Source: Vibrio artabrorum (GTDB taxonomy: Bacteria; Pseudomonadota; Gammaproteobacteria; Enterobacterales; Vibrionaceae). From it: 64,000 bases of DNA. A program made the position numbers and the translations under genes. The notes under the pieces are model-generated. The model searched no databases. It had not been told where the DNA came from and worked only from the letters and a program-made list of their open reading frames with translations. The DNA lies in contig NZ_AP025458.1 in assembly GCF_024347295.1 (NCBI RefSeq), forward strand, positions 2,108,001 through 2,172,000, given 5' to 3'. Shown piece by piece: positions 1 through 64,000 of this stretch (its first letter is position 1; the number at the start of each line of letters is the position of its first letter).

Positions 1-278
1 GTTTGTTGAACCGAAACAGAGTTATCTGGGCGTAATTTTGAGGCAATAGACCATAGAGTTTCAGACCCACGAGTAGGGCCATAGAAACGAGAAGGTTCAC
101 TCACGCGATTCAAGGCACTAAACTGCGATGCTCTTTGAACAGGTTCTGAAAATGTAGGCGCTGATTGTATCTGGCCATTAGGCCCTACAACTCGAATGGA
201 ATCTGCACGAACAACGGAAATCTGAGTCGCAATGATAACGGCAAAAGGCATTAACCATGGCTTAAAAATTTGAAACAT
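1..278 (-). CDS. fimV: FimV/HubP family polar protein, N-terminal fragment
   Basis: Only the first 92 codons are in the window; the gene runs off the left edge. The translation starts MFQIFKPWLMPFAVIIATQI, a signal peptide ending near residue 25 (VVRA), and then has a short FimV-type LysM-like stretch, SETLWSIASKLRPDNSVSVQ. That stretch is typical of the periplasmic N-terminus of FimV, called HubP in Vibrio, where it anchors polar landmark functions (chromosome origin, flagellum and chemotaxis placement). It follows asd on the same strand, the usual place for fimV in Vibrio, but a terminator separates the two. The identification rests on this short N-terminus and on synteny, as the large acidic cytoplasmic part is not visible. 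Confidence 0.8.
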   Translation of the reverse strand, partial: MFQIFKPWLMPFAVIIATQISVVRADSIRVVGPNGQIQSAPTFSEPVQRASQFSALNRVSEPSRFYGPTRGSETLWSIASKLRPDNSVSVQQ

Positions 279-437
279 AAAAGGCTCAGCTAGGTGCTTA
301 AATTCGGATAAAGTGATGAACTATTAAATATATCGGATAAATGACGTAAAACTATAGAGATGAAAACAAAAAATGTGTTGCAGAGACAATATTCGCAGCA
401 ATTTCACATAATTTAATGAATGATATTTTTAATCGAT

Positions 438-470
438 TAAAAAAGCCTCACTAATGAGTGAGGCTTATTT
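438..470 (-). terminator. Rho-independent terminator after asd
   Basis: AGCCTCAC/GTGAGGCT stem (about 444-465) with a 6-nt loop, followed on the minus strand by a run of six T. It lies just past the asd stop codon and before fimV. Confidence 0.85.
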
Positions 471-486
471 CTCTATTCAGCGAAGC

Positions 487-1500
487 TTAGAAGTAATCGC
501 GAATCAAAACTTCAGCGATTTGAACTGCGTTTGTCGCTGCGCCTTTACGAACGTTATCAGCAACCACCCACATATTTACCCCGCTGTGATGGCTGATGTC
601 GTTACGAATACGACCCACCATCACGTGGTCTTTACCACCTGCATCACGAACTTGAGTGGGGAAGTCTAAAGCTTGGAAAACTTCAACACCTTCCGTGTTC
701 TCTAAAAGCTGAATCACTTGCTCTGCAGCAATTGGCGCGCGAGTTTCAATGTGTAGAGATTCAGCGTGACCGTAAAACACTGGAACACGAACACAAGTCG
801 GGTTCACTGTAATTGACGAATCAGCAAAGATTTTTTGAGTTTCCCAAACCATCTTCATCTCTTCACGTGTGTAGCCGTTCTCTGTAAATTCATCGATTTG
901 AGGAATACAGTTGAACGCGATCTGCTGTGAAAATGCTGACTTGTCAGCTGGCATACCGTTAAGAAGCTTAGCCGTTTGACCCGCTAGCTCATCGATACCG
1001 GGCTTACCTGCACCAGACACCGATTGGTAAGTTGAAACGTTAATACGCTCAAGACCCACTTCATCGTGGATAGGTTTCAGTGCGACGACCATCTGAATCG
1101 TAGAACAATTAGGGTTTGCGATGATGTTACGGTTACGGAATTCAGCTATCGCTTCAGGGTTCACTTCTGGCACCACCAGAGGAACATCGTACTCATAACG
1201 GAAACATGATGTGTTATCGATAACAACCACACCTTCATCCGCAGCGATTGGCGCCCAACGCTCTGAAAGTTCGCTACCTGCAGAGAAAAATGCAATATGT
1301 ACTTGAGACCAGTCGAAGTCTTCTACGTTTTGTACTTGTATTGTTTTGCCGTTAAAACGGGAAGTTTTGCCTTCACTACGTTCACTTGCTAGTAAGTGCA
1401 TTTCACCGACAGGGAATTTACGCTCTTTAAGTACTTCAAGAATGGTCTCACCAACCGCACCAGTCGCACCTAAAATAGCAATATTAAATTCTTGGCTCAT
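487..1500 (-). CDS. asd: Aspartate-semialdehyde dehydrogenase
   Basis: 337 residues, the normal length. It makes aspartate semialdehyde from aspartyl phosphate with NADPH, the branch point to lysine/diaminopimelate, threonine and methionine. The N-terminal nucleotide loop is GATGAVGE (residues 11-18). The catalytic cysteine is C132 in NPNCSTIQ. The short Gram-negative E. coli-type Asd is longer, and this sequence is the shorter Asd class that Vibrio also carries. It lies 12 bp after pdxB on the same strand, so the two are probably cotranscribed, and a terminator follows it. I see no lysine riboswitch upstream because pdxB abuts. Confidence 0.95.
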   Translation of the reverse strand: MSQEFNIAILGATGAVGETILEVLKERKFPVGEMHLLASERSEGKTSRFNGKTIQVQNVEDFDWSQVHIAFFSAGSELSERWAPIAADEGVVVIDNTSCFRYEYDVPLVVPEVNPEAIAEFRNRNIIANPNCSTIQMVVALKPIHDEVGLERINVSTYQSVSGAGKPGIDELAGQTAKLLNGMPADKSAFSQQIAFNCIPQIDEFTENGYTREEMKMVWETQKIFADSSITVNPTCVRVPVFYGHAESLHIETRAPIAAEQVIQLLENTEGVEVFQALDFPTQVRDAGGKDHVMVGRIRNDISHHSGVNMWVVADNVRKGAATNAVQIAEVLIRDYF

Positions 1501-1512
1501 TGTTTCTCTCTT

Positions 1513-2646
1513 TTATAAAGTTGGCTTTACCATAAAACCGAGTTTAGATAACGGCGTTAAATGACAAGATTCATCGCCCGTTAACTCGACTGCACTGTAC
1601 TCTCTTCGGTCCCAATATTCTTTACGCATCTTGTCAAAAGACCCTGGCGTAGCAATATTGCGACGGAATACCGCGTCGTCTTTGCGCACATCATAGATCA
1701 ACTGAGTCAAATTGTGCAGTGTTGCTTCATCCCAAGCTCTATCTAATTTCATCTGAGGTATCGGGGCTGTCGGCAATAAGTCACTTGCATAAGCACGCTG
1801 TTCAGTACCTAAAAACTCACAATAACTGTTGAAGATCATCGTGGTACCGCGCGCTTTACCCTCCAAACCGTAGCCCGCTACGTGAGGGGTTGCAAAAGCA
1901 AGCAGTGGAAGCAGTTCCATGTCGACTTCCGGTTCAAATTCAAACACATCAAGAACCGCAGTAAAACCGTCGGCTTTTTGCAAGCGAGTTTTTAGCGCTT
2001 GGTTATCGACCACAGGACCGCGAGCGGCATTGATCAGGATTTGGTCAGCACGTAAGTTGTTCAGCACTTGCTCATTGATTAAGTGATGCGTTGGGAACTC
2101 ACCCGTTTTCGTGATGGGTGTATGCAATGTAATAACGTCTGATTGCTCAAGCAGAGTCTCTAGCTCAGTAAACTCGCGAGTATCACCCTCTTGCTGTTTT
2201 AGAGGATCGTTCAACAGTACTTTAATACCAATGCCTGCCAAGCATTTCGCTAAGTAACTGCCGACTTGACCACAGCCGATAATACCGATCGTTTTGTCGA
2301 AAACAGAGAAGCCTTGTTGTTGAGCCAGCACCATCATCGCACTGAACACATACTCCGCGACCCCTACCTTGTTACAGCCCGGTGCTGCGGTAAAGAAAAT
2401 GCCACGCTCTTTCATCAATTCTTGGTCAACGTGATCCATACCAGCCGTCGCAGTACCGACAAACTTCAATTTATTGGCTTTGCTGATCAATGACTCGTTT
2501 ACTTTAGTAACAGAGCGAATCATCAAAGCGTCTACGTCAACGAGGTCGTCAGCCGTTAATGTGCGACCAGGCTTCATTGTCACTTCCCCTAGCTGGCTAA
2601 AAAGCGCTTCAGCGTAAGGCATATTTTCGTCGATTAAGATTTTCAT
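1513..2646 (-). CDS. pdxB: Erythronate-4-phosphate dehydrogenase
   Basis: 377 residues from the ATG that gives [20 protein letters not shown], matching the family's start; the open frame extends 47 codons upstream but that part has no PdxB character. The enzyme oxidises 4-phosphoerythronate in the DXP-dependent pyridoxal phosphate pathway. It is a D-2-hydroxyacid dehydrogenase: the NAD-binding glycine motif GCGQVG is at residues 124-129, followed by the conserved LDVFEFEP region, and the PdxB-specific C-terminal dimerisation segment is present. It probably forms an operon with asd downstream. Upstream lies fabB, ended by its own terminator. Confidence 0.95.
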
Positions 2647-2825
2647 TTGGCGAGTACTTTTGTTGGGGTCTGTCGACCTAAATGTGAATTGAAACGATTG
2701 TGCAAAATTCCACACACGGTGTCGAGTCGCAATTGGAATACATGATAAATAAGGGCGATATTGGCAGTTATGACACCATAATGCCAAATGGAGTCAGCAC
2801 TGAAGATCGTACAGCTCAGAAATGA

Positions 2826-2857
2826 AAAATGCCCGATTGAATAAACAACCGGGCAAA
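2826..2857 (-). terminator. Rho-independent terminator after fabB
   Basis: On the minus strand TGCCCGGTTG pairs with CAATCGGGCA across a 6-nt loop, followed by TTTTTC. It would also form the 3' end of the candidate FarS sRNA. Confidence 0.85.
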
Positions 2858-2930
2858 TATCCAGAACAAAAGGATCCTATCTCGCTCTCCAGGAGACAGA
2901 GTCTTGCGTCTGTTCAACCCGTACTAACCA
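2827..2930 (-). ncRNA. farS: Candidate FarS sRNA from the fabB 3' UTR
   Basis: The roughly 160 nt between the fabB stop and its terminator contain no ORF. They include a CTCTGTCTCCTGGAGAG-type hairpin and end in a strong Rho-independent terminator. In Vibrio cholerae the fabB 3' UTR is processed by RNase E into FarS, an Hfq-dependent sRNA that represses fadE mRNAs and is under FadR control through the fabB promoter. The identification rests on position and structure. The processed 5' end is not visible, so the upper boundary here is a guess. Confidence 0.5.
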
Positions 2931-2985
2931 AAGTCAGTCCGGGTCAAGCTCTGGAAACCTTTCAATTTCTATACCTAAGCTTCGA

Positions 2986-4197
2986 TTAGCCTTGGTATTT
3001 TTTGATAACCAGTGTTGCGTTCGTGCCACCGAAACCAAAGCTGTTAGACATCACAGTCGTTAACTCTTGCTCACGAGTTTCCGTTACGATGTCTAGGCCT
3101 GCGCCTGCTTCGTCTAGGTTTGCAACGTTAATGCTTGGAGCGATGAAGCCGTTATCGAGCATTAGCGTTGAGTAAATTGCTTCGTGTACGCCAGCGGCAC
3201 CTAGAGCGTGACCGGTCATCGCTTTAGTTGCAGAAATAGCAGGGCTGTTGCCACCAAAGACTTCTTGGATTGCGCCAAGTTCTTTCACGTCGCCCACTGG
3301 TGTTGAAGTGCCGTGAGTATTCACGTAGTCAACGCTGTCAACGTTCTGCATTGCCATCTTCATACAACGAACCGCGCCTTCACCAGAAGGAGCAACCATG
3401 TCGTAGCCATCTGAAGTTGCACCGTAGCCTACGATTTCGCCGTAGATTTTTGCACCACGAGCAACAGCGTGTTCAAGTTCTTCGATAACGAGCATGCCGC
3501 CGCCACCAGAGATAACGAAACCGTCACGATCGGCATCGTAAGTACGAGAAGCCTGTTCTGGTGTGTCGTTGTACTTAGTAGAAAGTGCGCCCATTGCGTC
3601 GAACATCATCGTCAGAGACCAATCCAGTTCTTCACCGCCACCAGCGAATACAACGTCTTGCTTACCTAATTGGATAAGCTCCATTGCGTGACCAATACAG
3701 TGTGCAGATGTCGCACAGGCAGAGCTCATTGAGTAGTTCACACCACGGATTTTGAAAGGCGTTGCTAGACAAGCCGAAACCGTAGAAGCCATTGTACGTG
3801 GCACCATGTATGGGCCAACGCGCTTCACGCCTTTCTCACGAATAATGTCTACCGCGTTAACTTGGTTTAGAGATGAAGCACCACCTGAACCCGCAACGAT
3901 ACCCGTACGGTCATTAGAGACTTGATCTTCCGTTAAACCTGAATCAGCAATAGCTTGTTCCATCGAAAGGTATGCGAATGCCGCTGCATCACCCATAAAA
4001 CGCATTTTTTTGCGATCAATATGGTCAGCAGGGTTCATTTTTAGGTTACCCCAAACTTGAGAGCGCAAGCCTTGTTCCTTGAACTGCTCTGAAGCGGTAA
4101 TACCAGATTTACCCTCTTTCAGTGATGCTAAAACTTCTTCGACGTTGTTACCGATACTTGAAACAATACCCATACCGGTGATTACGACTCGTTTCAT
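2986..4197 (-). CDS. fabB: Beta-ketoacyl-ACP synthase I
   Basis: 403 residues, the usual KAS I length. It condenses malonyl-ACP with acyl-ACP and is needed for elongating unsaturated fatty acids. The catalytic triad is visible: C161 in [10 protein letters not shown]295 in [11 protein letters not shown] and H330 in [11 protein letters not shown]. The GFGGTNA motif is near the C-terminus. It is monocistronic, with its own terminator and long 3' UTR. A FadR-like half site lies upstream (see 4250-4268). It is divergent from mnmC, as in other Vibrio and enterics. Confidence 0.96.
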
Positions 4198-4249
4198 GTG
4201 ACATTCCTATAATTCTAAATTCAGCTAGATAATAACTAAGAAGCTTAAC

Positions 4250-4268
4250 AAAAGTGGTCAGCTTTCCC
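4250..4268 (-). promoter_or_regulatory. Possible FadR operator upstream of fabB
   Basis: About 55 bp upstream of the fabB start lies AAGTGGTCAG, which matches 9 of 10 positions of the left half of the FadR consensus (AACTGGTCNG), but the right half is poorly conserved. FadR activates fabB in E. coli and Vibrio. This is inference from half a site. Confidence 0.3.
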
Positions 4269-4325
4269 AGAAATTCGTACAATCTCTATCAACATATCGC
4301 TTCAAATCACAAAATGATAGATTTT

Positions 4326-6404
4326 ATGACCTCAATTACGAATGCAGAACTGGAATGGAATGAGTCTGGCACGCCAGTCTCAGACCAATTTGACGATGTT
4401 TACTTCTCCAATGTTAATGGTTTAGAAGAAACTCGCTACGTCTTTTTAAAGCAAAACCACCTTCCAGAGCGTTGGCTTGAGCACAACCACCGTCGTTTTG
4501 TGATAGCGGAGACCGGCTTTGGCACTGGTCTTAACTTTCTTGCAGTCTGGCAGTGGTTCGATACTTTCCTCAAGGATAACCCTCAAGCGATGACCAAAGA
4601 GTTACATTTCATCAGTTTTGAAAAATATCCTTTAAATAAAGAAGATCTCATCAAAGCCCACCAATCATGGCCAGAATTAGCGCAATACGCAGAACAACTG
4701 CAACAACACTACCCTATTGCTCTGCCTGAGTGTCACCGCATTGTACTGGGTGACGGGGCTATCACGCTTGATTTATGGTTTGGTGATATTAAAGATTGCA
4801 TGCCTAACGTACCAACCCCACGTAAAGGTTTGGTTGATGCTTGGTTCTTAGACGGTTTTGCACCAAGTAAAAACCCTGAGATGTGGAACCAAAACCTATT
4901 CAACGGCATGGCCAAGCTCGCGAAACAAGATTGCAGTTGCGCCACCTTCACCGCAGCTGGCTTTGTTCGCCGCGGTTTAATCGAAGCTGGCTTTGCCATG
5001 AAAAAGGTCAAGGGCTTTGGCACTAAGCGAGAGATGATTGCCGGCCGACTTGGCGAGAAGCACCCGCACACCAACATCAAACCTTGGTATGGCTTATCAG
5101 AGCACTGTGACTCGCAAGACATCGCCATTATCGGTGGTGGTATCGCCAGTGCTGCGCTTGCAAAAGCCTTAAGCCACCGAGGTAAGAACATCACCCTTTA
5201 CTGTGAACACCCACAAGCTGCAGGTAATGCCTCTGGTAATAACCAAGGCGCGATTTATCCGCTATTGAGCGAAGCAACATCGAACGTCTCTCGCATATTT
5301 GGCCCAGGGCTGCTGTTTGCTCGTCAGTTCATCAATCAAGCTGCGCAAGCTATTGAATTCGATCATAACTGGTGTGGTGTGAACATTTTGATGTGGGATG
5401 AGGGTTCGACTAAGAAGCTCAATCGTATGTTGGAAGGCAATTTCCACACCGACTTGATTCAGCGTTTATCACCAGAGCAAGCCAACGAAAAGGTTGGCTT
5501 ACCGGTCGACAAAGAGAGTGTTTACTTTCCGCTGGGTGGGTGGTTAAGCCCGCTTCAACTGACTCAAGGTCTTATTGGCAAGTTAGAACAGACCAATAAA
5601 GTAAGCACACACTATCAGCACCAAGTCACAGAGTTAAAGTGGCTCGAAACTGAACAGCAATGGCAACTAACCATTGATACGCCACAAGGTGAAATTCAAA
5701 CTCAGCACGACCAAGTCGTGGTTGCGAATGGGCACAAGTTCACCCAATTTGAACAAACTCGCGCCGTTCCTTTGACGCCCGTTAAAGGGCAAGTGAGCCA
5801 TATCCCAACCACGGAAAATCTCAGTAAACTAAAAACTGTGTTGTGTTTTGATGGTTATTTAACGCCGCAGAATCCAAATAACGGCCACCACTGCATTGGT
5901 GCGAACTACGACAAAACCAATATCGACCAAGAATTTGATATTGATGTTCAACAGCACAATGGTGAGCGCCTTCAAACCTCATTGCCGGACCAAGCATGGA
6001 CACAAGATGTCGATACCAGTGGCAACTTATCGCGCCAAGGTATCCGAAGTGTAAGCCGTGACCACCTTCCGTTTGTCGGAAACGTCGGTGACTTTGAAGC
6101 CATTAAGGAGCAGTACCAAGATCTCCACAACTTCAACCCGCAGCGTGACTCGGTTGAGGATGTTGAAACGGTCACTAGCTTCCCTAACCTTTATTGCTTT
6201 ATCGGGCTAGGCTCACGTGGCTTAAGCTCTACGCCATTATTGGCAGAAGTATTAGCATCACAAATCTGTGGCGATCCGCTTCCTTTACCTGTTGATGTGC
6301 TTGAGGCGATTCACCCAAGTCGTATGTGGGTACGCAGACTGCGAAAAGGAAAAGCATTAACGGCTGGATGGGTTGCTGACAAGCACTCTAAATCCAACCC
6401 GTAG
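4326..6404 (+). CDS. mnmC: Bifunctional tRNA mnm5s2U34 biosynthesis protein MnmC
   Basis: 692 residues from the ATG giving [20 protein letters not shown], which aligns with the E. coli start; GTG 4254 and ATG 4314 are possible upstream starts but add no family sequence. Two enzymes are fused. The N-terminal SAM-dependent methyltransferase (about 1-245) contains [19 protein letters not shown] and [11 protein letters not shown]. The C-terminal FAD-dependent oxidoreductase begins at about residue 266 with the dinucleotide-binding motif [17 protein letters not shown]. Together they convert cmnm5(s2)U34 to nm5 and then mnm5 in tRNA wobble positions. It is divergent from fabB and followed by a strong terminator. 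No truncation is apparent. Confidence 0.95.
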
Positions 6405-6443
6405 TTTCTAGTTCAGCGATTCTGGCCTCTGAAACTAAAAGCT

Positions 6444-6481
6444 AAAAAGCCCGAGCGACGTTATGTCCCTCGGGCTTTTTG
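6444..6481. terminator. Bidirectional terminator between mnmC and the FMN reductase gene
   Basis: AAAAAGCCCGAG pairs with CTCGGGCTTTTT over a 13-nt loop, with T-runs readable on both strands. The flanking genes converge here. Confidence 0.9.
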
Positions 6482-6524
6482 TTGTTCGTATTGTTCTAAA
6501 CGGATGCGCTAAAAGAAGCAATGC

Positions 6525-7046
6525 TTAAAGCTTAGCAACCGCATCTTTAATTTGTCGAGCGATCGCTTCGTTACTGATAGAACCAGACGTAAAATCAAAG
6601 TTATCGTAGAAGCTTGGCACGGAAACTGACGCTTGCACATTGCCACCAAAATAAGGGGCAGAACCGGTTGCTGTACCCAGTACCGTTTGTGCGCCGCCCG
6701 GGCCGGGTGAAGTCGCGAGATAAACCGCAGGCTTTTCGCCAAACACTGAACGCTCAATGCGTGTCGCCCAATCAAATAAGTTTTTGTACGCTGCTGGGTA
6801 GTGACCATTGTGTTCAGCGAACGAGATAACAAACGCGTCAGCTTCGGCTAAGTCACTCAAGAATGCTTGAGCACCTTCCGCTTGACCAATCTCTTTTTCA
6901 ATATCTTCACTGAACATCGGGACATTATAATCGTTGATGTCTAGAACTTTAACGTCAGCACCTTCAATCAAGTTTGCTGCGTAAGTTGCGAGTGTTTTGT
7001 TGATTGAGGTAGAACTTGTGCTTGCGCCAAATGCGATAACTTTCAT
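6525..7046 (-). CDS. NAD(P)H-dependent FMN reductase family protein
   Basis: 173 residues, flavodoxin-like fold. The FMN phosphate loop GASTSSTSINK is at residues 8-18. The flavin-contact segment SFAEHNGHYPAAYKNLFDW is near residues 75-93 and SPGPGGAQ follows at about 113. Such enzymes reduce flavins or quinones with NAD(P)H; the substrate cannot be told from sequence. It follows yfcL by about 120 bp on the same strand, so it may be a separate unit. It converges with mnmC on a shared terminator. Confidence 0.8.
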   Translation of the reverse strand: MKVIAFGASTSSTSINKTLATYAANLIEGADVKVLDINDYNVPMFSEDIEKEIGQAEGAQAFLSDLAEADAFVISFAEHNGHYPAAYKNLFDWATRIERSVFGEKPAVYLATSPGPGGAQTVLGTATGSAPYFGGNVQASVSVPSFYDNFDFTSGSISNEAIARQIKDAVAKL

Positions 7047-7167
7047 GATGTAACCTTTTCAGTAATTCCGTTAAGTAGAATTAGAATAACGTCGTCAGAA
7101 AATAGCACCATCACAATTAATGAACGGACTCATTCAAAAATTTCGAACGAGTCTCAATACATCAAGA

Positions 7168-7431
7168 TTAAGCTTGGTTTTGTAGCTCAACCCAAAGGTC
7201 ATTAACGATCGTGCGGTCTGCTGGCGTTAATTCCGTGCGAGCATCATCTAGGCTTTTTTCAATGCGAGCTTTTACTTCTGCCACATCCTCAATGCCTTCT
7301 TCTTCACATGAAGCCACAGAAAGAGAAATATGACCACGCAAGTAACCACCAGCAAACAGCTCGTCATCGGATGCGTTTTCGATGCGAGCATCAATTACTT
7401 CGAGGAGTTTTTCTTCAAATTCGATAATCAT
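7168..7431 (-). CDS. yfcL: YfcL family protein
   Basis: 87 residues, matching the short YfcL family: the segment ASDDELFAGGYLRGHISLSV is the conserved core, and an acidic helical C-terminus ends ...LWVELQNQA. No biochemical function is known for the family. The start codon lies 9 bp after the epmC stop, so the two genes are almost certainly cotranscribed. The same yfcL-epmC neighbourhood near aroC exists in E. coli, which supports the assignment. Confidence 0.88.
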   Translation of the reverse strand: MIIEFEEKLLEVIDARIENASDDELFAGGYLRGHISLSVASCEEEGIEDVAEVKARIEKSLDDARTELTPADRTIVNDLWVELQNQA

Positions 7432-7440
7432 AATCTTCTC

Positions 7441-7971
7441 TTACTTCACTATAAATTGGCTAGCACATAAAGGTTCGACATTGTAGAAGCGACGTAATGC
7501 TTCAGAGAGCATTTTGACACGAGGTGGAAGCCCAACTTCCAATATACTCATGACTTCACTATGCACTTTATTCATAAAAGCCAAACGGTCTGGCTCAAAA
7601 TCGCCGTGTAGATTGTCACAGCTAACATTAAAAGGAAAGCCTGCGCTCATCGCAATGATCCATTCATACGCTTGTGGGCGAATTTCCACTTTTTCAAACT
7701 CAGCTTGAACCGTCTCAGTGCGACCATCAGGTTCATACCAATAACCGAAATCTTCTAATAAACGACGTTCAGGACCAGCAACACACCAGTGTGCTATTTC
7801 ATGCAACGCAGAGGCGTAGAACCCACGCGCAAAAATAATTCTGTGATGTGGAATCTCATCATTGGCAGGCAAATAAATTGGCTCATCTGCGCCTAGCTCC
7901 AATTTAGTATTAAAGCTGTCATAAAAAGTTTGATTAAAAATATCGATAATGTCTGAATATTGGTGAGTCAT
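7441..7971 (-). CDS. epmC: Elongation factor P hydroxylase
   Basis: 176 residues from the ATG giving MTHQYSDIIDIFNQ, which matches the family's N-terminus; the frame stays open for 67 codons upstream but that part looks non-coding. EpmC (YfcM) hydroxylates the beta-lysyl-modified lysine of EF-P. The non-haem iron site is visible as ALHEIAHW, with H57, E58 and H61, and the FGYWYEPDGRT segment follows at about 75. It is first in a two-gene unit with yfcL, divergent from the TRIC-type channel gene. The epmA/epmB/efp partners are not in this window. Confidence 0.9.
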   Translation of the reverse strand: MTHQYSDIIDIFNQTFYDSFNTKLELGADEPIYLPANDEIPHHRIIFARGFYASALHEIAHWCVAGPERRLLEDFGYWYEPDGRTETVQAEFEKVEIRPQAYEWIIAMSAGFPFNVSCDNLHGDFEPDRLAFMNKVHSEVMSILEVGLPPRVKMLSEALRRFYNVEPLCASQFIVK

Positions 7972-8272
7972 AAAACGTGCTTGAAATGAAATAAACAGGT
8001 GTATTTTGCGTTGTTTTCTCAACTTGGTAAAGCCCCTATCAAGCGTAATGCTGTCAACACAAGCATTATCTACTATTGCACCGCAGTCCCTCTCTGCGAT
8101 AGGCAATCTCAAGTTACTCAAATGGATTACTTCAACTAATCTGAAACCTTGATTCAGGGTACAAATATTCATTCGTCAACAAGCATTTTTACTACTACAC
8201 TCGCGCTTCATTTTTATATCCCTAAGGCCTATAACACTGCAATGTATAGACCTAAATTATAGAGCTACAGCA

Positions 8273-8896
8273 ATGCTACTAAGTGTTTTGTATATCATTG
8301 GCATCACGGCAGAAGCCATGACCGGTGCTCTCAGTGCCGGCAAACAAAAAATGGATTGGTTTGGTGTAATGCTGGTTGCCAGTGCAACAGCAATCGGCGG
8401 TGGTACAGTGCGAGATATCTTACTCGGCCATTACCCTTTAGGTTGGGTTGAAAACCCACAGTATCTGGCGATCACCTGTATCGCTGGCGTTATCACAACC
8501 GGGCTCGCCAAATGGGTACTCAAGCTAAAAGGCTTATTCATTCGTTTGGATGCGTTGGGGCTTATCGTGTTCAGCATCATTGGTACTAAAGTGGCGATGA
8601 CCATGGGTCTGCACCCAATGATCTGCATGGTGTCTGCGCTAGTCACGGGTGTCTTTGGTGGTTTGTTGCGCGACCTTATCTGTCGTCAAACACCATTAGT
8701 GTTGCACGAAGAGCTGTATGCCTCTGTCGCACTTGTCGCTTCAGGTTTATACCTAGGTTTACTTGAACTGGGCATTAACGACGTAACCGCGACGACTGTT
8801 ACACTCGTGGTGGGTTACTTGCTACGCATGGCGGCCGTACGGTTCAAGTGGCGCTTACCTTCATTCCAGCTTGATCCTGAAAGCTCTGTGCATTAA
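8273..8896 (+). CDS. TRIC-type (UPF0126) membrane channel protein
   Basis: 207 residues with about seven hydrophobic segments. The protein is an internal duplication: two equivalent glycine-rich loops, IGGGTVRDILLGHYP (about 42-56) and FGGLLRDLICRQTPLVL (about 127-143), mark the two halves. This is the hallmark of the UPF0126/YicG family of prokaryotic trimeric intracellular cation (TRIC) channels, which conduct monovalent cations. The physiological role in bacteria is not settled. It is monocistronic, convergent with aroC on a shared terminator. Confidence 0.85.
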   Translation: MLLSVLYIIGITAEAMTGALSAGKQKMDWFGVMLVASATAIGGGTVRDILLGHYPLGWVENPQYLAITCIAGVITTGLAKWVLKLKGLFIRLDALGLIVFSIIGTKVAMTMGLHPMICMVSALVTGVFGGLLRDLICRQTPLVLHEELYASVALVASGLYLGLLELGINDVTATTVTLVVGYLLRMAAVRFKWRLPSFQLDPESSVH

Positions 8897-8920
8897 TTAG
8901 ATAAAGCGTTCACTAGAAAA

Positions 8921-8957
8921 CAAAAAGGGTTGCTCCAACAGGAAGCAACCCTTTTTC
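8921..8957. terminator. Bidirectional terminator between the TRIC gene and aroC
   Basis: AAAAAGGGTTGCT pairs perfectly with AGCAACCCTTTTT over a 9-nt loop. The flanking genes converge. Confidence 0.92.
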
Positions 8958-8970
8958 ATTTACTCAATCG

Positions 8971-10056
8971 CTAAATTTGAGGTGTATTGGTCGTTACGCC
9001 ATGGTTTTGACCACGATGACGTAGCAAGTGATCAAGCAATACAATCGCTAACATCGCTTCTGCGATCGGTACCGCACGGATACCCACACATGGGTCATGA
9101 CGACCTTTCGTGATTAACTGCGTTGCTTCACCGTCTTTAGTGATCGTGTCACCAGGAACGGTAATGCTTGATGTGGGTTTAAGCGCAATGCTTGCCACAA
9201 TATCTTGGCCAGTAGAAATACCACCTAAGATACCGCCAGCGTGGTTGCTGCTGAAACCTTCTGGAGTTAATGGGTCACGGTGTTCACTACCGCGTTGATT
9301 AACGACATCAAAGCCATCACCAATCTCAACACCTTTTACCGCATTGATGCTCATTAGAGCGTGCGCGATATCTGCATCTAGACGATCAAAGATTGGCTCA
9401 CCAAGGCCTACAGGCACTTTAGTCGCCACCACTTGAATCTTCGCACCGATCGAGTTGCCTTCTTTTAGCAAGTCGCGAATCAGTTGGTCAAATTCTGGTA
9501 CTTTGTCGGCATCTGGGCAGAAGAAAGCGTTGTTTTCAATCTCGTTCCAATCCACTTTATCAATGGAGATATCACCCATTTGAGAAAGGTAAGCTTGGAT
9601 TTCAACACCAAATTCTTGTTTTAGGTATTTCTTCGCAATTGCCCCTGCCGCTACACGCATTGCAGTTTCACGAGCAGAAGAACGACCACCACCACGGTAA
9701 TCACGCACACCGTACTTTTGATGGTAGGTATAGTCAGCGTGTCCAGGGCGGAACTTGTCTTTTATTTCGGAATAGTCTTTAGAGCGTTGGTCTGTATTTT
9801 CAATCAATAGACCAATAGAAGTGCCCGTAGTTTGGCCTTCAAATACACCTGATAAGATTTTCACTTCATCCGCTTCACGGCGAGCCGTTGTATAACGTGA
9901 GGTACCTGGGCGACGACGATCCAAATCTCTCTGAAGGTCTGCTTCGGTAATGTCTAATCCTGGTGGGCACCCGTCTACGATACATCCTAGTGCGATACCG
10001 TGACTTTCTCCGAACGTGGTCACGCGGAAATGTTGTCCGATACTGTTTCCTGCCAT
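8971..10056 (-). CDS. aroC: Chorismate synthase
   Basis: 361 residues, full length. It catalyses the last step of the shikimate pathway, turning EPSP into chorismate with reduced FMN. Family motifs are present: [18 protein letters not shown] near residue 17, [11 protein letters not shown] at about 47, the [20 protein letters not shown] block near 100-120 followed by [11 protein letters not shown], and a C-terminal [17 protein letters not shown]. It lies in the same neighbourhood as yfcL-epmC, as in E. coli, but here is transcribed separately and converges with the TRIC gene. Confidence 0.97.
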
Positions 10057-10265
10057 TACTTCCTCTAAATCAGCTATAAACCGACTGGCTAATAACTTTA
10101 CTTGTCTATTCTTCGTAAATTCATAGTCGCTTTATTACTAAATGATGTAAACCCCAAAAAACGAACAATTTTAATTTTCTGTTCGATGAACCCAACGAAA
10201 TAAACAAAACAACAAAGGAAAATGACTCGCGCGTCAAAAGACCGGTTTTTATGGTAGGTAAAATG

Positions 10266-10301
10266 CAAAAAACCCGACAACTCGGAAAGTTATCGGGTTT
10301 C
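10266..10301 (-). terminator. Terminator downstream of tRNA-Arg
   Basis: On the minus strand AACCCGATAACT pairs with AGTTGTCGGGTT (one T-G pair), followed by a T-run. It lies about 10 bp past the tRNA 3' end. Confidence 0.85.
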
Positions 10302-10310
10302 TTTAAATAA

Positions 10311-10387
10311 TGGCACGCCCTGAAGGATTCGAACCTTCGACCACCTCCTTAGAAGGGAGGTGCTCTATCCAGCTGAGCTAAGGGCGC
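10311..10387 (-). tRNA. tRNA-Arg (anticodon UCU)
   Basis: 77 nt with encoded CCA. The acceptor stem GCGCCCT pairs with AGGGCGT (terminal G-U). The D-loop is AGCTCAGCTGGATAGAGC, the anticodon arm CCTCC-CTTCTAA-GGAGG gives anticodon TCT, and the T-arm contains GGTTCGAATCC. The anticodon reads the AGA/AGG arginine codons, like E. coli argU. A terminator follows immediately, so it is a single-tRNA unit. No integrated element borders its 3' end. Confidence 0.97.
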
Positions 10388-10598
10388 GCTACAGGGACGA
10401 ATTATACGAATTAGAATCAGTAAAGCAACGGCTTTATGTAACATTATGATCTAAGTGAGTAAAAAAAGGGCAATAAGCCTATAGGTGTTGAAAATTAAGC
10501 CAAGGCAAACGTTTGCCTAATGGTAATTAAAAAGATTTTCTGGAATAATGCGCCAAAAACATCAGCCACTAACTTGAATATCAATAATAAGGAAATTC

Positions 10599-11456
10599 AT
10601 GACTGCTCAAAATATTGATGGAAAGCTAATCTCTCAAACGGTTCGTTCTGAAGTAGCAGCACGTGTAAAAGCACGTAATGAAGCTGGATTACGTGCTCCG
10701 GGTCTAGCGGTTGTTTTAGTGGGTGAAGACCCGGCTTCTCAAGTTTACGTTGGAAGTAAGCGAAAAGCGTGTGAAGAGGTTGGCTTCGTTTCTAAATCTT
10801 ACGATTTACCAGCCACTGCAACAGAAACAGAATTATTAGCCCTGGTCGATCAGCTAAACCAAGATCCAGAGATTGACGGTATTCTCGTTCAATTGCCTTT
10901 GCCTGCTGGTATCGATACAACCCACGTGCTCGAACGTATCACGCCAGAAAAAGACGTTGATGGTTTCCACCCATACAATGTCGGTCGCTTGGCTCAGCGG
11001 ATGCCTAAGTTACGTTCTTGTACACCAAAAGGCATTATCACGCTGCTTGGTCGTTACAACATCGATCTACGTGGTAAACATGCGGTTGTCGTTGGTGCCT
11101 CAAACATCGTTGGTCGCCCAATGACATTAGAACTACTTCTTGCTGGCTGCACCACAACCACATGTCACCGCTTCACCAAAGATCTTGAAGGTCATGTTCG
11201 TCAAGCGGATGTGGTTGTGGTTGCCGTAGGGAAACCAAATTTCATTCCCGGAGCTTGGATTAAGAAAGGCGCTGTCGTGGTCGATGTAGGCATTAACCGT
11301 TTAGATTCAGGTAAGCTGGTTGGCGACGTTGAATACGATGTCGCGAAAGAAAACGCAAGCTTCATCACTCCGGTACCCGGTGGTGTTGGTCCAATGACCG
11401 TTGCAAGCCTAATCGAGAACACCATGATTGCTTGTGAGCAATTTCACTCGAAATAA
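10599..11456 (+). CDS. folD: Bifunctional methylenetetrahydrofolate dehydrogenase/cyclohydrolase
   Basis: 285 residues. It interconverts 5,10-methylene-, methenyl- and 10-formyl-THF, supplying one-carbon units. The catalytic lysine K54 lies in [14 protein letters not shown], and the substrate region [10 protein letters not shown] and [11 protein letters not shown] follow. The NADP-binding segment is [13 protein letters not shown], and [18 protein letters not shown] is at the C-terminus. The start has an AAGGA ribosome site 7 bp upstream. It is monocistronic. The purU formyl-THF hydrolase elsewhere in the window uses a related cofactor pool. Confidence 0.97.
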
Positions 11457-11506
11457 CGCACAAACGGCAACATAGATCGCGACACCTACCGTGACGTCAA
11501 CAGACT

Positions 11507-11543
11507 AAAAAAGCCGCAATGTCATGCTCATTGCGGCTTTTTT
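11507..11543. terminator. Bidirectional terminator between folD and the antiporter gene
   Basis: AAAAAAGCCGCAATG pairs with CATTGCGGCTTTTTT over a 7-nt loop. It serves folD (+), and the T-run is also readable on the minus strand for the antiporter gene, whose stop is about 105 bp away. Confidence 0.92.
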
Positions 11544-11649
11544 GATAAGAAGTGTCGATAAGTCGTTATTCTACAATCAAAATTTCTAACGACGTTATCG
11601 AGTGTTTTAACAAGCTAGGATGACCCGTTATTGACTACGATTGGTATTA

Positions 11650-13455
11650 TTACACTTTATTTTGTTCAAGCTGCTGTGGAGCGGGTAATAAACTAATGAT
11701 TTCGCATTCTGTCGATATCAACTTATCCAAATCAGAACCTTGTGTAACTAAGCGGAACTCACCGTTAGTAATCACACCAAGTGGAATGGCTTTAGGGTAA
11801 AGAGTATTAAATTCATTAAGGTCAAACGCTTCTGTTAAACCTGTACTCTTAATTTGACTGCCTTGAGCCATCAGCGAATTCAGTTTCGAATACGTCATCC
11901 CTTCCGCAAACAAACGCCGGTTTTTACTGCGACTCACATGATGCCTTTCGTGCTTAGTCTCTGATGACTCAAGTTCAAACACTTTGTTGTCACCAAATTC
12001 ACCCTGATAGTGCATACTGACTAATGGGTTCGTTTGACGATAAGGCGAAACAATCATGGCACGCCCTATCCCATCCAACTCGAGATTAATTTCTGCGTGG
12101 CTTGAGGCTGGATTACCGAAATAGACATTCAGGTTTTCCATCCGAGCCAAGCGAATGCTTTCCCAGTTGGTATCGGTAAGCACACTGTTAATGTTGTGTG
12201 TGGCCAAGATTTTAGCTAACTGTCTAGCAAAAAGAGTCGCACCAAAGAAAACCACACCTTGTGCTTTCTCTTGTGTCACTCCTAATCTTCTTGCCCACCA
12301 ACTTGCAGTCAGGCTCTGAATCACAACCGTACCAATGATGACCAAAAACACCATAGGGACCAGCAAATCCGCCCCTTCAATTAATTGCTTTTCTTGGAGC
12401 TTAATAGCAAACAATGAAGAAACGGCAGCGGCGACGATCCCGCGAGGTGCCATCCAACTTAGGAACCATTTCTCGGCTGAAGTAAGATCGGTGCCGATCC
12501 CGCTGAGCCAAACACTCAAAGGACGAGCGACAAGCATAACAACCGCTAATAAGCCCACACCGCCCCAACCTATCGAGAGAAAATGCCCCGAATCCAATCG
12601 ACTCGCTAACAGAATAAACAGGGCTGAGATCAGTAACACCGTCAGAGTTTCTTTAAACTCGATAATATCTTCAAGATCCAAACTTTTCACATTGGCTAGC
12701 CAAATCCCCATGATCGTCACAGTTAGTAAACCAGACTCTTCACTCAGGTCGTTTGAAAAGGAAAATGCGCCCAACATTAACGTCAGGACGGCTACGTTAC
12801 GCAAATAATGCGGCACCCAATGCCCTTGCAGCATTTTGGCTATCACATAGCCACCGATGATCCCTAAGCTTAAACCTATGGACAGAGTCAGCCCTAATGC
12901 GGACAGTACATGGCTCGTCGGATCGGCTGAAGAGACAATGTATTCGTAAACGAGAACGGCAAACAGTGCGCCAATCGGATCTATCACTATCCCTTCCCAT
13001 CGCAAGATACTGCCTAACGAAGATTTAGGCTGAATGCTTCGCAACATCGGAACAATAACCGTCGGGCCTGTCACCACAACTAATGCACCAAATAAAGCCG
13101 CTAATGGCCAACTGAAATCCACAAAGTAGTGAGCTCCAATAACAATGCACACCCATGTAATCAACATGCCGAAACTCACCAAGTGAGTCACCATCCGACC
13201 ATGCCCTCTGATTTCTTTGAAATTCAAGGTCAACGCGCCTTCAAATAGAATGATGGCGACACCTAATGAAATCAATGGGAACAACACATCGCCAAAGATG
13301 ACATCAGGATTGAGGATATTTAACCCCGGACCGAGTAGCAAACCAACGATCAAGAGTGGAAGAATGGCAGGCACTCGTAAACGCCAGCCTAATAACTGGC
13401 ACGCTAAGGACAAAAGCCCTATTAGCGCTAAGGAAGAAGTGATCGACAAATCCAT
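11650..13455 (-). CDS. CPA1/NhaP-type cation:proton antiporter with C-terminal RCK-like domain
   Basis: 601 residues. Residues 1 to about 390 form a 12-13 segment membrane domain of the sodium/proton exchanger family. It has IILFEGALTLNF (about 69-80), VVTGPTVIVPML (about 127-138) and the ion-binding EGIVIDPIGA with D159. The cytoplasmic part (about 395-600) resembles a TrkA-N/RCK fold (GVVFFGATLFARQLAKIL, then a strand ending in a conserved acidic position), which usually gates transport in response to nucleotide or ligand. The ion (Na+ or K+) cannot be told from sequence. It is a single-gene unit after the MltB-like gene's terminator. Confidence 0.88.
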   Translation of the reverse strand: MDLSITSSLALIGLLSLACQLLGWRLRVPAILPLLIVGLLLGPGLNILNPDVIFGDVLFPLISLGVAIILFEGALTLNFKEIRGHGRMVTHLVSFGMLITWVCIVIGAHYFVDFSWPLAALFGALVVVTGPTVIVPMLRSIQPKSSLGSILRWEGIVIDPIGALFAVLVYEYIVSSADPTSHVLSALGLTLSIGLSLGIIGGYVIAKMLQGHWVPHYLRNVAVLTLMLGAFSFSNDLSEESGLLTVTIMGIWLANVKSLDLEDIIEFKETLTVLLISALFILLASRLDSGHFLSIGWGGVGLLAVVMLVARPLSVWLSGIGTDLTSAEKWFLSWMAPRGIVAAAVSSLFAIKLQEKQLIEGADLLVPMVFLVIIGTVVIQSLTASWWARRLGVTQEKAQGVVFFGATLFARQLAKILATHNINSVLTDTNWESIRLARMENLNVYFGNPASSHAEINLELDGIGRAMIVSPYRQTNPLVSMHYQGEFGDNKVFELESSETKHERHHVSRSKNRRLFAEGMTYSKLNSLMAQGSQIKSTGLTEAFDLNEFNTLYPKAIPLGVITNGEFRLVTQGSDLDKLISTECEIISLLPAPQQLEQNKV

Positions 13456-13510
13456 TTTGCCTCCTAAATATGGGGACTGCCAATGGCAAAAATCTAAAAT
13501 AAATGCAGAG

Positions 13511-13538
13511 AAAAAGGACTCCGAGGAGTCCTTTATAT
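13511..13538 (-). terminator. Terminator after the lytic transglycosylase gene
   Basis: AAAGGACTCC pairs perfectly with GGAGTCCTTT over a 2-nt centre, with a T-run on the minus strand. It lies 50 bp past the stop codon. Confidence 0.85.
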
Positions 13539-13586
13539 CATTTGGCCTATGATAGGCTAAATGCTATTCAAAACAGAGTTAGTCTC

Positions 13587-14585
13587 TTAATCAAACTTAA
13601 TTCTGTCAGCTAAATGGCTAACGGCTAAAGCAAAGTAATAAGAGCGATTCCACTTCATTAACACATTGTAGTTGTTGTAAACGAGGTATGCGCGACCCGC
13701 TTCGTCATCCGGCATAATCAACCAAGCTTTGATGTCTTCATCTAACATTGGAAGTGGGCGATCGTCGTAACGCTTGATACCAAGTTCAGACCACTCTTTT
13801 AGGTATTTCGCTTTCCCTTCACCTCGTCCTTGTAGGTCAAGAGACACCGTTGATGGCACATGAACCTGACGACCCCAAGTATATTTGTCATCCCAACCCG
13901 ATTTGCTGAGATACTTGGCCGCCGAAGCAAAGACATCTTCTTCGGTTCCCCAAATATCTTTCTTTCCGTCACCATTACCATCAGCGGCATAAGCAAGAAA
14001 TGAGCTTGGCATAAACTGAGGTTGTCCCATCGCGCCTGCCCACGATCCTTTCATATCTTTAGGGGCAATATGACCTTGTTCGAGAATCGTCAATGCCGCC
14101 ATCGCTTCTTTACGGAAAAATGCTTCTCTACGCCCCTCATAAGCCATCGTCGTCAAAGCATCGATAACACTGTAATGGCCCGTGAACTGACCAAAATTAC
14201 TCTCTACGCCCCATAGAGCGACAATGAATCTCGGCTGCACACCGTATTCATCGCCAATGCGCTTTAGCGCTTGATAGTGTTGTTTATACAACGATTTCGC
14301 TTGTTTCACTTTCCAACCAGGGACAGCTCGTGGAATATACTCATCCAACGTCAGTTTCTTTTCGGGTTGATTTTTGTCCGCTTTCACCGCTCTGGGCTTA
14401 AACGTCACGCCATCGAAAGCTTCATCAATGATCGCTTCAGAAATACCTTGCTCTCGGCCTTGTTGCTTTAATGTTTCCACATACTGTTCAAAGCTGACAC
14501 CTTCAGCTTGAACTGAAGCAATGGTTAGGCTATTACCCAAAAGTAACGCCGATAGTGCCAATATCGTTTTTGAAAATTTATACAA
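13587..14585 (-). CDS. MltB-family lytic murein transglycosylase (soluble type)
   Basis: 332 residues starting at a TTG, with a strong AAGGAGG site 8 bp upstream. The TTG start gives a clean signal peptide, MYKFSKTILALSALLLGNSL, cleaved near TIASVQA. A GTG 33 bp upstream overlaps the ycgL stop (GTGA) and is the alternative. The protein cleaves peptidoglycan to 1,6-anhydromuropeptides: the catalytic glutamate is E128 in LWGVESNFGQ, followed by AYEGRREAFFRKEAMAAL and GSWAGAMGQPQFMPSSF. There is no lipobox cysteine, so unlike E. coli MltB it is probably periplasmic and soluble. It is translationally close to ycgL. Confidence 0.88.
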   Translation of the reverse strand: MYKFSKTILALSALLLGNSLTIASVQAEGVSFEQYVETLKQQGREQGISEAIIDEAFDGVTFKPRAVKADKNQPEKKLTLDEYIPRAVPGWKVKQAKSLYKQHYQALKRIGDEYGVQPRFIVALWGVESNFGQFTGHYSVIDALTTMAYEGRREAFFRKEAMAALTILEQGHIAPKDMKGSWAGAMGQPQFMPSSFLAYAADGNGDGKKDIWGTEEDVFASAAKYLSKSGWDDKYTWGRQVHVPSTVSLDLQGRGEGKAKYLKEWSELGIKRYDDRPLPMLDEDIKAWLIMPDDEAGRAYLVYNNYNVLMKWNRSYYFALAVSHLADRIKFD

Positions 14586-14614
14586 TGACCATTCCTCCTT
14601 GAATAGGGTGACTA

Positions 14615-14905
14615 TCACTCATCATCTTGAGCATTATGTTGAGCTTTACGCTCTTTGTGTCGTTCAAGTTCGTTGACAGGCGGAGGCGGAACTTGCAAAA
14701 AGAAACCATCGGTATTGAGTGACTCTCTCACTTTGTCGATGTTCACTTGCGCTAACTTTCGGCCGTCCATTTTAATTACCATGACAAAACTAGGTTTACC
14801 AAACATTTGCATCAATGCGTCAGGAACTTGTGAAAAATCATCCTTTTTGGGGATATAAAGATATGTTCCTTCTTTCTTTGAACTCTTATATATAGAACAC
14901 AGCAT
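14615..14905 (-). CDS. ycgL: YcgL domain protein
   Basis: 96 residues, full length for the YcgL family: [20 protein letters not shown] at the N-terminus, [13 protein letters not shown] in the middle and a proline stretch [14 protein letters not shown] near the C-terminus. The structure of the E. coli protein is known but its function is not. It lies upstream of the MltB-like gene with its stop close to or overlapping that gene's start, and close to minCDE on the opposite strand, an arrangement shared with other gammaproteobacteria. Confidence 0.9.
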
Positions 14906-15127
14906 GACAAACCTTTTTAAATGTTTATGACTACAAAACTCTCACTTGCGAGAGCTATAGTTTATGTTAGGGAAATTTTGGGAACAAAACGTTCATTTGA
15001 CAACAAGATTACTTGCTGTGCTTGGTTTGGGAATATAACATGATAAGTCTCGTTTCAGGCAATGCCCTTTATTTTTTATTAATAAAGAATTGTTACCCAT
15101 TCGCTATTGAGGTCCTGTAGTTTTTCG

Positions 15128-15790
15128 ATGCCTAGTAACCCAGATCTAAAAGGTAGTAGTTTTACGCTATCTGTTTTGCACTTATCCGATGATCAAGTCG
15201 AAAATGCAGTCTCTTTTCTTCAAGAGAAAGTCGACCAAGCACCGACGTTTTTCGCCGCAGCCCCTGTTGTTATAAATATCAGCAAAGTGGTTGGCGATAT
15301 TGATTTCGTGCAACTAAAAAATGGCATATCTCAAGCGGGAATGATTCCCGTTGGCGTAACGGGTTGCTCAGATAAACGCATGCAAAACCTAGCTAAAGAA
15401 GCAGGATTCGCCGTGATGACGGCAAGCAAGTCGCCATCTCAAGCTCCTGCCCAAATGGCACCGATTAAAGTCGTCAGAACCCCGATTCGTTCTGGTCAGC
15501 AAGTGTATGCCAAAGATGGTGATTTGCTGATTCTTAGTCATGTGAGTGCAGGCGCGGAAGTGATTGCTGATGGCAGCATCCATATTCATGGCACGCTACG
15601 TGGCCGTGCGATTGCAGGAGCAAGTGGCCAATCTGACGCGAAAATAATTTGTAATGATTTACAAGCTGAGTTGGTTTCGATTGCTGGTAATTACTGGCTC
15701 AGCGACCAAATTGATAGCGAATACTGGCAGAAAAAAACCATGTTCAGTATGGCAAACGGTGTATTACACGTTGATGTCATCGCAATATAA
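15128..15790 (+). CDS. minC: Septum site-determining protein MinC
   Basis: 220 residues from the ATG giving [20 protein letters not shown], which matches the E. coli start region; a TTG 21 bp upstream is also in frame but adds an unrelated segment. MinC inhibits FtsZ assembly away from midcell. The N-terminal FtsZ-binding domain covers about 1-105. The C-terminal beta-helix (from about 115) includes [36 protein letters not shown] and the MinD-binding region. It is the first gene of minCDE: minD starts 22 bp later and minE follows. Confidence 0.96.
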
Positions 15791-15812
15791 GAGAAATAAA
15801 AGGAAAACAAGA

Positions 15813-16625
15813 ATGGCACGCATTATCGTTGTAACGTCAGGCAAAGGCGGGGTAGGCAAAACGACCTCCAGTGCAGCTATTGCCTCAGGACTGGCTTTAA
15901 AAGGGAAAAAAACCGCAGTTATCGACTTTGACATCGGTCTGCGTAACCTAGATTTAATCATGGGTTGTGAGCGCCGCGTTGTGTACGATTTTGTGAACGT
16001 TATCAATGGTGAAGCAACGCTAAACCAAGCGATGATCAAAGATAAGCGTACAGAGAACCTGTTCATTCTTCCTGCATCTCAAACTCGCGATAAAGATGCC
16101 CTGACGAAAGATGGGGTTCGTCGTGTGTTTGATGAACTGGATGAAATGGGCTTTGATTTTATCATTTGTGACTCTCCTGCTGGCATCGAGCAAGGAGCTC
16201 TGATGGCGCTGTATTTTGCGGATGAAGCCATTGTAACCACCAACCCTGAAGTTTCTTCAGTTCGCGATTCAGACCGTATTTTAGGCATCCTTGACTCGAA
16301 GTCTCGACGCTCTGAAGACGGATTAGAGCCAGTGAAAACACACCTTCTACTGACACGCTACAACCCTGCACGTGTCAACCAAGGCGAAATGCTCAGTGTT
16401 GAAGACGTTGAAGAGATTTTGCACATTTCTCTACTGGGTGTGATTCCAGAGAGTCAAGCAGTACTGAACGCGTCAAACAAGGGTGTGCCTGTCATTTTTG
16501 ACGAAGCAACCGACGCCGGTATGGCTTACAATGATACAGTAGAACGACTACTGGGTAGCCAAGTGGACTTCCGTTTCTTAACGGAGCAAAAGAAAGGCAT
16601 CTTCAAAAGACTGTTCGGGGGCTAA
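15813..16625 (+). CDS. minD: Septum site-determining protein MinD
   Basis: 270 residues from the ATG giving MARIIVVTSGKGGVGKTTSS, with an AAAAGGA site 9 bp upstream; the longer open frame upstream overlaps minC and is not used. MinD is the ParA-type membrane ATPase that recruits MinC and oscillates with MinE. The deviant Walker A is KGGVGKTT at residues 11-18, and switch segments DFDIGLRNLD and DSPAGIEQGA are present. A C-terminal amphipathic membrane-targeting helix ends KKGIFKRLFGG. It lies between minC and minE in one operon. Confidence 0.97.
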   Translation: MARIIVVTSGKGGVGKTTSSAAIASGLALKGKKTAVIDFDIGLRNLDLIMGCERRVVYDFVNVINGEATLNQAMIKDKRTENLFILPASQTRDKDALTKDGVRRVFDELDEMGFDFIICDSPAGIEQGALMALYFADEAIVTTNPEVSSVRDSDRILGILDSKSRRSEDGLEPVKTHLLLTRYNPARVNQGEMLSVEDVEEILHISLLGVIPESQAVLNASNKGVPVIFDEATDAGMAYNDTVERLLGSQVDFRFLTEQKKGIFKRLFGG

Positions 16626-16631
16626 TACGCA

Positions 16632-16895
16632 ATGTCATTATTAGAGTTTTTTAGACCACAGAAAAAGACGACCGCAAATCTAGCTAAAGAGCGTTTGCAG
16701 ATCATTGTTGCCGAGCGCCGTAGTCATGACGACCCCGCTCCATCGTACTTACCGCAACTGAAAGAAGACATCTTGAAGTGCATTGCGAAGTACGTTGATG
16801 TCGACCCGTCGATGGTTGATCTGACGTTCGAACACAAAGATGACGACATCTCAGTACTCGAGCTGAACGTTAAACTTCCAGAAGAAGAGCGATAG
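16632..16895 (+). CDS. minE: Cell division topological specificity factor MinE
   Basis: 87 residues, normal length. The N-terminal membrane and MinD-binding segment is [20 protein letters not shown], followed by [10 protein letters not shown], which is the anti-MinCD contact helix, and a C-terminal dimerisation domain with [16 protein letters not shown]. It stimulates the MinD ATPase and drives pole-to-pole oscillation. It starts 6 bp after minD, is the last gene of minCDE, and is followed by a terminator. Confidence 0.96.
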
Positions 16896-16942
16896 CCTTT
16901 CTGTTCGAAATCGACCAGCCGTCTGTGGCTTATGTCGACGGA

Positions 16943-16973
16943 ATAAAAAAGAGAGCCTAGGCTCTCTTTTTTG
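16943..16973. terminator. Bidirectional terminator between minE and rnd
   Basis: AAAAAAGAGAGCC-TA-GGCTCTCTTTTTT, a near-perfect palindrome with T-runs on both strands. The genes converge. Confidence 0.9.
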
Positions 16974-17024
16974 TATCGGTCATTGAATCACTGTCACTCA
17001 ATTCGAGTGTATAACAACAAGCGG

Positions 17025-18143
17025 TTATTTGATCGCTTTACTCAGCTTCTCACCAACCACATCTAAACGCCAGCCTTGCATCACATCAGGTAACTTCTCT
17101 GGGTTACGATTGTGCTTCCACACCCAACTTAACACTTGGTTAAGTTGCTTCTTCGACGCCAAAAACTCAGTTGCTAAGCCACTGTGTTGCGATGCGACTT
17201 TCACTTCATCTTTCAACACTTTGAACAGCTGTTTGTAACCTGGGTGGTCCATCAGACGTTCTACTGGCGCTGGGTACTCTTCTTCTGGCGTATGCTCAGC
17301 CAATTTCACGATGGAGCTGATCTTGGCGCCATGGCGACGCACAGAGCGGTAATCAAAACCTTCTTGCTCCATATGCTTAGGATCTTTGATCGCGAATCGA
17401 GCCACTGCCCATAAGTCTTGTTCTTTAAAGACAAAGTTCAATGCCAAATCACGCTTAATCGCTTCTTTTAGACGCCAAGTTGCTAAAGGTCTCAAAATTG
17501 CTAACTGTTGAGGTTTTAGCTGCCACGCGCCTTTAATATCAAGGTAAGCGTTGTCTGGGTTTGCTTTACGGATGCGCTTAGCCACTTGTAAATCAGACTC
17601 TTGTTGCGCCGCTTCCCACCAGCCCGCTTCCATCACTTTTTCGAGAAGCTTGTTGTACATTGGCATCAAGTAGTGAACATCTGCGGCAGCATAGTCGAGT
17701 TGCTTTTGAGAAAGTGGACGAGCTAGCCAGTCAGTACGAGATTCACTCTTATCTAGGTCAACACCAACAAACTCTGAAACCAGAGCCGCAAAGCCCGTTG
17801 ATAAGCCATAACCTAAGAATGCCGCCATGATCTGCGTATCAACCATTGGCGTTGGTGTGCAACCAAATGCGTTTTGGAAGACTTCTAAATCTTCGCCACA
17901 CGCGTGCAGCACTTTCAATACTGAAGCGTCTTTCAACAGCCCAACAAAGGGAGTCATTTCATCAAGAGCAATAGGATCAATCAGTGACAGCGTTTCACCA
18001 TCAAATAACTGAATTAAGCCTAATTGAGGGTAATAGGTTCTTGTACGAACGAACTCTGTATCAAGCATAACAACATCGGCTTCACGTGCTTGTTGGCAAA
18101 CTCGCTCAAGGTCTTTCACTTGGGTAATGATTTGATAATCCAC
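17025..18143 (-). CDS. rnd: Ribonuclease D
   Basis: 372 residues from a GTG with a GAGAG site 5 bp upstream, giving MDYQIITQVKDLERVCQQ like E. coli Rnd. The frame is open to 18206, but that extension would overlap the fadD terminator, so it is rejected. RNase D trims the 3' ends of tRNA precursors. DEDD exonuclease residues D28 and E30 lie in MLDTEFVRTRTYYPQLGLIQ, with further motifs at LHACGEDLEVF and YAAADVHYLMPMY. Two HRDC-type helical domains form the C-terminal half (about 205-372). It follows fadD on the same strand, as in E. coli. Confidence 0.93.
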   Translation of the reverse strand: MDYQIITQVKDLERVCQQAREADVVMLDTEFVRTRTYYPQLGLIQLFDGETLSLIDPIALDEMTPFVGLLKDASVLKVLHACGEDLEVFQNAFGCTPTPMVDTQIMAAFLGYGLSTGFAALVSEFVGVDLDKSESRTDWLARPLSQKQLDYAAADVHYLMPMYNKLLEKVMEAGWWEAAQQESDLQVAKRIRKANPDNAYLDIKGAWQLKPQQLAILRPLATWRLKEAIKRDLALNFVFKEQDLWAVARFAIKDPKHMEQEGFDYRSVRRHGAKISSIVKLAEHTPEEEYPAPVERLMDHPGYKQLFKVLKDEVKVASQHSGLATEFLASKKQLNQVLSWVWKHNRNPEKLPDVMQGWRLDVVGEKLSKAIK

Positions 18144-18179
18144 AAAAACTCTCACTGATTTACTTTGATTGTCGGATAC

Positions 18180-18208
18180 AAAAATGCCGACATTAACTGT
18201 CGGCATTC
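18180..18208 (-). terminator. Rho-independent terminator after fadD
   Basis: AATGCCGACA pairs perfectly with TGTCGGCATT over a 5-nt loop, followed on the minus strand by TTTTTG. It lies between fadD and the rnd start. Confidence 0.9.
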
Positions 18209-18272
18209 TAACACCATTTTTCAGCGCTCGCTTAGATTAAGCGCCTGAACGATTTCAGGTGCACCCCAAGCA

Positions 18273-19967
18273 TTACTCACTTGCGCGTTTGGCAAGCTCT
18301 GCGTCGTTTTCTTCACGAAGCACTCGGCGCAAGATTTTGCCTACATTGGTTTTTGGTAGTTCTTCACGGAACTCAATCAATTTAGGGATCTTGTAACCCG
18401 TTAGGTGTTCACGACAGTGTGCGATAATGTCTTCTTTGGTTAGGCTAGGATCACGCTTCACAACATAGATCTTAACCAACTCACCAGACACTTCATGAGG
18501 TTGACCAATAGCGGCCACTTCTAACACTTTGCCATGAAGAGCCACTACGTCTTCAATTTCGTTCGGGTAAACATTGAAGCCTGACACAAGAATCATGTCT
18601 TTCTTACGGTCAACGATGTACAACAAGCCTTCGTCATCAAACTTGACGATATCACCAGTCGATAACCAACCCTCTTGGTCGATCACTTCTTTGGTCGCTT
18701 CAGGACGCTGCCAGTAGCCTTGCATCACTTGTGGACCACGAACCTGCAATTCACCCACTTGGTCATTACCAACCACTTTACCTTCATCATCCACAATACG
18801 AACTTCTGTCGATGGTACCGGTAGACCGATTGCCCCCGTGTAGTCTTGTAGATCGTATGGGTTACCTGTGACCAAAGGAGCACATTCGGTTAAACCATAA
18901 CCTTCTAAAAGGTGAACGCCTGTTGCTTTCTTCCATTGCTCAGCAACAGCGCGTTGAACCGCCATACCACCGCCAACAGATAAACGCATATTACTGAAAT
19001 CCAATTCGTGGAAATCTTCGTTATTCACGAGCGCGTTGAACAAAGTGTTTACGCCGGTAATCGCAGTAAACGGAACCTTTTGCAGCTCTTTAATAAAGCC
19101 GGGAATGTCACGCGGGTTCGTAATCAGAAGGTTGCGCCCCCCCATCTCAATAAACAGTAAACAGTTCACCGTTAGTGCGAACACGTGGTAAAGCGGCAAT
19201 GCCGTTACGACCAATTCACGGCCTTCTTGCAGCACAGGGCTGTATGCCCCTTTCGCTTGAAGGACGTTCGCAATCATATTGCGGTGCGTTAAGATTGCCC
19301 CCTTCGCTACCCCTGTTGTCCCCCCGGTGTACTGTAAGAATGCGATGTCATCGCCCGCCATAAATGGCTTCACGTACTGTAGACGACGGCCCTTATGCAA
19401 TGCTTTTCTAAATGAGATAGCACCCGGTAGATCGTACTTAGGTACCATACCTTTTACGTATTTCACGACGAAGTCGACAATCGTCCCTTTCGCTCGTGGT
19501 AGCATTTGCCCAAGGCTGGTTAAAACAACGTGTTTAACCGGTGTTTTGTCAACGACCTTCTCTAGCGTACTCGCAAAGTTAGAAACGATCACAATCGTCT
19601 TGGCACCAGAATCATTCAGCTGATGTTCAAGTTCACGAGGCGTATACAGTGGGTTGACGTTCACAGCAATCATACCGGCACGTAATACACCAAAAAGTGC
19701 AATTGGGTATTGCAGCAAGTTTGGCATCATCAGTGCAACACGATCGCCCTTCTTCAGTTTTAGATCATTCTGTAAATAAGCCGCAAAAGCACGACTGCGC
19801 TCTTCAAGCTTACGGAATGTCATAATAGATCCCATGTTCTCGAATGCTGGTTGGTCGGCGTACTTCTGTACCGACTGTTCAAACATTTCAATAAGAGATG
19901 GGTACTGATCTGGATTGATCGTCTCTGGTACGTCACTTGGATAACGTGAAAGCCAAGGTTTATCCAC
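18273..19967 (-). CDS. fadD: Long-chain fatty acid-CoA ligase
   Basis: 564 residues from a GTG, with GAGGAG about 9 bp upstream. It activates imported fatty acids to acyl-CoA at the inner membrane, the entry to beta-oxidation. The ATP-binding P-loop [12 protein letters not shown] is at about 213-224. [13 protein letters not shown] and the adenylate-forming [20 protein letters not shown] motif follow, then the C-terminal [10 protein letters not shown] and the catalytic lysine in [11 protein letters not shown]. FadR and CRP commonly control it; I did not find a convincing FadR box. It precedes rnd as in E. coli, but is separated by a terminator. Confidence 0.96.
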
Positions 19968-20072
19968 TATGTTACTCCTCGTTTATCAGCTTACGACTGC
20001 TCGCCGCTATTTGTCATTGCGGTATTACAGCACAGCTTTAGTGCATGAGCACTAAAAGGCTCAAACACTTGT

Positions 20073-20996
20073 TTAAATTTTGTTAACTACACCAAGAATT
20101 AGTTCTGAAACTAACTCTGGGCTCTCTAAATGGCAATGATGTCCGCCAGGAACCATCTCTATCTGCGGAGGACTATGCTCTGATTTGTAGCGGTTATGCT
20201 GCAAATATCGAAATCCATGACTCCCTAATATGACTAATTGGGGACATTCTATCGCCGCCATTATCGCTTCAGCATGCGCTTGCGACATTCGATAGAGCGA
20301 ATCACACTTTAGGTTTGGGTCGCATCGCCATTGCCAAGAGTTCTCGCATTCGACAATACCTTGATCAACAGTACCTCGCTCAACGATTCCTCGTTCAACA
20401 ATAGGTGCTATGAGTTCAGCATCAATTTGGTTGGCGTGAGCTCTCAACTTAATTGCATCCTCAAGGCTAGCTAAAGGACGTGAAGGTTTTCTGCGCTGTC
20501 GAAGACGACTGAGTACCCCATCCCTCAAGCGAGAGACCGTTTCTTGGGGAGCTTCTGAAAGAGGTCCGTGACCTTCAATTTGAATTAATCCTGACACTTT
20601 TTCAGGAAAGGCGGCACTATAGCAACTTGCGATCAATGCACCAAGAGAATGTCCTACTAGAACCAGTCTGTTTGGTGATAATTTAACCACCAACTGATAC
20701 AGGTCATCAATATAGTCATGAAATGGGTAATAACTGCCCAATTTGTGCGATGAGAAACCATGTCCAAAAAGATCGATAGCGACGAGGTGAGCATTAGGAG
20801 AAGATTGAGCCACTTGCTTCATGATCTGATTAAAACTGGCGGCGTTATCTAGCCAACCATGAATAAAAACGACCGTCGTGGCTGTGGGGTGTGGATTGCC
20901 AATCTGTTGTGTTGCAAGCGTTCCATTGGCCAAAGAGTATGACTTTTCAATCATTGAGAATGTTTCTCCCCACTTTATGTTCTTGAACGAAGGCAT
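20073..20996 (-). CDS. Alpha/beta-fold hydrolase
   Basis: 307 residues from the ATG after an AGGTGAG site; a GTG 9 bp upstream is possible. The oxyanion region is VVFIHGWLDNAASF (about 43-56), the nucleophile elbow is GHSLGA with S117, and the probable catalytic histidine is in PGGHHCHLESPE near the C-terminus. Substrate unknown. A degenerate in-frame repeat encodes IVERGIVERGTVDQGIVE at about 199-216, in the cap region, where it looks like a recent expansion. It sits between fadD and a small unknown gene, where enterics carry the lipoprotein gene yeaY (slp). Confidence 0.83.
   Translation of the reverse strand: MPSFKNIKWGETFSMIEKSYSLANGTLATQQIGNPHPTATTVVFIHGWLDNAASFNQIMKQVAQSSPNAHLVAIDLFGHGFSSHKLGSYYPFHDYIDDLYQLVVKLSPNRLVLVGHSLGALIASCYSAAFPEKVSGLIQIEGHGPLSEAPQETVSRLRDGVLSRLRQRRKPSRPLASLEDAIKLRAHANQIDAELIAPIVERGIVERGTVDQGIVECENSWQWRCDPNLKCDSLYRMSQAHAEAIMAAIECPQLVILGSHGFRYLQHNRYKSEHSPPQIEMVPGGHHCHLESPELVSELILGVVNKI
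20350..20409. repeat. Four degenerate 15-bp tandem repeats inside the hydrolase gene
   Basis: Four consecutive 15-bp units on the plus strand: TCGACAATACCTTGA, TCAACAGTACCTCGC, TCAACGATTCCTCGT and TCAACAATAGGTGCT. The unit length keeps the frame, encoding about five residues each (IVERG-like). Confidence 0.8.
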
Positions 20997-21232
20997 GGTG
21001 CTCACCTATTCCACGTTTTGAATGACACGTTTAAGCTTAACTCTTGCCTGCAACCACAAATAGAGAAATGAATAAAGGAACAATAGATAGATATAAAATT
21101 ATAACCAATCACGGTTGCTGTGTTTGGTTACAAGCGTTGGTTATAACCAGTCACACAAAAGAAAAATAAAGATCATCACCCATGATGCGATTAGGGAGAA
21201 CCACTAAGATGGCGACACAGGCTTGAGCAAAG

Positions 21233-21538
21233 CTAGATATAAATATCAACCCCAATAAGCTTCGCAAGTTCCTCTTTTTTTGCCTGGTTCATCACGTCCA
21301 TATACTCTTCCATTGCACGTCGTCCACGCCCTTCTGGAAGGTCATATTGCACCTGAGCTTTATGGATCTCAGATTCTTTGACTTGGCGGATAGAATGCGA
21401 GACAGCATTCGCGACCTTAGTTGGCTGACCAACTGAGGTTTTTGCATTGCCTTTTTTTACCCCATTCTTTTTGTTGGTTCGATTGGGTTTGGAAGTGTGC
21501 CCTATCGAAGAAGGAGGTAAGCCGTTTATTGAAACCAT
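21233..21538 (-). CDS. Conserved hypothetical protein
   Basis: 101 residues. The N-terminal half is basic and low in complexity, with many Lys, Asn and Thr and no signal peptide. The C-terminal half looks folded and helical: RGRRAMEEYMDVMNQAKKEE followed by the terminal motif LAKLIGVDIYI. I have an impression of a similar short C-terminal motif in small marine gammaproteobacterial proteins, some annotated as partitioning-related, but I do not regard that as a function. The start has a weak ribosome site. It lies between tsaB and the hydrolase gene on the same strand with gaps of over 100 bp on each side. Confidence 0.6.
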   Translation of the reverse strand: MVSINGLPPSSIGHTSKPNRTNKKNGVKKGNAKTSVGQPTKVANAVSHSIRQVKESEIHKAQVQYDLPEGRGRRAMEEYMDVMNQAKKEELAKLIGVDIYI

Positions 21539-21651
21539 GCTTGGAGATTCGTAGACCTGATTTAAATGATTTGTTGATTAACTTTAATAGCGGCTCTACA
21601 CAATGAATTATAGAGCCAAAGTCATAGATATTTACACGTACTCGCCGTCGT

Positions 21652-22353
21652 TTATTCGCGGCCTGGTAGCTTTTTCCACGTCACTTTATCACGAAGATAA
21701 ACAGGCTCAGACTCTTCGGCTGCGACCGCTTTACCTTCTGCATAAGCAAATTGAGCAAGGAAGGCCATATCTTGAGCTTCTGGAAACAGCACCTCACACG
21801 CTTTAGTGTGGATTGCAAGTGTGTCCATGTGCTCTGCATACGCTTCCCAACCGGTGCCGACTTTTGCCCATGTCTCAGAGTCAACGTCAACCTGCGCGGC
21901 TAATTCGCTTGGCGGTGTCACACATTCAGCATCAACCGCCGTCCAACGACCATCTTGCTCTCGACGGTATCGAGCCCAGTACACTTCACTCATGCGCGCA
22001 TCAATCGCAGCTGCAACGTGAGTTTCACCAAATTTACGGTAGCTACCCTGCGCCATCGCAGCCAATGTAGAGACACCGATCATCGGTAAATCAGCACCAA
22101 AAGCCAAGCCTTGAGCAATCCCAATGCCAATACGCACGCCCGTGAAGCTACCAGGACCTTGGCCAAACGCAATAGCATCGATATCGGTTAAAGCGACATT
22201 CGCTTCTTTCAGTACTTCATCAACCATAGGTAGAATTTTTTTCGTATGGTCTCGAGGAGCCTCTTCGCTACGTGCGAACACCTGGTCACCCATTACTAAT
22301 GCAACTGAACAGTTTTCAGTTGCGGTATCTACTGCAAGAATTTTTACGCTCAT
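21652..22353 (-). CDS. tsaB: tRNA t6A37 threonylcarbamoyladenosine biosynthesis protein TsaB
   Basis: 233 residues, ASKHA-fold protein needed with TsaD and TsaE for t6A modification of tRNA. N-terminal [19 protein letters not shown] is the typical strand-loop, followed by [20 protein letters not shown] (residues about 64-83), a hallmark of YeaZ/TsaB. The protein is full length. It follows yoaA by about 60 bp on the same strand; the yoaA-tsaB order is the same as in E. coli, so cotranscription is likely. Confidence 0.95.
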
Positions 22354-22412
22354 TTGTGTCTCAAATATCTGTTATCTAATCTAAAAATAATGGCTAAACT
22401 CACCCATGCCAA

Positions 22413-24341
22413 TTAATCAGCAGCGGTTGAATGATCTTTAGCTAAGAATTCTTTAATGACCCCTAAGTCACGTGTGCGAGGGATCGGCGGTAAACTCGCC
22501 AAAAATATGCCACCGTAATCGCGTGTCACCAATCGGTTATCGCAAATAATCAGAGCGCCACTATCGCATTTGTCACGTATCAATCGGCCAACACCTTGTT
22601 TCAAGGTTATCACAGCGTCTGGCAACTGTACTTGTGCAAAAGGATCCCCCCCTTTTAACTTACAGTCCTCAATTCGAGCCTTAAGCAAAGGATCATCAGG
22701 AGCCGTAAAAGGCAATTTATCGATAATAACACAGCTTAATGCGTCGCCCCTAACATCGATCCCCTCCCAGAAGGCCCCCGTCGCCACCAACAATGCGTTA
22801 CCCAATTCCATGAATTCGGCCAACGTTTTTTGTTTACTGGTCTCACCTTGCAATAGAACAGGTACAGTGAGTGTTTCACGAAATCGCTCGCCCAACTCTT
22901 TCATCATGCTGTGTGAAGTACACAAAAAGAAACAGCGACCTTGATTTTGCTCAATCACCGGGGTCAACATTCTTACTAGTTTATCCGCGAGACCGGGGCT
23001 ATTCGGTTCAGGAAGATAACGAGGCACACACAAGCGCGCCTGATTCGGATAGTCAAACGGGCTTGGCAACGAGAACTGTGCTGAAGGCGTTAAGCCAAGT
23101 CGCGATGTGAAATGATCGAAATCATCCGACACCGCCAAGGTCGCAGAGGTAAACACCCAAGCCCCCGGTTTAAGCTCAATTTGTTCGTAAAATTTATCCG
23201 CCACGGAAAGCGGCGTGATGTGCAAAGCAAAGTGGCGTGGCGTGGTGTCATACCAATACGAGTAGCCGGAAATCGACACATCACACACACGTTCGATACG
23301 CGACTTAATCATGGTGGCGCGTTCGAAAGCCGTATCTAACAGTTGACTCCGCCCAAGTGCTAACTTCAATACATCCACTGCGAGTTGTAGAGCATCTTGT
23401 AAACGCACCAACTCTCTCGCTATCGATTGGGATTTTAAAGCCTCACGCCAGTTACCACGGAAGCCAGTATCGCCAAGAACAATGCGTAAATCGGCAGCTG
23501 ACTGAATGAGTTTATCTCCGACTTTTTGCAATTGACGCATGTCTTTGGCTTCAGTGCGGTAGGCAATCTCAATGTCTTTGGCTAATTCTTGGATCTGTCG
23601 ACTCGACACAGATTGACCAAAATAGTGGCTGGCAATATCAGGAAGTTGATGCGCCTCATCAAAAATAAACACATCGGCTTCAGGGATCAGCTCACCAAAT
23701 CCGGTCTCTTTAATCGCTAAATCCGCTAAGAACAGGTGGTGATTCACAACCACCACATCGGAATCCATCGCTTTTTTACGCGCTTTAAGCACAAAGCAAT
23801 CGGTATAACTCGGGCATTCTTTACCCAAGCAATTGTCATTGGTTGAAGTAATAGTAGGAATGATAGGGCTATCTTCAGCAATATCATCACAGTCACCTAA
23901 ATCGCCCGTTTGTGTTGACGACGACCAGCTGCGCACCTTCACCAACTGAGCTAAAAGCGTTGGATCGGTGTGAGTACCATGACTTTCGATCATTTGCCGA
24001 CTCAACCGGTCTAAGCACAAATAGTTTGAACGACCTTTCAGCAGAGCAACCTGACCATAAAAGCCAAGCGCATCAACCATTAATGGTAAATCACGATGGA
24101 ACAACTGCTCTTGAAGATTTTTAGATCCCGTACTGATAATGATTTTCTTGCCACTGAGCAGTGCCGGCACGAGATAAGCAAACGTCTTACCCGTTCCCGT
24201 CCCAGCCTCAACAACCAATTGACTCTGTTGTTGGATAGCTTGAGAGACGGCTTCAGCCATGTCCAATTGGGCCTGTCGTGGTTGAAATCCAGGGATAGCT
24301 TTACCCAGAGCACCGTCAGCAGAAAACGTTTTAGATATCAT
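22413..24341 (-). CDS. yoaA: DinG-family ATP-dependent DNA helicase YoaA
   Basis: 642 residues, close to the E. coli YoaA length. XPD-like superfamily 2 helicase: Walker A AGTGTGKT at residues 46-53, a DEAH box in IFDEAHQLPDIASHYFGQ, and GVGRLIRD in motif VI. The four cysteines expected for the iron-sulphur cluster fall around CLDRLSRQ, CDDIAED and CLGKECPSYTDCF. It takes part in repair of stalled forks, in E. coli together with HolC. It is upstream of tsaB and downstream of a small unknown gene on the same strand. Confidence 0.94.
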   Translation of the reverse strand: MISKTFSADGALGKAIPGFQPRQAQLDMAEAVSQAIQQQSQLVVEAGTGTGKTFAYLVPALLSGKKIIISTGSKNLQEQLFHRDLPLMVDALGFYGQVALLKGRSNYLCLDRLSRQMIESHGTHTDPTLLAQLVKVRSWSSSTQTGDLGDCDDIAEDSPIIPTITSTNDNCLGKECPSYTDCFVLKARKKAMDSDVVVVNHHLFLADLAIKETGFGELIPEADVFIFDEAHQLPDIASHYFGQSVSSRQIQELAKDIEIAYRTEAKDMRQLQKVGDKLIQSAADLRIVLGDTGFRGNWREALKSQSIARELVRLQDALQLAVDVLKLALGRSQLLDTAFERATMIKSRIERVCDVSISGYSYWYDTTPRHFALHITPLSVADKFYEQIELKPGAWVFTSATLAVSDDFDHFTSRLGLTPSAQFSLPSPFDYPNQARLCVPRYLPEPNSPGLADKLVRMLTPVIEQNQGRCFFLCTSHSMMKELGERFRETLTVPVLLQGETSKQKTLAEFMELGNALLVATGAFWEGIDVRGDALSCVIIDKLPFTAPDDPLLKARIEDCKLKGGDPFAQVQLPDAVITLKQGVGRLIRDKCDSGALIICDNRLVTRDYGGIFLASLPPIPRTRDLGVIKEFLAKDHSTAAD

Positions 24342-24488
24342 AGAGTACGAGATTGAGAAAAATAGGACATGAATTATGGCAGGTTTAGTCAGTCGGCGCG
24401 AATCAAGAATGACTTTGCACCGACGCTATAAAGGTTATGCTAATCTGCCTGAAAAAGGCAAAGTTGAGGAAAGATTAAAGCCTGATTT

Positions 24489-24689
24489 TTATTTTCTGTT
24501 GAGATAACGCGATAACCAAGGGGCTCCTTCAAATTGGTCATCACAAGGCTGTATCGCTTTTGCTGCATCGATTGGAGAGGTTTTACTTTCCCACAACTCA
24601 TTTAAAAGCTGACCATCGAGATCAGGGCCTCCCACTAATGAATTGACACGCTTGCAGTACAGTTTTTTTGCTAATAACTCTTTATCCAT
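24489..24689 (-). CDS. Small conserved hypothetical protein
   Basis: 66 residues from the ATG with an AGGTAG site 6 bp upstream. The sequence is MDKELLAKKLYCKRVNSLVG at the start, then an acidic helix containing LDGQLLNELWESKTSPIDAA, and a C-terminal GAPWLSRYLNRK. No signal peptide or membrane segment. I do not recognise a function. It lies about 150 bp upstream of yoaA and only 11 bp after an open frame (24701-24949) that lacks a normal start codon, so the two may form a unit. Confidence 0.6.
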   Translation of the reverse strand: MDKELLAKKLYCKRVNSLVGGPDLDGQLLNELWESKTSPIDAAKAIQPCDDQFEGAPWLSRYLNRK

Positions 24690-24700
24690 AAGTACTACCT

Positions 24701-24949
24701 CTATTTTAAGCCAAGACTGAACTGCCAAGGCTGAACTTCCACTGCTTGTTTCAGGGCAAAGCTTTGAAAATAAAGCCTCTGCTCAGGGTCTCTCAAAACG
24801 GATATTTCTACATTAAGCCATCTATCGAAGTCACGGATGGACTGCAGAATAGGTTGAAACCAATCTGATAATAGATTACTTATAATGAAGATATTGCGGT
24901 TCAGCTCACCCTTCGACGGCCTGCATTTAATTTGAAGAACAAAAATATT
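24701..24949 (-). CDS. Open frame without a canonical start codon, possibly coding
   Basis: 82 codons, open between a TGA at 24950-24952 and a TAG at 24701-24703, with no ATG, GTG or TTG in the first half; candidates are an ATT or the CTG at 24902-24904 after AAGGG. The translation looks protein-like, with SDWFQPILQSIRDFDRWLN and DPEQRLYFQSFALKQAVE. It ends 11 bp before the 66-residue gene. It begins inside the purU leader on the other strand. Either a gene with a rare start, or the 3' remnant of a gene whose 5' end was lost. No function recognised. Confidence 0.35.
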   Translation of the reverse strand, partial: NIFVLQIKCRPSKGELNRNIFIISNLLSDWFQPILQSIRDFDRWLNVEISVLRDPEQRLYFQSFALKQAVEVQPWQFSLGLK

Positions 24950-24962
24950 TCATGGAAGTAAG

Positions 24963-25802
24963 ATGCAAATGGAAAGAAAAACGTTATTAACACATTGTAC
25001 TGACGCCCCAGGGCTCATCTCAAAAATCACCAACATTTGTTACAAGCACCAACTCAATATTATTCACAATAATGAGTTCGTAGATAACACCTGTGGCCAC
25101 TTTTTCATGCGTACCGAGTTAGAAGGGTATTTCAATAATGAAACCTTGCTTGCCGATTTAGATCAAGCCCTACCAGAACATGCAATGCGGAAACTTGTTG
25201 ATTCCTCTCGTAAGCGTGTTGTTATCTTAGTGACCAAAGAAGCACACTGTCTTGGTGATATTCTGATGAAGAACTTCGATGGTAGCTTAGATGTTGAAAT
25301 CGCCGCCGTTGTCGGTAACTACGACGCTCTACAAAGTTTAACCGAACGTTTCGATGTCCCTTACCACCATATTTCTCACGAAGGATTAAACCGAGAAGAA
25401 CATGAGCAGAAGATGCTTGAAGTGATTGAGCAATATGAGGCTGACTACCTCGTACTTGCGAAGTACATGCGCGTGCTAACTCCGGGGTTTGTTGAGAAAT
25501 TCAATCATAAGATCATTAACATTCACCACAGTTTTTTACCTGCGTTTATTGGTGCGAAGCCATACCAACAAGCGTATGAGCGTGGCGTAAAAATCATTGG
25601 TGCAACGGCGCACTTCGTGACCAACGATTTGGATGAAGGCCCAATCATTAAGCAAGATGTTATCCCTGTGGATCACAACTTCAGCGCGAAAGACATGGCA
25701 CAAGCCGGTCGTGACGTAGAGAAGAATGTATTAAGTAAGGCGTTAAATAAGGTAATCAACGATCACGTGTTTGTTTATGGCAACAAGACAGTGATCCTGT
25801 AA
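24963..25802 (+). CDS. purU: Formyltetrahydrofolate deformylase
   Basis: 279 residues; the ATG follows GGAAG at 24954-24958, and a second in-frame ATG two codons later is also possible. It hydrolyses 10-formyl-THF to THF plus formate, balancing one-carbon pools and feeding formate to PurT. The N-terminal ACT domain (about 1-85) contains APGLISKITNICYKHQLNII. The formyltransferase-fold catalytic domain includes INIHHSFLPAFIGAKPYQQA, and GATAHFVTNDLDEGPII carries the catalytic aspartate region. A terminator follows. Confidence 0.96.
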   Translation: MQMERKTLLTHCTDAPGLISKITNICYKHQLNIIHNNEFVDNTCGHFFMRTELEGYFNNETLLADLDQALPEHAMRKLVDSSRKRVVILVTKEAHCLGDILMKNFDGSLDVEIAAVVGNYDALQSLTERFDVPYHHISHEGLNREEHEQKMLEVIEQYEADYLVLAKYMRVLTPGFVEKFNHKIINIHHSFLPAFIGAKPYQQAYERGVKIIGATAHFVTNDLDEGPIIKQDVIPVDHNFSAKDMAQAGRDVEKNVLSKALNKVINDHVFVYGNKTVIL

Positions 25803-25822
25803 ACCAAATATGGGACCAACTA

Positions 25823-25860
25823 AAACGCGCAATAGGATTAACCCATTGCGCGTTTTTTGT
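25823..25860 (+). terminator. Rho-independent terminator after purU
   Basis: AAACGCGCAAT pairs with ATTGCGCGTTT, followed by a seven-T run. Confidence 0.92.
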
Positions 25861-25884
25861 AGCGGATGATCAGACTCGCTTTAT

Positions 25885-26057
25885 GAGATGCCCGACTACG
25901 CTCCTTCGTCGCTATCGGGAATGACGAACTCGGTGATGAATCTTCCAGCTATAGGCTCTAACATACGTCCTCGAATACTCAGTCTCCAAAGAGAAACTCT
26001 GGCAAACACTCTCGAACACCCCGTCATTCCGACGAACCTAGGCGAGATCAGGAATCT
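25885..26057. repeat. Diverged pair of arms of the GTCATYCC dispersed repeat family
   Basis: An arm of about 42 bp (25885-25926, GAGATGCCC...GGGAATGACG) resembles the right arm of the 128-bp array unit at 50.6-51.6 kb. An oppositely oriented arm (26022-26057, CGTCATTCCGACGAA...GGAATCT) resembles its left arm. About 95 bp lies between them. The rest of the purU-yecM gap holds nothing else that I can support. Confidence 0.65.
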
Positions 26058-26081
26058 ATTGTCAGCAACTATCTACTCAAA

Positions 26082-26678
26082 TTAAGCCTGTTCTGATTCC
26101 ACAATCTTCTTCAAAGAGTGTGGGTGCAACTTGATGCAAATCCCTTGATGTTTAAAAGCCACAGTTGGGTTATTCAAACGTTCACCCTCGCCTTTTGGGC
26201 TAGAGAGTTTGATCTTAACGCCTTGCTCAGCCAGTGTTTCAAAGTTAGCAGCGAACTGCGGGTAAGTTTCTTTAAGATCCGCTAGGTACTCATCAGCCGT
26301 TTGAGCGTGAGACGGAATCACAAACTCAATGTGTTCCCAATCTTGGCTTGGGTAAATTTTACCTTCTGCAGGGTATGGCAACTCTAAGCATTCAATTTTC
26401 CAGCCAAGGCTTTGCAACGGTTCATCGAAAGCCAACACCACAATTGGACGACCATTGATCATCGCCTCTGAAATCGTAGAGCCATAATCAGACCATGCTT
26501 GATGCGCAGATTTCGCGAGCTCAGTGTCATTGATTCTTAGCGCAATATGATCCGCTTGAGCAAAGCTTAAATCCAAACCTAATCTATTTCCTAGGTTCTC
26601 AATCTTTGCCATAAAGATATCAAGGCGGGCGATCATTTGTTGTGGTTCTAGTTCAGCTTGCTTCAGGCTCATCATCAT
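26082..26678 (-). CDS. yecM: YecM family protein (VOC fold)
   Basis: 198 residues. The family carries a vicinal-oxygen-chelate fold and is of unknown activity. Visible landmarks are ADHIALRIND (about 43-52), AMINGRPIVVLAF, the WEHIEFVIP segment with a probable metal-ligand His-Glu pair, and SSPKGEGERLNNPTVAFKHQ near the C-terminus. Three consecutive Met codons leave the exact start open. It is divergent from argS, the same arrangement as in E. coli, which supports the name. Confidence 0.88.
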   Translation of the reverse strand: MMMSLKQAELEPQQMIARLDIFMAKIENLGNRLGLDLSFAQADHIALRINDTELAKSAHQAWSDYGSTISEAMINGRPIVVLAFDEPLQSLGWKIECLELPYPAEGKIYPSQDWEHIEFVIPSHAQTADEYLADLKETYPQFAANFETLAEQGVKIKLSSPKGEGERLNNPTVAFKHQGICIKLHPHSLKKIVESEQA

Positions 26679-27027
26679 TGTCTGTGTTCTCTAAATAATG
26701 GCTGCATGTTATCAGTTTTGTCCTTAGCAACAAGCGTTGCTTTAGCAAAAAGTTACTGAATAGATACGCAGTCTTAGTCTCTTAAATAGGTAAAGTTAGC
26801 TAGGTAAAAGTCGTCGAGCAAAAACCTCTCAGGAAATGTCAATTTTCTATCAATTCGACCTATAAGAAGCCTCACAAAATTGGTATGATTAACTCCATTT
26901 TTGTGAACTTAAACAGAGTCTGTTGCTCATTTCGGCATTAAATCGTTAGCTAGAAGCATAATTAACCAATTTAGTCGCCACGAAATAACGCCCCACTCTT
27001 ATCATCCTTGAATTGAAGGAAACGCGC

Positions 27028-28761
27028 GTGAATATCCAAGCACTTATTAATGACAAAGTATCTCAGGCTCTAGAAGCCGCTGGCGCACCTGCAGGCTCTC
27101 CTGCTGCTGTTCGCCAATCTGCAAAACCACAATTTGGTGACTACCAAGCAAACGGCGTTATGGGTGTTGCTAAACGACTGGGCACTAACCCTCGAGAATT
27201 TGCTCAAAAAGTATTGGACGTTCTAAACCTAGACGGTATCGCTTCTAAAGTTGAAATCGCAGGTCCAGGTTTCCTAAACATTTTCCTTGATGAAGCTTTT
27301 TTAGCACAGCAAGCAGACACAGCACTTTCTGACTCTCGCCTTGGTGTCACTCTTGCTGAAACACAAACGATTGTTGCGGATTATTCTGCGCCAAACGTTG
27401 CCAAAGAGATGCACGTTGGTCACCTACGTTCAACCATCATCGGTGATGCGGTAGTTCGTACTCTTGAGTTCCTAGGCCACAACGTTATCCGTGCTAACCA
27501 CATCGGTGACTGGGGTACTCAATTTGGTATGCTTATCGCAAACCTTGAGCGCGTTCAAGCTGAGTCTGGCGAAGTTTCAATGGAGCTTGCTGACCTTGAA
27601 GGCTTCTACCGTGAATCTAAAAAGCTGTACGATGAAGACGAAGAATTCGCCGTTAAAGCACGTGGCTACGTTGTTAAACTGCAAAGCGGCGACGAGTTCT
27701 GCGCAGAGATGTGGAAGAAGCTGGTTGACGTTACGATGATTCAAAACCAACGTAATTACGACCGTCTAAACGTGTCTCTTACTCGTGATGATGTAATGGG
27801 TGAAAGTATGTACAACAACATGCTACCTGCCATTATTGCCGATCTGAAAGCGCAAGGTATTGCCGAAGAAGATGATGGCGCACAAGTTGTGTTCCTCGAT
27901 GAATACAAAAACAAAGATGGCGACCCAATGGGTGTTATCATCCAGAAGCGTGACGGCGGCTTCCTTTACACAACAACGGATATTGCTTGTGCAAAATACC
28001 GTTTTGAAGAACTGGGCGCAGACCGCGTACTGTACTTTATCGACTCACGTCAACACCAACACCTAATGCAAGCTTGGTCTATCGTTCGTAAAGCGGGTTA
28101 TGTCCCAGAATCTGTTTCTCTAGAACATCACGCGTTCGGCATGATGCTAGGGAAAGATGGTAAACCCTTCAAGACTCGTGCTGGCGGTACTGTTCGTCTT
28201 GCTGATCTTCTTGATGAAGCCGAAGTTCGTGCTGCGCAGCTGATCGAATCGAAGAACCCAGAACTCGCAGAAGACGAAAAGAAAGCGATCGCTAACACCG
28301 TAGCGATGGCATCAGTTAAGTACGCAGACCTTTCAAAGCACCGTACAACGGACTACGTGTTCGATTGGGACAATATGCTTGCGTTCGAAGGTAACACTGC
28401 ACCCTACATGCAATACGCATACACTCGTGTTGCTTCAATCTTTGCTAAAGCGGGCATTTCGATGGACTCTCTTGAAGGTGAAATAAAAATCACTGAAGAG
28501 AAAGAGAAAGCACTTATTGCTAAGCTTCTGCAATTTGAAGAAGCCGTACAGTCTGTTGCTCGCGAAGGTCAACCACACATCATGTGTAGCTACCTGTTCG
28601 AACTTGCTGGCCAGTTCTCTAGCTTCTACGAAGCGTGCCCTATCCTAGTTGCTGAAGATGAAACGGTGAAACAAAGCCGTCTGAAACTCGCAGCACTGAC
28701 AGCTAAGACTATCAAGCAAGGTCTATCGCTTCTAGGTATCGACACGCTAGAACGCATGTAA
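27028..28761 (+). CDS. argS: Arginine-tRNA ligase
   Basis: 577 residues, the same length as E. coli ArgS, from a GTG that gives [25 protein letters not shown] lies 9 bp upstream. The TTG 15 bp earlier is in frame but would have no ribosome site. Class I synthetase charging tRNA-Arg: the HIGH-type motif is HVGH at 129-132 in [20 protein letters not shown]. The N-terminal Add1 domain carries [18 protein letters not shown], and the C-terminal anticodon-binding domain ends [10 protein letters not shown]. The gap of about 350 bp to yecM must hold both promoters; I see no structured leader in it. Confidence 0.97.
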
Positions 28762-28786
28762 GCGATTCGAAGTTCGAGAAAATTAG

Positions 28787-28820
28787 AAAGGTTGGTGTGA
28801 AAGCGCCAACCTTTTATTGT
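28787..28820 (+). terminator. Rho-independent terminator after argS
   Basis: AAAGGTTGGTG pairs with CGCCAACCTTT (one G-U pair), followed by a short T-run. Confidence 0.85.
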
Positions 28821-28867
28821 CTCTGGAGGTTCGATTATCTATGCAACTCACCGTCCGACTCAATAAG

Positions 28868-28910
28868 CGATCTGCGACTATATTCCTTCGTCGCTCTAAG
28901 AGATGACGAA
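28868..28910. repeat. Single degenerate arm of the dispersed repeat family
   Basis: GATCTGCGAC...CCTTCGTCGC...GATGACGA resembles the right arm of the 128-bp repeat unit. The surrounding argS-HIT gap (28821-29040) has no ORF that I would call. Confidence 0.5.
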
Positions 28911-29044
28911 ACATATTTCTACCCGACCATCATACCCTACAGTGAGGCACTAACGTGGTCGGAATCTGCTGATTAAGAACGTAAGCCCTAGCCACATTCC
29001 ACCTCCAACCTTATACTCATGTAAAACAATTAATTGGAAAGATC

Positions 29045-29473
29045 ATGAGCTTCGAACTTCACCCACAACTTGCGAAAGACACCACACTTATCGGCGAATT
29101 TCCACTGAGCTTGGCTCTGCTACACAAAGATAACGCTGTGCCTTGGGTTATCTTGGTACCAAAACGTGCCGACCTCAAAGAGTTGCACCACTTACCCATG
29201 AAAGAGCAACAACAGTTCCTACATGAATCTCAGGCGGTAAGCCAAGCACTTGAAGCCACGTTCCAACCAGACAAATTGAACCTTGGTGCGCTGGGTAATA
29301 TGGTGCCACAACTGCACATCCACCATATAGCACGCTTCAAAGACGATATCGCATGGCCAGGTCCAGTATGGGGTAATACCAAAAGCGAGCAGCGCAGTGA
29401 AGAAGAGCAAACCACTATCCTAACTCGTATACAAAATGTTCTGTCACTGAGTTCTATCTTCAAAAAAGCGTAA
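29045..29473 (+). CDS. HIT domain protein
   Basis: 142 residues. The histidine triad appears as QLHIHHIARF (about 95-104), the nucleotide-binding and catalytic motif of HIT hydrolases and transferases. Upstream is the conserved VPWVILVPKRADLKELHHLP segment. This short class, ending in WPGPVWG and a helical tail, is widespread in gammaproteobacteria with unknown substrate. GGAAAG lies 6 bp before the ATG. A bidirectional terminator separates it from feoC. Confidence 0.86.
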   Translation: MSFELHPQLAKDTTLIGEFPLSLALLHKDNAVPWVILVPKRADLKELHHLPMKEQQQFLHESQAVSQALEATFQPDKLNLGALGNMVPQLHIHHIARFKDDIAWPGPVWGNTKSEQRSEEEQTTILTRIQNVLSLSSIFKKA

Positions 29474-29527
29474 TTCGAACTCATCACATTACGCTTTAAA
29501 ACAAGATCGTTGAGAAAAAGCACATAA

Positions 29528-29562
29528 CAAAAAGCCGCTCTACAATCGTTGAGCGGCTTTTA
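29528..29562. terminator. Bidirectional terminator between the HIT gene and feoC
   Basis: AAAAGCCGCTC pairs with GAGCGGCTTTT over a 10-nt loop. Genes converge here. Confidence 0.9.
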
Positions 29563-29606
29563 ATGTTCTACTCTCGCTATTTTCAACGAGTATACAAAAC
29601 TCTGAA

Positions 29607-29837
29607 CTACATCATCACGTTAAGAGACAGACCCTCTTGTTTGCTGATGGTGTAACGTATACGGGTGGTATGCCCATGTTTGTTAGTATCAACCAAACGC
29701 GAGATTTTGCCTTTCTTGACCCACACATTCAGCATTGCATCGACGCCGTCTTCACTCAGACCAAATTTTGCAGCGAGTTCTTTACGCGCTGCGACGCCTT
29801 GGTTATCAATGTATTGATGAAGTTCAGTTAAGATCAT
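29607..29837 (-). CDS. feoC: Ferrous iron transport protein FeoC
   Basis: 76 residues: a small winged-helix protein that in enterics protects FeoB from FtsH proteolysis. MILTELHQYIDNQGVAARKE is the first helix-turn-helix part, and KFGLSEDGVDAMLNVWVKKG continues it; no iron-sulphur cysteines of the Klebsiella type are present. The ATG overlaps the feoB stop (ATGA), so it is translationally coupled as the last gene of feoABC. Confidence 0.88.
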   Translation of the reverse strand: MILTELHQYIDNQGVAARKELAAKFGLSEDGVDAMLNVWVKKGKISRLVDTNKHGHTTRIRYTISKQEGLSLNVMM

Positions 29838-32107
29838 ACCACTTGCACCTCTAATACTTGTTGCTTACGGCCGACTTTCTTAAAGACTCGATAAGTCAGT
29901 ACAAAACCTCCGGCAATCGCTACCATCCATACCGCGCTGCTGATAGGGTGAACTGCGAAATTTGCCGCTTGGTAATAGAAGGTCGCACCGAAATAGCCAA
30001 GCGCCATCGTCCAAACCGCGATGAAACGTGCAAAAGTCTGACCAAATTCACGAACATAAGCCCCCATCGCTGCCACACAAGGCGTGTAAAGCAAGATAAG
30101 AATCAAGTAAGCGAATGCCGCATGACCAGATACAAACTTGTCTTTCAAGTTGCCAAAGATAGAGGTATCCACTTCTTGGTCAGCTGCCACAGAGCTAGAG
30201 TCAGACAAGTCGCCAACTTCAATACCTAATGGATCTGAGTAGCTCAAACCAGCTAGGTTTTCAGGGATCGTCATGACGGCTTCGTGTAGGCTTGCTGCTA
30301 AGTCAAACTCAGCCGCCTCTTCGTCAGAAGGCGTTGTGTATAAGCTGTTAAGCGTACCAACAACGGCTTCTTTGGCGAAGATCCCCGTAATGATACCAAC
30401 CGTGGCAGGCCAGTTCTCTTCAGTAATACCAATCGGTTGAAAGACAGGTGTCACTATTTGAGCTGCCTTAGATAGCACAGAGTTTTCACTGTCTTCATTA
30501 CCAAAGCTACCGTCCATACCGAGAGAGTTTAGGAAGCTAAGAATAGCCACAACCATCACGATGGTTTTACCTGCGCCAAGTACGAAACGCTTCAGCTTCT
30601 GCCATGTTTTTAGCATCACGTTTTGCACGGTTGGCAATTCGTAATCCGGCATTTCCATGACCAAGCTATCACTGCTACCAGGATAGATGGTGTTTTTAAG
30701 GAACAGACCCGTGAACACAGAAGCAACGATACCCATGATGTAAAGAGCAAACACCACGTTTTGTCCAGTACCAGGGAAAAACGCGGCTGCGAACAGTGCG
30801 TATACCGGTAAACGAGCACCACATGACATAAACGGTGCCATCGATGCTGCCAGTTTGCGCTCACGTTCTTGATCAAGAGTACGCGTTGCCATGATGGAAG
30901 GTACATTACAGCCAAAACCAAGTACCAAAGGTACAAACGCTTTGCCTGGTAAGCCAATCTTTTGCATCACTTTATCAAGTACAAAGGCAGCGCGAGCCAT
31001 GTAACCCGAGCTTTCTAAAACCGCTAAGAACAAGTAAAGCGCTGAGATAACAGGAATAAAGGTCGCGACCGTTTGGATACCACCACCAATACCGTCAGCC
31101 AGTATCGTTACGAACCAAACTGGTAAGTGACCGTCTAGTAAGTGATGACCACCGTCAACCAATAGCGCACCGACACCAATATCAAAGAAATCGATGAACG
31201 CGCTACCAATGTTAATGGAGAACATAAACATCAGATACATAATGACGAAGAAGAAAGGAATCCCCACCCATTTATTAAGAATGAATTGGTCTGCCTTTTC
31301 AGTAAAGTTCCGGCTGAGCTTTCCTTCACTGCGACGAACACGTTTACAAAGATCATGCAAGAAAGTGTATTTCGCATCAGCAACAGCAAGGTCGATATCA
31401 AATTCAGCCCCAAGACGCACGCCATCAATTTGAGTACGAGTTTGCGGAGCCAGCCCGTTCAATACCAAGTAATCATTTTCTAAAGCACGAATCGCGAGCG
31501 CTCGAGGAGAAACATCCGCTTCCTCAAACTGTACTTCAACAGAAGGAATCAGTGCTTCTAACGCGGGATCATAATCAATAGAAATAGGAGCAAGGCTCAC
31601 ACCTTGAACTAACAGCTTATGTAAGCGTTCTTTAAAGCGAACGACTTGACCTTTGTCGTTTGCAGACAAACTTAGAACAGGACAACCTAACTCTTTCTCT
31701 AGCGCTTTAAGATTAATCACCTGACGTTCACGCTTTAATACATCCATTTTATTCAATACTACGATCATTGGACGCCCCAACTCTCGCAATTGCAATGTCA
31801 TGTATAAGCTACGTTCCAAACAACTCGCATCAACCACATTGATGATAACGTCGGCAGGATGAGTCAGAACCGCACGCGAGGCTATAGATTCATCAATGCT
31901 GTTTGCATCATTGCCACTGTCTAGTGCGTAGATGCCCGGTAAATCCGTTAGCTGAAATTGATCTCCCGCATGTGAGTAAACACCGGTCTTCTTTTCTACG
32001 GTGACACCAACCCAGTTACCCACGTGCTGTTTAGCGCCAGTCAGTGCATTAAATAATGTTGTTTTACCACTATTCGGGTTACCAACGGTTAAAACTTGAT
32101 AATCCAT
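29834..32107 (-). CDS. feoB: Ferrous iron transport GTPase FeoB
   Basis: 757 residues from the ATG giving MDYQVLTVGNPNSGKTTLFN, 1 bp after the feoA stop; an upstream GTG would overlap feoA and is not used. The protein imports Fe(II) across the inner membrane. The G domain has G1 GNPNSGKT (about 9-16), G3 DLPG at 55-58 and G4 NKMD at 119-122. The C-terminal membrane domain carries two Gate motifs, e.g. GCNVPSIMATRTLDQERERK, and about ten hydrophobic segments. It lies in operon feoABC. Confidence 0.96.
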   Translation of the reverse strand: MDYQVLTVGNPNSGKTTLFNALTGAKQHVGNWVGVTVEKKTGVYSHAGDQFQLTDLPGIYALDSGNDANSIDESIASRAVLTHPADVIINVVDASCLERSLYMTLQLRELGRPMIVVLNKMDVLKRERQVINLKALEKELGCPVLSLSANDKGQVVRFKERLHKLLVQGVSLAPISIDYDPALEALIPSVEVQFEEADVSPRALAIRALENDYLVLNGLAPQTRTQIDGVRLGAEFDIDLAVADAKYTFLHDLCKRVRRSEGKLSRNFTEKADQFILNKWVGIPFFFVIMYLMFMFSINIGSAFIDFFDIGVGALLVDGGHHLLDGHLPVWFVTILADGIGGGIQTVATFIPVISALYLFLAVLESSGYMARAAFVLDKVMQKIGLPGKAFVPLVLGFGCNVPSIMATRTLDQERERKLAASMAPFMSCGARLPVYALFAAAFFPGTGQNVVFALYIMGIVASVFTGLFLKNTIYPGSSDSLVMEMPDYELPTVQNVMLKTWQKLKRFVLGAGKTIVMVVAILSFLNSLGMDGSFGNEDSENSVLSKAAQIVTPVFQPIGITEENWPATVGIITGIFAKEAVVGTLNSLYTTPSDEEAAEFDLAASLHEAVMTIPENLAGLSYSDPLGIEVGDLSDSSSVAADQEVDTSIFGNLKDKFVSGHAAFAYLILILLYTPCVAAMGAYVREFGQTFARFIAVWTMALGYFGATFYYQAANFAVHPISSAVWMVAIAGGFVLTYRVFKKVGRKQQVLEVQVV

Positions 32108-32108
32108 T

Positions 32109-32330
32109 TTAGATAACCTCGATTTGTTCTGCGATACTTTCACGAATGGCGATAGAAACGCCTCTCACCTCAACTTGCAGCGGGTCACCCATAGGTGCGC
32201 GACGGATAAGTGTCACCTCGGTTTTTGGCAACAGACCCATGACCATTAGTTTTTTTCTAACCTCTGGTGTTAGGCCTGTAAGTGCAACAATAGAAGCCGC
32301 TTTGCCTTGCTCTAGTTGTGAGAGTTTCAT
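32109..32330 (-). CDS. feoA: Ferrous iron transport protein FeoA
   Basis: 73 residues, SH3-like fold. It contains GLTPEVRKKLMVMGLLPKTE and PLQVEVRGVSIAIRESIAEQ, the conserved FeoA core. FeoA associates with FeoB, and in V. cholerae FeoA, FeoB and FeoC form one large complex. It is the first gene of feoABC; feoB starts 1 bp after its stop. A Fur-like box lies 20-40 bp upstream. Confidence 0.93.
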   Translation of the reverse strand: MKLSQLEQGKAASIVALTGLTPEVRKKLMVMGLLPKTEVTLIRRAPMGDPLQVEVRGVSIAIRESIAEQIEVI

Positions 32331-32348
32331 AAATACCCAATTCGTGAT

Positions 32349-32372
32349 TGATAATGAGAAAGATTGTTATTA
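32349..32372 (-). promoter_or_regulatory. Fur-like box upstream of feoABC
   Basis: The stretch GATAATGAGAAAGATTGTTA (plus strand) is an imperfect match to the Fur consensus GATAATGATAATCATTATC, best over its first 9 bp. It sits just before feoA, where iron repression by Fur is expected; fur itself is at 58.3 kb. Confidence 0.55.
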
Positions 32373-32549
32373 GCACGCATAATACACAGATATACTCACA
32401 ATTCCATTGTGTGAAATCAATTTTTTCGAAAATATACACTCGTAAGTTTCGTTAAAAACATTTACGTCAAAAACGTTACTTTTAACAATCGCCTCGTTTA
32501 GTTCGATCATGGCAACCATCCAAAACTAAAAATAAACAATAAATATCAG

Positions 32550-32564
32550 CAACTTATAAAGTTG
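32550..32564. promoter_or_regulatory. Inverted repeat upstream of the tfoR gene
   Basis: CAACTT-ATA-AAGTTG, a perfect 6-bp inverted repeat about 75-85 bp upstream of the likely tfoR start. It could be an operator, for TfoS or another regulator. This is inference from symmetry and position only. Confidence 0.35.
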
Positions 32565-32633
32565 TCGCTTTTATTACAGGCATCTGGCGTTAATTTTATA
32601 AGTAAAATAAGTAGCTGGCCGTATAGTTATCTC

Positions 32634-32767
32634 ATCGAAGAGAAATCCCTTCTCTTTAATTTTATTCCAGAGGTGATGTGGCTTGCCATATCACTCCGGC
32701 AGCAAGCGAAGGTGTCCTTGGCACCCGTGGTATAGTCCCCCCGGCTATACCACGACATTTTTTTTCT
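32634..32767 (+). ncRNA. tfoR: Small RNA TfoR (chitin-induced competence sRNA)
   Basis: The gap between feoA and the TfoS-like gene has no credible ORF. It contains three consecutive hairpins: GTGATGTGGC with GCCATATCAC (32673-32694), GGTG with CACC (32711-32725), and a 10-bp terminator stem CGTGGTATAG with CTATACCACG (32726-32754) followed by eight or more T. In V. cholerae the gene for TfoR, an Hfq-dependent sRNA of about 100 nt that activates tfoX translation, lies in this same feo-tfoS gap and is activated by TfoS. A -10-like TATAGT is at 32622-32627 with no good -35, as expected for an activated promoter. The 5' end is a guess; the RNA may start 20-30 nt later. Confidence 0.72.
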
Positions 32768-32768
32768 T
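32726..32768 (+). terminator. Terminator of the tfoR sRNA
   Basis: Perfect 10-bp stem CGTGGTATAG/CTATACCACG, 9-nt loop TCCCCCCGG, then ACATTTTTTTT. Confidence 0.9.
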
Positions 32769-32818
32769 TTATTCCCGACTTCACCATCCAAACAATCTTT
32801 AAACTCTCAGCTTACCCT

Positions 32819-32854
<36 letters not shown>

Positions 32855-32863
32855 TCGTAGAAT

Positions 32864-32900
32864 CATAAAAAAGCCCCAACACGAATGTCGAGGCCAATAG
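32864..32900 (-). terminator. Rho-independent terminator after tfoS
   Basis: On the minus strand GCCTCGACA pairs with TGTTGGGGC (two G-U pairs) over a 4-nt loop, followed by a six-T run. It lies about 45 bp past the tfoS stop. Confidence 0.75.
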
Positions 32901-32939
32901 TTTTATTTTAGGCTTATACAGGAATGAACCCCGTCTTAA

Positions 32940-35900
32940 TTAGTCTTCGTTGTTTTCCGCAAACTTAGAAGGAGGCATTCCAAAATGATGCTTAAATCGT
33001 TGGCTAAAATAGGAGGGGTCATTAAAGCCTGAATCAAATGCGACGTCTGACACTTTTTCTCCAGCCAACAATCTTTCACAAGCATGCTCCAGACGAACTT
33101 CGCTAAGGTGCTCTTTAAATGTCTTATCGTAAGCAGATTTGAAACGCCGTTGTAAGCTTCTCTCAGACATAAACAAATACTTTGCCGCGATAGCGGTACC
33201 AAACTCAGCATCAGCATAATGCTCACTGACAAGCTGCGACACTTTATTCTTCCATTCTTGCTCCGCACTGAGCTTTTGTTGTTCTGGCGTTGATGCTGCT
33301 ATGTGAATAGTTTTAATCTGTTCTATCGTACTCGATTCGATGTTATCCAATGCCTGATACTTAATCGGCCAAGAAAGCTGAACCTTGTTCTGTGAATCAG
33401 AAACAAATGCGTTAAGTTCACCGCCACTTTGATTCATCAATAAAGGTAATTTTTCGATATTGAGATCCGTCGACTTTCCATTCCCCTCATTTATTGATGA
33501 AGCCAGTTTAGGGAAAGGCATTCCATGATCAAGAAGGGTAACGACTAAATGTTCTTTCACCTCTTCAACCAATACCACCATACTCTGTGACTTAAAATTT
33601 CTCTTAATAACACTCGCAACCAAGCTATTGAAAATAATATCCAAGTTGAAATATAACAACGATACATGCCTATGATTAGTTTCAACTTTAATATCAAGCT
33701 CAATCCCGGCTTTGACCAATTCACCTTTCCAAGCCTTGAGCACAGATTCCAAAATTAAGATCACATCACAACACACGGTTCCTGATCCCTCTTGGCTATT
33801 ACTCAGTTGAGCCAGCCCGCTTTTCAATGTCAAGATTGGTGACCGACTGGGGTCATCATTCCAACTGGGCATCATCGCGGCAATATGGGATACCTCATCG
33901 GAAAGTGCTTTAGCGGTGTGGGCGACCAACGCATTTTTAACGGATAGTTGCTTTTTAAGTTGTTGGTTCGTCGTCAATAAGATACGACTTTGGTGGCTCA
34001 ATTGGTCCGTTTTTAATGCGACTTGCGCTTTTAAGTGTCGGTTAGCAAAAGTGACATAACGCGACCGCCAAAAAACAAGAACCATCACTAAACCGGTCAA
34101 CATAATAAGCAAGCTAGCCACCGCCCAGCGAGTCAAATACCAAGGTTCAGCAATAGAAAACTGTTGAGTGGTCGCCGCAAATCGATACTGGGCGTCATTC
34201 ATCGGTTTTACTTCGAGTGTATAGTCACCTGGCAGTAAATGATCCAATGTTAATAACCCGCCCTCAAACTCACTCCAAGCCTCGTCATGGTTAAGCCTAT
34301 ACTCCATCGCCGGTGCAAATGTGGCAGGCAGAGTTCCGAGCTTAAAGCCAATGGATGAGCCGTAAGGAATCGCTTCTAAATCAACCGTTGCCCCACCAAG
34401 AGACACGGTCTGTTGATTAACACTTATCTGACTAAGCAATGCTCGACTATGTGGTATTTGGGACTCTAATAACTCATGCGATAAGGCCGTAACGACTCCA
34501 TATTTTGAGCCTAAAACCAGCGTTGAGGATTGCTTTTCCTCACTGTAAAACCGTGCGCATGCTCCCGACACCAACTCATTAGTGATCAGGCCAAATGGCG
34601 AACCGATGTGTTTCTGCAGTTGACCATCTAAGCCGTAGTAACTAAGACCTTTTGACGATCCTAACCAAACGCCGTTATCATCACTTATCAAGCAATTTGG
34701 ACTAATATTGGCCTCAATGAGAGCAATCTCTTCAATCGCATGAGTATTATAAGGGATGCGATAAACACCATAACTCCCCGCGAACCATTGCGATCCATCT
34801 TTGGCTGTTACAATATCGACAACTTTACCAAATCGCTCACTCGAACGGATAAAGCTAATTCTCTTATCAACAAAAGCGTAAAATCCGTGATCAGTACCAA
34901 TATAGACACGACCTTGCAAACCAATATTGATACCCGTAATTTTCGCTGGCAAAAATTTATCCACTAACCAATCGGTTCCAAAAGTGGTCAAAGCCATGGT
35001 ATCGAGCGACAATGAATAAAGACTCTGTCCAGAACTAAACCAAAGTACGTTATCGGCTTGCAGCGCAAAGTTCTCAATGTGGAGACCTTCAATGGCTCTG
35101 GGTAACCGGATTGATTCCATAGCTAAAGTTTTGATATTAAATATAATAATACCATTTTCGGTTGCTAACCAAATGGAAGAGCCTATCACTTCAAAGTCCT
35201 TCACAGGCTTAGAATAAACACGAACTGGGTTTTCACTGCTTTGAGCGTCGACTAAATACAAGCCCGTAGAGGAAGCGACCCAAGAACGACTACTGCTGAT
35301 AGGCTTTATCTTATTTATCAATATATTGCTGGCATTCATTCCCTTTCCAATTATCGATTTTCTAGAGAACCTATTGCTGTACAAAGAGAAATATCGGATA
35401 CCATTATTCGTTGCGATCCACATTCCACCAGCGTGATCATTGACCAACGAATATATTTTCTCACCCGGCAAGGAGAATTTTTGATTCGCGACTTGTTCAA
35501 ACCGTGTAACCTGCCCCGTAATAAAATTGTAACTAATCAGTCCATGCTCCGTCCCAATCCAGTATTGCTCGGCCGTTTCAGCAACAGACAGTACATTCGA
35601 ACCTTGCACATAAGTCTCTTTATCTGGATTTTCAAGATCAACAATAACCGCACCATTTAACGTGCCGATGACAAGTTCATGTCTTGTTTTTGAAAAGTAG
35701 ACCGTCTCAATCGGTTTTTTCTTTGAGGCGGCGATATGAGTAAACTCTTGATTCTCAGAGATATAAACTCCCGAGCTTGTCGCTAACACCCATTTTGACA
35801 ACACCTTTTCCGCATCATTGACCACAATGTCACTGCTGTTGTTGTATCGATATAATTTAAGTAATGAGTAGGTGGAAAACTCTAAGGACTGGGTATCATA

Positions 35901-36323
35901 AGTATAAAAATTACTGCCATCTGTTACCCATATATAATCACCCGATACACCGATATTAGCGATCTCGGCACCCGGGCTTAAACTGAACGCGAGTTCATTA
36001 CCAATACCCGGATTGTGTCTATACACCTCATTATCGAAATAACTCCAAAACTCACCGTTAAGAAACGCCACTTTTTCTGAAGGAAACTGCAGAAGACTGC
36101 CCTTACGAGGCAACAAGGTACGACCATCGTAAAATAGCACTTTGCCATGCACATCGTGGATCCAAAGCCCACCACCGGTACCCAGGTATAAATTTTTTGC
36201 CGCAAGGAAATTCCCTTGCGCTTGAACGGGCAAAGGATAAAAAACAGAGGGTGATGTATTTACCGCAAGAACGCTAAATGAAATGCTCATTAACATGAAC
36301 ATTCTGAAGATAATTTGATACAA
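32940..36323 (-). CDS. tfoS: TfoS-like membrane-bound AraC-family regulator
   Basis: 1127 residues starting at a TTG with AGGA 8 bp upstream; an ATG 21 bp downstream is the alternative. An N-terminal signal or anchor segment (about 5-22) leads to a large periplasmic beta-propeller sensor (about 40-640, many GVWL/GLWV-type repeats such as GGLWIHDVHGKVLFY and GGMWIATNNGIRYFS). A Y_Y_Y-like domain follows, then one transmembrane helix at about 732-752 (SLLIMLTGLVMVLVFW). A cytoplasmic coiled-coil and degenerate kinase-like region (about 770-1000) precedes a C-terminal AraC DNA-binding domain (about 1020-1127, MSERSLQRRFKSAYDKTFKE and DPSYFSQRFKHHFG). In V. cholerae TfoS senses chitin oligosaccharides and switches on tfoR. 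Architecture, length and position all match. Confidence 0.85.
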   Translation of the reverse strand: MYQIIFRMFMLMSISFSVLAVNTSPSVFYPLPVQAQGNFLAAKNLYLGTGGGLWIHDVHGKVLFYDGRTLLPRKGSLLQFPSEKVAFLNGEFWSYFDNEVYRHNPGIGNELAFSLSPGAEIANIGVSGDYIWVTDGSNFYTYDTQSLEFSTYSLLKLYRYNNSSDIVVNDAEKVLSKWVLATSSGVYISENQEFTHIAASKKKPIETVYFSKTRHELVIGTLNGAVIVDLENPDKETYVQGSNVLSVAETAEQYWIGTEHGLISYNFITGQVTRFEQVANQKFSLPGEKIYSLVNDHAGGMWIATNNGIRYFSLYSNRFSRKSIIGKGMNASNILINKIKPISSSRSWVASSTGLYLVDAQSSENPVRVYSKPVKDFEVIGSSIWLATENGIIIFNIKTLAMESIRLPRAIEGLHIENFALQADNVLWFSSGQSLYSLSLDTMALTTFGTDWLVDKFLPAKITGINIGLQGRVYIGTDHGFYAFVDKRISFIRSSERFGKVVDIVTAKDGSQWFAGSYGVYRIPYNTHAIEEIALIEANISPNCLISDDNGVWLGSSKGLSYYGLDGQLQKHIGSPFGLITNELVSGACARFYSEEKQSSTLVLGSKYGVVTALSHELLESQIPHSRALLSQISVNQQTVSLGGATVDLEAIPYGSSIGFKLGTLPATFAPAMEYRLNHDEAWSEFEGGLLTLDHLLPGDYTLEVKPMNDAQYRFAATTQQFSIAEPWYLTRWAVASLLIMLTGLVMVLVFWRSRYVTFANRHLKAQVALKTDQLSHQSRILLTTNQQLKKQLSVKNALVAHTAKALSDEVSHIAAMMPSWNDDPSRSPILTLKSGLAQLSNSQEGSGTVCCDVILILESVLKAWKGELVKAGIELDIKVETNHRHVSLLYFNLDIIFNSLVASVIKRNFKSQSMVVLVEEVKEHLVVTLLDHGMPFPKLASSINEGNGKSTDLNIEKLPLLMNQSGGELNAFVSDSQNKVQLSWPIKYQALDNIESSTIEQIKTIHIAASTPEQQKLSAEQEWKNKVSQLVSEHYADAEFGTAIAAKYLFMSERSLQRRFKSAYDKTFKEHLSEVRLEHACERLLAGEKVSDVAFDSGFNDPSYFSQRFKHHFGMPPSKFAENNED

Positions 36324-36498
36324 CTTTTAATCCTGAACAGCAACAACACATGACATTTAGGTAACAAGTATGTCTAAACATCGTTTAAAGCAAAGTAGAG
36401 TTTTTTTGTGATTATTATTATCTTTCTATTTTAGCGGAAATTATCAAAGGAGAAAGAAGGTTTCTTGTTTGTTGGAAGGTTTTATCTTAGCGGTCACG

Positions 36499-36522
36499 AA
36501 AATGCCGCAAAAAGCGGCATAA
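36499..36522 (-). terminator. Terminator after znuA
   Basis: ATGCCGC pairs with GCGGCAT over AAAAA, followed by TTTT on the minus strand. The rest of the tfoS-znuA gap (36324-36498) shows nothing distinctive. Confidence 0.75.
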
Positions 36523-36570
36523 TTCATAAATTATCGAGAGTAAAATAGAGTAAGGAATACGCGTTATTGA

Positions 36571-37455
36571 TTATTTTGAGCTTAAACAGCTTGTGTAGCT
36601 GTCGGTGACTTGTTGAAGAAAATCGAAATAACTTCCACTTTTCACTTCAATATTTGAACCCATAGGATCAAGCTTCCCTTGTTTGGTATTACTTCCACGA
36701 GTGACGGACTCAATGACTGTCGGGGTAAATTGAGGTTCAGCGAAAACACATTGAACCTTGTCTCGCACTAATGTTTTCTTAATCGCAATCAAGCTCTTTG
36801 CTCCAGGTTTGCGATCTGGGCTAACGGTAAAATGACCTAAGTTGTTCAGTTCAAACTCTTGTTCAAAGTAACCATATGCGTCATGAAAAACGTAATAACC
36901 TTTGTCCTTGACTGGTGCCAGTTGAGCACGAATAGAGTGTTCTTTCTCTTTCAACGCGATTAAAAATGAATCGAGGTTCTCTTGATACGCCATTGCATTA
37001 TCTGGATCCGTTTCCATCAATTTCGCTGAAATAAATTTTGCGGCAACTTTAACTTGATCGATCCCTAGCCAAAAATGTGGGTCATGACTGCCATGATGAT
37101 GCCCTTCATGAGCGTCATGGTCTTGATGTCCAAATTCTCTTAGCGCAATTCCTGGGATTGAGCTTATCTGAATGACATTTTCTTTCGAGCCAATCACCTT
37201 CGTCAAAAACGCTTCTAGGTCAGGGCCAAACCAGATAACCATATCGGCACTGTGAACTTTTTTGACATCCGATGGCTTAAGCGCATAATCATGCGGCGAA
37301 GCATTGCTGTTCATTAACACCTCAGGCTCACTGACGCCCTGCGTTAATTCCGTGACAATCATTTGAATAGGTTTAAAGCTTGTTAGAATAGTATTGGCAC
37401 TTGCAACACTTGGCGCTAAAAGCAAAGTAGCAAGTATAAAAGATGAACGTGACAT
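36571..37455 (-). CDS. znuA: Zinc ABC transporter substrate-binding protein ZnuA
   Basis: 294 residues with a signal peptide (MSRSSFILATLLLAPSVASA, cleaved at 20). It binds Zn(II) in the periplasm and delivers it to ZnuBC. The first zinc histidine is H55 in NASPHDYALKPSD. A histidine-rich loop spans about 110-127 (HQDHDAHEGHHHGSHDPH), the feature that separates zinc- from manganese-type proteins. It is divergent from znuCB across an 83-bp gap containing a Zur box. Confidence 0.96.
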   Translation of the reverse strand: MSRSSFILATLLLAPSVASANTILTSFKPIQMIVTELTQGVSEPEVLMNSNASPHDYALKPSDVKKVHSADMVIWFGPDLEAFLTKVIGSKENVIQISSIPGIALREFGHQDHDAHEGHHHGSHDPHFWLGIDQVKVAAKFISAKLMETDPDNAMAYQENLDSFLIALKEKEHSIRAQLAPVKDKGYYVFHDAYGYFEQEFELNNLGHFTVSPDRKPGAKSLIAIKKTLVRDKVQCVFAEPQFTPTVIESVTRGSNTKQGKLDPMGSNIEVKSGSYFDFLQQVTDSYTSCLSSK

Positions 37456-37492
37456 AATCCCTCGATAATAGAAAAGTAGCGTAGGCTTGAGG

Positions 37493-37515
37493 TAAATGTT
37501 ACATTATAACATTAG
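37493..37515. promoter_or_regulatory. Zur box between znuA and znuC
   Basis: TAAATGTTACATTATAACAT closely matches the Zur consensus (GAAATGTTATANTATAACATTTC). Its place between two divergent zinc-uptake units lets one operator repress both under zinc-replete conditions. Confidence 0.85.
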
Positions 37516-37538
37516 CGAATTGCAAATGAGTTCTATTC

Positions 37539-38318
37539 ATGGATAACTTAATCCAACTAGATTCTGTGAGCGTCGAATTTGATGGTCGGAAAGTTCTAGA
37601 CAACATATCTCTCAATATAGAGCGTGGCAGAATTACCACCCTGATTGGGCCAAACGGTGCTGGAAAGTCCACACTGGTCAAAGTGGTACTGGGGTTGCAA
37701 ACCAAATTTTCAGGCACAATAAAAAAAACCAAAAAACTGAAAATTGGCTATGTTCCACAAAAATTAAAGCTCAATGATTCACTGCCTCTCAACGTAGAAC
37801 GCTTTCTTAAGCTCACTGGCAAGTTCAGCCAGCAAGAGATCCTAGAAGCATTAAAACTCGTTGGAGCAGAACATCTGCAAAAGAGCAACATGCACCAGTT
37901 ATCAGGTGGCGAAAACCAACGCGTGCTCATTGCTCGTTCATTACTAAGAAGGCCTGACCTACTGGTCCTTGATGAGCCGGCTCAAGGGGTTGACGTGCAG
38001 GGGCAAATCGACCTTTATGACTTGATTGATTCCATCCGTCACCGCTTTGGTTGTGCCGTGTTTATGGTTTCACACGATCTGCATTTAGTGATGGCAAAAA
38101 CAGACGATGTTATCTGTTTGCACCACCATATCTGCTGTTCAGGCGCGCCCGCAGACATCAAACACCACCCTTCGTATATTGCACTCTTTGGCACCGCAAC
38201 CCAAGAGACGCTGGCGTTTTATCACCACCAACACGAACATCACCATCATGATCTCGCTGGCCAACCCGTAAAGGGCGGCGCACATGAATGTTCAAACCAT
38301 AAACACGGACACCATTAA
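37539..38318 (+). CDS. znuC: Zinc ABC transporter ATP-binding protein ZnuC
   Basis: 259 residues. Walker [10 protein letters not shown] is at about 37-45, the ABC signature is [20 protein letters not shown], and Walker B is [12 protein letters not shown]. The C-terminus is histidine-rich ([11 protein letters not shown] and HKHGHH), probably a zinc store or sensor. ATPase of the high-affinity zinc importer. The stop overlaps the znuB start (TAATG), so the two are translationally coupled. Confidence 0.96.
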
Positions 38319-39103
38319 TGCTTGAGTTTCTTCTTCCCTCTATTTTAGCTGGTTTGGGCATTGCTCTAATCGCGGGACCACTAGGCTCTTTTGTGGTTTG
38401 GCGAAAGATGGCTTACTTTGGAGACACCCTAGCTCACGCCTCTTTGATGGGCTTAGCGCTTGGTTTTCTATTCAATATTAATTTGTACTTCGCGCTGTTG
38501 ATTTGTTGTTTGATGCTGGCCGTGTTGCTAGTGACCTTACAAAAACAAAAACTCGTTGCGACCGACACTTTACTCGGAATATTGGCACACAGTGCGCTCT
38601 CTTTAGGTTTGGTTGCGGTCAGTTTCTTAGACAATATTCGAGTCGACCTTATGAGCTACTTATTTGGAGATCTGCTTGCAGTATCACCCACTGATTTGGT
38701 CTTCATCTATGCAGGTGCCGCTGTGGTTGGCTTAGTACTTACTGTATTTTGGCGACCACTATTGTCCACGACGGTTAACGAAGATCTGGCGGCGGTTGAC
38801 GGCATCAACATTGATTTAATGCGCCTGATTTTGATGCTGCTTGTCGGTATTGTGATTGCGGTGGGTATGAAGTTTGTTGGTGCGTTAATCATGACATCAT
38901 TGCTGATCATCCCAGCCGCTACAGCAAGGAAGTTCGCGCATACACCTGAACAAATGGCCTTGCTAGCTTCGGTAATTGGTTCGATTGCGGTATGCGGAGG
39001 GTTAAGCTTATCTTGGTTCTATGACACGCCTGCGGGCCCATCGGTTGTTATTAGTGCTGCGGCAATGTTTATGCTTTCGCAAATGATAAAGACTCGTGCG
39101 TAG
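38318..39103 (+). CDS. znuB: Zinc ABC transporter permease ZnuB
   Basis: 261 residues, about eight hydrophobic segments, ABC-3 family permease. Landmarks are [18 protein letters not shown] near residue 28 and [20 protein letters not shown] at about 188-207, which carries the ATPase-contact loop. Membrane pore for zinc uptake. It is cotranscribed with znuC and followed by a bidirectional terminator shared with sucD. Confidence 0.95.
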
Positions 39104-39126
39104 TGGTACGATTTTATATATTTGAA

Positions 39127-39163
39127 AACAAAAGGCTTGGTCAGTAGTGACCAAGCCTTTTTA
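39127..39163. terminator. Bidirectional terminator between znuB and sucD
   Basis: AAAGGCTTGGTCA pairs perfectly with TGACCAAGCCTTT over a 4-nt loop, with T-run. Genes converge. It is also the likely end of the whole sdh-suc transcript. Confidence 0.92.
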
Positions 39164-39208
39164 ATATCATTGAGTTAGTATCTATCTCAGCCGATAAACG
39201 TCAGCTGA

Positions 39209-40081
39209 TTACCAACCTGTGATTTCACGTAGGCCTTTACCGATGTCAGCAAGAGAGTTAACCGTCTTAACGCCTGCGGCTTCTAGTGCGGCGAATTTAT
39301 CTTCAGCAGTACCTTTACCACCAGAGATGATTGCGCCGGCGTGGCCCATACGTTTGCCCGGAGGAGCAGTAACACCAGCAATGTAAGAGACAACGGGCTT
39401 AGTTACGTTTGCTTTGATGAACTCAGCGGCTTCTTCTTCCGCAGTACCACCGATTTCACCAATCATGACGATAGCTTCAGTTTCTGGGTCTTCTTGAAAA
39501 AGTTTTAGGATATCAATGAAGTTTGAACCTGGGATTGGGTCACCACCGATGCCAACACATGTAGACTGACCAAAACCTTCATCGGTTGTTTGCTTAACTG
39601 CTTCGTAAGTCAAAGTTCCTGAACGAGATACGATACCCACTTTACCCTTCTTGTGGATGTGGCCAGGCATGATGCCAATCTTACACTCGTCTGGAGTGAT
39701 TAGGCCGGGACAGTTAGGACCGATCATGCGAACGCCAGTTTCTTCTAGCTTCACTTTCACGTCGATCATATCGATGGTCGGGATACCTTCCGTGATCGTT
39801 ACAATCAGTTCGATACCGGCATCAATCGCTTCTAAGATGGCATCTTTACAAAAAGGGGCTGGAACGTAGATAACCGTTGCCGTTGCGCCAGTCACTTCTA
39901 CGGCTTCACGTACCGTGTTGAATACGGGAAGGCCTAGATGAATTTGCCCACCTTTACCAGGTGAAACACCACCAACCATTTGCGTACCGTAGGCGATAGC
40001 TTGGTCCGAATGGAATGTACCTTGACCGCCAGTGAAACCCTGACAGATTACTTTCGTGTCTTTGTTAATTAATACCGACAT
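39209..40081 (-). CDS. sucD: Succinate-CoA ligase, alpha subunit
   Basis: 290 residues. The active-site phosphohistidine is H247 in [21 protein letters not shown]-terminal CoA-binding residues lie in [20 protein letters not shown]. Converts succinyl-CoA to succinate with substrate-level phosphorylation in the TCA cycle. The ATG overlaps the sucC stop (TAATG). It is the last gene of the sdhCDAB-sucABCD block. Confidence 0.97.
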
Positions 40082-41247
40082 TATTTAGCCTCCGCAGCAG
40101 CAACAACTTTCTGAGCAGCATCTGTTAGCGATTCAGCTGCAATGATATCAACATCAGAATTAGCAAGGACTTCGCGACCTAGGTCCGCGTTTGTACCTTC
40201 TAGACGAACAACCACTGGTACAGTTACGCCGACTTCTTTAACCGCACCGATAATACCTTCAGCGATCATGTCACAACGAACGATACCACCGAAAATGTTG
40301 ACGAGAACGGCTTTAACATTGTCATCTGAAAGGATGATCTTGAATGCTTCAGCGACACGCTCTTTCGTTGCGCCTCCGCCTACATCAAGGAAGTTTGCTG
40401 GCTTACCACCGTGTAGGTTTACGATATCCATCGTACCCATTGCAAGACCTGCACCGTTAACCATACAGCCAACGTTGCCGTCTAGTGCTACGTAGTTCAG
40501 TTCCCACTGAGCGGCATGCGCTTCGCGTTCATCTTCTTGTGAAGGATCGTGCATTTCACGAAGTTTTGGCTGACGGTACATTGCGTTTGAGTCAATGTTG
40601 ATTTTACCGTCAAGACAGAGAAGATTACCTTCACTTGTAATGACAAGTGGATTGATCTCTAGTAGAGCGAGGTCGTACTGAGAGAACATTTCACCAAGAC
40701 CCATAAAGATCTTAACGAACTGTTTAATTTGATCGCCAACCAAACCAAGTTTGAACGCCAGTTCACGGCCTTGGTAAGCTTGAGGGCCAACAAGAGGATC
40801 GATCGCTGATTGGTGAATTAACTCTGGAGTTTCTTCCGCGATTTTCTCAATATCAACACCGCCTTCGGTTGACGCCATGAATACTATTTTACGCGTTGTA
40901 CGGTCAACAACAGCCCCTAGATAGAGTTCATTAGCAATGTTCGATGCTTCTTCAACTAGGATCTTTGTTACAGGCTGACCATTCGCGTCGGTTTGGAAAG
41001 TCACTAAATTTTTACCTAGCCACTTTTGTGCAAACTCTTTTACGCCTTCTTTCGTGTCATGTAGCTCTACGCCGCCCGCTTTACCGCGGCCACCAGCGTG
41101 TACCTGACACTTAACAACTTTCTTGGCTATACTGATACGACCCGCAGCTTCAAAAGCTTCTTGTGCTGTATCACATGCGAAACCTTCTGGTACAGGCAAA
41201 CCGAATTCTGCAAACAGCTGTTTGGCTTGGTATTCATGCAAATTCAT
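40081..41247 (-). CDS. sucC: Succinate-CoA ligase, beta subunit
   Basis: 388 residues, ATP-grasp fold. It contains [37 protein letters not shown] and the C-terminal CoA-site region [16 protein letters not shown]. Partners with sucD, which overlaps its stop. A gap of about 206 bp separates it from sucB upstream, unusually long within this block. Confidence 0.97.
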
Positions 41248-41453
41248 TTTGATATTCCGTTTATTTTCCCTTAAGGGATTATTATTTCCATAACGACACA
41301 GTTTCCTGTGGTTCGTCTGTAGGGTCTTCTCAAATCAACTGCTGTCCATTTTCGAATGGCTTAACAGTTCAAGTGAAGGCCAGACGTTGAGCAGCCTAGC
41401 CTTTGAAACTTTTCACGTCTAGCTAACGAGGTTAACTCGACGTTTTAGCGATA

Positions 41454-42662
41454 CTAAACGTCTAATAGCAGACGTGCTGGATCCTCTAGAAGCTCTTTAA
41501 TAGTCACAAGGAATCCAACTGATTCACGGCCATCGATGAGACGGTGGTCGTAAGAAAGCGCTAAATACATCATTGGCAGTATCTCTACCTTGCCATCAAC
41601 AGCCATTGGACGATCTTGGATTTTGTGCATACCCAAAATTGCCGCTTGAGGCGGGTTGATGATTGGCGTAGACATCAGAGATCCAAATACACCACCGTTT
41701 GTGATAGTGAAGTTACCGCCCATCAGTTCATCCACCGTTAGCTTGCCGTCACGACCTTTGATTGCGAGCTCTTTGATGCCTTTTTCGATGTCAGCGAAAC
41801 CGAGTGTGTCACAGTCTTTCAGTACAGGCGTCACAAGGCCACGTGGCGTAGATACCGCCATGCTGATGTCAAAGTAGTTGTGGTAAACAATATCTGTACC
41901 ATCGATAGAAGCGTTCACTTCAGGGAAACGTTTCAGCGCTTCCGTTACTGCTTTCACGTAGAAAGACATGAAACCAAGACGCGTATCATGACGCTTCTCG
42001 AATTGGTCTTTGTACTGCTTACGAAGGTCCATGATTGGTTTCATGTTCACTTCGTTGAAAGTAGTCAGCATGGCTGTGCTATTTTTCGCTTCAAGAAGAC
42101 GGTTTGCCACAGTCTTACGTAGACGAGTCATCGGCACACGTTTTTGGCTACGAGCCGCTGCTGGCGCTTCAACTGCTGGTGCAGATACAGCTGCCGGAGC
42201 CACTTTCGCTGCTGCTAGATGTGCGTCGATATCTTCACGAGTAATACGACCGCCAACACCAGTGCCTTTAACGTCTGCGGGTTGTAGACTGTGCTCTGCA
42301 AGTAGGCGACGAACGGCTGGGCTTAGTGCGTCGTTGCTCTCTTCGGTAAGCGCAGCTTTATGGCGCTTATCAGGAGAGGCTTCGGTATCTTCAGTAGTAT
42401 CTTTCGTCGGTTCACCCGCGACAGCACCCGGTTTGATTTTAGCCAGAAGCTGCTTAGAAAGTACCGTAGCACCCTCTTCTTCGATGATAGCTTCCAGAAC
42501 ACCCGCTTCAGGAGCCGGCACTTCTAGAACGACTTTATCTGTTTCGATATCTACAATGACTTCATCACGAGCAACTGCTTCGCCCGGTTTTTTATGCCAA
42601 GTCGCCACTGTTGCATCCGCCACAGATTCAGGTAAATCTGGAACCAGAATTTCAATTGTCAT
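41454..42662 (-). CDS. sucB: 2-oxoglutarate dehydrogenase E2 (dihydrolipoyl succinyltransferase)
   Basis: 402 residues. The single N-terminal lipoyl domain has the lipoyl lysine K43 in [19 protein letters not shown] charged and Ala/Pro linker follows, then the E1/E3-binding domain (about 110-150, [20 protein letters not shown]). The catalytic domain contains the active-site histidine in [15 protein letters not shown]. It transfers succinyl from E1 to CoA. It follows sucA by about 20 bp. Confidence 0.97.
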
Positions 42663-42683
42663 GTGCGTATTTTCCTTTTACTT

Positions 42684-45503
42684 CTAGTTCTTAAGTAGGG
42701 TCAATGCGTCGTCTACCAACGCTTTTTGTTGTTTCAAGTGTACTGACATATAGCCAACAGCTGGGGATGCTGATGCAGGTCGACCTGCGTATTGAATATC
42801 AGCACCTACTGGGATAGCAGCTCGGAAATTATGTTGGCTACTGTACCAAGCACCTTGGTTTTGTGGCTCTTCTTGACACCAAACGTAATCAACAACATTT
42901 GTGTACTGTGCGATGGCAGCTCTCACGTCCTCATAAGGGAACGGGTAAAGTTGTTCAATACGTACAATAGCGACATCGTCTTGCTCGTTCTTACGTCTTT
43001 GGTCAAGCAGGTCAAAGTAAACCTTACCTGAACAGAACACGACGCGTTTTACGTTCTCTGGTGCCAGATCATCAATTTCTGCGATAGCTGGTTGGAACGT
43101 GCCTTCTGCCAAATCTTCAAGAGAAGAAGTACACAGAGGGTGACGAAGCAATGACTTAGGTGACATTACAATCAGTGGTCGACGCATTGGTCGAACAACC
43201 TGACGGCGAATCATGTGGTAAACCTGAGCGGGTGTTGAAGGAACAACAACCTGCATGTTTTGTTCAGCACATAACTGAAGGTAACGCTCAAGACGAGCAG
43301 AAGAGTGCTCTGGACCTTGGCCTTCATAACCGTGAGGAAGCAGCATAGTTAGGCCACACAGACGTGCCCACTTTTGCTCACCTGATGAAATGAATTGGTC
43401 GATAACAACTTGCGCACCGTTTGCGAAGTCACCAAATTGTGCTTCCCAAAGGGTTAGACCGCTTGGTTCTGCTGTTGCATAACCATACTCAAATGCGAGA
43501 ACGGCTTCTTCAGATAACACAGAGTCAAACACTTGGAATGGCCCTTGTTTATCATGAATGTTCGCAAGAGGAACATAGGTGCTAGCATCTGATTGATTGT
43601 GCAGCACTGAGTGACGGTGGAAGAAGGTACCACGACCTGAATCTTGGCCTGAGATACGAATACGCTTACCGTCATCAACCAGTGTTGCGTAAGCCAGAGT
43701 TTCAGCCATACCCCAATCGACTTGTTTCTCACCATTCACCATGGCAGTACGATCGTTGTACAGTTTATTTACTCGGCTTTGCAGCTTGTGGCTATCTGGG
43801 TATTGACAAAGTTTGCTGCCAAGCTCTTTCAGGCGCTCGATATCAATCTTGTTATCCCACTCGATATTCCAGTCGTGACCAAGGTAAGGCGTCCAGTCTA
43901 CTGAGTGAAGTGCCATTGGGCGCCACTCTTTAACCACAACTTCACCATGATCAAGTGCATCACGATATTCGTTAACGAGTTGAGTTGCGGTATCAATACC
44001 AAACTCACCGCGCTCCATTAGCACGTCAGCGTAAAGCTTACGTGGCGTTGGGTGCTTCTTGATTTTTTGGTACATCAAAGGCTGTGTTGCATTCGGCTCA
44101 TCGGCTTCATTGTGACCGTGGCGACGGTAACAAACCAAATCAATAACAACATCACGCTTAAACGTATTACGGTAATCCAATGCAAGACGCGCAACGAAAG
44201 CCACCGCTTCAGGGTCATCAGCATTAACGTGGAAAATCGGAGCCTGAACCATCTTCGCAATATCGGTACAGTACATCGTAGAGCGTGTATCACGAGGATT
44301 AGACGTTGTAAAACCAACTTGGTTGTTTACAACAATACGGACCGTGCCTCCCACGCAGAAACCACGAGCTTGAGACATGTTAAACGTCTCTTGTACGACG
44401 CCCTGACCAGCGATAGCTGAGTCACCATGGATAGTAATAGGAAGTACGCGGCTGCCGTCTTTGTCATCTAAACGATCTTGACGAGCACGCACGGAACCGA
44501 TAACTACCGGGTTTACGATTTCTAAGTGAGATGGGTTAAATGCGAGAGCTAAGTGAACGTTGCCGCCAGGTGTTGCAAAGTCCGCAGAAAAGCCTTGGTG
44601 GTATTTCACATCACCAGTCCCCCACGAATCATCGTTATGCTTGCCCGCAAATTCGTCAAACAGGTCTTGTGGTTTTTTACCAAGCACGTTAACCAACATG
44701 TTTAGACGACCACGGTGAGCCATACCAACAACAACTTCACGCATGCCTTGTCCACCAGCATGACGAATGATTTCTTTCGTCATTGGGATAAGAGCATCCC
44801 CTCCTTCTAAGGAGAAACGTTTAGCGCCAGGGAATTTTGCGCCAAGATAGCGCTCAAGACCTTCGGCTGCCGTTAACTCTTCTAGGAAAGCTTTCTTTTC
44901 TTCTTTATTGAAAGAGGGTTGACCAGATACAGACTCTAAACGTTGTTGAATCCAACGCTTTTGCTCTGTATTTGTCATGTGCATGTATTCAGCACCAATA
45001 GAGCCACAATATGTTTGTTTTAGAGATTTGTAGAGATCTTTAAGCACCATCGTCTCTTGGCCAATGGCGTAAGAGCCGACGTTAAACGTCTCATTGAGGT
45101 CATCTTCGGTAAGAGTGTGGAAAGAAGGGTCCAGTTCATCAACTGTCGCTCTTTTCCATAAACCTAGAGGGTCTAGGTTTGCTGCTTGGTGCCCTCGGAA
45201 TCGATAGGCATTAATAAGTTGCAGAACCTTTACTTGTTTCGCATCGACATCTGGATCACTAACTTGGACACTGTAATGCTTTGTTTCTTGAGCGAGACGA
45301 CGGAAGTAGTCACGAACACGAGAGTGTGGTTGTTCCACTGTCTCAGAAGCTTGCACAGGCAATGCTTCGAAAACACCTCTCCATTCGTCACTTACCGAAT
45401 CGGGGTCACTTAGATACTGTTCATAGAGTTCTTCTACGTACGTTGCATTGGCGCCAGCCAAGTGTGAAGACTCGAGCCATGCCTTCATCACGCCGTTGTG
45501 CAT
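42684..45503 (-). CDS. sucA: 2-oxoglutarate dehydrogenase E1
   Basis: 939 residues from the ATG giving MHNGVMKAWLESSHLAGANA, with AAGGG 8 bp upstream; the frame is open 17 codons further but without family similarity. Thiamine diphosphate enzyme decarboxylating 2-oxoglutarate. Visible landmarks are GMAHRGRLNMLVNVLGK, HGDSAIAGQGVVQETFNMS and the ThDP/Mg region, and the C-terminal EEPQNQGAWY. A small terminator-like hairpin lies between sdhB and sucA. Confidence 0.97.
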   Translation of the reverse strand: MHNGVMKAWLESSHLAGANATYVEELYEQYLSDPDSVSDEWRGVFEALPVQASETVEQPHSRVRDYFRRLAQETKHYSVQVSDPDVDAKQVKVLQLINAYRFRGHQAANLDPLGLWKRATVDELDPSFHTLTEDDLNETFNVGSYAIGQETMVLKDLYKSLKQTYCGSIGAEYMHMTNTEQKRWIQQRLESVSGQPSFNKEEKKAFLEELTAAEGLERYLGAKFPGAKRFSLEGGDALIPMTKEIIRHAGGQGMREVVVGMAHRGRLNMLVNVLGKKPQDLFDEFAGKHNDDSWGTGDVKYHQGFSADFATPGGNVHLALAFNPSHLEIVNPVVIGSVRARQDRLDDKDGSRVLPITIHGDSAIAGQGVVQETFNMSQARGFCVGGTVRIVVNNQVGFTTSNPRDTRSTMYCTDIAKMVQAPIFHVNADDPEAVAFVARLALDYRNTFKRDVVIDLVCYRRHGHNEADEPNATQPLMYQKIKKHPTPRKLYADVLMERGEFGIDTATQLVNEYRDALDHGEVVVKEWRPMALHSVDWTPYLGHDWNIEWDNKIDIERLKELGSKLCQYPDSHKLQSRVNKLYNDRTAMVNGEKQVDWGMAETLAYATLVDDGKRIRISGQDSGRGTFFHRHSVLHNQSDASTYVPLANIHDKQGPFQVFDSVLSEEAVLAFEYGYATAEPSGLTLWEAQFGDFANGAQVVIDQFISSGEQKWARLCGLTMLLPHGYEGQGPEHSSARLERYLQLCAEQNMQVVVPSTPAQVYHMIRRQVVRPMRRPLIVMSPKSLLRHPLCTSSLEDLAEGTFQPAIAEIDDLAPENVKRVVFCSGKVYFDLLDQRRKNEQDDVAIVRIEQLYPFPYEDVRAAIAQYTNVVDYVWCQEEPQNQGAWYSSQHNFRAAIPVGADIQYAGRPASASPAVGYMSVHLKQQKALVDDALTLLKN

Positions 45504-45559
45504 ATTTTCCCTTAACCAGTAGTTTTCACATTTGCTGCGGTCAAAGCCGAGCAATTAAA

Positions 45560-45596
45560 AGACCGCCCCAAAACGTCTCTAGGGCGGCAATTTTTA
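45560..45596 (-). terminator. Possible intercistronic terminator or attenuator between sdhB and sucA
   Basis: On the minus strand GCCGCCC pairs with GGGCGGT over a 13-nt loop, followed by CTTTT. The short stem and weak T-run suggest partial termination rather than a hard stop. Confidence 0.5.
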
Positions 45597-45600
45597 TCAC

Positions 45601-46311
45601 TTAAACCGAACGATTTACCAGCATGGTCTTAATGTGACCAATCGCTTTCGTTGGATTTAATCCCTTAGGACAAACACTTACACAATTCATGATGCCATGG
45701 CAACGAAAAACGCTAAATGCATCATCAAGATCGGACAAACGTTCGTCTGTCGCTGTATCTCGGCTATCAATTAGCCAACGGTATGCTGCAAGTAGGCCAG
45801 CTGGTCCGATGAATTTATCAGGGTTCCACCAGAACGATGGGCATGACGTTGTACAACATGCACACATGATGCATTCGTACAATCCGTCCAAATGAGCACG
45901 CTCATCAGGGCTTTGTAAGTTTTCACGAGCCGGTGGCACATTGCCGTCTGATACGAGAAATGGCTTCACTTTTTCGTAGTTATCGTAGAATTGAGTCATA
46001 TCGACAATCAGATCACGAACAACGGGCAAACCAGGCAATGGACGAATTACAATCTTATCGCCTTTCAAAGCAGATAAAGGTGTAATGCACGCTAGGCCAT
46101 TTTTACCGTTCATGTTCAGACCATCCGAACCGCATACACCTTCGCGGCACGAACGGCGGAATGAGATCGATGGATCTTGCTCTTTCAACAGGATAAGGGC
46201 GTCCAAAAGCATCATGTCTGAACCTTCATCCACTTCTAGAGTGTATTCCTTCATGTAAGGCTTCTGGTCGACATCTGGATTGTAACGGTATAAAGAGAAA
46301 TTCAGTTTCAT
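45601..46311 (-). CDS. sdhB: Succinate dehydrogenase iron-sulphur subunit
   Basis: 236 residues from the second ATG, which lies 8 bp after the AAGGAG site; the first ATG, 6 bp upstream, would be only 2 bp from it. It carries three Fe-S clusters: 2Fe-2S in RRSCREGVCGSDGLNMNGKN, and the CACCTTSCPSFWWNPDKF and CHGIMNCVSVCPKGLNPTKA cysteine blocks for the 4Fe-4S and 3Fe-4S clusters. Passes electrons from SdhA to quinone. It lies between sdhA and sucA. Confidence 0.96.
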   Translation of the reverse strand: MKLNFSLYRYNPDVDQKPYMKEYTLEVDEGSDMMLLDALILLKEQDPSISFRRSCREGVCGSDGLNMNGKNGLACITPLSALKGDKIVIRPLPGLPVVRDLIVDMTQFYDNYEKVKPFLVSDGNVPPARENLQSPDERAHLDGLYECIMCACCTTSCPSFWWNPDKFIGPAGLLAAYRWLIDSRDTATDERLSDLDDAFSVFRCHGIMNCVSVCPKGLNPTKAIGHIKTMLVNRSV

Positions 46312-46323
46312 GGTCATATCTCC

Positions 46324-48090
46324 TTAGTACGTACGTGCTTTTGGTGGGAACGCTTCACGATGGATAGGTTCCATGTTTACACCACGCTTAGTCATACTTT
46401 CTGATTCAGGGTTGTACAGTGAGTGACATAGCCACTGCTCATCATCGCGGTCAGGGAAGTCAAACCGAGCATGAGCACCACGACTCTCAGTACGGAAGTT
46501 AGCAGCAACGGCGGTTGCGAACGCTGTTTCCATCAAGTTTTCAAGCTCTAGACACTCAATACGTTGCGTGTTGAACTCTGTAGACTTATCAGATAGGTGT
46601 GCATTCTTCAGACGCTCACGAATTGCTTTTAGCTCTTCTAGGCCTTCAGCCATTGCTTTGCCTTCACGGAATACCGAGAAGTTGTTCTGCATACATTGCT
46701 GAAGATCTTTACGGATTTGCGCTGGATCTTCGCCGTCTGTGCTGTTTTCCCAACGGTTATAACGCTCTAGTGAACGTTCAATGTCGGCTTCAGTTGCAGG
46801 TTTCGCTTCGTCTTGCTTCTTGAGAGTCTCACCTAGGTGTAGACCTGTCGCACGACCAAATACCACTAAATCAAGCAGTGAGTTACCACCTAAACGGTTA
46901 GCACCATGTACTGATACTGATGCGATTTCACCACAAGCGAATAGACCTTGAATTTCAACGTCTGAACCATCTTCAGCTTGTTTAATTGCTTGACCAGACA
47001 CCTGAGTTGGAACGCCCCCCATCATGTAGTGACATGTTGGGATAACAGGAATGGGCTCTTTCACTGGATCTACGTGAGCAAAGGTACGAGAAAGCTCACA
47101 GACACCAGGAAGACGAGATTCAAGCGTCTCTTTACCTAGGTGATCAAGCTTAAGCTTAATGTGTGGACCCCAAGGGCCATCGCAACCGCGACCTTCACGA
47201 ATTTCAACCATCATTGAACGAGCAACAACATCACGACCCGCTAAGTCTTTAGCGTTTGGTGCGTAACGTTCCATGAAGCGTTCGCCGTCTTTGTTAAGAA
47301 GGTAACCACCTTCACCACGACAACCTTCGGTTACCAATACACCTGCACCAGCAATACCCGTTGGGTGGAACTGCCACATTTCGATGTCTTGCATCGGTAC
47401 GCCGGCACGAATGGCCATACCAACACCGTCACCAGTATTAATATGTGCATTGGTTGTTGATGCGTAAATACGACCCGCACCACCAGTCGCAAGGATTGTT
47501 GCCTTCGCTTTGAAGTAGCAAACCTCACCCGTTTCCATACAAAGCGCAGTAGTACCTAAGATTGCACCCTCTTCGTTCTTAACAAGATCCAGTGCATACC
47601 ACTCAGAGAAAACGGTCGTTTTGTGTTTAATGTTTTGTTGGTAAAGCGTGTGAAGCAGAGCGTGACCCGTACGGTCGGCTGCCGCTGCGGTACGAGCCGC
47701 TTGCTCACCACCAAAGTTTTTAGATTGACCACCGAAAGGACGCTGGTAAATCGTCCCGTTCTCAAAACGAGAGAAAGGTAGGCCCATTTTTTCAAGTTCG
47801 ATTACCGACTCAGGACCGTTTTTACACATGTATTCGATAGCGTCTTGGTCACCGATATAATCAGAACCTTTTACTGTGTCATACATGTGTTGTTCCCAAT
47901 GGTCTTCATGCGCGTTACCTAGAGCAACCGTGATGCCGCCTTGCGCTGAAACCGTATGAGAACGAGTAGGGAAAACTTTAGAAAGCAATGCACAAGATAG
48001 GCCTTGCTCAGAAATTTGCAGTGCGGCACGCATACCTGCACCACCAGCGCCGATCACTACGGCATCAAACTCACGAACAGGAATAGTCAC
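46324..48090 (-). CDS. sdhA: Succinate dehydrogenase flavoprotein subunit
   Basis: 588 residues from a GTG adjoining the sdhD stop. FAD is bound covalently at H45 in [10 protein letters not shown], and the N-terminal [17 protein letters not shown] loop holds the ADP part. The substrate site includes the [20 protein letters not shown] region, and [16 protein letters not shown] is near the middle. Oxidises succinate to fumarate at the inner membrane. Third gene of sdhCDAB. Confidence 0.97.
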
Positions 48091-48438
48091 TTACGCACCC
48101 CACAAAATAAACAGACCAGAGAAGAAATATCCCAAAAGAACGGCAACAACACCAACTTGAAGACCAACACGCAATTTTGCGCATTTGATGTAGTCAGTGA
48201 GAACTTGCCAAAGGCCGATCCACGCATGAACCAAAACAGAAGTAAGCGCTAACATAGTGAAGACTTTCGTGAAGGTCCCACCAAAGAATTGCGTCCAAGA
48301 TGCATAAGAGATATCACCAGAGAAAGCACAGAAGCTGACTAGGTAGATAGTGTAAAGCGTCATAATGATGGCCGTCGCACGAATCAGTAGATAATCGTGG
48401 ACACCATTACGACCAAAAGTAGAAACGTTGTTTACCAT
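48091..48438 (-). CDS. sdhD: Succinate dehydrogenase membrane anchor subunit SdhD
   Basis: 115 residues with three hydrophobic helices. It contains DYLLIRATAIIMTLYTIYLV near the N-terminus, and the haem-ligand histidine region SVLVHAWIGLWQVLTDYIK. With SdhC it anchors the catalytic subunits and binds haem b and ubiquinone. Its start overlaps the sdhC stop region by 7 bp, and its stop abuts the sdhA GTG. Confidence 0.94.
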   Translation of the reverse strand: MVNNVSTFGRNGVHDYLLIRATAIIMTLYTIYLVSFCAFSGDISYASWTQFFGGTFTKVFTMLALTSVLVHAWIGLWQVLTDYIKCAKLRVGLQVGVVAVLLGYFFSGLFILWGA

Positions 48439-48824
48439 ACTAAGATCCCCGCAAGTAGAGACAATATCGCAGTTGCTGCGAATGCAACCTTAGCGCTCTT
48501 AGCGCCAGACTCAAGCTCTTCAAAATGACCAAGATCCATAAGAAGGTGACGAATACCACCCGCAATATGGTAAGCTAGAGCAGTTAAAATGCCCCACAGA
48601 ATAAACTTCACGAAGAAACCGTCGACAATGTCGCTCGCTTCCATAAAGCCTACTGGGGATGAGAGGGAAATGGATAGTAACCAAAGCAGAATTCCAATCG
48701 CGACAAAAGTTATCACCCCAGACACACGGTGTAGGATGGAAGCTATTGCTGTGATCGGAAAGTGGATGGTCTGTAAATCTAAATTAACAGGTCTTGTTTT
48801 TCTTTCTTTCACGGGCTTGCTCAC
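48432..48824 (-). CDS. sdhC: Succinate dehydrogenase cytochrome b556 subunit SdhC
   Basis: 130 residues, three membrane helices. RPVNLDLQTIHFPITAIASI and LHRVSGVITFVAIG form the conserved first part, with the Ser/Arg quinone-site region SILHRVSG. AYHIAGGIRHLLMDLGHFEE contains the haem-binding histidine. First gene of sdhCDAB-sucABCD, divergent from gltA. Confidence 0.95.
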   Translation of the reverse strand: MSKPVKERKTRPVNLDLQTIHFPITAIASILHRVSGVITFVAIGILLWLLSISLSSPVGFMEASDIVDGFFVKFILWGILTALAYHIAGGIRHLLMDLGHFEELESGAKSAKVAFAATAILSLLAGILVW

Positions 48825-49241
48825 TCAGCTCCATTGAGCATTATGGTCATTAAATAACCTTATGATATTGTTATGGACAAAATTTGATCGCTAACCGTTA
48901 AAATTTAACACCAACTTAACAAATAACCGAAGTTGAGCTTTAGATAATTGTAAAATAACTGTTAATCGCCAGATTAAGAAAGACGCCTCACATACCTTCT
49001 TAGCCTTGCATTTATAAGGTGTTAACCAAACTTTTCAGCGTCACTATACGACTGGCAACATTCTAATACAATTGATGTAACAAATAATGCTACACAGACC
49101 AGATTTTTAACGAATTTAATGTAAAAAACACTAACAAGTGCACACAAAGCAGCAGAAGAATTGACTTTCAGACCTAAGACCAGTAAAAAAATGACACATA
49201 AACATCCTGGACGGATAAAATAATAAACAAAGGAGATTGTT
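48825..49241. promoter_or_regulatory. Divergent promoter region of sdh-suc and gltA
   Basis: A 417-bp AT-rich gap without an ORF between two divergent TCA-cycle units. Several GTTAA/TTAAC words (e.g. GTTAAAATTTAAC at about 48896-48908 and TGTTAATC near 48960) resemble parts of ArcA boxes. In other gammaproteobacteria this region responds to ArcA and CRP. I cannot place the promoters. Confidence 0.4.
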
Positions 49242-50531
49242 ATGGCGGATAAGAAAGCTACCCTTCACATTGAAGGTCATGCTCCGATCGAACTGCCGAT
49301 TACAGAAGGTGCACTTGGTACACCCGTGATCGATGTTCGCACACTGGGTTCGAATGGTTTTTTCACTTTTGACCCGGGTTTTCTTGCCACTGCATCTTGT
49401 GAGTCTCAAATCACTTTTATTGATGGTGGAAAAGGTATTCTTTTACACCGTGGTTATCCCATTGACCAACTTGCCAATAACGCTGATTACTTAGAAGTAT
49501 GTTACATACTTCTTTACGGTGAAGCCCCATCTCGAGCTGAGTACGAAAAGTTCAAGACTACCGTGACACGTCACACTATGGTGCATGAGCAAATCGCGAG
49601 TTTCTTCCACGGCTTCCGTCGTGACGCTCACCCTATGGCAGTAATGTGTGGTGTTGTCGGCGCGCTAGCGGCGTTCTACCACGACTCACTTGATATCAAC
49701 AACGACACACACCGTGAAATCGCGGCTTACCGCTTAATTTCAAAAATGCCGACACTGGCCGCGATGTGTTACAAATATTCAATCGGTCAACCGTTTATTT
49801 ACCCACGTAACGATCTAGGTTACGCAGAAAACTTTTTACACATGATGTTTGCCAACCCATGTGAAGAGTATGAAGTGAACCCTATCGTTGCGCGCGCAAT
49901 GGATAAGATCTTTACACTACATGCTGATCACGAACAAAACGCTTCAACGTCTACTGTACGTCTTGCGGGCTCATCCGGTGCCAACCCGTTTGCATGTATC
50001 GCAGCAGGTATCGCATCACTTTGGGGCCCTGCTCACGGCGGTGCAAACGAAGCTTGTCTGCGCATGCTTGAAGAGATTGGTAGTGTCGATAACATTGAAG
50101 AATACGTGGCGAAAGCAAAAGACAAAGATGACCCATTCCGTTTGATGGGTTTCGGTCACCGTGTTTACAAGAACTACGACCCACGAGCTACCGTTATGCG
50201 CGAAGCGTGTCACGAAGTACTGAAAGAGCTCAACATCCAAGATCCACTATTAGATGTAGCAATGGAACTGGAGCGTATCGCTCTTTCTGATGAGTACTTT
50301 GTTTCTAAGAAGCTATACCCGAACGTCGATTTCTACTCAGGTATCATTCTGAAAGCAATCGGTATTCCTGTCTCGATGTTCACTGTGATCTTCGCAATGT
50401 CTCGCACCATAGGTTGGATTGCGCACTGGAACGAAATGCACAGCGATCCGACGAATCGTATCGGCCGTCCTCGTCAGCTGTATACTGGTGAAGAACAACG
50501 TGACTTTAAAGCGCTTCACGAACGTGAATAG
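49242..50531 (+). CDS. gltA: Citrate synthase
   Basis: 429 residues, the large Gram-negative type II enzyme. Condenses oxaloacetate with acetyl-CoA. Landmarks are [20 protein letters not shown] near residue 50, the catalytic-histidine region [39 protein letters not shown], and [14 protein letters not shown] (with the second catalytic region). AAGGAG precedes the ATG. It is the divergent partner of the sdh-suc block, so the whole TCA set from citrate synthesis to succinate oxidation is nearly contiguous here. Confidence 0.97.
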
Positions 50532-50553
50532 TCTTTATAAAGCATGATTGGTT

Positions 50554-50590
50554 AAAGGGGTTGATGCGCGAACATCAACCCCTTTTCTTT
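50554..50590 (+). terminator. Rho-independent terminator after gltA
   Basis: AAAGGGGTTGATG pairs with CATCAACCCCTTTT over a 6-nt loop, with a T-rich tail. Confidence 0.92.
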
Positions 50591-50607
50591 TGTACGCTCT
50601 CAACTCC

Positions 50608-51584
50608 GTCATCCTCAAGAGTGCGAAGTGAACGAATAAAATAATATCGTCATCCCCAAGAACGAGGGACGAGTGAGTTGGGGATCTCAATCAGTTTATA
50701 GAGAACCTTCAGAGATTCCCTACTCCTTCCTCCGTCAGTCTAGGGAATGACGGAGCCTATAAAACGAAACAATGTCGTCATCCTCAAGAGCGAGGAACGA
50801 GCGAGTTGGGGATCTCATTTAGTTTATAGAGAACCTTAAGAGATTCCCTACTCCTTCCTTCGTCAGTCTAGGGAATGACGGTACTTATAGAGCGAAACAA
50901 TGTCGTCATCCTCAAGAGCGAGGAACGAGCGAGTTGGGGATCTCATTTTATTTATAGAGAACCTTAAGAGATTCCCTACTCCTTCCTTCGTCAGTCTAGG
51001 GAATGACGGAGCCTATAAAACGAAACAATGTCGTCATCCTCAAGAGCGGGGAACGAGCGAGTTGGGGATCTCATTTAGTTTATAGAGAACCTTAAGAGAT
51101 TCCCTACTCCTTCCTTCGTCAGTCTAGGGAATGACGGTACTTATAGAGCGAAACAATGTCGTCATCCTCAAGAGCGAGGAACGAGCAAGTTGGGGATCTC
51201 ATTTAGTTTATAAAGAAACTTAAGAGATTCCCTATTCCTTCCTTCGTCAGTCTAGGGAATGACGGTACTTATAGAGCGAAACAATGTCGTCATCCTCAAG
51301 AGCGAGGAACGAGCGAGTTGGGGATCTCATTTAGTTTATAGAGAACCTTAAGAGATTCCCTACTCCTTCCTACGTCAGTCTAGGGAATGACGGTACTTAT
51401 AGAGCGAAACAATGTCGTCATCCTCAAGAGCGAGGAACGAGCGAGTTGGGGATCTCATTTAGTTTATAAAGAAACTTAAGAGATTCCCTATTCCTTCCTT
51501 CGTCAGTCTAGGGAATGACGGTACTTATAGAGCGAAACAATGTCGTCATCCTCAAGAGCGAGGAACGAGCGAGTTGGGGATCTC
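50608..51584. repeat. Tandem array of 128-bp units (seven full, plus partials)
   Basis: Full units start at 50648, 50776, 50904, 51032, 51160, 51288 and 51416, exactly 128 bp apart. A partial eighth of 41 bp starts at 51544, and a decayed fragment precedes the first at 50608. Each unit is arm A (41 bp, CGTCATCCTCAAG...GGGGATCTC), spacer (23 bp), arm B (41 bp, GAGATTCCC...GGGAATGACG) and linker (23 bp). I count 30 of 41 positions shared between arm A and the reverse complement of arm B. Unit 1 is the most diverged; the inner units differ from each other by only a few bases. The array lies between gltA and ybgI, in a 1.1-kb gap with no real gene. Confidence 0.95.
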
Positions 51585-51676
51585 CTTAAGCGAGCAGATA
51601 AACTCTACAGGTTACCTGCTCAATTCTAGAAAATGATGCATACTCTCGACTCGTATCCCTCATCTCGCAACTTCTC

Positions 51677-52435
51677 TTATACCGGATTATCGATATCAAT
51701 AAACTCAACATCCAAGCCATGCTCTTTCGCTAACCATTCACCTAACGCTTTTACGCCATATCGCTCAGTGGCGTGGTGACCAGCAGCAAAATAATGAATG
51801 TCTTGCTCGCGTGCTGAGTAAGTAGTGCGCTCTGAAATTTCACCAGAGATAAATGCATCAATCCCCTGAGAGGCTGCAAGCTCAATGTAGTCTTGACCAC
51901 CACCAGTACACCAACCGACCGTCGTAATCATTTTTTCTTGGTTTTCTGGAGCGATATGCAGAGGCTTGCGATTCAGAGCTCGGTCAATTTTTTCGGCAAA
52001 CTCTGAACCTGTCATTGGTGTTTTTAATTTGCCAAACATAGCTACCGATTGGGGGTGCCCTTCCAAACCGCCTTCGACTTCTATCTCAAGTAACTCTGCC
52101 AATTTTGCGTTGTTGCCAAGTTCAGGGTGAATATCAAGAGGGAGATGGTAACCTAAAAGGTTGATGTCATTTTTAATCAGGGTACGAATGCGCTTGCCTT
52201 TCATGCCACGAATCGCTTCTGACTCGCCTTTCCAAAAGAAGCCGTGGTGAACCAATAGAGCGTCTGCGTTCAACTCTACCGCTTTATCAATGAGCGCCTG
52301 AGAGGCCGTGACACCTGTTACGATGCGCTTCACATCTGATACCCCTTCAACTTGCAAACCATTGGGGCAGTAATCTTTGATCTGCTGCGGTTGCAGTTTT
52401 TCGTTAAGTCGCTTTTCTAATTGTAAGTTATTCAT
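51677..52435 (-). CDS. ybgI: Nif3/YbgI-family dinuclear metal-binding protein
   Basis: 252 residues. The metal-site motifs are ALLVHHGFFWKG near residue 62, HLPLDIHPELGNNAKLAE near 98, and FAAGHHATERYGVKALGEWL near the C-terminus. E. coli YbgI is a toroidal hexamer with two metals per subunit. It was formerly linked to GTP cyclohydrolase I (type 2) on weak grounds, and its cellular role is uncertain. It converges on the tandem array and is divergent from the DUF1853 gene. Confidence 0.9.
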   Translation of the reverse strand: MNNLQLEKRLNEKLQPQQIKDYCPNGLQVEGVSDVKRIVTGVTASQALIDKAVELNADALLVHHGFFWKGESEAIRGMKGKRIRTLIKNDINLLGYHLPLDIHPELGNNAKLAELLEIEVEGGLEGHPQSVAMFGKLKTPMTGSEFAEKIDRALNRKPLHIAPENQEKMITTVGWCTGGGQDYIELAASQGIDAFISGEISERTTYSAREQDIHYFAAGHHATERYGVKALGEWLAKEHGLDVEFIDIDNPV

Positions 52436-52582
52436 TTTTATTTCCAGCTTACCTTTATATTAACGCCGTTATATCAATTTACAGGTAGAATGTCGAAAGC
52501 CCCAGGGCTATGTTTATCAAGGGCAATGTTTATCAAGAGCTATGTTGATGACGAACCGATGACCGAAATTTACGAGGAACCG

Positions 52583-53341
52583 ATGACAGCACTGCAACGC
52601 TTTTACCAATGGGTCATCGACTCGCCGCCGTTACTGGAAATCAAGCCACCTGTATCGAATCTCAATGTCTTTTTAAGCGACTATGTCATTGACTCAGCGC
52701 ACACATACCATGGTAACCCTAGGTTAGGTTTCCTCTACCAACATCTGTGTAGACAAGTCGTCGAAGCCTCAGCGAATTATTCAATAAAATACGAAGAGAT
52801 TCAGATCAATGTCGCAGGCAGAACACTAGGCGCAATCGACTTTATTCTTGAAGATTCGAGCAGCCAAAAGCTGGAACATTGGGAAGTGGCGATTAAGTTT
52901 TATCTGCTCCATGAACAAACATGGTTTGGACCCAACTCTCACGATCAATTGGACAAAAAGCTCGCTAGAATGCTCGGCCACCAGCTCGAAATGTCCTCTT
53001 CTGCAGCGTTTATTGAGCAATATCCGGAGATCGATGTCGACTCAAAGCACCTACTTATGCAAGGGCGCTTATACACCAACCCTTTCTTGGAGCAAAATGT
53101 ACCGACTGAATGTTTAGGCTACGACATTAACTCCAGCCAAGTTAACGGCTTTTGGTGTTATCAAAGCCAAGCGCATTTAATCACTGAAGCGCTCTACCCT
53201 CTCACCAAAGAGCAATGGGCGGCAGGGACGGATGATTTCAGCAGTCAGCCTATCACCGAGTTTGGTGATCGCTTCGTCCATGGGCAAACCAAGTCTGGGC
53301 AATTCTGGTTTGTGATGCCACAAAGTTGGCCACACGGTTAG
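52583..53341 (+). CDS. DUF1853 family protein
   Basis: 252 residues from the ATG with GAGGA 5 bp upstream; in-frame ATG codons at 52526 and 52559 and a start at 52490 are alternatives, so the N-terminus is uncertain. The conserved core includes PRLGFLYQHLCRQVVEAS, LGAIDFILEDSS and the signature LEHWEVAIKFYLLHEQTWFG followed by NSHDQLDKKLARML. The pattern of acidic and lysine residues recalls the PD-(D/E)XK nuclease fold, but that is inference. No function is known. Confidence 0.8.
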   Translation: MTALQRFYQWVIDSPPLLEIKPPVSNLNVFLSDYVIDSAHTYHGNPRLGFLYQHLCRQVVEASANYSIKYEEIQINVAGRTLGAIDFILEDSSSQKLEHWEVAIKFYLLHEQTWFGPNSHDQLDKKLARMLGHQLEMSSSAAFIEQYPEIDVDSKHLLMQGRLYTNPFLEQNVPTECLGYDINSSQVNGFWCYQSQAHLITEALYPLTKEQWAAGTDDFSSQPITEFGDRFVHGQTKSGQFWFVMPQSWPHG

Positions 53342-53385
53342 TCGTCTGAGTGATCTCACTTACCTTTCCCGCAACCAGCATAAAT

Positions 53386-53418
53386 AAAAAGGGCTGATGC
53401 TTTCACATCAACCCTTCT
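53386..53418. terminator. Bidirectional terminator between the DUF1853 gene and pgm
   Basis: AAGGGCTGATG pairs with CATCAACCCTT (one mismatch or G-U) over a 6-nt loop. Genes converge here. Confidence 0.75.
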
Positions 53419-53455
53419 ATCTATTTAGCTTTTAGATCCAGTAATCAAATTTCGA

Positions 53456-55102
53456 TTACAGACCAGCCGCTGCAAATACTTGGTTCACAATCTCTTGAGC
53501 TTCTGCTTCGATGGCTTTCAGGTGCTCTTCACCTTTAAAGCTTTCACAGTAGATCTTGTAGATGTCTTCAGTACCGGATGGACGAGCAGCAAACCAACCG
53601 TTCTCAGTCGTCACCTTAAGACCACCAATCGCCGCACCGTTACCTGGAGCGTGCGTTAAGCGGGCTGTAATTGGATCACCAGCCAGCATCTCAGCAGAAA
53701 CCATCTCTGGAGATAGCTTTTTAAGCACGTCTTTTTGTGCGCCATTGGCTACCGCTTGAATACGGTTGTACTTAGACTCACCGTGTTTAGCGGCCAGTTC
53801 TTCGTAGTATTCTTGTGGGTTCTTACCTGTCACCGCTGTGATCTCAGCCGCAAGTAAGCAAAGAATCAGGCCGTCTTTATCGGTTGACCAAGGCGTGCCG
53901 TCTTTACGTAGGAAAGAGGCACCCGCACTCTCTTCACCGCCGAAACCAAACTGACCGTTGTATAGACCATCGACAAACCATTTAAATCCAACAGGCACTT
54001 CGCAAAGCTCACGACCTAAGTCAGCCACTACGCGGTCGATTAATGCGCTTGATACCAGTGTCTTACCCACAGCCACGTCTTTACCCCAACCTTCACGGTT
54101 ACGGTATAGGTAATCAATACAAACCGCTAAGAAGTGGTTTGGATTCATCAAACCTTTAGGTGTCACGATACCGTGGCGATCGTAATCTGGGTCATTACCA
54201 AACGCGAGAGCGTACTCGTCTTTTAGCGCCAGTAAGCCTGCCATTGCGTAAGGAGATGAACAGTCCATACGAACCACGCCATCTTTATCGAGAGACATGA
54301 ATTGGAATGAAGGGTCAATCGCTTCATTGACCAGAGTAAGATCGAGATTGTACGCTTTGCCAATTTGACGCCAGTAATCAATACCACTGCCACCCAGTGG
54401 ATCGACACCAATCTTGATGTTTGCTTTCTGGATCGCTTCCATATCCACAACGTTCACTAAATCAGCGACGTATGGTGCCACTAGGTCAACTTCTTTTACT
54501 AACTCAGACTGTTTCGCCTGTGCGATAGGCGTACGCTTAACACCTTGCATTTGCTCAGCAATGATCGCGTTTGCACGGTCTTCAATCGCTTGAGTCAATT
54601 CAGCTTCTGCCGGGCCACCGTGTGTTGGGTTGTATTTGATACCGCCGTCTTGTGGTGGGTTGTGTGAAGGCGTGATAACAATGCCATCAGCTTTTTTGTC
54701 ATTCACGAGGTTATGCGTAAGAATCGCGTGCGAAATACCCGGTGTTGGCGTAAAACCATTGTTTTCTTGAATAATCACTTCAACGCCATTCGCGACAAGC
54801 ACTTCGATAACCGTAGAAAATGCAGGCTCAGATAGAGCGTGAGTATCTTTACCTAAGAAAAGTGGGCCCGTTGTGCCCTGAGCGGCACGAACTTCAGCAA
54901 CCGCTTGTGCAATCGCTAGAATGTGGTTTTCGTTAAATGTTGATTTATCTGCAGTACCACGGTGACCTGATGTACCGAACAATACTTTATGATCTGGGTT
55001 ACTCGCATCCGGTTGCTGTAAGAAATAGTTAGCAACTAAAGCCGGGATATTATGAAGATCTTCCTGCTGAGCTTTCTGCCCAGCACGAGGGTGCATAGCC
55101 AT
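53456..55102 (-). CDS. pgm: Phosphoglucomutase
   Basis: 548 residues, alpha-D-phosphohexomutase family. It interconverts glucose-1- and glucose-6-phosphate for glycogen, UDP-glucose and surface-sugar synthesis. The phosphoserine is S146 in [13 protein letters not shown]. The metal loop is [12 protein letters not shown], the sugar-specificity loop is GFGGEESAG, and the phosphate-binding loop is [12 protein letters not shown] at the C-terminus. It follows seqA on the same strand (terminator between), the seqA-pgm order known from E. coli. Confidence 0.96.
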
Positions 55103-55131
55103 TTTTCGACATCCTTATATAAAACTTACAA

Positions 55132-55182
55132 ACAAAAAAACCTCATAATATCTTCTTATCCATGGATATTATGAGGTTTAAA
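55132..55182 (-). terminator. Rho-independent terminator between seqA and pgm
   Basis: On the minus strand AAACCTCATAATATC pairs with GATATTATGAGGTTT (perfect 15-bp stem) with a T-run. Confidence 0.92.
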
Positions 55183-55192
55183 TCAGATTTCG

Positions 55193-55732
55193 CTAAATTG
55201 AACCGGTGACTTTTTCTATCAATTCAGCTTGGAAACTCATACGGCTCATAAGCTGCTCAATCATTTGTCTTTTACGGCTAGTATTATTATTAGTAATCAC
55301 CCAAAAAGGACTTTGTGGAATCGCTTTAGGCTTGGTGGTGTTACCATTGGCTAACAACGTTGCTTCGTTATCTGCGAAATAAACACGCTTACGGCCTTTA
55401 ACTTGAGTTGCTTCTGAAAAGCTTTCAGGGTCGATTTTATGCAGTGTAGATAACACAAGCATGAAACGATCAATGGCTTTCTTTAGTGATGCAAACTCAT
55501 CTGATATTAGTAATGAACGCATTTCTTTAACGCCATCTAACTTCTCTAGAGTAAAACCTACCTCTTTACTAACAACGATACCTTTTGGTTCAACGATATC
55601 TTCAATCGGAACCTTACCTTGGCTATCAACCTGTAATAAGCGACGCAGAATATCTGAAGCGCTTTCGCCAATACGTTCTGTCTGACCCGCAATAAAACGG
55701 TATAGGTCTTCATCAACCTCAATTGTTTTCAT
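55193..55732 (-). CDS. seqA: Negative modulator of replication initiation SeqA
   Basis: 179 residues. The N-terminal oligomerisation motif is MKTIEVDEDLYRFIAGQTER with GESASDILRRLL (about 1-35). The C-terminal DNA-binding domain (about 70-179) binds hemimethylated GATC and includes KGRKRVYFADNEATLLANGN and TNNNTSRKRQMIEQLM. It sequesters newly replicated origins. It is divergent from ybfF, as in E. coli. Confidence 0.95.
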   Translation of the reverse strand: MKTIEVDEDLYRFIAGQTERIGESASDILRRLLQVDSQGKVPIEDIVEPKGIVVSKEVGFTLEKLDGVKEMRSLLISDEFASLKKAIDRFMLVLSTLHKIDPESFSEATQVKGRKRVYFADNEATLLANGNTTKPKAIPQSPFWVITNNNTSRKRQMIEQLMSRMSFQAELIEKVTGSI

Positions 55733-55825
55733 TCGCTTTTCACAATCTCAATGTTTAAACTCTGGATGATTATAGCGAGATCCGCGCGGATACTCTACGT
55801 CAAACCCACCATGAATAAGAGAAAA

Positions 55826-56587
55826 ATGTCACTACAGCTCAACTATAAAATTGAAGGTGAGGGTCACACCATCGTTTTGATCCATGGATTATTCGGTAAC
55901 TTAGACAACCTTGGCTTGCTGGCTAGGGATCTCAAAGCCGATCATCAGGTGCTTAGCCTCGATCTACGCAACCACGGTCAATCTTTCCATAGTGACATTC
56001 ACGATTATCAAGCAATGGCACAAGATGTCGCTCAACTGTTGAATGATCTGGCACTGAAAGAGGTCACAGTGATCGGTCATTCAATGGGGGGCAAAGTCGC
56101 AATGGCGCTGACGCAACATTTTGCACTGCGTAAGTTGATCGTATTAGATATGGCACCTATTGCGTACAAAGAACATCGACACAACAACGTATTCGCGGGC
56201 CTGCAAGCCGTAATTGAAGAGCAACCGACCTCTCGCTCAGAGACGTTAAAGATCCTCTCGAAACATATCGAAATAGATGGGGTTCGTCAGTTCTTAACCA
56301 AATCTTTGTTCAAAGCAGAGCACGGCATCATGGAATGGCGCTTCAATGTTGCTTCGTTATTGAGCAACTACCCAAGTATTATGGGTTGGGCGCCGATCGA
56401 GAAAACCTCGGTCAAAACCTTGCTAATAAAAGGTGGGGATTCTGATTACCTCACCACCGAACATCAAGCCGCCGTTCAGCAGCAATTTTCTCACGCAAAG
56501 GCACACGTTATCGCGAATACTGGTCACTGGCTGCATGCCGAAAAACCGGCAGAAGTACTTAGAGCAATTAGAAAGTTCATCGCTTAA
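55826..56587 (+). CDS. ybfF: Alpha/beta-fold acyl-CoA/ester hydrolase YbfF
   Basis: 253 residues from the ATG giving MSLQLNYKIEGEGHTIVLIH; ATG 55811 and a start at 55751 are further upstream in frame. IVLIHGLFGNLDNLGLLARD forms the oxyanion region, and the nucleophile is S86 in GHSMGGKVA. The catalytic histidine lies in ANTGHWLHAEKPAEV. E. coli YbfF is an esterase active on acyl-CoA. It is upstream of a DUF2788 gene and fldA in the standard seqA-ybfF-fldA-fur arrangement. Confidence 0.9.
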   Translation: MSLQLNYKIEGEGHTIVLIHGLFGNLDNLGLLARDLKADHQVLSLDLRNHGQSFHSDIHDYQAMAQDVAQLLNDLALKEVTVIGHSMGGKVAMALTQHFALRKLIVLDMAPIAYKEHRHNNVFAGLQAVIEEQPTSRSETLKILSKHIEIDGVRQFLTKSLFKAEHGIMEWRFNVASLLSNYPSIMGWAPIEKTSVKTLLIKGGDSDYLTTEHQAAVQQQFSHAKAHVIANTGHWLHAEKPAEVLRAIRKFIA

Positions 56588-56693
56588 ACACTCTTTTCGT
56601 ACCGATAAAGAGAGCGATACAATCACTGCAGATTAACTTTATCTCACAACAGTGATATAGTGCGCCCAAGCAAAATTGGTATATAAGGTTCCC

Positions 56694-56912
56694 ATGCTTT
56701 ACGATTACATGAACATCATTGAATCTGTTGGTTTGGATCTTCTGTTTGCCGCGATTTTCTTTTTGATCGGTATGGCAATTAAAGACGTTCTAAAGCAAGG
56801 TAATGTTCCAGCATTTGGTCGTCGCATCGTATGGTTAGTACTTTTCCTTGGTTGTGCGGGTTTTATCGCCAAAGGGATAATCCAACTAAGCTGGGAAGGA
56901 ACGGGGATCTAA
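56694..56912 (+). CDS. DUF2788 family small membrane protein
   Basis: 72 residues from the ATG giving MLYDYMNIIESVGLDLLFAA, with AAGG 7 bp upstream. Two hydrophobic helices are separated by DVLKQGNVPAFGRRIVW. No function is known for this family, which is found next to fldA in Vibrio and enterics (ybfE/ybfF region). It lies about 60 bp before fldA and may be cotranscribed with it. Confidence 0.85.
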   Translation: MLYDYMNIIESVGLDLLFAAIFFLIGMAIKDVLKQGNVPAFGRRIVWLVLFLGCAGFIAKGIIQLSWEGTGI

Positions 56913-56970
56913 TGATTCTCTTTCGAACTTTATTACACCGACAACAGACAAAATGAAAGGTAATGATTCT

Positions 56971-57504
56971 ATGGCAAGTGTAGGTCTCTTCTTTGGTAGC
57001 GATACAGGTAACACTGAAGCTGTTGCTAAGATGATTCAAAAGCAATTGGGCAAGCAGCTCGTTCACGTTCAAGACATTGCAAAAAGCAGCAAAGAAGATA
57101 TCGATAACTTCGATCTACTGCTGCTTGGTATCCCTACGTGGTACTACGGCGAAGCACAATGTGACTGGGACGACTTTTTCCCTGAGCTAGAAGCGATTGA
57201 TTTTTCAACGAAGCTTGTTGCTATCTTTGGCTGTGGCGACCAAGAAGATTACGCAGAATACTTCTGTGATGCTATGGGGACTATCCGTGACATCGTTGAA
57301 GCAAAAGGCGGTACTATCTTAGGTCACACATCAACTGAAGGCTACGAATTCGAAGCATCGAAAGGGTTAGTTGAGGGCGATGACAGCCAATTCGTTGGCC
57401 TATGTATCGATGAAGACCGTCAACCTGAGCTAACTGAGGAGCGTGTTTCGAACTGGGTTAAACAAATCCACGAAGAGATGTGCCTAGCAGAGCTAGAAGA
57501 CTAA
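56971..57504 (+). CDS. fldA: Flavodoxin 1
   Basis: 177 residues from the second ATG, giving MASVGLFFGSDTGNTEAVAK (the first ATG is 18 bp upstream, without family similarity). FMN phosphate loop GSDTGNTEA at 9-17, then GIPTWYYGEAQCDWDDFF and FGCGDQEDYAEYFCDA. Long-chain flavodoxin, an electron donor to enzymes such as IspG/IspH and class III ribonucleotide reductase. Terminator follows; fur is two genes on. Confidence 0.95.
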   Translation: MASVGLFFGSDTGNTEAVAKMIQKQLGKQLVHVQDIAKSSKEDIDNFDLLLLGIPTWYYGEAQCDWDDFFPELEAIDFSTKLVAIFGCGDQEDYAEYFCDAMGTIRDIVEAKGGTILGHTSTEGYEFEASKGLVEGDDSQFVGLCIDEDRQPELTEERVSNWVKQIHEEMCLAELED

Positions 57505-57552
57505 TTCTCTGATGGTTGTTAATAGTTACAATTAATAACCATTATGTAGATA

Positions 57553-57583
57553 TGAAAAAACCTCCATCTTGGAGGTTTTTTGC
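57553..57583. terminator. Terminator between fldA and the DUF4442 gene
   Basis: AAAAAACCTCC pairs with GGAGGTTTTTT over a 5-nt loop. Genes converge; T-runs on both strands. Confidence 0.9.
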
Positions 57584-57599
57584 GATTTATACTGATTAA

Positions 57600-58106
57600 T
57601 TAGCACTCAACTTCTAATGCGTCATCATCCTCTCTAAACTGCGGTTTTTTTCTGACATACAGAGTGCGCTGAATTTCTGATACCACATTCCCCTTCTTAT
57701 CTTTCACGTAGATAATGAACTCAGGAAAACACTTTTCACCAAGCTGTGTCTGACGGTAGATTTCGTCAAGTTGTCCTTGGCTTATCTCAAAATCAGCGTA
57801 CAGGTCAGATTGGCCCGGCTTAATGAAGTTAATGCTCGCCTCCTTATCCCAAACGTAATATCGCTCCCCTAAAATTCCCATTAACATCAAGGAGTAAACA
57901 GGATCAGTTAAAGAAAATATGCTACCCCCATATTGAGTGCGATTGGCGTTCTTGTTCCACCAACGTAGCTTTAATATCGTCTTAACGACTCTAAAGTCAG
58001 GGCTTATATGGGCAATACGAATACCCGCCCCCCAAAAAGGTGGCCAAATATTGAGTGCGAACTTTACAATGTTCGGTTTGTAAATTTTTGCGAGCTGCTT
58101 GTTCAT
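57600..58106 (-). CDS. DUF4442 family protein (hotdog-fold thioesterase-like)
   Basis: 168 residues from ATG 58106 (a GTG 6 bp upstream is possible). It contains WPPFWGAGIRIAHISPDFRV, KLRWWNKNANRTQYGGSIFS and the following TDPVYSLMLMG, the hallmark of the DUF4442 clan of hotdog-fold proteins. The family is thioesterase-like but its substrate is unknown. It lies between fldA and fur, divergent from fur. Confidence 0.82.
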   Translation of the reverse strand: MNKQLAKIYKPNIVKFALNIWPPFWGAGIRIAHISPDFRVVKTILKLRWWNKNANRTQYGGSIFSLTDPVYSLMLMGILGERYYVWDKEASINFIKPGQSDLYADFEISQGQLDEIYRQTQLGEKCFPEFIIYVKDKKGNVVSEIQRTLYVRKKPQFREDDDALEVEC

Positions 58107-58313
58107 AACCACATTCCATGTTCATATCAGAAACACCGCCACCTTGACTGGTCGTACCTCTACTATAAGGGAGATACTTTCATTTTACAAAACAGATTGT
58201 GATGTCAGTGAGTAACCCTTTGAAGTTCGTGGTTTATTGTTATCTCTGACTAAACTATAATGGCATTAATATTGAATTCTGTTAATTGCTGCAGATCATC
58301 AACAGGAAAGTGT

Positions 58314-58760
58314 ATGTCAGACAATAATCAAGCGCTAAAAGATGCTGGTCTTAAAGTGACCCTTCCACGGCTCAAAATTTTAGAAGTATTACAACAGCCA
58401 GAGTGCCAACATATTAGTGCTGAAGATTTATATAAAAAGCTGATCGACTTAGGAGAAGAGATTGGGCTTGCGACCGTTTATCGTGTACTTAACCAATTCG
58501 ATGATGCTGGCATTGTAACGCGCCACCACTTTGAAGGCGGTAAGTCTGTATTTGAACTTTCAACACAGTACCATCATGACCACCTTGTGTGTCTAGACTG
58601 CGGTGAAGTTATTGAATTTTCTGATGAGCTTATCGAAGAAAGACAGAAACAAATCGCAGAACGCTATAACGTGAAACTGACAAACCACAGTTTGTACTTA
58701 TATGGCAAGAGCATTAGCGGAGGTTGCAAAGGCAACCCAGATGCTCACAAAGCAAAATAA
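58314..58760 (+). CDS. fur: Ferric uptake regulator Fur
   Basis: 148 residues from the ATG with AGGAAA 8 bp upstream, giving MSDNNQALKDAGLKVTLPRL. It is the iron-responsive repressor of uptake genes, including feoABC in this window. The winged-helix domain (about 1-82) includes LGLATVYRVLNQFDDAGIV-type recognition helix (here GLATVYRVLNQFDDAGIVTR), and the metal-binding dimerisation domain has HHDHLVCLDCGEVIEF with C93 and C96. Placed after fldA as in E. coli, though separated by the DUF4442 gene. Confidence 0.97.
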   Translation: MSDNNQALKDAGLKVTLPRLKILEVLQQPECQHISAEDLYKKLIDLGEEIGLATVYRVLNQFDDAGIVTRHHFEGGKSVFELSTQYHHDHLVCLDCGEVIEFSDELIEERQKQIAERYNVKLTNHSLYLYGKSISGGCKGNPDAHKAK

Positions 58761-58823
58761 ACGTTTTCTATTCGGGCTAAAAATCTGCTCGATCGTTATT
58801 TAGCTCAACGAGTTATTCAGACA

Positions 58824-58855
58824 CAAAAAAACCGGCTCTAAGCCGGTTTTTTATT
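58824..58855. terminator. Bidirectional terminator between fur and glnS
   Basis: AAAAAACCGGCT pairs with AGCCGGTTTTTT, with T-runs on both strands. Genes converge. Confidence 0.9.
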
Positions 58856-58933
58856 AAGTCCATCTTAAGAAACTAAGCTTTTAGAAACAGAACTTGGAAA
58901 AACAGATCTATTAAGCTATTAATCTATTAGCTA

Positions 58934-60601
58934 TTAAGCCTCAGTTTTACCCCAAGTGTCACGTAGACCAACCGTGCGGTTGAAGACTAGTGCGTCTGCT
59001 TTAGAATCTTTGGAATCCACACAGAAGTAGCCTGTACGTTCAAACTGGTACGCTTGCTCTGCCACACCTTCCGCTAGGCTAGGTTCAACAAAACCGTTTA
59101 GCGTAACCAGTGATTCAGGGTTAAGCGTCGCTGCAAAATCATCAGCAGCGGCTGGGTTGGCCACTGTGAATAGACGATCGTACAAACGAATCTCAGCAGG
59201 TAGCGCTTTATCAGCTGATACCCAGTGGATAACACCTTTCACTTTACGGCCATCTGCTGGGTTCTTACCGAGTGTTTCGTTATCGTAAGAACAGAAGATA
59301 GTCGTAATGTTACCTTCTGCATCTTTTTCGATACGTTCAGCTTTGATCACGTAAGCACCACGTAGACGAACTTCTTTGCCAAGAACCAAACGCTTGTATT
59401 TCTTGTTTGCTTCTTCACGGAAGTCGTCACGCTCAATCCAAACTTCACGGGTAAATGGAACTTCACGAGTACCCATTTCTGGCTTGTTCGGGTGGTTTGC
59501 AACCGTTAGCGTTTCTACGGTATCTGCTTCGTAGTTTTCGATAACGATCTTAACTGGATCCAGAACAGCCATTGCACGAGGTGCATTTTCGTTCAGATCA
59601 TCACGGATGCAAGATTCAAGTGAACCGAACTCAATCATGTTCTCTTGCTTAGTCACGCCAATACGCTTACAGAATTCACGAATCGAACTTGAAGTAAAAC
59701 CACGACGACGTAGGCCAGAGATAGTAGGCATACGTGGGTCATCCCAACCTTGCACTAGATTTTCAACCACAAGTTGGTTCAGCTTACGCTTAGACATCAC
59801 TGTGTATTCAAGATTTAGACGGCTAAACTCGTACTGACGAGGTTGGCAATCAATCGTGATGTTATCTAGAACCCAATCGTACAAACGACGGTTATCTTGG
59901 AATTCAAGCGTACAGATAGAGTGCGTAATACCTTCCAGCGCATCAGAGATACAGTGAGTAAAGTCGTACATTGGGTAAATGCACCACTTGTCAGCAGTTT
60001 GATGATGGTGAGCAAAACGAACACGGTAGATAACAGGATCGCGCATCACCATGAACGAAGAGCTCATGTCGATCTTAGCACGTAGACACGCTTTACCTTC
60101 TTCAAAGCCACCGTCACGCATTTTTTCAAACAACGCTAGGTTCTCTTCAGGACTGCGATCACGATATGGGCTTGCTTTACCTGGCTCTTTTAAGGTGCCA
60201 CGGTATTCACGGATCTGCTCAGGACTTAGCTCGTCAACGTATGCTAAGCCTTTATTAATTAATTCCACAGCATAAGCGTAAAGCGTATCGAAGTAGTTGG
60301 ATGAATAACAAACATCACCAGACCATTCGAAGCCTAACCAGCTTACATCATTCTTAATTGACTCAACGTATTCAACGTCTTCTTTTTCAGGGTTTGTATC
60401 ATCGAAACGAAGATTACACTGTCCCTGGTAGTCCTGAGCAATACCAAAGTTCAAGCAAATAGATTTAGCGTGACCAATGTGCAGGTAGCCATTCGGCTCC
60501 GGCGGAAAACGAGTATGCACGCTACTGTGTGTACCATCCGCTAAATCTTTATCGATAATTTGGCGAATGAAATTCGATGGACGAGCCTCAGCTTCACTCA
60601 T
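58934..60601 (-). CDS. glnS: Glutamine-tRNA ligase
   Basis: 555 residues, typical length. Class I synthetase: the HIGH motif is HIGH at 41-44 in [19 protein letters not shown], and the KMSKS-type motif is [10 protein letters not shown]. The anticodon-binding beta-barrels include [20 protein letters not shown] and GLRDTWGK at the C-terminus. It charges tRNA-Gln directly. The 300-bp gap to nagE upstream holds the nagE terminator and the glnS promoter region; I see no structured leader. Confidence 0.97.
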
Positions 60602-60822
60602 CTATAGCACCTCTATGTATTTAGTATTGTCAGAGAAAGTTATCTTTCATATCCGAGACAAAGGCCACTTTTGATGGCGGTCAAAGATAGAAAGATCATT
60701 GTTGCTAATCATCCACAATTCTTCGCCTTTGCACAATAAGAACCGTCCGTTAATTGTGATTATTTCCGCTATTCGATGAAGAATAGAACGAACCTTGCTC
60801 ACTGGCTATAAATGACAAGTGT

Positions 60823-60850
60823 AAAAAAGCCTCCCATGTGGGAGGCTTTC
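60823..60850 (-). terminator. Rho-independent terminator after nagE
   Basis: AAAGCCTCCCA pairs with TGGGAGGCTTT over 2 nt, with a T-run on the minus strand. Confidence 0.9.
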
Positions 60851-60902
60851 AATTTCAAACTTACTTAAGAGTCGTGTTACGTCTTAATAAGTACTTCCTT
60901 TA

Positions 60903-62459
60903 CTATGGAAGTTTTACATCAGATAGGTCTTCACCTGCACCGATAGCTTTCATTTCGCCCGCGACGATTTCAGCTAATGGGCCTAGGATAACCTGTAGGT
61001 TATTCTCACCTAGTTTAACCACACCTTTCGCGCCCAGTTTCTTAAGAACAGCCTCATCAGCGATAGAGCGGTCTTTAAGAGTTAGACGTAGACGAGTGAT
61101 ACAAGCATCGATTGAAGTCAGGTTTTCGTGACCACCTAGCGCTTTCAGGTATTGACGTGCAACATCACCTTTAGGTGAATCACCAGCAGGAGCCACTGCT
61201 TCATCATCATCTTCACGACCTGGCGATTTCAAGTTGAACGCGCGGATTGCGAAAGAGAAAGTGAAGAAGTATAGAGCACCGAATGCTAAGCCAATCAATA
61301 GTAGAGTGAATGGTTTAGTTGCTAGACCCCAGTTCAATACGAAGTCAATTAGACCGGCAGAGAAACCGAAACCGTGCAGAGTACCAAACATGTTAGCAAC
61401 AACTAGAGACAGACCTGTGAATACAGCGTGTATTGCGTAAAGAGCAGGAGCTAAGAATACGAACATGAATTCTAGCGGCTCTGTGATACCCGTTAAGAAT
61501 GAACAGAATGCAACTGAGAACAGTGCGCCACCCACTTGGCTACGTTTTTCAGCAGGAGCAGCTAGGTACATTGCAAGTGCAGCACCTGGTAGACCGAACA
61601 TCATGATAGGGTAGAAACCGTTCATGAATACGCCAGCGCCTTTATCACCACCGAAGAAGCGGTTTAGGTCACCAGATTTCACTGTTTCAGTCACTTCTTT
61701 CACTACAGTTGTGATTTCTGGAGTTACAGAGTTAGCGAATGTGAATGTGTGCTCTTGGCCAACAACTAGAGTTTTAGCTAGGGCAGGATCAACACACAAT
61801 TGAGTGATGTTAGCAAATGCACCTTGACCAGCTACGATGATTTCTTGACATGTACCCATACCGAACCAGAAGTATGAGTTCAATACGTGGTGCAGACCTA
61901 CAGGGATTAGTGCGCGGTTAAGAGTACCGTAAACAAATTGACCGATAGCGCCAGAAGTTGATATTGCATGAGCCAGCGTATCTAGACCAGATTGAACACC
62001 AGGCCAAACCACACCAGACACAGCACCAGCAACAAGTGCAAATAGACCGGCCATGATTGGTACTAAACGTTTACCCGCGAAGAAAGCCAGCCATTCAGGA
62101 AGGCGTGTCGCGTGGAAAGCGTTGTAACAGTGACCTGCGATGATACCTGCAAAGATACCGCCGAAGAATGACATGTTAACATCAGCATTGATGGTCGTTG
62201 CAGTGGCCGTTAATACGAAGTAAGCAACTGCACCAGCAAGACCCGCTGCGCCGTTACCGTCTTTAGAAAGACCAATCGCGATACCTAGACCAAACAGCAA
62301 TGGTAGGTTACCGAAGATAGCGCCACCAGCTTGAGCCATGAATGGAATATCAAGTAGATCGCCTTGACCTAAACGTAAAAGAAGCGCCGCAATCGGAAGC
62401 GTTGCGATAGGTAGCATTAGTGCTTTACCTAGCTTCTGTGCATATCCTAGAATATTCAC
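60903..62459 (-). CDS. nagE: PTS N-acetylglucosamine-specific transporter, IIBC component
   Basis: 518 residues. The IIC membrane domain covers about 1-395 (MNILGYAQKLGKALMLPIAT at the N-terminus, GLHHVLNSYFWFGMG-type substrate segment, and an EPLEFMFVFLAPALY segment). An acidic linker leads to the IIB domain at about 440-515, with the phosphorylated cysteine C453 in SIDACITRLRL. There is no IIA domain, so a separate IIA(Glc-like) protein must donate phosphate, as in other Vibrio NagE. It imports GlcNAc from chitin breakdown. Divergent from nagA. Confidence 0.95.
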   Translation of the reverse strand: MNILGYAQKLGKALMLPIATLPIAALLLRLGQGDLLDIPFMAQAGGAIFGNLPLLFGLGIAIGLSKDGNGAAGLAGAVAYFVLTATATTINADVNMSFFGGIFAGIIAGHCYNAFHATRLPEWLAFFAGKRLVPIMAGLFALVAGAVSGVVWPGVQSGLDTLAHAISTSGAIGQFVYGTLNRALIPVGLHHVLNSYFWFGMGTCQEIIVAGQGAFANITQLCVDPALAKTLVVGQEHTFTFANSVTPEITTVVKEVTETVKSGDLNRFFGGDKGAGVFMNGFYPIMMFGLPGAALAMYLAAPAEKRSQVGGALFSVAFCSFLTGITEPLEFMFVFLAPALYAIHAVFTGLSLVVANMFGTLHGFGFSAGLIDFVLNWGLATKPFTLLLIGLAFGALYFFTFSFAIRAFNLKSPGREDDDEAVAPAGDSPKGDVARQYLKALGGHENLTSIDACITRLRLTLKDRSIADEAVLKKLGAKGVVKLGENNLQVILGPLAEIVAGEMKAIGAGEDLSDVKLP

Positions 62460-62544
62460 TTGTTGTGTCCCCCTATAGGATTTTTAGAATTCGTTTGAGA
62501 AACTTATTTTAGTCGCTCAATTTAGTCCTAATCAGTGTATTCAA

Positions 62545-62566
62545 TTAATTTTGCTCCGCAAATTAA
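62545..62566. promoter_or_regulatory. Candidate NagC operator 1
   Basis: TTAATTT-N8-AAATTAA, 7-bp arms in inverted repeat, about 85 bp upstream of the nagE start. Shape and AT content fit NagC sites. This is inference. Confidence 0.5.
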
Positions 62567-62575
62567 AACCTTACT

Positions 62576-62597
62576 ATTTGTGATCCTAATCACCAGT
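62576..62597. promoter_or_regulatory. CRP binding site
   Basis: TGTGATCCTAATCACC matches the TGTGA-N6-TCACA consensus at 9 of 10 core positions. It lies between two NagC-like repeats in the nagE-nagA control region. Confidence 0.7.
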
Positions 62598-62639
62598 TTT
62601 TATCAAATTCAAAGGTTTTTGCTAGCGAGATCATAAAAC

Positions 62640-62663
62640 TTATTTTATCATTCAAAAAAATAA
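62640..62663. promoter_or_regulatory. Candidate NagC operator 2
   Basis: TTATTTT-N10-AAAATAA, perfect 7-bp arms, resembling the TTATTT...AAATAA ends of E. coli NagC operators. It lies 78 bp from operator 1, which would allow looping repression of both divergent genes. Confidence 0.55.
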
Positions 62664-62909
62664 ACTTTTGTCGATAAAATCTAAGACTAACTGTTGGTCT
62701 TATGCTGAACGACTTTAGATTAAAAAAACAAAGAAACAACTAAGAAGATCTAGCTAAAAATCAATAAATTAGCATTTTTTCAGGCACTTGCAGCTTTAAG
62801 TGTTTGTCGACAAAAGATAAATCGTTACGTAAATGATGCTCGCAAACTAAGTCTACATTTAGGTAACGAACAAATTTAAAAGATCCCACGAAATAAGGAT
62901 TAGCTGACT

Positions 62910-64000
62910 ATGTACGCGCTAAGTAACTGTAAAATTTACACTGGTAGTGATGTTCTAACCGATCATGCTGTTGTTATCGAAAATGAACTGATCAAAAAAG
63001 TCTGTCATACCTCTGAATTACCAGACGGTATTGAGGTTCGCGACCTAAATGGAGCAAACCTAAGCCCAGGCTTCATTGACCTACAATTGAATGGTTGCGG
63101 TGGTGTAATGCTGAACGATGAGATCACTGCCGAAACCATGCAGATCATGCACAAAGCAAACCTTAAATCTGGCTGTACTAGTTTCTTACCAACACTCATT
63201 ACGTCTTCAGACGAAGATATGCGCGCAGTTATTACAGCTGCTCGTGAATACCATGATCAATACCAACACCAATCTTTAGGCTTACACCTTGAAGGTCCGT
63301 ACCTAAACGTTGCAAAAAAAGGCATTCATAGTGTCGATCACATTCGTCAATCAGACAATGAAATGATTGACCTTATCTGTGACAACAATGACCTTGTTGC
63401 AAAAGTAACATTGGCTCCAGAGCTTAACGATCCAGAACACATCGAACGCCTACAAAAAGCTGGCGTTGTCGTTTCTATCGGCCACACCAACGCAACTTAC
63501 GCAGAAGCGCGCCAAGGTTTTGAATCAGGTATCACGTTCGCCACTCACCTATTCAATGCTATGACGCCAATGGTCGGTCGCGAGCCTGGCGTTGTAGGCG
63601 CGATTTACGACACACCAGAGGTTTACGCTGGTATCATCGCCGACGGTTTTCACGTTGATTACGCAAATATACGAATTGCGCACAAAATCAAGGGAGAAAA
63701 GTTGGTATTAGTGACGGATGCCACAGCTCCTGCAGGTGCTGACATGGAATACTTTATTTTTGTCGGTAAGAAAGTATATTACCGAGATGGTAAGTGTGTT
63801 GATGAGAATGGCACACTAGGCGGCTCAGCTCTGACTATGATTGAAGCTGTTCAGAATACAGTTGAGCACGCCGGAATCGCTTTAGACGAAGCTCTTCGCA
63901 TGGCTACACTATACCCAGCTACGGCTATCGGTGTAGAAAGCAAGCTAGGTCGAATCAAAAAAGGCATGGTTGCAAACCTTGCTATATTTGACCGAGATTT
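62910..64000 (+). CDS. nagA: N-acetylglucosamine-6-phosphate deacetylase, 3' end outside window
   Basis: 363 complete codons present; the gene continues beyond 64000. It removes acetate from GlcNAc-6-P made by the PTS import through NagE. Metal-site residues are visible: Q59 in [13 protein letters not shown]128 in HLEGPYLN, H192 in [13 protein letters not shown]213 in [10 protein letters not shown], and D270 in [17 protein letters not shown] lies 11 bp before the ATG. In Vibrio nagC usually follows, which would be just beyond the edge. Confidence 0.96.

Follow-up and report, generated by a model that had tools for sequence, protein, structure and literature searches.

The array lies in Vibrio artabrorum between gltA and a gene converging on it from the right. 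All positions given without a genome or contig label refer to the window, i.e., the whole stretch of 64,000 nucleotides that was analyzed. The gene on the right is an ORF with orthologues at the same site in relatives, and judging by its sequence we take it to be Nif3-like. The interval between the two genes is 1151 bp in V. artabrorum. The following features were assigned:

gltA: 49242-50531, plus strand, left neighbour of the 128-bp array
Intrinsic terminator of gltA: 50554-50585, plus strand, 13 pairs and a T-rich tail, 5' of the array
A arm preceding unit 1, decayed and truncated: 50607-50635, plus strand, nhmmer E 1.5e-4
Full 128-bp units (seven): 50643-51538, plus strand
A arms, 41 bp each: 50648-50688 in unit 1, later starts 50776, 50904, 51032, 51160, 51288, 51416 and 51544, plus strand
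B arms, 41 bp each: 50712-50752 in unit 1, later starts 50840, 50968, 51096, 51224, 51352 and 51480, minus strand
A-B spacer of unit 1: 50689-50711, strand not applicable, 23 bp
B-A linker of unit 1: 50753-50775, strand not applicable, 23 bp, two versions within the array
Partial unit 8: 51539-51590, plus strand, 52 bp (5 bases, the A arm and 6 bases), matching unit positions 1-52
Nif3-like gene: 51677-52435, minus strand

The strict 128-bp period with seven units and a partial eighth, reported in a preliminary description of this DNA, was recovered with Tandem Repeats Finder (50639-51584, period 128, 7.4 copies, 94% matches, 0% indels). The start at 50608 given there is sound as well, taking in the decayed A arm. 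The first unit, rightly singled out as the most diverged, differs from unit 2 by 14 substitutions, and units 3 to 7 differ from it by 7, 1, 4, 1 and 3, respectively. One linker version is common to units 1 and 3, and three changes are common to units 5 and 7; because of these shared variants, blocks of two units have probably also been moved by exchange or duplication. An Rfam scan of the whole window gave no RNA family at the array, and the only matches were tfoR and a tRNA elsewhere.

Arms and their relation to known repeats

Each unit pairs two unlike hairpin repeats of 41 bp, termed A and B, in a head-to-head arrangement. Both the A arm (plus strand, CGTCATCCTCAA...TTGGGGATCTC) and the B arm (minus strand, CGTCATTCCCTA...TAGGGAATCTC) are laid out as CGTC, one side of an 8-bp stem, an 18-nt interior, the other side of the stem, and CTC. 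When A was compared with the reverse complement of B by hand, 30 of 41 positions were identical, the same count as had been given for the two imperfect inverted arms.

For the arm structure, 22 arms of 41 nt were picked by hand from seven genomes and aligned (the 42-nt subfamilies C, E, and G were excluded). Stem cells were paired in 97.2% of cases vs 87.6% in shuffles, and sliding the helix by one position lowered pairing to 55.1% or less. Changes on both sides were seen at four of the eight stem pairs, and two of the five covariation measures (pairs changed on both sides, further pair types) did not exceed the shuffles. The search patterns demanded CGTC and the stem AT and partly imposed the outer six stem positions, so that the presence of CGTC in 22/22 arms and the invariant stem start (A-U, then U-A) were built into the search; the two innermost stem pairs were free of the pattern and occurred as UA, GC, AU, and GU, and as AU, GC, and GU. 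The 18 interior positions are unpaired or weakly paired. The tail is a short, unpaired CTC, except for one arm (G000:C1:1279750) that ends in CTT, the differing column lying outside the stem. The A and B arms are independent hairpins with compensatory changes. Searches of 6, 3, and 12 genomes with the arm pattern read backwards gave zero matches.

By folding energy, single arms had no unusual stability (z from -1.44 to 0.04). The whole A-B unit is predicted to fold as one long imperfect hairpin when either strand is taken as RNA: the 105-nt unit reached -42.6 and -39.4 kcal/mol on the two strands (z -4.9 and -4.6), and none of 200 shuffles was as stable. At 4.9 s.d. below the shuffles, this agrees with the earlier proposal that each unit could form a long hairpin.

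The arms were compared with the CGTC REPs (Di Nocera et al. 2013, PMC3733652), which include Neisseria dRS3 and Rickettsia RPE-4/6. These have the tag, an 8-9-bp stem with AT first, a 4-5-nt loop (with loop-length exceptions in Bradyrhizobium, K. olearia, and M. prima), and mostly a CCA tail; they occur mostly as head-head dimers, with no dedicated transposase (PMC3733652). The Vibrio arms share the CGTC tag at one end and the 8-bp AT-first stem, and they too end in a short unpaired tail, though of another sequence. The pairs are likewise head-head dimers, often heterodimers, and are intergenic, mostly between convergent or unidirectional genes; a Y1_Tnp match is absent from seven of the 13 element-bearing genomes searched. 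They differ in the interior of ~18 nt instead of a 4-5-nt loop, in the tail (CTC vs CCA) and a length of 41-42 bp, and in forming tandem arrays at several loci. As tag, stem, and dimer form are shared but loop and tail are not, we regard the Vibrio arms as a variant, not a member, of the CGTC REPs. The word Vibrio is absent from the main text of that survey, and the portion of it used here does not mention replication polarity (PMC3733652).

The tandem form is comparable to that of E. coli BIME-2 (PMC2817692, PMC8266576), in which intergenic units with two inversely oriented REPs are also repeated in tandem. BIME-2 is, however, built from GTAG-tagged REPs linked to the Y1 transposase TnpA_REP, neither of which was found here, the tag being CGTC. 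Judged by its sequence, the gltA array is probably BIME-2-like, with a Vibrio relative of the CGTC REPs as its building block.

The REPs of Pseudomonas fluorescens are of the GTAG type and come with a RAYT. A REPIN/RAYT system, in which the genome has its own RAYT flanked by the same REPs, does not fit the Vibrio repeats, as seven of the 13 element-bearing genomes have no Y1_Tnp. Dispersed inverted REP pairs and tandem arrays of two types are known from P. fluorescens as well (Bertels and Rainey 2011, PMC3116915). Hence the earlier statement that no description is known held for this array in the literature searched but not for tandem arrays of inverted REP pairs as such, which BIME-2 and the P. 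fluorescens arrays exemplify. ERIC was also considered and rejected, the best ungapped matches of the array to its two primers being 13/22 and 12/22; ERIC is an imperfect palindrome of ~127 bp that has been reported in V. cholerae (PMC2267715).

Dispersal and growth of the arrays

In its own genome, a search with the unit (E up to 10) gave 44 matches, all but one of them on chromosome 1; the remaining one lies on chromosome 2. Among the 41 genomes searched, 11 had unit matches, all of them among the 25 of the same genus, and none was found in the 16 genomes outside it; for several genomes, in which 21 candidates were scored, the match numbers are to be read as at least the value obtained. The strict A pattern hit 19 stretches in a named genome collection, all from Vibrio or Vibrionales, with V. 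splendidus, V. harveyi, V. owensii, V. chagasii, and V. neptunius among the carriers. The phage contigs (viral_contigs) gave zero exact matches to the strict B pattern, and among the plasmids a 2.06-Mb record from V. campbellii gave the only match, a weak one. The A-23bp-B pair is dispersed through Vibrio genomes. In the pairs, CGTC faces outward and the arms stand ~23 bp apart in most arrays; tail-tail neighbours also occur.

Two further places in the window contain arms. A single subfamily E arm lies at 25885-25926 on the minus strand (nhmmer E 8e-15) and points to the terminus, and a decayed arm pair at 28875-28967 consists of a C-like arm (nhmmer E 2.6e-6) and a weak B/E-like neighbour. 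Dense, mostly C-type arms of mixed orientation were seen within 30-60 kb in two other genomes (G005:C1:1629915-1689748 and G011:C2:1022336-1055012), and these clusters are possibly integron cassette regions.

The gltA array was compared with 13 further runs of at least four arms. In most arrays, 23-25 bp separate the head-to-head A and B (or F and A) arms; the departures are mostly 18 bp in G000:C1:721219, 27 bp once in another array, and a B-D run with spacers of 20 and 28 bp; the runs at G000:C1:2481350 and G005:C1:3068357 have no adjacent head-to-head pair. The former (to 2482036) consists of six B arms with a 107-bp period and 66-bp linkers, and one A arm at its end. The B-A linker ranges from 12 to 82 bp in the other arrays and its sequence is locus-specific, i.e., nearly constant inside most arrays and dissimilar between them. 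This constancy breaks down at G012:C5:1834553, whose 12-bp linkers differ in sequence, at G012:C5:313540, in two linkers of G012:C5:471153, and in one 82-bp linker of G145. The equal 23-bp spacing on both sides of the arms is therefore correct for the gltA array but is no rule of the element; at G012:C5:1421067, the linkers are likewise 22-23 bp, with unrelated sequence.

A largely constant spacer combined with a locus-specific linker identifies the A-spacer-B pair as the ancestral unit, from which, together with the local linker, most arrays have grown in place, as read from their sequences. With the pairs dispersed in Vibrio and the arrays grown in place, the recent amplification of a dispersed element, as proposed earlier, is borne out. 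Growth would proceed via slippage or unequal exchange between units, possibly helped by hairpins in single-stranded DNA.

At the gltA site, relatives carry 0, 1-1.5, 2, or about 3 pairs vs seven in V. artabrorum, which excludes an equal unit number in related genomes, named in the preliminary description as a refutation. The site carries A-B in G018 and G124, one B and one A arm in G009 and G012, B-A-B in G005 and G011, and nine arms with a 128-bp period and both linker versions in another species, G145. In named records, the order is B A B A B A B in SWAT-3 and A B A B in HI00D65. The site is empty in G006, and the gltA intervals of G002, G003, G004, G007, G008, G010, G013, G014, and G015 (59-142 bp) contained no arm by eye. 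The insertion thus predates several species of the clade, with the unit number having changed repeatedly, and the site offers a natural series for the growth of REP arrays.

Orientation relative to replication

For orientation, 84 loci with flanking sequence from 14 genomes were clustered by their flanking proteins into 37 main-chromosome sites, with at least one cluster merging two neighbouring sites. The loci were picked mainly for A, B, and F arms, and the site counts of C, D, E, and G are therefore no sample. A single genome, G012, contributes 13 of the 37 sites; it is not closed, and dif on contig C5 was the sole reference for assigning its arms. The origin was placed from rpmH, and dif by its pattern in seven of the first eight genomes and by the midpoint in G009 and six later genomes.

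At 26 of 27 sites, the B/F arms read away from the origin, towards the terminus (two-sided binomial p 4e-7, sites treated as independent), and at 24 of 26 the A arms read the opposite way, to the origin. Without G012, the values were 14/15 for B/F and 13/14 for A. The exceptions are the B arm at G000:C1:1279750 and the A arms at G000:C1:102780 (the same site in G006) and G012:C5:1967542; the D2-G and C-E sites have the opposite direction. The pairs hold a nearly fixed polarity relative to replication, which was unexpected.

A pattern-based tally of eight genomes gave the same picture (B 25/25 and F 7/7 to the terminus, A 27/29 to the origin, C 25:21), with 153 of 214 distinct rows taken and orthologues counted per genome. 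The 61 excluded rows were extra copies inside arrays or clusters, 17 G012 rows (contigs C2-C4), and one G017 row. Six of twelve further genomes had pattern arms, and all 17 B/F copies in them followed the rule; of the 53 arm rows from these twelve genomes, 38 entered the position analysis and 24 (not B/F) the subfamily tally. As the 14 loci of the six later genomes all fall at sites known from the first eight, they indicate that polarity is kept in descent and say nothing of new insertions. Eight sites are on different chromosome arms between genomes with their polarity kept, an outcome that symmetric inversions would also give.

Counted as per-genome loci with orthologues unmerged, subfamilies C (33 to the origin, 21 to the terminus) and G (13:6) did not follow B, and subfamily E leaned as B does (9:2). 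Without G012, none of 43 per-genome B/F loci lay in the terminal fifth of the chromosome, vs 17/85 for C/E/G. Nearness to the origin had p 1e-5 on per-genome loci and was not significant on 20 independent A/B/F sites without G012 (p 0.084).

For the gltA array itself, the earlier idea of a chromosome landmark is speculative, but the dispersed family does carry replication polarity. In P. fluorescens, the tandem REP arrays are split by genome side, five being forward on one and six reverse on the other (PMC3116915), which we read as an earlier hint of the same polarity; the remark covers tandem arrays alone, and no replication rule is drawn from it in the part of that paper used here. Apart from this remark, the literature searched (largely without subscription papers) contained no treatment that we recognized of these Vibrio repeats or of REP replichore orientation.

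Possible causes of the polarity

How CGTC REPs spread without their own transposase was left as an open question by the authors who defined them (PMC3733652). A near-strict replication orientation, held whatever the gene direction, leaves fork-coupled copying or a segregation constraint as the answers. The explanation that we consider probable, taken as a whole, joins a BIME-2-like array of CGTC REP-like pairs, growth in place, polarity, and insertion coupled to the replication fork. Its last step is the less certain one: single-stranded DNA at the fork would be the route by which pairs are inserted or copied, the lagging-strand template carrying the B sequence (5'-CGTCATTCCC), and the enzyme responsible would act in trans or have since been lost. 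IS608 and ISDra2 are documented cases of elements that insert into the lagging-strand template (PMC6006769). Such a mechanism would explain both the polarity along the chromosome and the position nearer the origin, and the leaning of subfamily E, which has no KOPS-like octamer, is counted in its favour. If the mechanism were shared by all subfamilies, the failure of C and G to follow B would be unexpected.

A further point against it is that the Y1_Tnp domain is absent from the seven element-bearing genomes noted above and present in nine of 12 element-poor ones; thus, an HUH enzyme of the Y1 family is not at hand in those seven now. V. artabrorum itself has two Y1_Tnp matches (L001 and L002), both on chromosome 2. 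In G011, 25 IS200-like Y1_Tnp matches were found, and the listed copies are identical in score and length.

Polarity could alternatively be a selected constraint, which we regard as possible, though with less than even confidence. GAGTAGGG is present in most B arms and in some F arms; it is one mismatch from GGGNAGGG, the octamer that orients FtsK and has been proposed as the V. cholerae KOPS (PMC2533119), and it reads in the KOPS polarity, from origin to terminus. In the gltA array, GAGTAGGG is present in five of seven B arms and GGGNAGGG in none of them. Wrongly oriented copies would misdirect FtsK and be lost, and arrays would add KOPS-like sites; on sequence grounds, GAGTAGGG is a candidate for FtsK recognition. 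All 72 motif-bearing B/F copies (60 loci), at 22 of 22 sites, read to the terminus, that is, are skewed towards dif; the sole inverted B arm has GAGTTGGG, without the motif; and subfamilies C and G, which lack it, do not follow the rule. Outside the elements (266 kb), a like skew is seen for GNGNAGGG (39:15) and for GAGNAGGG (19:3). GNGNAGGG is presumably the degenerate form of KOPS, although the literature searched did not show it in print.

Against this constraint, arms without the motif obey nearly as well (B 21/22 and F 2/2; 8/8 in another count), so that a plain motif rule is weakened by 23 of 24 such B/F arms. Subfamily E leans the same way without the motif, as do the A arms at sites without B/F (4:2 sites). 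FtsK of E. coli acts mainly within ~400 kb around dif (PMC3140498), and the elements are scarce near the terminus, with no B/F locus in the terminal fifth. In the remainder of the window, GAGTAGGG is oriented 2:0 the wrong way. Outside the detected elements, a skew is seen as well for GACTGACG, another piece of B (9:2), and undetected remnants may feed the background skew. We therefore lean slightly towards fork-coupled insertion or copying over a KOPS-like constraint, and the two may act together. A replication-polar system in the wider sense, in which A-B pairs enter or survive one way only, through lagging-strand copying or through KOPS-like marks, is put forward tentatively, at somewhat below even odds. 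If it exists, polarity arises in several genomes without a Y1 transposase, and arrays multiply the polarity marks.

Gene context bears on a role of the array as RNA, namely as a bidirectional transcription barrier or 3'-end stabilizer between two convergent genes, which appears unlikely to us. Convergent genes flank 24 of the 37 sites and unidirectional ones 11, with two sites unresolved and none divergent. This placement favours an RNA role, as does the strong predicted fold of the 105-nt unit on both strands, but convergent gaps simply tolerate insertions as well. Between the Nif3-like gene and the array, there is no clear minus-strand terminator, and a single weak candidate lies within unit 1; readthrough into the array would be likelier from this opposing gene than from gltA. 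If transcribed, probably from that side, the array would form a series of long hairpins. REPs have been reported to aid Rho-dependent termination (PMC2817692), and mRNA stabilization by REPs has been hypothesized (PMC3733652). The preliminary description had also considered a buffer acting specifically after gltA, which is not supported, since gltA has an intrinsic terminator of its own ahead of the array. A terminator-like hairpin stands at the equivalent place in relatives with and without repeats, the empty site of G006 included (printed intervals, by eye). An RNA role also does not predict the polarity. Where the genes are unidirectional and an A arm is present, that arm is co-directional with them at three sites and opposed at four, and transcription was rejected as the cause of orientation on these contexts. 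On the favoured reading, the array itself is most likely a by-product, neutral or of slight benefit.

Convergent genes produce positive supercoils, which would suit an array binding gyrase or another chromosome protein. By analogy with E. coli BIME-2, which has the same architecture and binds gyrase (PMC2817692), such a function is conceivable, but it would leave the polarity unexplained and we consider it improbable. An assembly artefact in the unit number or the whole array is hardly credible, as the units carry private substitutions, the 128-bp period with both linker versions recurs at gltA of G145, and arrays with other periods exist at other loci.

Short heptamer runs were observed near elements of this kind. 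In the gltA intergenic region of relatives (G009, G011), the heptamers TACGAGA/TGCGAGA adjoin REP arms, so that runs of heptamers and pairs of REPs may have sites in common. In the window, a perfect 7-bp tandem repeat (TCTCGTA, six copies) lies at 32818-32859, 54 bp past the tfoR sRNA match (32664-32764).
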